Below, in pieces: positions 1 to 33,341 of a stretch of DNA of 33,341 nucleotides. A model generated the notes under the pieces. The model did no database searches and was not told the origin of the DNA. It saw only the letters and a program-made list of their open reading frames with translations. The DNA comes from a bacterium. GTDB lineage: Bacteria > Patescibacteriota > Patescibacteriia > JAHIZJ01. Numbering within the stretch: the first letter of the stretch is position 1; each line of letters starts with the position of its first letter. The position numbers and the translations under genes were made by a program. The DNA lies in assembly GCA_030699685.1 (NCBI GenBank), contig JAUYLJ010000019.1, positions 1 to 33,341 of the forward strand, given 5' to 3'.

Positions 1-300
1 AAGGGAAAAGGATTCCAGGGCGTGGTGAAACGGCACGGTTTCCGCGGCGGTCCCGCTTCGCACGGCCATAAGGACAACCTGCGAGCACCAGGCTCCATCG
101 GCGCCACAGAGCCCGCCCGCGTCTTCAAAGGAACCCGCATGGCCGGTCGCATGGGCGGCAAACGGGCAACCACGAGAAATTTGAAAGTGGCGGGTATCGA
201 CGCCGATAAGAATCTGCTTTGGATCAAGGGTTCGGTCCCGGGCGCCCGCAATACTTTAATCATGATAGAAACATTGAACGATCAGGAGAAATCCGAATGA
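1..300 (+). CDS. rplC: 50S ribosomal protein L3 (uL3), C-terminal part; 5' end lies outside the window
   Basis: Frame 1 reads [23 protein letters not shown]...[10 protein letters not shown], the conserved uL3 C-terminal region, with rplD immediately downstream. Confidence 0.97.
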
Positions 301-929
301 GCACGGTGGTAATCAAAGATCATACGGGAGCTGAAGTTGGCACAATGGACTTGGAACCAAAGATTTTTGATATTGCCCTGAAACCGGAAGTGATTCAGGA
401 AGTTGTTGTTGCCTATCAGGCCAATCGCCGCCAAGCAATCGCTCATGTCAAAGACCGCTCGGAAGTGCGAGGCGGTGGCCGCAAGCCATGGCGACAAAAA
501 GGCACTGGCCGGGCTCGTCACGGCTCGATCCGTTCTCCTCTCTGGAAGGGCGGGGGAGTGACCTTTGGCCCGACAAGCGCCAGAAACTTTTCAATGAAAA
601 TGACTGCCAAGAAACGCCGTTTGGCTTTGCTGATGAGCTTGAGTGACAGAGCCAGGAACGAAAATGTGATAGTGGTGAAAGCATTGCCTTTGGAGAAGCC
701 AAAGACGAAAACAGTCTCGGAGCTTTTGAAGAAAATCGGCGCCGGCGCAAACGCGCTTGTCATCACGTCAAAGAAAGACGAGAATTTCCAACGATCCATC
801 CACAATATGCCTCGAGCCGCGGTTCTGCCGGCTGACAGTCTCAACGCACTCACCGTACTGCGGTACAAAAAGCTTGTCATTTTTGAGCCGGCTCTGGCCG
901 TCATGACCAAACACTATATTGCCAAATAG
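297..929 (+). CDS. rplD: 50S ribosomal protein L4 (uL4)
   Basis: [11 protein letters not shown]...[42 protein letters not shown] overlaps the rplC stop (ATGA); the tracked ORF start at 219 is too early. Confidence 0.97.
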
Positions 930-931
930 CC

Positions 932-1378
932 ATGGGTATTTTTGACCGATTTAAAAAAGATCAGAGGATCGGGGCTCCTGCCAGAAAACAAGAGGCACCG
1001 GTAAAACACGCTCCAAAAAAGACGAGTGAACAAAAAGTGGTGTCCGCGCCAGCCAAAGAAAAGTCGCCGTCAGCCAAGGCGATGCCGAAACACGTCCGGC
1101 CTGACAGATTTGTGGTCCGTCCTATCGTGACGGAAAAATCCACCGGCTTACAACAGCTGAACAAATACGTTTTTGAAGTGCCGGTATCGGCCAACAGAAT
1201 TGAAGTAGCGAAATCCGTCCACGCACTTTACGGTGTCACCCCAGTCAAAGTTCATATGATGGTACGAAAGGGAAAGAACGTTACCTATGGTCGCACTGCC
1301 GGAAGAACCAAAGATTGGAAACGGGCGATCGTCACTCTGCGCGCGGGAGAAAGTATTCAAACCCATGAGGGAGTCTAG
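932..1378 (+). CDS. rplW: 50S ribosomal protein L23 (uL23) with a long N-terminal extension
   Basis: Core VRPIVTEKSTGLQQLNKYVFEV...VKVHMMVRKGK preceded by about 55 aa starting MGIFDRFKK and rich in K/A/P. Confidence 0.95.
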   Translation: MGIFDRFKKDQRIGAPARKQEAPVKHAPKKTSEQKVVSAPAKEKSPSAKAMPKHVRPDRFVVRPIVTEKSTGLQQLNKYVFEVPVSANRIEVAKSVHALYGVTPVKVHMMVRKGKNVTYGRTAGRTKDWKRAIVTLRAGESIQTHEGV

Positions 1379-1381
1379 ACT

Positions 1382-2218
1382 ATGCCTATCAAACGATACA
1401 AAGCAACTACTCCAGGCCGACGGGGCTCAAGCGTCATCACTACTGATGATCTTTCGCGTTCGCGTCCGCCGAAGCGACTCCGTACCACGATAAAGAAAAC
1501 CGGCGGCCGCAACAGGCAGGGGCGGGTGACAGTCAGGCATCGCGGCGGCGGCCATAAAAAGTTTTATCGAATTATTGATTTCAACCGCAGCCGATTTGAC
1601 GAGCTGGCGAAGGTAATCTCGTTGGAATACGATCCCAACCGGACGGCCCGGATTGCCCTGATCGAGTATACTGACGGAGCTAAAAGCTACATTATCGCTC
1701 CTGACACTCTCAAGTCCGGTGATACGGTAATTTCGTCCCGACAGAAAGTGGAAATCAAACCGGGAAACCGCATGCCTTTGGAATTTATACCGGTCGGCAT
1801 CCCCGTGTTCAATGTTGAGCTGCAACCGGGAGGAAAGGGCAGAATCGCGCGATCAGCCGGAAGCGCCGTTTTCGTCCAGTCTGTGGAAGGAAAATTCGCC
1901 CAGCTGAAGCTGCCCTCGGGTGAAATACGCCTGTTCCCCAAAGATTGTCAGGCGACGGTCGGCAGCGCTAGCAACCTTGATCACAAGAATATCCGTTTGG
2001 GCAAAGCCGGACGCATGCGCTGGCTGGGAGTCAGGCCGACGGTACGAGGAAAGGCTATGAATCCGGTCGACCATCCGCATGGCGGAGGCGAAGGCCGCTC
2101 TCCGATCGGCATGAAACATCCAAAGACACCATGGGGTAAACCCGCCCTGGGCGTGAAGACTCGCCGGAGAAAACCCTCCGACCGTCTGATATTGCGTGGG
2201 CGGAAGCGTAAACGTTAA
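1382..2218 (+). CDS. rplB: 50S ribosomal protein L2 (uL2)
   Basis: GRNRQGRVTVRHRGGGHKKFYR..., VDHPHGGGEGRSPIG. Confidence 0.98.
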   Translation: MPIKRYKATTPGRRGSSVITTDDLSRSRPPKRLRTTIKKTGGRNRQGRVTVRHRGGGHKKFYRIIDFNRSRFDELAKVISLEYDPNRTARIALIEYTDGAKSYIIAPDTLKSGDTVISSRQKVEIKPGNRMPLEFIPVGIPVFNVELQPGGKGRIARSAGSAVFVQSVEGKFAQLKLPSGEIRLFPKDCQATVGSASNLDHKNIRLGKAGRMRWLGVRPTVRGKAMNPVDHPHGGGEGRSPIGMKHPKTPWGKPALGVKTRRRKPSDRLILRGRKRKR

Positions 2219-2230
2219 TTATCAACCTGT

Positions 2231-2566
2231 ATGTCACGAAGTCTAAAAAAAGGACCCTTTACCGACCCGAAACTGCTGAAGAAGATTGCCAAAGAAAAAC
2301 CGGGCGGCAAAATCATCAAGACCTGGTCTCGCGATTCCGTCATTACGCCGGAAATGGTGGGTTATGCCTTTGGCGTCCACAATGGAAAAGAGCATATTAC
2401 CGTGTCGGTGGTGGAAAATATGGTCGGGCATCGCTTGGGAGAATTTTCCCCAACCAGAAAGTTTGTCCGTCATGGCGGAAGAATGCAGCGTGAACAAGAA
2501 CAAGCGGCGGCCGATGTTGAACGCAAGAAAAGCGTCGAAGAAAAGCCGGAACCTGAAAAGAAATAA
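2231..2566 (+). CDS. rpsS: 30S ribosomal protein S19 (uS19) with charged C-terminal tail
   Basis: [18 protein letters not shown]...[13 protein letters not shown]...[17 protein letters not shown]. Confidence 0.97.
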
Positions 2567-2568
2567 CC

Positions 2569-3012
2569 ATGGAGATTAGCGCCCAAATCAAACATCTGAG
2601 AATTGCTCCGAGAAAAATGCGTCTAGCCGTGAATTTTATTAAGGGGATGGACGTCACCCAAGCGGAGCATCAGCTGGAATTTTCAAAAAAATCCGGCGCT
2701 GAACCAGTTTTGAAATTGCTCCGTTCGGCGGTGGCAAATGCCGAGAAAAACCATGATTTTCAGAAATCAAATTTATTTGTCAAAAATGTCGTATTGAACG
2801 ATGGTTCTGTGCTAAAACGATTCCAGCCCCGGGCGTTCGGCCGGGCGTCGGTATTGCGTAAACGATCCACGCATGTCAGAGTGGTTTTGGCGGAGAAAAA
2901 ACCGACACAGCCTAAAAAAGCCGAAACAAAGCCTGGAGAAAAGCCAGTAGCACAAACTGACGTAAAAAAGCCCGCTCAAGCTAAGAAGTCAAAGACTGGA
3001 ACGAAGAAATAA
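2569..3012 (+). CDS. rplV: 50S ribosomal protein L22 (uL22) with Lys-rich C-terminal tail
   Basis: IKHLRIAPRKMRLAVNFIKGMDV...RAFGRASVLRKRSTHVRVVL. Confidence 0.96.
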   Translation: MEISAQIKHLRIAPRKMRLAVNFIKGMDVTQAEHQLEFSKKSGAEPVLKLLRSAVANAEKNHDFQKSNLFVKNVVLNDGSVLKRFQPRAFGRASVLRKRSTHVRVVLAEKKPTQPKKAETKPGEKPVAQTDVKKPAQAKKSKTGTKK

Positions 3013-3016
3013 TACT

Positions 3017-3694
3017 ATGGGACACAAGGTCGATCCACGAAGTTTCCGCCTCAAACAGATAACCACCTGGAAATCCAAGTGGTTTGCGAGAAAGAACTTC
3101 GGCAAACAACTTGAACAAGACACGGCGATTCGCGATTTTCTGCGCGCGGAGTTGAGAGACGCTGGGTTGTCCAACATTGAGATTGAACGTTCCGCCAACT
3201 CAGTCAGCATTACTATCCATACATCACGCCCTGGAGTTGTCATCGGAAGAGGCGGTGCGGGGATAGAAGAGCTTAAAAGCAAAATCAAACAGCGTTTTCT
3301 CCGCGAAGTAAAGGATTTGAACGTCAATATTCAAGAAGTTTCCAAACCGTACCTTGACGCTGAGCTGGTGGTCCGTATGGTGGGGGAGCAGTTGGAAAAG
3401 CGCATGCCGTTCCGCAGGGCGATGAAACAGACTTTACTTCAAGTGGAGCGAGCGGGGGCTCTGGGAGTGAAGATCAGCGTAGCTGGCCGCCTCAATGGCG
3501 CGGAAATCGCCCGAACCGAGAAGCTGAGCTCAGGCAAGATTCCTCTGCACACTATTCGCGCCGACATTGATTACGCGCAGGGTGAGGCCCGCACAACGTA
3601 TGGGACGATAGGGGTCAAAGTCTGGATTTATAAAGGTGAAGTTTTTGAAAAAGAAGCAGCCGCTACGGCGAATGCTGAACCCAAGCAATCATGA
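3017..3694 (+). CDS. rpsC: 30S ribosomal protein S3 (uS3)
   Basis: [12 protein letters not shown]...[21 protein letters not shown]... Confidence 0.98.
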
Positions 3695-4101
3695 GTTTAC
3701 TTACTCCACGAAAAGTAAAGCACAGGAAATGGCAGCGCGGAACGCAGCGGGGAAATGCCACCCAGAAAACCAGCGTTGACTTCGGCAGTTACGGGCTGAA
3801 AGCGCAAACTGGTGGATTGATTACCGCTCGTCAGATTGAAGCCGCTCGCCGGGCCATTACTCGCTATATGCAAAAAGGCGGCAAAATCTGGATCAGGATT
3901 TTTCCTGATAAGCCGGTGACGCAAAAAGGTTCAGAAGTGCGCATGGGCGGAGGCAAGGGCGCGGTTGACCACTATGTGGCCGTTGTCCGTCCCGGTACAG
4001 TGATGTTTGAGCTGGAAGGCATTGAGGAAAGTATCGCCCGCGAAGCATTTCGCCTGGCAGCTTACAAATTCCCAGTGAAAACGAAATTTGTTTACCGATA
4101 A
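3691..4101 (+). CDS. rplP: 50S ribosomal protein L16 (uL16)
   Basis: [17 protein letters not shown]...[43 protein letters not shown] overlap with rpsC. Confidence 0.98.
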
Positions 4102-4104
4102 TCG

Positions 4105-4314
4105 ATGAAATTTTCCGAATTAAAACTGAAATCACGCGAAGAACTGCAAAAGCTTTTGAAAGAGCAGCGTGAAAAGGAGCGAGAGCTGCGATTTAAAATT
4201 GCCAGTGATCAGCAAAAAAATGTCAGGGAATACCGAAGCATGCGTAAAAGCATCGCTCAAACAATGACGGCACTGCGACAGGCTCCCAAGAAGAAAGAAT
4301 TAGTGAAATCGTAA
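4105..4314 (+). CDS. rpmC: 50S ribosomal protein L29 (uL29)
   Basis: MKFSELKLKSREELQKLLKEQREKERELRFKIA; position between rplP and rpsQ. Confidence 0.95.
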   Translation: MKFSELKLKSREELQKLLKEQREKERELRFKIASDQQKNVREYRSMRKSIAQTMTALRQAPKKKELVKS

Positions 4315-4319
4315 GGCAT

Positions 4320-4580
4320 ATGAATACCGAAAAGAAACAACGCATGCTTCAAGGGAAGGTGATCGGCAATCGCATGGATAAAACGGCGGTTGTGCAGGTC
4401 GTGCGAACCAAAATCCATCCCTTGTACAAAAAGCGGTATCAAGTGACGACCAAGTATAAGATTCACGACCCTGAGAATAAAGCGCAAATTGGTGATATCG
4501 TGATTTTTGCGGCCTTCCGTCCTATGTCCAAGGAAAAGCGCTGGAAGCTGGTCGAGATTACCAAGTCAGCAACCATATGA
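4320..4580 (+). CDS. rpsQ: 30S ribosomal protein S17 (uS17)
   Basis: [44 protein letters not shown]. Confidence 0.97.
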
Positions 4581-4951
4581 TTCAAGCAGGCACAAAACTG
4601 AAAGTAGCCGATAATTCCGGAGCCAAACGACTGGCTTGTATCAAGGTGCTGGGCGGGAATAGGAAACGGTATGCCCGTATCGGTGAAGTGATTACCGCCA
4701 GCGTCAAAGAGGCGACACCTCACACCGCGGTAAAAAAAGGCGATATTGTTTACGCGGTAATTGTCCGTCAGCGCAAAGAAATACGTCGCACAGACGGTAC
4801 GTATATCAGATTTGATGAAAATGCCGGCGTACTGCTAAATGATAAAAAATCTGTAGAGCCGCGCGGTACGCGTATCTTTGGACCCATCGCGCGAGAACTG
4901 CGAGCCAAAGGGTACATGAAGATCATTTCCTTAGCTCCCGAAGTCCTATAA
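4577..4951 (+). CDS. rplN: 50S ribosomal protein L14 (uL14)
   Basis: [27 protein letters not shown]...[14 protein letters not shown]. Confidence 0.98.
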
Positions 4952-4955
4952 CCAT

Positions 4956-5273
4956 ATGGCCATCAAGATTCGAAAAAACGATACTGTCCAGATCCTCGCG
5001 GGAAAAGATAAAGGCAAGAAGGGCAAAGTGATTCAAGTTCTTCCTGAGGAGCGCAAAGTGGTTGTTGAGGGCGTAAACTCGATCGTCAAACACCTGCGTC
5101 CGCGCAGAGCCAGAGAGAAGGGACAAAAGGTGCATTTCAACGCGCCTCTGCATATCTCAAACGTTATCTTGGTGTCGCCTAAGTCCGGCAAGACCACCCG
5201 GGTAGGGTATACAGTGTTAGAAGACGGCAAGAAGGTGCGAGTTGCCAGAAAAGATAAAGAAGTGATTGATTAA
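4956..5273 (+). CDS. rplX: 50S ribosomal protein L24 (uL24)
   Basis: KIRKNDTVQILAGKDKGKKGKVIQVLPEERKVVVEGVN. Confidence 0.97.
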   Translation: MAIKIRKNDTVQILAGKDKGKKGKVIQVLPEERKVVVEGVNSIVKHLRPRRAREKGQKVHFNAPLHISNVILVSPKSGKTTRVGYTVLEDGKKVRVARKDKEVID

Positions 5274-5275
5274 GC

Positions 5276-5821
5276 ATGAATCGACTCGAACAACATTATC
5301 GTGAAAAAGTGGTCCCGAAAATGCGTGAAGCGTTCGGATACACGAACGACCACGCAGTCCCACGGCTGGTTAAAGTGGTAGTCAATGTTGGAATTGGGCG
5401 CGGACTAAAGGATGAAAAGTTCCAGAGCGTCGTCCACAGCACGCTTGAACGGATTACGGGACAGAAACCCGTCGTCAATAAAGCGAAAAAATCTATCTCC
5501 AGCTTCAAAATCCGCAAAGGAATGCCGGTGGGGATGAGCGTGACACTGCGAGGCAAACGTATGTATGATTTCACGGAAAAATTGGTCAACGTCACCCTGC
5601 CTCGCGTACGCGATTTTCAAGGACTGGATACAAAGGTGCTGGATGGTCAGGGTAACGTCAACCTTGGTTTCAAAGAGCACATTGTATTTCCGGAAATTCG
5701 CCCTGATGAAGTTGAAAGCATCCACGGACTGGAAGTGGCAATTGTCACCACTGCCAGGGACAATGAATCTGCCCTCAAACTTTTTACACTGCTCGGCTTT
5801 CCATTTAAAAAATCAGAATAA
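5276..5821 (+). CDS. rplE: 50S ribosomal protein L5 (uL5)
   Basis: LEQHYREKVVPKMREAFGYTN...GQKPVVNKAKKSISSFKIRKGMPVGMSVTLRG. Confidence 0.98.
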   Translation: MNRLEQHYREKVVPKMREAFGYTNDHAVPRLVKVVVNVGIGRGLKDEKFQSVVHSTLERITGQKPVVNKAKKSISSFKIRKGMPVGMSVTLRGKRMYDFTEKLVNVTLPRVRDFQGLDTKVLDGQGNVNLGFKEHIVFPEIRPDEVESIHGLEVAIVTTARDNESALKLFTLLGFPFKKSE

Positions 5822-5830
5822 GCTATAGAG

Positions 5831-6016
5831 ATGGCCAAGACATCACTTATCGTCAAAGCGAAGCGTAAACCAAAATTTTCAAGCCGGATTATCCGGCGCT
5901 GTTGGCGCTGCGGCCGAAAACACGGATACATGCGGAAATTCCAACTTTGTCGAATTTGCTTCCGCGAACTCGCTAACCGGGGCGAGATCCCCGGAGTAAC
6001 CAAGTCAAGCTGGTAG
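5831..6016 (+). CDS. rpsZ: 30S ribosomal protein S14, zinc-binding short form (uS14, type Z)
   Basis: 61 aa, [25 protein letters not shown] (CxxC...CxxC), ends KSSW. Confidence 0.97.
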
Positions 6017-6038
6017 GAAATAAGTAACAATTAAAAAA

Positions 6039-6117
6039 TAAGAAATAAAGAGAGAAAATCGATAAGGAAAGCATTTTCGACCGAAAAAACCTGCATTTAC
6101 ACGCTTCTTATTTCTTA
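6039..6117. repeat. AT-rich intergenic inverted repeat (element A) inside the spc operon
   Basis: taagaaataa (6039-6048) pairs perfectly with ttatttctta (6108-6117); lies in the rpsZ-rpsH gap. Confidence 0.6.
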
Positions 6118-6133
6118 CTTCTGAATTAATCCC

Positions 6134-6526
6134 ATGATGACCGATCCAATAGCTGATATGCTCACCCAAATCCGAAACGGATTAATGGTGGATAAAACCG
6201 AAGTGGTTTTGCCGCACTCCAAGCTCAAGCAGGCCATCGCTGAAGCATTGCAACGTGAGGGGTATATTGAAGCGGTAAAAAAGAGCGATACGGCGCCGAT
6301 GAATCTTCATATTATTTTGAAATATACCAGCCAGCGCCGTCCGGCCATTGAGTCGATTAAACGAGTGAGCAAGCCCGGCCGCCGGGTCTACGCTTCCTGG
6401 GATAAAATGCCGCGCGTTTTGAATAATTACGGAATTGCCATCGTTTCAACCTCGCGTGGTTTGCTGACAAACCGTGAAGCACGCAAGCAGAAAGTCGGTG
6501 GCGAGATTATTTGCGAAGTATACTAA
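6134..6526 (+). CDS. rpsH: 30S ribosomal protein S8 (uS8)
   Basis: MTDPIADMLTQIRNGLMVDKTEVVLPHSKLK...NYGIAIVSTSRGLLTNREARKQKVGGEIICEVY; start could be 6134 or 6137. Confidence 0.97.
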   Translation: MMTDPIADMLTQIRNGLMVDKTEVVLPHSKLKQAIAEALQREGYIEAVKKSDTAPMNLHIILKYTSQRRPAIESIKRVSKPGRRVYASWDKMPRVLNNYGIAIVSTSRGLLTNREARKQKVGGEIICEVY

Positions 6527-6581
6527 AGTAGTAAGCAGGTATCCGGCGAAGCCGGACCGATTACAGCAAGAAAGAAATTCC

Positions 6582-7130
6582 ATGTCTAAAGTAGGTAAAG
6601 TTCCCATCACCCTTCCTAGCGGCGTTGAAATAACGATCGGCCAGGATAATACCATTGCCGTCAAAGGTCCTAAAGGACAGCTCAGCGAAAAACTCCATCC
6701 GAAGATTCGCCTGGCCCAAAAAGACGGAACGATTGAGGTGTCCGTTGCTCACCCCGATAATCGATCAGAAAGAGCGCTTTGGGGCTTAGGACGCGCCCTT
6801 GTGGCCAATATGGTCGCGGGAGTGAGCGAAGGCTTCTCCAAGCAGTTGGAGATTAACGGAGTGGGGTATAAAGCGGCGGTTCAAGGCAAAAAGCTGGTGC
6901 TCCATGTCGGGTTTTCCCATCAGGTTGATTTCCTTATGCCAGAAGGTATCGAAGCGGCCGTGGAAAAAAACGTCGTTACTATCTCAGGCGTTGACAAGCA
7001 GTTAGTCGGGGAAATAGCCGCTCAGGTTCGCAAAGTCAGACCGCCGGAACCCTACAAAGGGAAAGGCATTCGATACATAGACGAGGTAGTTCGACGCAAA
7101 GCCGGGAAAGTGGCTAAATCAGCCGAGTAA
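6582..7130 (+). CDS. rplF: 50S ribosomal protein L6 (uL6)
   Basis: MSKVGKVPITLPSGVEITI...VRKVRPPEPYKGKGIRYIDEVVRRKAGK; tracked ORF start 6474 is too early. Confidence 0.97.
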   Translation: MSKVGKVPITLPSGVEITIGQDNTIAVKGPKGQLSEKLHPKIRLAQKDGTIEVSVAHPDNRSERALWGLGRALVANMVAGVSEGFSKQLEINGVGYKAAVQGKKLVLHVGFSHQVDFLMPEGIEAAVEKNVVTISGVDKQLVGEIAAQVRKVRPPEPYKGKGIRYIDEVVRRKAGKVAKSAE

Positions 7131-7148
7131 GTAAGTGGATTTACAACC

Positions 7149-7505
7149 ATGAAGAATTCAAACATTATAAAAAGGACAGGACGAGAACTGAGAAAGAACA
7201 GAGTGCGGGCCAAGATTCGTGGCACATCTGACAGGCCTCGTTTGGCGGTCTTCCGTAGCCTGAAGCACATTTCCGCCCAATTGATTGACGATGTGGCCGG
7301 CCGGACTCTGGTTGAGGCTCGAGACGCGGAGGTGGAGAAGAACCTGAAAGGCATAGTCGCGGCCGAGGCGGTAGGGAAAAAACTGGCTGAGAAAGCCGTC
7401 GCTAAAAAAATCACCAACGCGGTGTTCGATCGGGCGGGGTATAAATACCACGGCCAAGTGAAGGCTTTGGCGGACGGTGCTCGTTCGGCTGGGATGAATA
7501 TTTAG
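7149..7505 (+). CDS. rplR: 50S ribosomal protein L18 (uL18)
   Basis: RVRAKIRGTSDRPRLAVFRSLKHISAQLIDD...FDRAGYKYHGQVKALADGARSAGM. Confidence 0.97.
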   Translation: MKNSNIIKRTGRELRKNRVRAKIRGTSDRPRLAVFRSLKHISAQLIDDVAGRTLVEARDAEVEKNLKGIVAAEAVGKKLAEKAVAKKITNAVFDRAGYKYHGQVKALADGARSAGMNI

Positions 7506-7526
7506 TTACTGATTGCAGAAATACTT

Positions 7527-8045
7527 ATGGTCAAAGAAGAAAAAAAGGAAAGACGGGGTCGGCGAGGACGCAAAAAAGAACGCGAATCCGAATTTGAACA
7601 GCGGATTGTTGAAATTTCGCGCGTCACTCGTGTGATGGCCGGCGGAAAAAGAATGCGCTTCCGCGCTTGCGTAGTGATCGGCGACATGAAGAAACGCGTG
7701 GCCATGGCTTTGGCCAAAGGCGGCGATGTCACTGTGGCAGTCAATAAGGCCGCTAAGAAAGCCGAAAAGCACATGATTACCGTCCCAATAGTCAACGGTA
7801 CCATCCCGCATGCTGTCCGGGTGAAGTTTAAAGCGGCGATAGTGATGCTGAAGCCGGCCCCTCAGGGTACCGGAGTGGTCGCCGGCGGACCAACCCGCGC
7901 CGTGGCCGAAATGGCCGGAATAAGCAATATCGTAGTCAAAATGCTTGGTTCTAACAACAAGATGAATAACGTGCAGGCGATGCTGATCGCGCTCGAACGT
8001 CTGCACCAACCTAAGGTAAAAAGCAATGGAAGCAAGTCTTCATAA
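7527..8045 (+). CDS. rpsE: 30S ribosomal protein S5 (uS5)
   Basis: EFEQRIVEISRVTRVMAGGKRMRFRACVVIGD...PAPQGTGVVAGGPTRAVAEMAGI. Confidence 0.98.
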   Translation: MVKEEKKERRGRRGRKKERESEFEQRIVEISRVTRVMAGGKRMRFRACVVIGDMKKRVAMALAKGGDVTVAVNKAAKKAEKHMITVPIVNGTIPHAVRVKFKAAIVMLKPAPQGTGVVAGGPTRAVAEMAGISNIVVKMLGSNNKMNNVQAMLIALERLHQPKVKSNGSKSS

Positions 8046-8475
8046 TCTTCAACGAGCACCGCGGAAACAGAAACGCCGGGTAGGACGCGGCAACGCCTCT
8101 GGCAGAGGTACGTATTCTGGCCGGGGACAGAAGGGCCAGAAAGCCCGTTCTGGCGGGAATATCCGCCCTGGCTTCGAAGGCGGACGCATGCCGTTGATTC
8201 GACAAATTCCCAAAACACGAGGTTTTCGCTCACGCCATCTCGAAACCCAAGTAGTCAATCTTGGTCAGCTTGAGACGCATTTTACCAAAGACGCACGGGT
8301 GACACCGGCCAAATTAGTCGTCAAAGGTTTGATTCAAAAAAGTTCTCTACCAGTGAAAATTCTTGGACAGGGAACCATTACCAAAGCAATCACCGTGGTG
8401 GCTGATGGGTTCTCAAAATCCGCCAAAGATGGTATAACGAAAGCAGGCGGATCAGCCGAGATCCGGAAGGCGTAA
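8026..8475 (+). CDS. rplO: 50S ribosomal protein L15 (uL15)
   Basis: [40 protein letters not shown]; overlaps the rpsE 3' end by 20 nt. Confidence 0.96.
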
Positions 8476-8497
8476 GCTTGTCTACCGTTTTCTTTCT

Positions 8498-9811
8498 ATG
8501 TGGGAAAAGATAACTCAAATTTGGAGAGTAAAAGATCTTCGTAAGAAGATTCTCTTTGTGTTGGCGATCTTCGTGCTCTTCCGCGTCGCCGCTCATATTC
8601 CTGTTCCCGGAGTTGATGTCGAGAACTTGAAGGACTTCTTCGGCTCCAATCAAATTCTGGGTTTGCTGAACATATTCTCCGGCGGCGCGCTTGAGAACTT
8701 TTCCGTGGTGATGCTGGGATTGGCGCCATATATTACCGCCTCCATTATTTTCCAGCTGCTGGTGATGATTATTCCCCGGCTGGAAGAACTGCAAAAAGAG
8801 GGTGAGCAGGGCCAGCGCAAGATTAATCAATATACCCGGCTTTTGGCCGTCCCGCTGGCTACTCTGCAAGCTTACGGTACCGTCACTCTTCTGGCCCGGT
8901 CCGGCGGCGCGAGCAATCTTTTTGGCGGTTCGTTCAACACGCCGACGGGAATCATCGGCGATTTGTCCGTTTTTCAGATGGCTACCGCTATTGTCGCGAT
9001 CGTGGCGGGCAGCATGTTTTTGATGTGGCTCGGGGAGCTGATTTCCGAGAAACAAATTGGCAATGGCATATCATTGCTGATTTTCGCCGGTATCGTGGCC
9101 GGCGTGCCGACCGCCTTTCAGCAAACAGCGGCGGTGTTTGACGCCTCTCAAGTGATTAATATTGCCATCTTTGCCGCGATTGGCATCGTGACCGTGGCAG
9201 CCGTGGTGTTTATCACTGAAGGGCAGCGTAATATCCCTGTTTCCTACGCTCGACAGATCCGCGGCCGACGAGTATTCGGCGGCACGACGACGCATTTACC
9301 CATGCGTGTAAATCAGGCCGGGGTCATCCCGATCATCTTTGCCATCTCTCTTCTGCTGATTCCGCCCGTCGTGGCGCAGTTTTTCGCGCAGTCGCCCAAT
9401 ACCTTTCTTGCAAATATTGCCACCTTTACCCTTGATGCGTTTAACAATCAGGTATTCTATGGCGGCTTGTATTTCGTACTGGTTGTTGCCTTCACTTTTT
9501 TCTACACGGCAGTAATTTTTCATCCTGACCAAATCTCGGAAAATCTCCAGAAACAGGGGGCGTTTATCCCCGGGATCCGGCCTGGTAGACAGACAGCCGA
9601 ATATCTCAGCCGGGTGAGCAACCGCATTTTGCTGACTGGAGCGATGTTCCTTGGCTTGATTGCCATTTTACCATTCATTGTGCAGGGGATTACCGGAATC
9701 GGCACACTCGTGGTTGGCGGTACCAGCTTGTTGATTGTTGTCAGCGTGGTGCTGGAAACCCTCAAGCAAATCAACTCCCAGCTGCAGATGCGTGACTACG
9801 AGGGGTTCTAA
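8498..9811 (+). CDS. secY: Preprotein translocase subunit SecY
   Basis: 437 aa polytopic protein: [91 protein letters not shown]. Confidence 0.98.
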
Positions 9812-9812
9812 G

Positions 9813-10499
9813 ATGGCGGAGCATGTGCCGCAGTTGATCATCCTGATGGGTCCTCCCGGATCCGGCAAAGGAACCCAGGCGGAAACGCTTCGCCAGGAAA
9901 CAGGAATGAACTATCTGGCCACAGGCGATGTGGTTCGCGAATTGATGGCTCGCGCGGCCACAGGCGATCCTATCGGCGCCGAGATGAAAGAGCGGTATGA
10001 CCGGGGTGAGCCTCAGCCGGATGACTTGATATTGAAAGCAGTCAAACAGAAACTTACCGAGCTGTCGCTGAAACGCGGGTTGATTTTTGACGCGTTCCCT
10101 TTGTCCCTCCCTCAAGCCGAGGGTCTCGAAAAACTTCGCGAGGATCTGGGATTGCCGGAGCCTGTGGCGGTAAGCATTGAAATAAGCGAGGAAGAGGTGA
10201 TCAAGAGGATAACCCTGAGAAAATTTTGCCCCAAGGACAATTCGGCCTACTATCCTCAATCTCCGACTTATGAATCCAACACCTGCGCTCAGTGTGGCGC
10301 TCAGCTGGTCAAAAGAGACGATGACACTGCCGAGGTGGTAAGCAAACGCTATCGTGAGTATGTGGGGAGGATCAAGTCGCTGGTGGAATACTACTCCGAA
10401 CATGGCCAGCTGATCGTCATAAACGGCGCGCAGTCAGTGGAAGCAGTCGGGGATGAAATCCGGTCCAAGCTTTCTCAATACGCTCAAAGCCGCAGATGA
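9813..10499 (+). CDS. adk: Adenylate kinase family protein with divergent AMP-binding motif
   Basis: LIILMGPPGSGKGTQAETL P-loop, YLATGDVVRE, LID Cys residues, RDDDTAEVVSKRYREY; located between secY and map. Confidence 0.93.
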   Translation: MAEHVPQLIILMGPPGSGKGTQAETLRQETGMNYLATGDVVRELMARAATGDPIGAEMKERYDRGEPQPDDLILKAVKQKLTELSLKRGLIFDAFPLSLPQAEGLEKLREDLGLPEPVAVSIEISEEEVIKRITLRKFCPKDNSAYYPQSPTYESNTCAQCGAQLVKRDDDTAEVVSKRYREYVGRIKSLVEYYSEHGQLIVINGAQSVEAVGDEIRSKLSQYAQSRR

Positions 10500-11245
10500 T
10501 TAAGAAAAAAACATCCGAAGAAATCGAGAAACTCCGTCGTGGCGGAGCGCTTCTGGCTCAGACCCTGTTTGAAGTAATAGCGGCGGCGAAGCCCGGGGTG
10601 ACCACGGCTGAACTTGACGCGTTGGCTGAAAAAAGTATTCTAGCCGGCGGCGCCCAGCCGTCTTTCAAAGGGTATCAAAATTTTCCCAAAACGCTTTGTA
10701 CTTCCATTAATGAGCAGGTGGTCCACGTCATACCTGACGAGAAAACAGTGTTGAAAGAAGGGGATATTATCGGCCTTGATCTGGGGCTATGGTACGAAGG
10801 CTTATGCACCGATATGGCGCGAACCATCCCGGTTGGAAACATCAGCGAAATAAGCCGGCGGCTAATTGAAGTGACTGACAAATCATTTGAAATCGGACTG
10901 GCTCAGGTGAAGCCCGGCAATCACGTTGGCGATATCGGTGCCGCTATTCAACAATACGTCGAAAAATTGGGCTACGGCGTGGTACGGACGCTCTTTGGCC
11001 ACGGAGTGGGATACAAGGTGCACGAAGATCCTTACGTGCCAAATTTCGGCCAGGCTGGCACCGGGCCAGAGCTCGCGCCCGGGCTGGTCATTGCTATTGA
11101 GCCGATGATTACCGTCGGGTCTCCGGAAGTACAGACCGCGGATGATGGTTGGGCGATATCGACCGTAGATGGATCCTTGGCGGCCCATCATGAGGATACG
11201 GTGGTGGTAACAGAGACCGGTGTCGAGGTATTAACCCGCAAATAA
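10496..11245 (+). CDS. map: Methionine aminopeptidase, type I
   Basis: SINEQVVHVIPDEK, LDLGLWYEGLCTDMARTIPVG, FGHGVGYKVHEDPYVPN, IAIEPMITVG, HHEDTVVVTETG. Confidence 0.97.
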   Translation: MIKKKTSEEIEKLRRGGALLAQTLFEVIAAAKPGVTTAELDALAEKSILAGGAQPSFKGYQNFPKTLCTSINEQVVHVIPDEKTVLKEGDIIGLDLGLWYEGLCTDMARTIPVGNISEISRRLIEVTDKSFEIGLAQVKPGNHVGDIGAAIQQYVEKLGYGVVRTLFGHGVGYKVHEDPYVPNFGQAGTGPELAPGLVIAIEPMITVGSPEVQTADDGWAISTVDGSLAAHHEDTVVVTETGVEVLTRK

Positions 11246-11674
11246 ATGGGCAAAGTGCTTGGAATTGATTTCGGACTGCGCCGCATCGGGGTAGCTGTTT
11301 CCGATCCGGAACGACGCTATGCGTTTGGACGGCCCACTATCACCGTGAGCGACTGGCGGCAGGCGATTGAAAAAATCGCCGCGCTTTGCCGTGAAGAAGA
11401 AGTTGCGCGGATCGTTGTTGGTTGGCCGAGGCCTTTGTCGGGAGGTGTGAGCCAGCCCGGTGGCGAACTTGATGACTTTATCCAGGCGCTGAGGGAAGCA
11501 TGCCAGAAGCCGGTCACCCGGGAAGATGAGCGCTTGAGCAGTCAGCTGGCAGATCAATACATGAGAGAGCGTCCCGGCAAGCAAAAGAAAGGCACGCGGG
11601 ACGAACTGGCGGCGAGGGAAATACTTCAGTCATATCTTGATCGTCATAACCACGGCACTCATGGGCGCGCTTGA
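11246..11674 (+). CDS. ruvX: Putative pre-16S rRNA nuclease YqgF/RuvX
   Basis: MGKVLGIDFGLRRIGVAVSDPERRYAFGRPTI...RIVVGWPRPLSG...VTREDERLSSQLAD. Confidence 0.93.
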   Translation: MGKVLGIDFGLRRIGVAVSDPERRYAFGRPTITVSDWRQAIEKIAALCREEEVARIVVGWPRPLSGGVSQPGGELDDFIQALREACQKPVTREDERLSSQLADQYMRERPGKQKKGTRDELAAREILQSYLDRHNHGTHGRA

Positions 11675-12770
11675 GTACATTGGAGCCTTTGGAGGCAGCT
11701 TTCTCCTGGCTTGGCTGCTGACCGCCTGGGTACGGCGCTTGGCGCTGAAAACGGGGATAGTCGATCGGCCGGACGCGGATCCAACGAGGAAAATCCATCG
11801 CCAACCCGTACCGGAGCTGGGCGGTTTGGCTATATTCCTGACCACGGCCGCGGGCGTCGGTTTTTTCTCTATCGTCAATGACCAGCTGCTGGGAGGATAT
11901 CTTCTGCCTAAACACTTGATTGGCGTGTTGCTGGCTGGCGCGGTTATCATGTTTGGCGGTTATTTAGACGATAGGTATCATCTGGGCGCGAGGCAACAAA
12001 TCCTTTTTCCAATCATTGCCGCCGCCATTGTCATTGTCAGCGGCATCAGCGTTGACTATATTTCAAATCCTTTTGGCGACGCGATCAGGCTTGATACCAT
12101 CCAGTTCACCGTGTTCACCTGGAATGACGCTCCATACTCGATCACCTTGTGGAGTGATTTCTTCGTCTTTGTCTGGCTGATGGGGATGATGTACACGACT
12201 AAGTTTCTCGACGGGCTTGACGGCTTAGCTATCGGCGTTGGCAGTATTGGCGCCCTGATTGTTTTTTTCCTCAGCCTGACCTTTGAAGTCGGCCAGCCGG
12301 AGACGGCACTTCTGGCATTACTTTTTGCCGGAGCCGGCATTGGTTTTCTGATGATGAATTTCAATCCGGCCAGAATTTTCCTGGGTGAAGGCGGTAGCGT
12401 GTTCGTTGGGTTCTGGCTGGGCGTGCTGGCCATCATCTCCGGAGCCAAGATTGCCACCGCTCTGCTCATTATGGGCATACCCATTCTGGACGTGATTTGG
12501 GTGATAGTCCGACGAGTGTTTTTCGAAAAAACGTCAGCCACCAGGGCTGACCGCAAGCACCTGCATTTCCGTTTGCTTGATATTGGTTTTTCCCAGCGCC
12601 AGGCGGTGGTATTTTTATATGTGTTAACCGCCACTTTTGGATTGACCAGCTTATTACTCACGGGCAAGGCCAAAGTAATGAGTTTGGTCGTGTTAGTGGC
12701 GGTGATGGTTGTGTTGGGCGCGGCGGTAGTGATGCAATATCGGAAGAGACGAGCGACAAATGACGAGTGA
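11637..12770 (+). CDS. Undecaprenyl-phosphate glycosyl-1-phosphate transferase (WecA/TagO/MraY family)
   Basis: RKIHRQPVPELGGLAIFL, MYTTKFLDGLDGLAIGVG, MNFNPARIFLGEGGSVFVGFWLG, RADRKHLHFRLLDIGFSQRQAV; start may be TTG 11637 or ATG 11661; overlaps ruvX. Confidence 0.92.
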   Translation: MIVITTALMGALEYIGAFGGSFLLAWLLTAWVRRLALKTGIVDRPDADPTRKIHRQPVPELGGLAIFLTTAAGVGFFSIVNDQLLGGYLLPKHLIGVLLAGAVIMFGGYLDDRYHLGARQQILFPIIAAAIVIVSGISVDYISNPFGDAIRLDTIQFTVFTWNDAPYSITLWSDFFVFVWLMGMMYTTKFLDGLDGLAIGVGSIGALIVFFLSLTFEVGQPETALLALLFAGAGIGFLMMNFNPARIFLGEGGSVFVGFWLGVLAIISGAKIATALLIMGIPILDVIWVIVRRVFFEKTSATRADRKHLHFRLLDIGFSQRQAVVFLYVLTATFGLTSLLLTGKAKVMSLVVLVAVMVVLGAAVVMQYRKRRATNDE

Positions 12771-12813
12771 CTTCTTTTACGCACTATAGCGTGGATATTT
12801 TTTACGGTTTCCG

Positions 12814-12842
12814 TTGACAATTCTTGCTGGCCGCTGTACACT
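12814..12842 (+). promoter_or_regulatory. Sigma70-like promoter for rplU
   Basis: TTGACA (12814-12819), 17 nt spacer, TACACT (12837-12842). Confidence 0.75.
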
Positions 12843-12872
12843 ATCGATTGTAATTAATAACGCAAATCAGCC

Positions 12873-13190
12873 ATGCTCGCAGTTATTCGCACAGGGGGCA
12901 AGCAATACGCGGTTCGTGAGAAAGACACAATCAAAGTGGAAAAAATCTCAGGAGACGAAGGGAAGAAAGTAACTTTTGACGACGTACTTTTCGCCACCGG
13001 TGAAGACGGATCCAATACTAAAGTTGGACAACCGAGGGTAGCAGGCGCCAAAGTTGAGGCTACAGTACTGGAACAAGGCCGGGCCAAAAAAGTCTCCATC
13101 ACCAAGTACAAATCCAAGACCCGTTATCACAAAGTGACTGGTCACCGCCAGCCTTACACGAAGATTGAAATAACGAAGATCAGCGCTTAA
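12873..13190 (+). CDS. rplU: 50S ribosomal protein L21 (bL21)
   Basis: MLAVIRTGGKQYAVREKDTIKVEKI...KKVSITKYKSKTRYHKVTGHRQPYTKIEI. Confidence 0.97.
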   Translation: MLAVIRTGGKQYAVREKDTIKVEKISGDEGKKVTFDDVLFATGEDGSNTKVGQPRVAGAKVEATVLEQGRAKKVSITKYKSKTRYHKVTGHRQPYTKIEITKISA

Positions 13191-13792
13191 GTTGCGCGTC
13201 GGCCTTTGAGAGAGTCGGCGAGCGTTACTTCGTCAGCGTAATCCAGGTCACCGCCCACGGGTAAGCCCCGTCCGAGACGAGTGACTGTTTTGACGTAAGG
13301 TGAGAGTACTTTTTTCAAATACACTGCCGTGGATTCTCCCTCTACGTCGGGATTGAGCGCTAAGATAACCTCAGTGAGCGGCGGCTGATTGTCTTGTACC
13401 CTGGCTACCAGCTGATCAATATTCAGGCGATCGGGAGTGATGCCGTCCACGGGATTGAGCACGCCTCCCAAGACAAAATAGCGGCCGGTGAACTCGCCGG
13501 TTCTTTCGACCAGGCCAATCTGCGGCGAATGCGCCACCACGCACAGGGTGGAGCTATTACGCTTGGTATCGCGGCAGATGGAGCATGGATCAAGCTCCGA
13601 AAAACGGAAGCAGCGGCCGCAGGTCTTGATGGTGTCGCGAAGGGTGTTGAGCGCCCGGATCAGTTTTTTTATCTCATCCCCCGGCTGTTGGACCAGGTGA
13701 TAGGCGAAACGTTCGGCTGTCTTGGGGCCGATGCCGGGAAGCTTGTTCAGCTCCTCGATCAGCTCGGCGATGGGTTGAGGGAAATCAGCCAT
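13187..13792 (-). CDS. recR: Recombination protein RecR
   Basis: LNKLPGIGPKTAERFAYHLV, CGRCFRFSELDPCSIC, YFVLGGVLNPVDGITPDRL, LALNPDVEGESTAVYL, TRLGRGLPVGGDLDYADEVTL. Confidence 0.97.
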   Translation of the reverse strand: MADFPQPIAELIEELNKLPGIGPKTAERFAYHLVQQPGDEIKKLIRALNTLRDTIKTCGRCFRFSELDPCSICRDTKRNSSTLCVVAHSPQIGLVERTGEFTGRYFVLGGVLNPVDGITPDRLNIDQLVARVQDNQPPLTEVILALNPDVEGESTAVYLKKVLSPYVKTVTRLGRGLPVGGDLDYADEVTLADSLKGRRAT

Positions 13793-14097
13793 CAGTCAGT
13801 GAGTCCGGGGATATTGAAGTTGCCGCTTGAGCGCATCTCCTCAGCGATCACTCGCTGAATTTTTTTATGTCCATCGTTCACGGCGTCGCGAAGGGCTGTT
13901 TCCAATTTGGCCTTGTCACCGGAATTCATCAGCTCGTCGCTGATTTCCACCCGTAGGACTTCCTGATTGCCGTCCATCAGTATCGAAACCCCGTCGTGTT
14001 CGGCGATGGCGGTTTTTTGAGCCAGTTGATTCTGCAGCTGCTTGGCTTTGTCGCGGAGGTCTTTGACTTGTTTGAGCTTGTTGAACATCGGGAACAA
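13792..14097 (-). CDS. ybaB: Nucleoid-associated protein YbaB/EbfC family
   Basis: MFNKLKQVKDLRDKAKQLQNQLAQ...EMRSSGNFNIPGL; directly upstream of recR on the minus strand. Confidence 0.9.
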   Translation of the reverse strand: MFPMFNKLKQVKDLRDKAKQLQNQLAQKTAIAEHDGVSILMDGNQEVLRVEISDELMNSGDKAKLETALRDAVNDGHKKIQRVIAEEMRSSGNFNIPGLTD

Positions 14098-14104
14098 ATA
14101 ATAA

Positions 14105-14196
14105 TTAACAAGTAAGAAGTAATAAATAAGAAGTATGGACTAAAGCTGATAAGAAAACCGGAAGTTGTCTATTATTGATTACTTCTTAATTGTTAA
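14105..14196. repeat. AT-rich long inverted repeat (element B) between ybaB and dnaB
   Basis: ttaacaagtaagaagtaat (14105-14123) versus reverse complement of 14178-14196 ttaacaattaagaagtaat: 18/19 match. Confidence 0.75.
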
Positions 14197-15656
14197 AAAG
14201 GGCTCTCTTCTTCGGAATACCGACTGCCGATATCATTTTCAAAGTTGACGCTGTGTTCGTTGAATCGCAGTTTGATGAGGCCGGTTGGACCGTTACGATG
14301 TTTCGCGATGTGCAGTTCAGCCAGGTTCAGCTCCTCAGGCTTAATATCTTCCTTGCGGTAGTTTCTGTCAACCGCTTTTCGGTAGATAAACATGACAACG
14401 TCGGCGTCTTGCTCGATCGAGCCCGACTCCCGAAGATGAGCCAGCTTCGGGATGGCCGGTTTGCTCATTTCTACGGCGCGTGAGAGCTGGGATAAGCCGA
14501 CGACGGGAATATTGAGTTCGCGGGCGATGGCCTTCAAGCCCCTGGTAATCTCAGCCACTTCCTGGACCCGATTGTCGCTGTTCTGGTTGCGGCCTTCCAT
14601 CAATTGGAGATAATCGACAATAATCATGTCGAGGCCATGTTCTGACTGGAGGCGCCGGGCTTTTGTCCTGATTTCCATAATATTCGCCGTGGCCGAATCA
14701 TCAATGTAGATTGAAGCTTCGGAGAGTTTGCCCATGGCGTGAGCGATGCTGGTAAAGTCGTTTTCCTCGCCTTGGTCAGACAGATGGCCGGTGCGGAATT
14801 TCCAGAGGCTGACCTTGGCATCGGCGCAGAGCATCCGGTCAATCAATTGTTCTTTAGACATTTCCAGGCTGAAGATGCCAATTGAGGCTTTGTGTTGGAT
14901 CGCCGCCTGACGTGCAAAGTCCAGCGCCAGAGAGGTTTTACCCACCGAGGGGCGGGCGGCCAGGATGATGAGGTCGGATTTTTGAAAACCGGCCAGCACG
15001 TTGTCGAGATCGGGAAATCCGGTCGGCAAACCTCGCAGCTTGCCGCTTTCGCGATGCAGCTCATCCATGCGGTCAAAGGCCTCGGTCAGCAGGTTCTTGA
15101 TTGACGAGAAATTTTGTTTGAGGAATTTCTGGGAAACGTTGAAAAGAGACTGCTCGGCCTTATCGAGCAGGACATCCAGGTCATCGTCCTCCTGATAGCC
15201 CATCTGGGCGATATCGCTGGCTGATCCAATCAACCGGCGCAGGGTAGCTTTTTTTTGGATGATCTTTGAATAGGAGACGACGTGACTGGAGGTGGGGACG
15301 GCATTTGCCAATGTGGTCAGATACGACCGGCTGCCGACACTTTCCAGTTGGTTGTTTTCTTCGAGTTTGTTGGCCAGGCTTAGGAGGTCGATCGGCTCGC
15401 GCTTATCATACAACCCTAGCATGGCTTCATAAATCATGCCGTGGATGTCCTTGTAGAAATCCTGGGGTGAAAGAATGTCCGCCACTTTAATGATCGCGTC
15501 TTTGTCAATCAGCAAGGAACCCAAGACCGCCTGCTCGGCTTCCAGGTTTTGCGGTGGCATTTTCTGCGGACTTGGCGCTCTTATGGCCATTTCGGCCATG
15601 GGTATTCCCGTCAATAATCGTCCTTCTATGGTAGCGAAAGCCGACGGTCCAGGCAA
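14193..15656 (-). CDS. dnaB: Replicative DNA helicase DnaB
   Basis: PPQNLEAEQAVLGSLLIDKDAI, LIILAARPSVGKTSLALDFARQAA, DMIIVDYLQLMEGRN, LSQLSRAVE; true start probably 15599 (MAEMAIRAPSPQKMPPQNLEAEQ). Confidence 0.97.
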   Translation of the reverse strand: MPGPSAFATIEGRLLTGIPMAEMAIRAPSPQKMPPQNLEAEQAVLGSLLIDKDAIIKVADILSPQDFYKDIHGMIYEAMLGLYDKREPIDLLSLANKLEENNQLESVGSRSYLTTLANAVPTSSHVVSYSKIIQKKATLRRLIGSASDIAQMGYQEDDDLDVLLDKAEQSLFNVSQKFLKQNFSSIKNLLTEAFDRMDELHRESGKLRGLPTGFPDLDNVLAGFQKSDLIILAARPSVGKTSLALDFARQAAIQHKASIGIFSLEMSKEQLIDRMLCADAKVSLWKFRTGHLSDQGEENDFTSIAHAMGKLSEASIYIDDSATANIMEIRTKARRLQSEHGLDMIIVDYLQLMEGRNQNSDNRVQEVAEITRGLKAIARELNIPVVGLSQLSRAVEMSKPAIPKLAHLRESGSIEQDADVVMFIYRKAVDRNYRKEDIKPEELNLAELHIAKHRNGPTGLIKLRFNEHSVNFENDIGSRYSEEESPF

Positions 15657-15728
15657 GGGGTCGGGAGAACACAGTTTTTCACCAGGTTACCCCCACGCTG
15701 TCACCTGACCCGGCGACCTGTGGCCGCT

Positions 15729-15756
15729 TGGCTCTCAAGGGAATGTGCGCTACAAT
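15729..15756 (+). promoter_or_regulatory. Sigma70-like promoter of the DnaQ-like gene, possibly leaderless
   Basis: TTGGCT (15729-15734), 16 nt, TACAAT (15751-15756), ATG at 15766. Confidence 0.5.
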
Positions 15757-15765
15757 GCACCGAGT

Positions 15766-16386
15766 ATGACCAATCAAGATTTTATCATTGTTGACGTGGA
15801 GACCACCGGGTTTCGTCCCGAGGAGGGTCACTGCGTGATTGAAATAGCGGCTGAGCTGTTGCGGGACGGCCGGGTGGCGCAGACTTTTCATTCGCTTGTG
15901 CTTTCAGAACAGCCATTGTCCGAAGAAGCGATTTCAATCCATGGGATCACGGAAGACTTGTTGCAAAAAGAGGGGAGACCTGCCAACGAAGTGTTTCCCG
16001 ACTTTGTGAAGTTTGCCGCCCAGATCCCGCTGATCGGTCACAACGTCGCTTTCGACCTTGGTTTTATCAATACTCACCTGAAACGCTTAAATTTGCAGGT
16101 GATGAATAATCTCATTATCGATACCGTTGAGTTGGCCCGGCGTCATCTGATCCTGCCCTCCTACAGCCTGGAGAAAGTCGCGGCCTATCTCAAAGTACCT
16201 CAACCATCCGCCCATAGGGCTGGGGTGGACGTGGCCGTGACCAGGCAGGTGTTCTTGAAGCTGAATGAACGGGCCAACGGCAACATATCGCCCACCACCG
16301 CGCCAAAGTCGGTGATTGATATTCCGGCGCCACGTTCGACTCTGAGGAATTTCAACACAAACAACGATCACCCCAGGCTGTTTTAG
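15766..16386 (+). CDS. DEDDh 3'-5' exonuclease, DNA polymerase III epsilon-like
   Basis: FIIVDVETTGFRPEEG, HGITEDLL, LIGHNVAFDLGFI, AHRAGVDVAVTRQVF. Confidence 0.92.
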   Translation: MTNQDFIIVDVETTGFRPEEGHCVIEIAAELLRDGRVAQTFHSLVLSEQPLSEEAISIHGITEDLLQKEGRPANEVFPDFVKFAAQIPLIGHNVAFDLGFINTHLKRLNLQVMNNLIIDTVELARRHLILPSYSLEKVAAYLKVPQPSAHRAGVDVAVTRQVFLKLNERANGNISPTTAPKSVIDIPAPRSTLRNFNTNNDHPRLF

Positions 16387-16391
16387 GCAAC

Positions 16392-16419
16392 TTGCCAAAA
16401 AATACTCAGAGTGTATGAT
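16392..16419 (+). promoter_or_regulatory. Possible promoter of the secreted-protein cassette
   Basis: TTGCCA (16392-16397), 16 nt, TATGAT (16414-16419). Confidence 0.35.
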
Positions 16420-16572
16420 ACCCCAAGGACGGCACCACCGCCCTATTTTCACATGCTTGACGAAGCGCTAAGAAAGTGGTCTGCTTGATGGTTGTGACGC
16501 TTGAATCGCTCGAAAAAGACCGCCCTTCGACAACTGAATACCCTGAAACACTCTAAAGAAAGGAGTGCTCTC

Positions 16573-17121
16573 GTGCGCAAGCCCACACTGTTCCTCCTCT
16601 CAATCCTTCTCCTCCTGGCGGCTGTCAAGCCCAGCCAGGCCGAGTGCGCTATCACCCAGCAGCAGCTGAGTGCTGGACACCAAACCGCTGTTTCCGACAC
16701 CTACGTCCTGCGTGGTGTGATCGGCGGGCCCGTCATCGGACCGATCGAGAACTTCAACTGGTATCTCCTCCAGGGTTTCTGGAGGCAGACTGATGAGACC
16801 ACCTCAGACGTGGCCATGAGCTCCAGCACCTACAGTCTGGCGATCTCACCTCCGTCTCCGAACCCGGCTCGCTCCGGCTCCGCGATTCACTTCACAGTGA
16901 CAGGAAGCGGCACGGACTCACAACCCGTCCAGATAGTCATCTACGATGTCTCCGGCCGGCGTATCCGCAATCTCGTCAATGGCCCTCTTCAGGCTGGACC
17001 ACACGAGATCACCTGGGACGGCAAGAACAACAAAGGTTATGGAGTCGAGTCCGGCGTCTACTACTGCCGGTACTCAAGCCAGGGAAAGACCCTGGTGAAA
17101 TCCCTCGTGGTTCTGAAGTAG
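16573..17121 (+). CDS. Secreted protein with FlgD-Ig-like / T9SS-type C-terminal sorting-like domain
   Basis: GTG start after an aaaggag SD; signal peptide RKPTLFLLSILLLLAAVKPSQA; C-terminal VQIVIYDVSGRRIRNLVNGPLQAGPHEITWDGKNNKGYGVESGVYYCRYSSQGKTLVKSLVVLK. Confidence 0.8.
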   Translation: MRKPTLFLLSILLLLAAVKPSQAECAITQQQLSAGHQTAVSDTYVLRGVIGGPVIGPIENFNWYLLQGFWRQTDETTSDVAMSSSTYSLAISPPSPNPARSGSAIHFTVTGSGTDSQPVQIVIYDVSGRRIRNLVNGPLQAGPHEITWDGKNNKGYGVESGVYYCRYSSQGKTLVKSLVVLK

Positions 17122-17159
17122 CCACCCCCTCCAATACACACAAGGAAAGGACCTACATC

Positions 17160-19595
17160 ATGCGCTCCCTGATCCGTCTGTTTCTCCTGGCCAGCCTCAT
17201 GCTGGCCTGTCTTCCGGCCTTGACGCTCGCCTCCGACGGCATCACCTACCAGGGTCATCTGACCCAGGATGGGGAAGTCCCGTCTGACGGCAACTACCTC
17301 TTCCACTTCGAGCTCTACGACGCTCTCGAGAACGGCTCCTCCCTCTGGAGCCAGGAGGATTCCCTTCTGGTCACCCAGGGAGTGGTCAACACCGTCTTCG
17401 AGAACTTCACGCCTGATTTCTTCACCCAGCATCCTGAGGTCTACCTGGCAGTCACCCTGAATGGTGATCTGCTTACTCCCCGCACCCGGCTTGAAGCCGT
17501 CCCCTATGCCTTTGAGGCTGGACATGCCGCCCTGGCTGATTCTTGCATCAACTGCGGAAACGGATCTGGCGAAGACGGATTCTGGTCGGCAACGGGAGAC
17601 GACATCCACAACACCAACACTGGCAGCGTGATCATCGACTCACCATCAGCCCAGCCCAAGCTTGAGCTCAAGGGAGATGGAGCGATACTGCGTCACACGA
17701 ATGAGGGGAACACCTTGTACGAGGTTGGCACGAATAACGGTCAGCCCCTCTTGCGGATGAACCGATCCGACGGTACCGCAGTCTTTCGTGTCGACGGTGA
17801 CAATGGTCGGGTCGGGATTGGTATCGACATACCCGCTTCTCCACTCCATGTTGTAGGTGATATCTACAGCCAGAGTGGAAGGGTCCGGGCAGAAGGCATG
17901 CCGATCGGAACGAACAAGCTTCAGTCATTCCGTGACGACGGATCAAGCAGTATCGGCACATGGACGGATCCGGCCAACCCTGCGTCCAAGTTCGCAGTAT
18001 TCAACGGTGACGACGGGCTGTATCTCACTACTGACTGGGGCGACAACAACCACTTTGTGGCTTACAGCAATATGGCCGGAGTGGGCCTGGGGGTTGACGC
18101 TGAGCTGAAGCCCGAAGTACCAGCCGTAACGCTTGCCCTCCGGCAGCCCAACACCGGTTTCCACTATGCAGGGAGCGGCACGATTGCCTACATGGCCAAT
18201 AGCGTGGAACGTCTTCGCTTCTCCAATAATGGAAACATGGGAGTTGGCACCACATCACCGGCCTATCCCTTGGACGTAAACGGCGTCATCCGGTCGTCCA
18301 GCGGCGGGTTCCGCTTTCCTGACGGCAGCATGCAAATCACGGCGGCCGGCTCGGGATTGTGGTCAGCGAATGGCGACAATATCTACTACAACAATGGGAA
18401 TGTAGGGATTGGAACCAGCAGTCCGGGCGCCAAACTTGCCATCAATTCCACCTGGCCACACCTCCGAGTCTCCAACGGATCCAGCCACTGGGAGATTGGT
18501 GACAACGTTGGGACCTTCTATTTCCGTGAGAGCGGGACGTCTTCTGGACAATTCCGCATTCGGCGCAATGACAATACTGACATGTTTGTTGTAGACGTCC
18601 CCAGCGCGAATGTGGGTATTGGAACCACGACTCCGTCCAGCAGGCTCTACGTTGCCGGAAGCTCCAGTAGCAATCCAGTTTTGAGAGTTGAGCAGAATTC
18701 CACCCATGAAGGAATTCTGGCAACATCCAACTCCGTGCAAACTGTGAAGGGCGCCGTCCATGGCAAAATCACTGCTACCTCTGGCGGTGGGAGTGGCGTG
18801 TTCGGCGAAACAGCAAGCCCGGGTGTAGAAGGTGGAGCAGCTGTTGGCGTGTACGGTTTGTGCACGCACAACGAAAAGTCCGTCGGTGGGGCAACGCTTG
18901 GTGTCCTTGGCCGTGTTGCAGGGTACCAAGAGCCAAACACCGGCACCTCGGTTCCCGTTGGCGTGTTCGGCGAAGCCACCCATACTACAGGTATTGCCTG
19001 GGGTATGGCTGGTGAAACCTATTCCACCAACAACCGCGCTTGCGGGGTAAAGGGCACTTTGCGCATAGCAAATTCTACCGGTCGTGCCGTATGGGGCGAT
19101 GCGTCGAACTCCTTCAACACTGGCTACGCCGGCTACTTCGACGGACGTGTGCATGTCACAGGCACCATCACTAAAGGTGGCGGCGCGTTCAAGATCGACC
19201 ACCCACTCGACCCGCAAAACAAGTACCTGTACCACTCTTTCGTGGAGTCGCCGGAAATGACCAACCTGTACAACGGGACGGCTACTCTGGACGCTGACGG
19301 CACCGCGTGGGTACAGATGCCTGAGTGGTTCGAGGCGCTCAACCGTGACTTCTCGTACCAGTTGACCGCTATCGGTCAGCCGGCGCCGTCGCTCTATGTG
19401 GCGGACGAGATCTCCGGTAATCGCTTCAAGATCGCGGGCGGCAACTCTGGCCAGCGCGTGAGTTGGCAGGTCACAGGCATCCGGCACGATCCGTACGCTG
19501 AAAAGTATCGGATCCCGCTGGAAGAAGACAAGCCAGGCCCGGAACGCGGGCAGTACTTGCACCCGGACGCATACAAAACGGCTGACTCTCGCTAG
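17160..19595 (+). CDS. Large secreted fibre-like protein with repeated (N/R)xGIGTxxPxxxLxV motifs
   Basis: SD aaggaaagg; signal peptide MRSLIRLFLLASLMLACLPALTLA; GITYQGHLTQDGEVPSDGNYLFHFELYDALENGSSLWSQ; four GIGT-type motifs; GVYG/GVLG/GVFGE block; C-terminal FKIDHPLDPQNKYLYHSFVESPEMTNLYNGTATLDADGTAWVQMPEWFEALNRDFSYQLTAIG. Confidence 0.85.
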   Translation: MRSLIRLFLLASLMLACLPALTLASDGITYQGHLTQDGEVPSDGNYLFHFELYDALENGSSLWSQEDSLLVTQGVVNTVFENFTPDFFTQHPEVYLAVTLNGDLLTPRTRLEAVPYAFEAGHAALADSCINCGNGSGEDGFWSATGDDIHNTNTGSVIIDSPSAQPKLELKGDGAILRHTNEGNTLYEVGTNNGQPLLRMNRSDGTAVFRVDGDNGRVGIGIDIPASPLHVVGDIYSQSGRVRAEGMPIGTNKLQSFRDDGSSSIGTWTDPANPASKFAVFNGDDGLYLTTDWGDNNHFVAYSNMAGVGLGVDAELKPEVPAVTLALRQPNTGFHYAGSGTIAYMANSVERLRFSNNGNMGVGTTSPAYPLDVNGVIRSSSGGFRFPDGSMQITAAGSGLWSANGDNIYYNNGNVGIGTSSPGAKLAINSTWPHLRVSNGSSHWEIGDNVGTFYFRESGTSSGQFRIRRNDNTDMFVVDVPSANVGIGTTTPSSRLYVAGSSSSNPVLRVEQNSTHEGILATSNSVQTVKGAVHGKITATSGGGSGVFGETASPGVEGGAAVGVYGLCTHNEKSVGGATLGVLGRVAGYQEPNTGTSVPVGVFGEATHTTGIAWGMAGETYSTNNRACGVKGTLRIANSTGRAVWGDASNSFNTGYAGYFDGRVHVTGTITKGGGAFKIDHPLDPQNKYLYHSFVESPEMTNLYNGTATLDADGTAWVQMPEWFEALNRDFSYQLTAIGQPAPSLYVADEISGNRFKIAGGNSGQRVSWQVTGIRHDPYAEKYRIPLEEDKPGPERGQYLHPDAYKTADSR

Positions 19596-19620
19596 CCTTT
19601 TCCTCACAACCGTTCTTTTC

Positions 19621-19647
19621 CCCCGACTCATCCGAGCCGGGGTTTTT
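19621..19647 (+). terminator. Rho-independent terminator after the secreted-protein cassette
   Basis: ccccgactc-atcc-gagccgggg stem (one A/C mismatch) followed by ttttt. Confidence 0.8.
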
Positions 19648-19649
19648 AT

Positions 19650-19677
19650 TTGACGCCAAAGGTGAATCTGCTAGTCT
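19650..19677 (+). promoter_or_regulatory. Promoter of the small ORF at 19716
   Basis: TTGACG (19650-19655), 16 nt, extended -10 TGcTAGTCT (hexamer 19672-19677). Confidence 0.5.
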
Positions 19678-19715
19678 GGAGATGGACCAGGACCGCGGCA
19701 ATGAAGGAGGATGAA

Positions 19716-19988
19716 ATGTCGCTAGCAATACAGAAATACCGCAAGTGGGTGGGGATGTCAGTACGGTTCCGGCGTTTGAATAAGCAGGGCAGGCGCATGA
19801 TTGAACTGGGGTTTCCTGATGGGATCATTCGCAATCTGACGCGAGGCACGGATCGGGCCGTGTTGTTCGAGATCGAGTTTGGTCCGGCCGGTTCGACCAG
19901 ACGCACGCTCTTTTACCGGCGAGCCTTCATCGTACATGATTCCTGCGGCCGCCGTGCGCCACCCCAGGCCACGACCGGCTCCGGATAA
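19716..19988 (+). CDS. Small uncharacterised protein
   Basis: ATG 5 nt after aaggagg (19704-19710); MSLAIQKYRKWVGMSVRFRRLNKQGRRMIELGFPDGIIRNLTRG...; flanked by two terminator-like hairpins. Confidence 0.65.
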   Translation: MSLAIQKYRKWVGMSVRFRRLNKQGRRMIELGFPDGIIRNLTRGTDRAVLFEIEFGPAGSTRRTLFYRRAFIVHDSCGRRAPPQATTGSG

Positions 19989-20010
19989 CGACTATTTCAC
20001 GGAATAGTCG
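19989..20010. terminator. Terminator-like hairpin between convergent genes
   Basis: cgactatt-tcacgg-aatagtcg perfect 8-bp stem followed by ctttattt. Confidence 0.6.
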
Positions 20011-20012
20011 CT

Positions 20013-20504
20013 TTATTTCTCCTGCGCGTAAAATAACTCTTCGACCTTTCTCAGATCATCGATTGGTTCGTTTTGATAACTTGCCTCGAGTAGCTCGCCT
20101 TCGCTTTTGGCCTCCATCACGATGTTCCAGAGTCCGACCTGATTGTTGTATTGGCAATCGGGGAAGAACAGGTGATGATGCCAGCTCTGGCCCGCGCCGT
20201 TCAGTGTTTTAGCTTTAGCCAGTATTTTATTCAGGGCGGGATTACTGACAGCCGCCGCCGAGCTTTGCGTGATTTCTTTGCCATGCAGCAGCTCGACCAG
20301 CTGTTTGCCGATAACAAAAGGCCGTTCATCAGTTAAACAGAAGAGAGTTTCGGTGGTATTAGTGTTTTCGAGCACCAGGCTGTGTTTGTCGTTGAGCTCG
20401 TTGAACAAACAATCGGGCGTAAACATATGGAAGTGCCATTTCTGGCCTTCTGATTCCCACGCCTTGGCCGCGGTGACGGCTTCTTGGAGAGTGATCTCTT
20501 TCAT
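20013..20504 (-). CDS. Uncharacterised protein with duplicated GQxWHxHxFxPDCxxN motif
   Basis: EGQKWHFHMFTPDCLFN and AGQSWHHHLFFPDCQYN in one 163-aa ORF, both followed by similar hydrophobic strands. Confidence 0.8.
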   Translation of the reverse strand: MKEITLQEAVTAAKAWESEGQKWHFHMFTPDCLFNELNDKHSLVLENTNTTETLFCLTDERPFVIGKQLVELLHGKEITQSSAAAVSNPALNKILAKAKTLNGAGQSWHHHLFFPDCQYNNQVGLWNIVMEAKSEGELLEASYQNEPIDDLRKVEELFYAQEK

Positions 20505-20642
20505 GGGCTTTGTTTACGGCTTGTGATTATTCTATAGGTATTGGGGAGGTTGTCAAATTTTCAGGAAATTTCACACCATGGGCTGTTGCGGCGGCATCGT
20601 GAGAGATAATATGGTCTTCAAAAAAAATTCAAACGCAAACAA

Positions 20643-20733
20643 AGGATATTGTTCGCGTATGTGGCGTAAAGGAAGTCGAGAAATAACACTATGTCAAACC
20701 ATCACAGTTCTCGACAAGCTCGAACAATATTCT
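20643..20733. ncRNA. Possible structured RNA or nested inverted repeat
   Basis: Outer 13-bp helix 20643-20655/20721-20733 (one G-U) and inner 8-bp helix gtcgagaa 20675-20682 / ttctcgac 20708-20715; no ORF. Confidence 0.35.
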
Positions 20734-20767
20734 GGAATGAGTTTTTAGATAACCTTATTGTACTATG

Positions 20768-20843
20768 TGGTGGGCGCAGAGGGACTCGAACCCCCAACCG
20801 TTGGCTTAAAAGGCCACTGCTCTACCGTTGAGCTATGCGCCCA
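20768..20843 (-). tRNA. tRNA-Lys (anticodon UUU), 3' CCA encoded
   Basis: Minus strand TGGGCGCATAGCTCAACGGTAGAGCAGTGGCCTTTTAAGCCAACGGTTGGGGGTTCGAGTCCCTCTGCGCCCACCA; 7-bp acceptor, TTCGAGTC T-arm, loop CTTTTAA. Confidence 0.95.
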
Positions 20844-20924
20844 GAGAAGTTCTGAATCGTCCATAGCGTATCAGTTTTATTAACTGAAATCAAGACGTAC
20901 CTATGAAAAACGGCTTTTTTTTTG

Positions 20925-20930
20925 TATAAT
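20925..20930 (+). promoter_or_regulatory. Perfect -10 box of the P-type ATPase gene, apparently leaderless
   Basis: TATAAT 20925-20930, ATG at 20940; the -35 region is poor. Confidence 0.45.
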
Positions 20931-20939
20931 AATCTGAGT

Positions 20940-23627
20940 ATGGCAACACACGCGTGGTACACACTTTCACAAACAACAGTATTTGAAACGCTGAAATCGC
21001 GCAAAACCGGCCTGACGAACAGGGAAGTGGCCGCGCGGCAGAAGCGCTATGGTTTCAACACGCTGCCGGAGGAGCGCCGCGCTTCGTGGTTTTTCGTATT
21101 GATCCGCCAGTTTAGAAACTGGCTCGTCTATATTCTTCTTTTTGCGGCTATTATCAGCCTGGCGTTGGGAGAGTTAGTGGACATGTGGGTGATTCTGGCG
21201 GCGGTGCTGATTAACATGGTGGTTGGCTTCATCCAGGAAAATCGGGCTATGCGGGCAATGGACAAGTTGCGCAAGGTGGTCAGTTTCCAGGCAATCGTAA
21301 CGCGCGACGGCGAGGAGCGTTCGATCGAGGTGAAAGACCTGGTGCCTGGCGATATTGTTTTACTGGAGCCCGGAGACAAGGTGCCGGCTGATTTGCGTAT
21401 TTTCGAAGAAAGTACTATGCGGGTAAACGAAGCCAAGCTGACGGGAGAATCCCGCCCGGTGGAAAAAGACATTGTCAGATTGAAATCCGATCTGATACTG
21501 GCTGACCAGGTGAATATGGCCTTCATGGGCACGGTCGTGGTGAGCGGTTCGGGTCGGGGGATCGTCTGTCAGACTGGCATCACCACTGAGCTTGGACAGA
21601 TCGCCCAGATGATCAAGGAAGCGAAAAAAGAACAAACCCCTCTTCAGGAGCGATTAGACAGGATGAGTAAAGCGCTTGGCGGAACTATTATTGGCCTGAG
21701 CGTCTTGATCATGATCTTCGGAATGCTGGCCGGTCACGAATTCGTGGAAATGTTCACCACTGCCGTGGCTATCGCGGTGGCGGCTATCCCTGAGGGTCTG
21801 GCCGTGGCAGTAACGGTGATCTTGGCAATCGGCATGCAGCGGATTCTCAAGCAAAAAGGTTTGGTGCGCAAGCTGGTGGCGGCCGAGACGCTGGGCTCGA
21901 CGACGGTGATTTGCACGGACAAGACTGGTACGCTGACGGAAGGGGAGATGCGCGTGGTCAGGGTGATTACCAACAACTCTGATTTTGACTTGAACGCCGA
22001 CAAATACAAAACCCACCTGCAAGAGATCGGCGAGCGTTCCAGCTATCTCATGGCGATGAAGATAGGCGTGTTGTGTAACGATGCCCATATTGAGAATGAA
22101 TACCGCGAGCTGGAGCATTGGAAGATATTCGGTAACCCCACGGAAAAAGCGCTGATACTGGCCGGCAGCCAAATCGGGCTGAACCGGTCGAATCTGGAAA
22201 AAGTGTCTCCGCGTCTAGCAACCATTCCGTTCAGCTCCGAGAAGAAATTTATGATGACACTCCATCAGGGACAGAAGAAGGGCAATGTTGTGTATTTGAA
22301 AGGCGCGCCGGAAAAGGTGCTGGGCATGTCCGGGCGGGTTGATTTGGACGGCCACATCGAGACGATGAATGAAGCCAAGCGGAAAAACATTATCAAGCGC
22401 GTAGAACACTTAAGTACCAAAGGATTGCGGATTATGGCCCTGGGATACAAGCCGGTAAATGGTGAAATGAAGAATCTTAAGCCCAGCCCGGAGCTCTATA
22501 GCGACTTTGTCTTTGTCGGACTGATCGGGATCAAGGATCCTCTACGCGCGGAAGCGAAAGACACGATCAAGTTATGCAAAAAAGCCGGCATCAAAATAGT
22601 CATGATTACCGGGGATCACAAATTGACGGCCCAGGCGATCGCCCAGGAGCTTGGACTGGAGGCCAAGACTGCCAACATCCTGGAAGGCAAAGACCTCGCG
22701 TCGATGAACCAGACCGATCTGCGCAAAAGGGTACGCGACATCACTGTCTATGCCAGGGTTTCACCCCGGGACAAACTTCGCATTATCGATGCCTGGCAAG
22801 CCGAAGGAGAAGTGGTGGCTATGACGGGGGATGGAGTCAATGACGCGCCGGCTTTACGCTCGGCTGATATTGGCGTAGCCGTGGGTTCGGGCACGGATAT
22901 TGCCAAAGAAACGGCCGACTTGATCATTCTGGATGATAATTTCCAAACGATCGTGGCCGCGGTTAAGCAGGGACGAGTGATTTTTGACAATATTAAGAAA
23001 GTGATTTTGTATTTGCTCTCCGATGGATTTTCCGAAGTGGTGGTGATTTCTATCGCGTTACTTTTCGGCCTGCCCCTCCCCTTAGTGGCGGCGCAAATTC
23101 TTTGGATCAATCTGGTGACTGACGGATTTCCAGACATTGCCCTGACGATGGAGCCTGAGGAGAGAGAGGTGATGGACGAAGCTCCATTGAAGCGCAACTC
23201 GCCAATCATCGACACGGAAATGAAATGGCTGATCGGCCTGGTAAGCTTGATCAGTGGATTTGCCGCTTTCGGACTCTTTTATTATTTCTGGAATTCAACC
23301 GGCGACGTGGAACTGGCGCGGACGATGGTATTCTCTCTGGTCGGAGTTGATTCGCTGGTCTATGTCTTCAGTTGCCGGTCTCTACGGCAGCCCATCTGGC
23401 GGAAAAACCCTTTCGTCAACCCCTATCTTCTGCTGGCAGTGGCCGCCGGCGGAGCCTTGCAATTTGCCGCCATCTACGCCCCGCCCCTTCAAAACATCCT
23501 GCGGACCGTGCCGCTCAACCTTGACCAATGGACGGCAATCGCCATAGCCATAGTCGTGGAAATAGCCGTGATTGAGACGGTGAAGTATGTGTTTATCCTC
23601 CGTAAACACCACGTGAAGGCGTCATAA
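20940..23627 (+). CDS. Cation-transporting P-type ATPase (P2A/Ca2+ type)
   Basis: TGES motif (KLTGESRPVEKD), AAIPEGLAVAVTVILA, VICTDKTGTLTEGEM, GDGVNDAPALRSADIGVAVGSGTDIAKETADLIILDDNF. Confidence 0.96.
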   Translation: MATHAWYTLSQTTVFETLKSRKTGLTNREVAARQKRYGFNTLPEERRASWFFVLIRQFRNWLVYILLFAAIISLALGELVDMWVILAAVLINMVVGFIQENRAMRAMDKLRKVVSFQAIVTRDGEERSIEVKDLVPGDIVLLEPGDKVPADLRIFEESTMRVNEAKLTGESRPVEKDIVRLKSDLILADQVNMAFMGTVVVSGSGRGIVCQTGITTELGQIAQMIKEAKKEQTPLQERLDRMSKALGGTIIGLSVLIMIFGMLAGHEFVEMFTTAVAIAVAAIPEGLAVAVTVILAIGMQRILKQKGLVRKLVAAETLGSTTVICTDKTGTLTEGEMRVVRVITNNSDFDLNADKYKTHLQEIGERSSYLMAMKIGVLCNDAHIENEYRELEHWKIFGNPTEKALILAGSQIGLNRSNLEKVSPRLATIPFSSEKKFMMTLHQGQKKGNVVYLKGAPEKVLGMSGRVDLDGHIETMNEAKRKNIIKRVEHLSTKGLRIMALGYKPVNGEMKNLKPSPELYSDFVFVGLIGIKDPLRAEAKDTIKLCKKAGIKIVMITGDHKLTAQAIAQELGLEAKTANILEGKDLASMNQTDLRKRVRDITVYARVSPRDKLRIIDAWQAEGEVVAMTGDGVNDAPALRSADIGVAVGSGTDIAKETADLIILDDNFQTIVAAVKQGRVIFDNIKKVILYLLSDGFSEVVVISIALLFGLPLPLVAAQILWINLVTDGFPDIALTMEPEEREVMDEAPLKRNSPIIDTEMKWLIGLVSLISGFAAFGLFYYFWNSTGDVELARTMVFSLVGVDSLVYVFSCRSLRQPIWRKNPFVNPYLLLAVAAGGALQFAAIYAPPLQNILRTVPLNLDQWTAIAIAIVVEIAVIETVKYVFILRKHHVKAS

Positions 23628-23642
23628 CTATTCGATACCACT

Positions 23643-24266
23643 ATGAAGAGCAATACTTTGGGTTTCTGGATGGCGATGGCCTCGCTGTTGATACTGTTAG
23701 GGATTGAACTCCTATATCACTATGACTCGTGGTCCCGACAGCTAGCTCTGTCGCTGACCAATGTGTTGGGAGGAGGCGGATTTGCCGTGCTTTGGAAAGT
23801 GCTGCGCCGCAAAGGCATTGAGCTGCACTGGTTGAGCGCGATTTTCATTGCTGCCGCGATTTGGTTTGACGCGATGGGCAATTTCCTTTTTCTCTACCGC
23901 GATTTGCTTTGGTGGGACCGCGTGTCGCATTTAGTTGGATCAATTGCACCCGCTTTTGTCATCAGCACGATCTTACTCCAGCTGCGCACTGCGGGCAGAA
24001 TCGTCTCTCCATCATGGTGGATGAATTTCTCGGCTTTGGCCAGCGCGATGCTATTGTCCGTGCTGTATGAAATCAGCGAGTATTTAGGAGATTTGTGGTT
24101 ACCTACCCATCGGGTAACGGATGTTTTTGACACCCCGGATGACCTGCTTTGGAATCTTATTGGGGCCGCTATCGGCATATTCGTTTCTCGTGTGATTTAC
24201 AGCCAAACGCATCGAAAAAATACTTTTGACAGAATCGGGAAAAATAGCTATAGTAAGAGTCTCTAA
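23643..24266 (+). CDS. Polytopic membrane protein, DUF2238/YjdF-like
   Basis: WWDRVSHLVGSIAPAF, SVLYEISEYLGD, DTPDDLLWNLIGAAIG. Confidence 0.65.
   Translation: MKSNTLGFWMAMASLLILLGIELLYHYDSWSRQLALSLTNVLGGGGFAVLWKVLRRKGIELHWLSAIFIAAAIWFDAMGNFLFLYRDLLWWDRVSHLVGSIAPAFVISTILLQLRTAGRIVSPSWWMNFSALASAMLLSVLYEISEYLGDLWLPTHRVTDVFDTPDDLLWNLIGAAIGIFVSRVIYSQTHRKNTFDRIGKNSYSKSL
24226..24254 (+). promoter_or_regulatory. Sigma70-like promoter of asnS, inside the upstream ORF
   Basis: TTGACA (24226-24231), 17 nt, TATAGT (24249-24254). Confidence 0.75.
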
Positions 24267-24276
24267 GAGACTTTTT
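24258..24276 (+). terminator. Terminator-like hairpin with the upstream stop codon as its loop
   Basis: agtctc-taa-gagact then tttt; TAA 24264-24266 is the stop of the preceding ORF. Confidence 0.5.
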
Positions 24277-24278
24277 GT

Positions 24279-25571
24279 ATGAAAAAAATTTCCGTTTCCG
24301 ACATCGCGCAGCATCTCGGTCAGGAAGTAGAGCTGAAAGGCTGGGCATTCAATCTTCGATCCTCCGGCAGTATCGTTTTTTTGCAATTTCGCGATGGCAC
24401 TGGCCGGATTCAGGGCGTGGTATCGAAGAAAGAAGTCGATGCCCCAAGCTGGGAACAGGCTGCTGACCTGACGATAGAAAGTTCGGTTGTATTAGTTGGT
24501 ACGCCGAAAGAAGAGGCGCGGTCGCCTTTCGGGTATGAACTGGATGTCAAAACTCTGACAGTGGTGCAGAAAGCGGAGGAATTTCCCATCGGGAAAAAGG
24601 AGCACGGGATCGAATTTCTGATGGATCACCGCCATTTATGGATCCGTTCTCCGCGACAAGTGGCAATCTTACGCGTCCGCGACGAAGTGGTTTGGCAGCT
24701 GCGGAAGTTTATGAAGGAAGAGGGCTTTGTCCTGACCGATTCGCCGATTCTCACGCCAACCTCTTGTGAGGGCACAACGACGCTTTTTGAAACCGAATAC
24801 TTCGATACTAAAGCCTATTTAGCCCAGTCGGGCCAGCTCTATATCGAAGCGACGGCCTCGGCGCTGGGGAAAGTCTATGATTTTGGTCCTACTTTCCGCG
24901 CGGAGAAGTCAAAAACCCGCCGTCATCTCACGGAGTTCTGGATGCTTGACGCGGAAGCCGCCTACGTGGAAAACGACGGAAATATGGACATCCAGGAAAA
25001 AATGATCGCCACGGTGGTTCAAAATGTGCTGACAGAATGTGCCGATGAGCTTGCCGTGATTGAGCGAGACGTGAAGCCTCTGCTTCAGGTTCAGTCGCCT
25101 TTCCCGCGCATTCGTTATGACGAGGCGGTGGAGAAGCTTAACGCGGCCGGCACGAAGATGGAGCTGGGAAGCGACTTTGGAGGCGATGAAGAAACGGTGT
25201 TGTCCAAGATGTACGACCGGCCGGTTTTTATCACGCACTATCCAAAAAGCGTCAAAGGATTCTATTTTCAACCGGAGGAGGGGAACCCCGAGCGGGTACT
25301 CAACAGCGATCTGATCGCGCCCGAGGGCTATGGCGAAATGATCGGCGGCTCCCAGAGAATTCACGACTTGAAACTGTTGGAAAAACGGATGAAGGAATTC
25401 AAACTGCCACGCAAGGATTTTGAATGGTATCTCGATCTCAGACGCTACGGTTCAGTACCGCATTCGGGGTTCGGTTTGGGACTGGAGAGGCTGGTAACGT
25501 GGATATGCGGATTGGAGCACGTCAGAGAGGCGATTCCGTTCCCGAGATTGATTAATCGAATAAGGCCGTAG
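24279..25571 (+). CDS. asnS: Asparaginyl-tRNA synthetase
   Basis: Class II motifs [70 protein letters not shown]. Confidence 0.9.
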
Positions 25572-25573
25572 AG

Positions 25574-25627
25574 TTGTTAATTAGTTAATTCGTTGATTGG
25601 TTAATTAGCCAATTATCTAATTAACAA
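25574..25627. repeat. AT-rich inverted repeat (element C) between asnS and aspS
   Basis: ttgttaattag (25574-25584) pairs perfectly with ctaattaacaa (25617-25627); inner near-palindrome ggttaattagcc. Confidence 0.7.
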
Positions 25628-25653
25628 ATCAACTACCTACCGACACCAAGAAA

Positions 25654-27072
25654 ATGAAACGTGTATTCTCAACTCATGCTAATGCGTTCGTGGGCAAGAC
25701 AACTACCTTCTCTGGCTGGGCTCATTCGGTTCGGCGTATGGGGAAGATTGTGTTTATCAATTTGCGCGACAAAGAGGGCCTGCTTCAGATCGTTTGCTCG
25801 CCCGACTCTGGAGAAGCCTACGAAATAGCGCGGAAAATTCGCCCTGAGTTCGTGCTGACAGTAACCGGAAAAGTAGCCAAGCGTGATCCGAAAAACGTCA
25901 ACCAGGAATTGGCCACTGGAAGCGTTGAAGTAGTCGCCGAAACGATTGAAATCATCAGTGAATCGAAGACGCCGCCATTTGAGATTGTTAATGAAGATCG
26001 CCAGGCATCGGAAGAACTGCGTCTCCAGTATCGCTATCTTGACCTGCGTCATGAGCGCATGCGGTACAACATTAGCGTCCGGCACAAAGTTGCTCTCTTC
26101 GTCAGAAATTTTCTCAACGGAAAAGGATTTATGGAGCTGCATACGCCGCTTTTGTCAAAATCCACGCCCGAAGGCGCTCGCGACTACCTGGTGCCGTCGC
26201 GTCTCCATAAGGGGAAATTTTTCGCTTTGCCGCAGTCCCCTCAGCAATACAAACAGCTGCTGATGGTGGCCGGCGTTGAACGGTATTTTCAGATCGCGCC
26301 ATGTTTCCGCGACGAAGACGCGCGGGCTGATCGGTCGCCGGGAGAGTTTTACCAGATTGATATCGAGATGTCTTTCGTCACTCAGGACGATATATTGAAC
26401 TTGGTGGAAGAAATGTTTACGGCCATGGTGGCGGAAATTTTTCCGGAGAAAAAGTTTACCAGCACGCCCTGGCCGCGATTGACGCACGCCGAGGTGTCTG
26501 AAAAGTACGGCACTGACAAACCCGATCTGCGCCAGGATAAGAATAACAAGGATGAATTGGCGTTTACATGGGTGGTAGACTTTCCGCTTTTTGTTTCGCA
26601 ATCCAAGGACGACTTTTTCCACGGATCGGGCGCCGGCACGCTCGCCCCTTCTCACCATATGTTCACAGCTCCGAAGGAAGAGGATATTCATTTGCTCGAC
26701 ACTGATCCGGCCAAAGTCCGATCATACCAACATGATTTGGTTTTGAACGGGTTTGAAGTAGGGGGAGGCAGTATTCGTATCCATCGGCCGGAAATCCAGG
26801 AAAAGATATTCGACATCATTGGCTTCACCAAAGATCAAAAAAAGCAATTTAAACATCTGCTGACGGCTTTCGAATACGGCGTGCCACCTCACGGCGGAAT
26901 CGCTCCTGGCTTCGACCGTTTGCTCTTCGTCCTGCTTGGGGAAAAGAGCATCAAGGAAGTTGTCCCGTTTCCTTTAAGCAGCGAAGGCCGTGATCCCATG
27001 ATGGGCTCGCCCAGCAAAGTAGCGCCGGGGCAATTACGCGACCTGGGAATCAAACTCGATAAATCGGAATGA
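25654..27072 (+). CDS. aspS: Aspartyl-tRNA synthetase, bacterial-type catalytic core, GAD insertion missing
   Basis: GWAHSVRRMGKIVFINLRDKEGLLQIV, RYLDLR, PQSPQQYKQLLMVAGVERYFQIAPCFRDEDARADRSPGEFYQIDIEMSF, GGIAPGFDRLLFVLLG. Confidence 0.96.
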   Translation: MKRVFSTHANAFVGKTTTFSGWAHSVRRMGKIVFINLRDKEGLLQIVCSPDSGEAYEIARKIRPEFVLTVTGKVAKRDPKNVNQELATGSVEVVAETIEIISESKTPPFEIVNEDRQASEELRLQYRYLDLRHERMRYNISVRHKVALFVRNFLNGKGFMELHTPLLSKSTPEGARDYLVPSRLHKGKFFALPQSPQQYKQLLMVAGVERYFQIAPCFRDEDARADRSPGEFYQIDIEMSFVTQDDILNLVEEMFTAMVAEIFPEKKFTSTPWPRLTHAEVSEKYGTDKPDLRQDKNNKDELAFTWVVDFPLFVSQSKDDFFHGSGAGTLAPSHHMFTAPKEEDIHLLDTDPAKVRSYQHDLVLNGFEVGGGSIRIHRPEIQEKIFDIIGFTKDQKKQFKHLLTAFEYGVPPHGGIAPGFDRLLFVLLGEKSIKEVVPFPLSSEGRDPMMGSPSKVAPGQLRDLGIKLDKSE

Positions 27073-27371
27073 GGCTTTCACCGCTTCAGCGGAATATCCT
27101 GACCGAGATTTACTTAAGCAAGGCCAAGAAGTACCGTCGCAAAGGAGTTCGTCGACTGTACCGCGGCCGAGCCCAGGCCGACGAAGTGTCAAAGGTGATG
27201 ACCAAAAGCCTTGAGCGGCTGATCGACAACGAGCTGATGACCGGTTACGGCCGCCGTACGCCGCATAAATGGTTTATCAGCGAAGTTCAACTGACGACAA
27301 AAGGAAGAAGAACGGCCAAGGAGTTACTGGGAAAACAGCAGGCGTTGCCGTTTGGAAGGAGGGGTGGATAA
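27069..27371 (+). CDS. Small basic winged-helix-like protein of unknown function, coupled to aspS
   Basis: LSPLQRNILTEIYLSK...KSLERLIDNELMTGYG...QLTTKGRRTAKELLG; ATGA overlap with aspS. Confidence 0.6.
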   Translation: MRLSPLQRNILTEIYLSKAKKYRRKGVRRLYRGRAQADEVSKVMTKSLERLIDNELMTGYGRRTPHKWFISEVQLTTKGRRTAKELLGKQQALPFGRRGG

Positions 27372-27374
27372 TTG

Positions 27375-27388
27375 GTTAATTCGTTGAT
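27375..27388. repeat. Element D: 14-nt exact match to element C
   Basis: gttaattcgttgat at 27375-27388 and 25584-25597. Confidence 0.55.
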
Positions 27389-27420
27389 GAGTTGATTTGA
27401 GATGGTTGATTGGTAATAGT

Positions 27421-28380
27421 ATGAAGATATCTCGAAAAAATAACATTTACCCATTTACAGTTTTCATTGTTGTTATTGCACTACTCGCCTATTATTTTGT
27501 CTATGTCAAAAATGCAGGAGCTTTATTTGATCGCTCAGTGGAAGACGGGATTGAGTCATGGAATGGATATCATTTAACAGAAAAAACCTTAGGTTCAGGA
27601 ATCTGTGATAACAAGCAATTTGAAACTATTATCGAAAGATTGAATACTCAAACAAGATCAGTTCTTTATCTCCATAGCGGTTTACAAATGATGATAACAG
27701 AAAATCCTTTAAACTGGAGTAATGCGCAATTCAGAGATCATGCTCAATCCAAATGTACTACAACCAAAGGTTTTGTTCCTGTACGGGTGTATCGCGATAA
27801 ATTATTGTGGAAAAATCAATGTTCAGGATTTCATGAAAGTTCATTTATATCACCTTGTAATGATATCCAAAATTCAATTATTGAATGGGAAGAGAATCAT
27901 GCGACTTCTTCAAAGCAGAATTTTAATGAAGCTGGCATCCGTTTTGAAACGTTACTAGGGTATCATCTTGGTTTGAGCGGTTGGTCCAACCGAGGGTATC
28001 ATTACTTTTCATTTTATCCGGACGGAACTCTCGGCGGATATTCAGGTATACAATTATTCATTCCCTTAAAGGAAGAATTAGACGCCAATTTTATTGGAGA
28101 AGAACTCGGATTCTCTGTGTCAATGCCTGATCTCTCTGAAGGAAAGCAGATTGTGTTGGACGGCGAGCCAGGAAGGAGAGTTACCGAAAGACACACTTTT
28201 CCCGAATCACCGCCCTATCCTTGGGATGGGGAATATGTTTACGAATATTATCCAGTTCAATTTCGGTATTCCAATCTTCCAGTAATATTAGTGTATCATC
28301 ATGCTTATGCTGATGATGTTATGCAGCCATTCTGGGAAAAAATGCATGATACGTGGCAATTCAAAACTGATAATTTGTAG
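27421..28380 (+). CDS. AT-rich orphan: exported or membrane-anchored protein of unknown function
   Basis: MKISRKNNIYPFTVFIVVIALLAYYFVYV N-terminal hydrophobic segment; four Cys in the next part (GICDN, SKCTT, NQCSG, SPCND); starts at ATG 27421. Confidence 0.7.
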   Translation: MKISRKNNIYPFTVFIVVIALLAYYFVYVKNAGALFDRSVEDGIESWNGYHLTEKTLGSGICDNKQFETIIERLNTQTRSVLYLHSGLQMMITENPLNWSNAQFRDHAQSKCTTTKGFVPVRVYRDKLLWKNQCSGFHESSFISPCNDIQNSIIEWEENHATSSKQNFNEAGIRFETLLGYHLGLSGWSNRGYHYFSFYPDGTLGGYSGIQLFIPLKEELDANFIGEELGFSVSMPDLSEGKQIVLDGEPGRRVTERHTFPESPPYPWDGEYVYEYYPVQFRYSNLPVILVYHHAYADDVMQPFWEKMHDTWQFKTDNL

Positions 28381-28400
28381 TCATCTATTACAAGCCTCTA

Positions 28401-28895
28401 ATGAATCATTCAACCAAGACCATGTCCATACCCAAAAAATTCACCAATTATCTCGAAAAGAACCAGGTCAAATACGACGTGGTGGAGCATCGTACGGTCT
28501 ACACGGCCTACGATTTATCGCAAACCCTTGACCGAAAAATGACGGATATTGCCAAGACACTGCTAGTCAAGGTTGACAACGGATTGGCGTTGGCGGTCTT
28601 GCCGGCCTCAAAGCGTTTGGATTTAATCAAACTCAAGAAACTGGCCAAAGCCAAGAAAGTTGGGTTGCCTAAAGAGAATGTTATGAAAACCAAGCTGAAG
28701 ATCAAACCCGGGGCGATCACGCCTTTCGGGAAAATGCACAAGCTGCCGGTCTATATGGACGCAAGTTTGAAAAAGCCGAAAAAGATTCTTGTCGGCGCGG
28801 GGTCTTTTGACGAATCATTTTTGATAACGCCGGCGGCCTTGATCAAACTTGAGGAACCGGTCATTGGGTCTTTCAGTCAAGCTAGAAAAAAATGA
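28401..28895 (+). CDS. YbaK/ProX-type aminoacyl-tRNA deacylase-like protein
   Basis: VEHRTVYTAYDLSQTLDRKMTDIAKTLLVKVDNGLALAVLPASKRLDLIKLKKL; alternative start 28422. Confidence 0.85.
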   Translation: MNHSTKTMSIPKKFTNYLEKNQVKYDVVEHRTVYTAYDLSQTLDRKMTDIAKTLLVKVDNGLALAVLPASKRLDLIKLKKLAKAKKVGLPKENVMKTKLKIKPGAITPFGKMHKLPVYMDASLKKPKKILVGAGSFDESFLITPAALIKLEEPVIGSFSQARKK

Positions 28896-28980
28896 TCAAT
28901 ATTTCTACCGATACTAACATCGCCACCCCATTGTCATCTCGGAAAAAGCCGGTCTGACACCTGGGTATTTATTCACGGAC

Positions 28981-29697
28981 TTGCACACTATCACGCTGGA
29001 ACAATTTGAAGGACCGCTTGACCTTTTGCTCAAACTGATTGAGGAGCAAAAGCTTGATATCACTGAAGTTTCCTTATCCAGGGTGACGGACCAATACCTG
29101 GCGTACCTGCATGCTTTGGAAGAGAGGCCGACCGATGAACTGGCGGATTTCCTGGTAGTAGCGGCAAAGCTTCTGCTCATAAAATCCAAAGCGCTGCTGC
29201 CGGTGTTTCAAGCGGATGATGATGAAATTGATCTGGAATCCCAGCTGAAGATCTACAAGGAATTTTTAGACGCCTCAAAAGCCATCCACGAAATTATTTT
29301 GCGGAAACGTCATCCGTATCCGCGGCCAGTCAACAAACAGTACGAGGAGCCGATTTTTAATCCGCCGTCTAATTTGAAACTGGACGACATGAAAGCGTTC
29401 ATGCTGGCGGTAATTGAACGCCTTGAACCTATCGTTCACGTACCGGAAGAAGTGATCGAGCGGACGGTATCCATCCAGGAGAAAATTCGGGCCATCGAAA
29501 CACTAATCAACAGTTCGGGGGAGCTTCGTTTCCGCAACCTGGTGAATTCGGCGGCTTCGAAGACGGAAATCATTGTCACTTTTTTGGCGCTCCTGGAGCT
29601 GATTAAGCAGAATACCATTACTGTCAGGCAAGACATCATCTTTGAAGATATTAGCATTAAACGATATTCAGAATATGGAGTTGAAGAGTCGGCTTGA
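28981..29697 (+). CDS. scpA: Segregation and condensation protein A
   Basis: ITLEQFEGPLDLLLKLIEEQKLDITEVSLSRVTDQYLAYL...LADFLVVAAKLLLIKSKALLP; apparent TTG start. Confidence 0.95.
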   Translation: MHTITLEQFEGPLDLLLKLIEEQKLDITEVSLSRVTDQYLAYLHALEERPTDELADFLVVAAKLLLIKSKALLPVFQADDDEIDLESQLKIYKEFLDASKAIHEIILRKRHPYPRPVNKQYEEPIFNPPSNLKLDDMKAFMLAVIERLEPIVHVPEEVIERTVSIQEKIRAIETLINSSGELRFRNLVNSAASKTEIIVTFLALLELIKQNTITVRQDIIFEDISIKRYSEYGVEESA

Positions 29698-30250
29698 AAG
29701 CATCCTATTTGTCGCCACCAAACCAGTCAGCGCTACAAAGCTGGCTGAATTGGCTCAATCTGATTTGGAAAACGTGAGTGAGGCTTTGCGCCAGTTACAA
29801 TCGGAGTATAACGACGCCAGGCGCGGTATTCAATTGATCAGCCATAACTCCAAAGTGCAGTTTATGACCCACCCGGACTGCCGTGAAGCCGTCGAGACAT
29901 ATTTGAAAGAAGAGCAATTTGGCGAGCTAACCAAGCCCGGACTGGAAACGCTGACTATTATCGCCTATCGCGGGCCAGTCAGCAAAGCGGCGCTTGAACA
30001 AATTCGCGGGGTAAACTGCAGTATGATTCTTCGCAACCTGCTGATCAAGGGTCTGGTTGAAGCTGAAGACGACAAAACCAGCATGCAGACGCTTTATTCC
30101 GTCACCTTTGACTTCTTACGCTATCTTGGCGTCAGTGCCGTTCAGGAATTGCCTGATTTCGAAAAATTGTCCCGCCATGAATCAATTGAGCAGGTGCTGG
30201 AAATAGGCAAGGAAGAGACTGAAGTGAAGGAGGAAAAAGACGAATCATGA
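29675..30250 (+). CDS. scpB: Segregation and condensation protein B
   Basis: MELKSRLESILFVATKPVSATKLAELAQ...GLETLTIIAYRGPVSKAALEQIRGVNCSMILRNLLIKGLVE; overlaps scpA. Confidence 0.95.
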   Translation: MELKSRLESILFVATKPVSATKLAELAQSDLENVSEALRQLQSEYNDARRGIQLISHNSKVQFMTHPDCREAVETYLKEEQFGELTKPGLETLTIIAYRGPVSKAALEQIRGVNCSMILRNLLIKGLVEAEDDKTSMQTLYSVTFDFLRYLGVSAVQELPDFEKLSRHESIEQVLEIGKEETEVKEEKDES

Positions 30251-31191
30251 ACTCCGCCGCTCTACTGACCGTTCTGGTGTTTTCACAGATCTTGCCCCCA
30301 ATGTGGTGGTCGGGACCGGTTGAGGTGGAATTCTCAAAAGACAATGATGTTAATTTTGCCGAGAAGGCCAGTGCTGGGCCCGGGCTCATTTTTCAAGCCG
30401 CGCCTCCGGAAAAGATTGGCACTAGTCTGGGAATAGAGACCTCGGCCCAATCCGTATTAGTCTGGGATCCGGATTCGAACACTGTGTTATTAAGAAAAAA
30501 CGCGGCTGCGATCTGGCCGATTGCCAGCGTTACTAAGCTGATGACGGCATTAGTCTTTCTTGAACATAATCCTGGTTTTGAAACCGAGGTGACGATGGAG
30601 GAATCGGATCAAGTCGATGGCGGCAATCTTGACGTCAGTCCCGGCGACCGCTTGAGCGTCCGCGACTTGATGGCCGCCAGCCTGATTGCTTCGTCTAACA
30701 ATGCCGCCGAGGCCATGGCTCGCTCAACTGGATTGGCCAGGGAGGAGTTTATCGCGGAAATGAACAAGCTGGCCGAAACCTTAGGCTGGTCCAGCATGGA
30801 GTTTTTCGACGTGACCGGACTCGATCCGCGAAATCGCGCTTCGGTCATGGATATCGTCCGGCTGGCGCATCATGCCTTTAACAACTCGGAGATTCAGTTG
30901 TTGACTACATTGCCTGAGTACACCGTGGCAGTGATCGAGCCTCAGAGGGAAATCAGGGTGCACAATACCAATGAGCTGCTTGAAGATTTTGTGCGGATTC
31001 AAGGTGGCAAGACCGGTTATATTCCCGAAGCCGGATATAATTTAGTCGTTCGCAGCGACAATGGTAGCGGGCGACGCGTCATTATCGCCGTATTTGGGTC
31101 GGCCAGTTCTGACGACAGGTTCCGGGAGATGAAAGGCCTGATTAGCTGGACTTTTGAAAATTGGCGATGGCCAGAAGAGGAGAGGATATGA
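30247..31191 (+). CDS. D-alanyl-D-alanine carboxypeptidase, peptidase family S11
   Basis: SVTKLMTALVFLEH (SxxK), SLIASSNNAAEAMA (SxN), QGGKTGYIPEAGYNLV (KTG). Confidence 0.93.
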   Translation: MNSAALLTVLVFSQILPPMWWSGPVEVEFSKDNDVNFAEKASAGPGLIFQAAPPEKIGTSLGIETSAQSVLVWDPDSNTVLLRKNAAAIWPIASVTKLMTALVFLEHNPGFETEVTMEESDQVDGGNLDVSPGDRLSVRDLMAASLIASSNNAAEAMARSTGLAREEFIAEMNKLAETLGWSSMEFFDVTGLDPRNRASVMDIVRLAHHAFNNSEIQLLTTLPEYTVAVIEPQREIRVHNTNELLEDFVRIQGGKTGYIPEAGYNLVVRSDNGSGRRVIIAVFGSASSDDRFREMKGLISWTFENWRWPEEERI

Positions 31192-31193
31192 TA

Positions 31194-31687
31194 TGCTGGG
31201 AGTAGACTGGGCACAAATTTTTACGAATTTTCCTCCAGAGATCGCTGTTTTACTTATTGCCATGATTCCGGTCGCGGAGTTGCGGGCGGCCATACCGATT
31301 GGAATGACGGTGTTTGATCTTTCGATAATCACGACTTTTATCTGGGCGGTGATTGGCAACATTATCCCCGTGTGCTTGTTACTGTGGTGGCTTGAGCCGA
31401 TATCACGCTGGCTCTCCGCCAAGTCGCGTCTGATGGCTCGTTTCTTCGACTGGCTTTTCGATCGGACGCGTCGGAAGCATGGCGCTCGATTTGAGCGTTC
31501 GGCTATAGTCGCGCTTATCCTATTTGTCGCTGTCCCACTGCCAATCACCGGCGGCTGGACGGGAAGCGTAGCCGCCTTTGTCTTCGGAGTGCCCTGGCGC
31601 AAAGCACTTGTTTCCATCTCTATCGGTATCGTTATTGCCGCGTCAATCGTGACGATGCTGACACTTGGCGCCCAAAACATACTATAA
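31194..31687 (+). CDS. Small multidrug export protein-like membrane protein (Sm_multidrug_ex family)
   Basis: LLIAMIPVAELRAAIPIGM, FVAVPLPITGGWTGSVAAFVFGVPWRKA. Confidence 0.85.
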
Positions 31688-31688
31688 A

Positions 31689-32450
31689 ATGAAACCACCA
31701 CTTCTTATTGCCAACTGGAAAATGAAACTCCTGCCTGAACAGGAGAGAAATTTAGCAGGAGAAATAATTACGGCCATTGATGGTAAAGGAGGAAAAACGG
31801 AAGTAGTGATTTGTCCGACTCATCTCAGCATTGACTCTATTTCATCCCAAGCGGGCGGCACGGACATTGTTTTGGGAGCTCAGGACGCCTGCTGGGAGCA
31901 TGAAGGCGCGCTGACCGGCGAGATATCGGCTGAAGCCCTGGCCGGTTACGGAGTGAAATACTGCATTGTTGGTCATTCTGAGCGTCGCAGAAATTTTGGA
32001 GAAACGGATGACATGATAAACAAAAAAGCGCTTTCCCTGCTTGTCCACTCAGTTACTCCGGTTATCTGCGTTGGCGAGACGCATGATGAGCGGAGAGAAG
32101 GAAGGCAAGAAGTGACGATCATGAGGCAGCTCCGGACTGTCCTAAAAAGTCTTTCAGGGGATTTTCCCATCGTGGTGGCGTATGAGCCGGTCTGGGCCAT
32201 CAGTCCCAACGGTCCAGCAGAACCTGAGCACGTAGCGCCAATGGCAGAACTCATATACCAGACGTTAATTGACCGATTTTCACCGGAACAAGTGGCGTCA
32301 AACATCCGGATTATCTACGGCGGCAGCGTGGACGCGGAAAATATTATTTCATTTCTCAAGGTTCCTCATATAGCCGGAGCGCTGCTGGGAGCGGCCAGTT
32401 TACAATCTTCAACTTTCATTCCACTCGTTAAGACCGTGATGCAACAATGA
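31689..32450 (+). CDS. tpiA: Triosephosphate isomerase
   Basis: MKPPLLIANWKMKL, YCIVGHSERRRNFGETD, VVAYEPVWAIS, IRIIYGGSVDAENI, GALLGAASL. Confidence 0.97.
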   Translation: MKPPLLIANWKMKLLPEQERNLAGEIITAIDGKGGKTEVVICPTHLSIDSISSQAGGTDIVLGAQDACWEHEGALTGEISAEALAGYGVKYCIVGHSERRRNFGETDDMINKKALSLLVHSVTPVICVGETHDERREGRQEVTIMRQLRTVLKSLSGDFPIVVAYEPVWAISPNGPAEPEHVAPMAELIYQTLIDRFSPEQVASNIRIIYGGSVDAENIISFLKVPHIAGALLGAASLQSSTFIPLVKTVMQQ

Positions 32451-33304
32451 TTGTCACAAGCGAAAAAGTCATACCTCAAGCCAAAGCCTCGCGGTACGCC
32501 GTGCCGTGTTTCATCGTCTATAACCTTGAGACGCTGTTGGGCGTGTTGCGTGCCGCGCAAAAGCAGCATTCTCCAGTTATTATAGGGGTATCCGAATCAA
32601 CGCTTGAATACGCGGGCACGGAGACTGCCGCCGGAATGGTCATCAGGGCGGCAGAAGAGTGGGCCGGTGACGTGCCGGTTGTCTTGCACCTGGATCATGG
32701 CAAGAGCTTGGAAGCCGTGAAGCGCTGCATCAGCGCTGGATTCAGCTCAGTGCAGATTGATGGGTCACGTTTGCCGTTGGATGAAAACGTCAGCCTGACG
32801 CAAGCCGTTGTTCAATACGCTCATCAGCACGATATCTGGGTGGAAGGGGAGCTGGGTGAAATTCACGGCGGGCACGGGCAAGTCGGGGACAAATTCCAAG
32901 GGGAGATCCCCCTGGTCAAACCCGAAGAAGTAGCTGATTTTTTTGAACGAACGGGAGTCGATATGCTGGCGACGGCTCTTGGCACGGTACACGGTAAATT
33001 TAAGAACGAGCATATCCATTTCGATTTACTGGAGCGAGTGAGCGGCGTGACTGATGTCGGGCTGGTGTTGCACGGGGCTTCAGGCTTGCCTGACGGTGAG
33101 ATTGCCCAGGCTGTTGCCGCTGGAATAGTCAAAGTTAATATTGGCACGGAAACCAAACAGTTATTCGTCAGTAGCATTCGAGAAACATTATCCCATGAAG
33201 ACGCTCCGGCTGGCCCCCGCGAGCTACTCACGCCAACCGTTGAGGCTATTATGGCAATGGCGGAAAATCGAATTAAGCTTCTTGGTTCGGCTAATCGCGC
33301 GTAA
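32447..33304 (+). CDS. fba: Class II fructose-bisphosphate aldolase family
   Basis: PVVLHLDHGKSLEAVKRCISAGFSSVQIDGS, VEGELGEIHGGHG, LATALGTVHGKFK, LVLHGASGLPDGEI, VKVNIGTETKQ. Confidence 0.94.
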   Translation: MIVTSEKVIPQAKASRYAVPCFIVYNLETLLGVLRAAQKQHSPVIIGVSESTLEYAGTETAAGMVIRAAEEWAGDVPVVLHLDHGKSLEAVKRCISAGFSSVQIDGSRLPLDENVSLTQAVVQYAHQHDIWVEGELGEIHGGHGQVGDKFQGEIPLVKPEEVADFFERTGVDMLATALGTVHGKFKNEHIHFDLLERVSGVTDVGLVLHGASGLPDGEIAQAVAAGIVKVNIGTETKQLFVSSIRETLSHEDAPAGPRELLTPTVEAIMAMAENRIKLLGSANRA

Positions 33305-33309
33305 TATCC

Positions 33310-33341
33310 ATGAGGAGGAACGGTTTCACATTAATAGAGCT
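33310..33341 (+). CDS. Type IV pilin-like protein, 5' fragment (truncated by window end)
   Basis: ATG AGG AGG AAC GGT TTC ACA TTA ATA GAG CT = MRRNGFTLIE(L), the prepilin peptidase N-terminal motif GFTLIEL. Confidence 0.8.
   Translation, partial: MRRNGFTLIE

Follow-up and report, generated by a model that had tools for sequence, protein, structure and literature searches.

What does this locus encode, and does the motif that is repeated in its product define a domain of its own? The stretch of DNA analysed here (the window) is a contig of 33,341 nucleotides from a bacterium of the Patescibacteriota. A reading frame on its minus strand carries two copies of a motif with His and Cys residues. 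A preliminary description had put it forward as an orphan protein built from a candidate undescribed domain.

A tandem of two homologous domains

The 163-residue reading frame with both motif copies was found as described (Table 1). Two genomes of the window's family carry full-length homologues, with 56% identity in G001 and 50% in G002, and we therefore regard it as a real gene. The two halves were then aligned, as the preliminary description had advised. When one half was compared with the other by BLASTP, they were homologous over 72 ungapped columns with 28% identity (E=7e-11). Profiles of the N- and C-terminal domains, with six sequences each, matched each other with 99% probability (E=3e-18). 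The window protein was also shuffled 200,000 times and none of the shuffled sequences contained two WHxHx5C motifs. We conclude from these results that the two motif copies are not due to chance. The window gene is a tandem duplication of an undescribed domain of about 75 residues with an alpha-beta-beta-beta-alpha topology.

Table 1. Positions of the two-domain gene, its parts and the neighbouring tRNA gene in the window
Feature	Positions	Strand	Basis
Tandem two-domain protein gene (type A), whole	20013..20504	-	163 aa, ATG start
N-terminal domain, residues 1-77	20274..20504	-	AlphaFold2 model; alignment with natural single-domain proteins
First motif GQKWHFHMFTPDCLFN, residues 20-35	20400..20447	-	W23, H24, H26, C32 and N35 invariant in 24/24 two-domain proteins
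Glu46 codon, second strand, candidate further ligand	20367..20369	-	24/24 two-domain proteins; invariant in the single-domain alignment
C-terminal domain, residues 88-161	20022..20243	-	AlphaFold2 model; homologous to the N-terminal domain
Second motif GQSWHHHLFFPDCQYN, residues 105-120	20145..20192	-	W108, H109, H111, P115 and C117 invariant in 24/24
Glu131 codon	20112..20114	-	Invariant in 24/24 two-domain proteins
tRNA-Lys(TTT) neighbour	20768..20842	-	ARAGORN; 263 bases upstream of the gene, same strand

The residues named in Table 1 were invariant in all 24 two-domain proteins, one of which (L048) has its C-terminal end cut by its contig. When single-domain proteins and halves were combined in a mixed alignment, Trp, both His, Cys and Glu were again invariant, and the pattern W-H-x-H-x(5)-C with the downstream Glu was kept in every complete domain copy of both kinds. 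The preliminary description had listed His, His, Asp and Cys as the conserved residues and had named variation of the His and Cys positions among homologues as evidence against its proposal. Such variation was looked for, and the two His and the Cys are kept in every complete copy, whereas the Asp of the PDC segment varies across the family. In the wider family, the Trp and the downstream Glu have to be added to the invariant set.

The neighbours were also as reported. The gene is flanked by the tRNA-Lys and by a small unassigned reading frame (19650-19988, plus strand; 112 residues), which adjoins it and had no match in Pfam or NCBIfam. In G001 and G002, too, ARAGORN placed a tRNA-Lys no more than about 1.5 kb away from the gene, so that all three window-family genomes have one nearby. 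Elsewhere in the window, the product of 16501-17121 has a FlgD Ig-like domain and matches the Por_Secre_tail sorting domain weakly, and next to it, at 17160-19595, an 811-residue protein without a Pfam match is encoded. A free-standing aminoacyl-tRNA editing domain protein of the YbaK/ProX type (PF04073, E 1.9e-25) is encoded at 28401-28895.

Distribution and forms of the family

The term orphan turned out to be wrong, since the protein belongs to a sparse but widely distributed family with informative gene contexts. We compared 34 members, of which 24 have two domains and 10 a single one; they come from Patescibacteria (CPR), DPANN archaea, one Anaerolineae genome and plasmids of Rhizobiaceae. 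In the window's class, 13 of the 381 genomes had members in profile searches, and a sample of the phylum yielded 4 further ones. A pattern scan of GTDB added Woesebacteria, two Woesearchaeota, another archaeon, Aenigmatarchaeota and the Anaerolineae genome, and searches of archaeal phyla brought more archaeal members. A translated search of plasmids yielded relatives in Shinella and Sinorhizobium that align to 91% of the query at about 40% identity. A sample of Chloroflexota contained no member beyond the Anaerolineae one already found. The family is sparse and spans two domains of life, which suggests horizontal transfer.

Three forms were distinguished. Type A, the form of the window, has 160-180 residues and the motif order WHFH then WHHH; type B has 150-160 residues and the order WHHH then WHFH; the stand-alone single-domain proteins have 74-89 residues. 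In the domain tree, the A-N, A-C, B-N and B-C groups were cleanly apart and their deep order was unsupported. The motif order of the two types looks swapped, and the tree was examined for one versus two duplications; AU tests rejected none of the groupings (p 0.22-0.44). A copy in G131 (L036 / L020) is decayed, with a single motif and several in-frame stops, and the gene is thus dispensable in that lineage. Two candidates were set aside. An archaeal uS17-like reading frame (L075, G1353) carries the look-alike HFHAHNPDC...E and matched the domain model at E 3.5e-5; it is a different protein and the likeness is probably due to chance. A match in G877 lies inside an unrelated protein of 441 residues.

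The proposal that the domain is undescribed was supported in the libraries covered, where no characterised family matched; such a match was the other finding that the preliminary description had named as evidence against it. The window protein had no Pfam match even at E values up to 10, and the family had no significant match in NCBIfam, PHROGs, PADLOC or PDB sequences. Weak matches to PDB sequences (rat RAP, AF-10 and the association domain of CaMKII with 'WKWHFHQLTP') were judged to be chance. A description of the family was not found in the literature searched, which lay mostly outside subscription papers. No member was found in IMG/VR or phage records, none was significant in PHROGs, and a Foldseek search against viral models gave no match at E 0.01 or better; a viral or phage origin was rejected on these grounds. 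A domain with five invariant residues is thus common to tiny-genome bacteria and archaea and also to the culturable Shinella, and the libraries searched contain no model of its family. The Shinella copies, such as the protein WP_241949867.1, provide a test organism that can be grown, for a family that is otherwise mostly found in uncultured lineages.

Gene neighbourhoods

A regular context was seen with the single-domain form. Eight of the nine archaeal single-domain genes (in G1273, G1231, G1347, G1308, G1317, G804, G975 and G1360) sit exactly between pheS and pheT, with gene ends that abut or overlap, and the ninth lies behind an SMC gene. The identity of PheS and PheT was confirmed with Pfam in the loci scanned. 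In genomes of the same phylum that lack the gene, pheS abuts pheT directly wherever both ends were readable. The pheS-X-pheT order occurs in two archaeal phyla, and the six cases that fall into one of them may be a single inherited event.

The type B gene is found directly behind dnaK in G014, G055, G036, G140 and G160 and one to two genes away from it in G065 and G026. Other members have neighbours from the tRNA and synthetase machinery. The gene in G063 has argS 12 bases upstream, the L048 member is divergent from leuS, a tRNA-Arg abuts the member in G653, and a tRNA-Pro adjoins those in G431 and G558. A tRNA or synthetase neighbour was counted in about 6 of 14 lineages where about 11% would be expected (p ~0.003, calculated post hoc with an assumed base rate).

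The members of Shinella, Sinorhizobium and the Anaerolineae genome are found in catabolic neighbourhoods with a TPP-dependent dehydrogenase, an SDR, an oxidoreductase and an amino-acid ABC transporter. The loci L135 and L138 on Shinella plasmids and L046 of the Anaerolineae resemble each other across two phyla, with E1 subunits of a TPP-dependent dehydrogenase nearby. Several CPR and DPANN members lie in mixed accessory operons, with neighbours that include a nitroreductase, an SDR, a NUDIX protein and a hydrolase. The catabolic and mixed contexts make it doubtful that all members have a single role in translation.

Predicted fold and possible functions

The AlphaFold2 model of the window protein, built on 16 sequences, had a pLDDT of 93.2 and a pTM of 0.86 and contained the alpha-beta-beta-beta-alpha unit twice. 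The N-terminal domain is predicted with a helix at 6-18, strands at 23-28, 41-47 and 53-58 and a helix at 63-74, and the C-terminal domain with a helix at 89-103, strands at 109-113, 126-132 and 137-143 and a helix at 148-159. The model of a type B protein had the same order of helices and strands (pLDDT 86.8). The W-H-x-H segment falls in predicted strand 1. The alternation of W-H-F-H in this strand predicts the Trp and Phe on one side and both His on the opposite side, and we infer that the loop Cys and the strand 2 Glu, both invariant, would be adjacent to the two His.

Foldseek, which had also been suggested for the AlphaFold model, returned weak neighbours only and no close structural match for the window or the type B model (whole-chain TM of 0.45 or less). 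With the window model, the SRP9/14 fusion 1914 came first (E 2.7e-3, probability 0.99, whole-chain TM 0.45, rmsd 8.5), followed by tandem dsRBDs and single SRP9/14 chains, the latter with TM up to 0.59 by target length. With the type B model, the tandem dsRBD of PKR came first at E 6.4e-4 but with a TM of 0.21, and SRP9/14 was ninth with a TM of 0.44. We read this likeness as the shared topology of small RNA-binding-type folds and not as homology. In our interpretation, this is an undescribed domain family that combines a common small-fold topology with a new set of invariant residues.

These first ranks raise the possibility of a nucleic-acid binder, in which two SRP9/14- or dsRBD-like units would sit on tRNA or structured RNA and the conserved residues would serve RNA recognition or fold stability. 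The SRP9/14 heterodimer is made of alpha-beta-beta-beta-alpha units (PMC8230904), two per functional particle, and both subfamily models match this topology. Tandem dsRBDs have the same helix-strand-strand-strand-helix order and rank high with both models in Foldseek, and the tRNA and synthetase neighbours would fit as well. We nevertheless consider such a role rather improbable. The whole-chain TM values are below 0.5 (about 0.45 for the window and 0.44 for type B) with a large rmsd, neither the SRP9/14 profiles nor dsrm of Pfam matched even at E 10, and helix 2 does not begin with the basic KKxAK cluster of dsRBDs in the alignment. The concave sheet of SRP9/14 is lined with positive residues (PMC8230904), whereas the new domain has its invariant His, His, Cys, Glu and Trp in proteins that are mostly acidic to neutral; with a pI of 5.1 for the window protein, a simple RNA binder is not suggested. 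Bacterial and archaeal SRP are without SRP9/14 (PMC8137916).

The invariant residues resemble an active site, and with the patchy distribution, the catabolic setting on the Rhizobiaceae plasmids and in the Anaerolineae genome, and the nitroreductase, SDR, NUDIX and hydrolase neighbours, the protein could be a small metalloenzyme or redox protein for small molecules that has spread as an accessory metabolic gene. Its placement at pheST and dnaK would then be incidental, which is hard to accept for eight of nine archaeal single-domain genes and a repeated dnaK linkage, and the metabolic neighbourhoods point to no common substrate. We see this as an unlikely explanation, about one chance in four being our estimate. 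Among enzymes with similar residues, HUH Rep/relaxase nucleases also have an HxH on a strand and a conserved acidic residue, and REP_ORF2-G2P gave very weak matches (E 0.23 and 1.9). In contrast to these nucleases, the tyrosine is not invariant, with Y, H or F at its position (LFYGR, LFHGR and IFFKR, single-domain members), and no HUH protein was recognised among the Foldseek matches listed for the two models. The AlphaFold2 model also differs from a cupin, as its alpha-beta-beta-beta-alpha units include no beta-barrel carrying HxH and Glu.

A gene inside pheST or beside argS, leuS and tRNA genes might encode a trans-editing factor, a free-standing helper of synthetase editing that hydrolyses mischarged tRNA. 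The PheT of G1347 (L082, 2698-4140), which is encoded next to a single-domain gene, has a B3/4 editing domain that is shorter by about 95 residues; this gap could be an assembly problem instead of a real deletion. The other six of the seven PheT proteins compared from gene-bearing genomes keep the B3/4 region (with Pfam hits partly below the curated cut-off), so a replacement of the PheT editing domain was rejected as a general rule. The fold of the new domain is presumably unlike that of YbaK, AlaX or DTD, and we regard trans-editing as highly improbable.

The explanation that we favour, tentatively and at somewhat less than even chances, is a tandem of an undescribed His2-Cys-Glu domain that is probably metal-binding and that acts as an accessory partner protein, in DPANN of PheRS. 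It draws on the invariant Trp, His, His, Cys and Glu, the duplication, the same topology in two subfamily models and the pheST, dnaK and tRNA contexts. Judged from the conserved positions, the two His, the Cys and the Glu probably form a metal-binding or active site. In each domain, both His of strand 1 would face the open side of the sheet and, with the Cys of the loop between strands 1 and 2 and the Glu of strand 2, would make up one small metal site (2-His-1-carboxylate plus Cys). The preliminary description had suggested two metal sites or one pseudo-symmetric site; one site per domain is favoured because the natural single-domain form carries the complete H-H-C-E set. The single-domain forms may act as homodimers, of which the tandem would be the covalent version.

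The protein would assist other machines as a partner that is accessory and dispensable, and would not be a stand-alone pathway enzyme. For type B Patescibacteria, it would belong with the DnaK gene cluster, and the partner in Patescibacteria may be a chaperone or the translation machinery. A translation-linked role of the window's type A protein is doubtful, with a link to tRNA or a synthetase as the best guess. In DPANN, the position of the gene inside the pheS/pheT operon makes phenylalanyl-tRNA synthetase the most likely partner, and from the gene order we give the single-domain form an even chance of being one. The domain is not known as a part of PheRS, either as a subunit or as a domain, and PheS and PheT carry their usual domains. 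More speculatively, and with a probability that we put low, the single-domain form would be an unrecognised metal-bearing third component of PheRS in some DPANN, and the window tandem would be its equivalent in bacteria, duplicated and serving other synthetases or tRNAs. The pheS-X-pheT order makes the function of an uncharacterised gene directly accessible to experiment, on an essential enzyme that is among the best studied.
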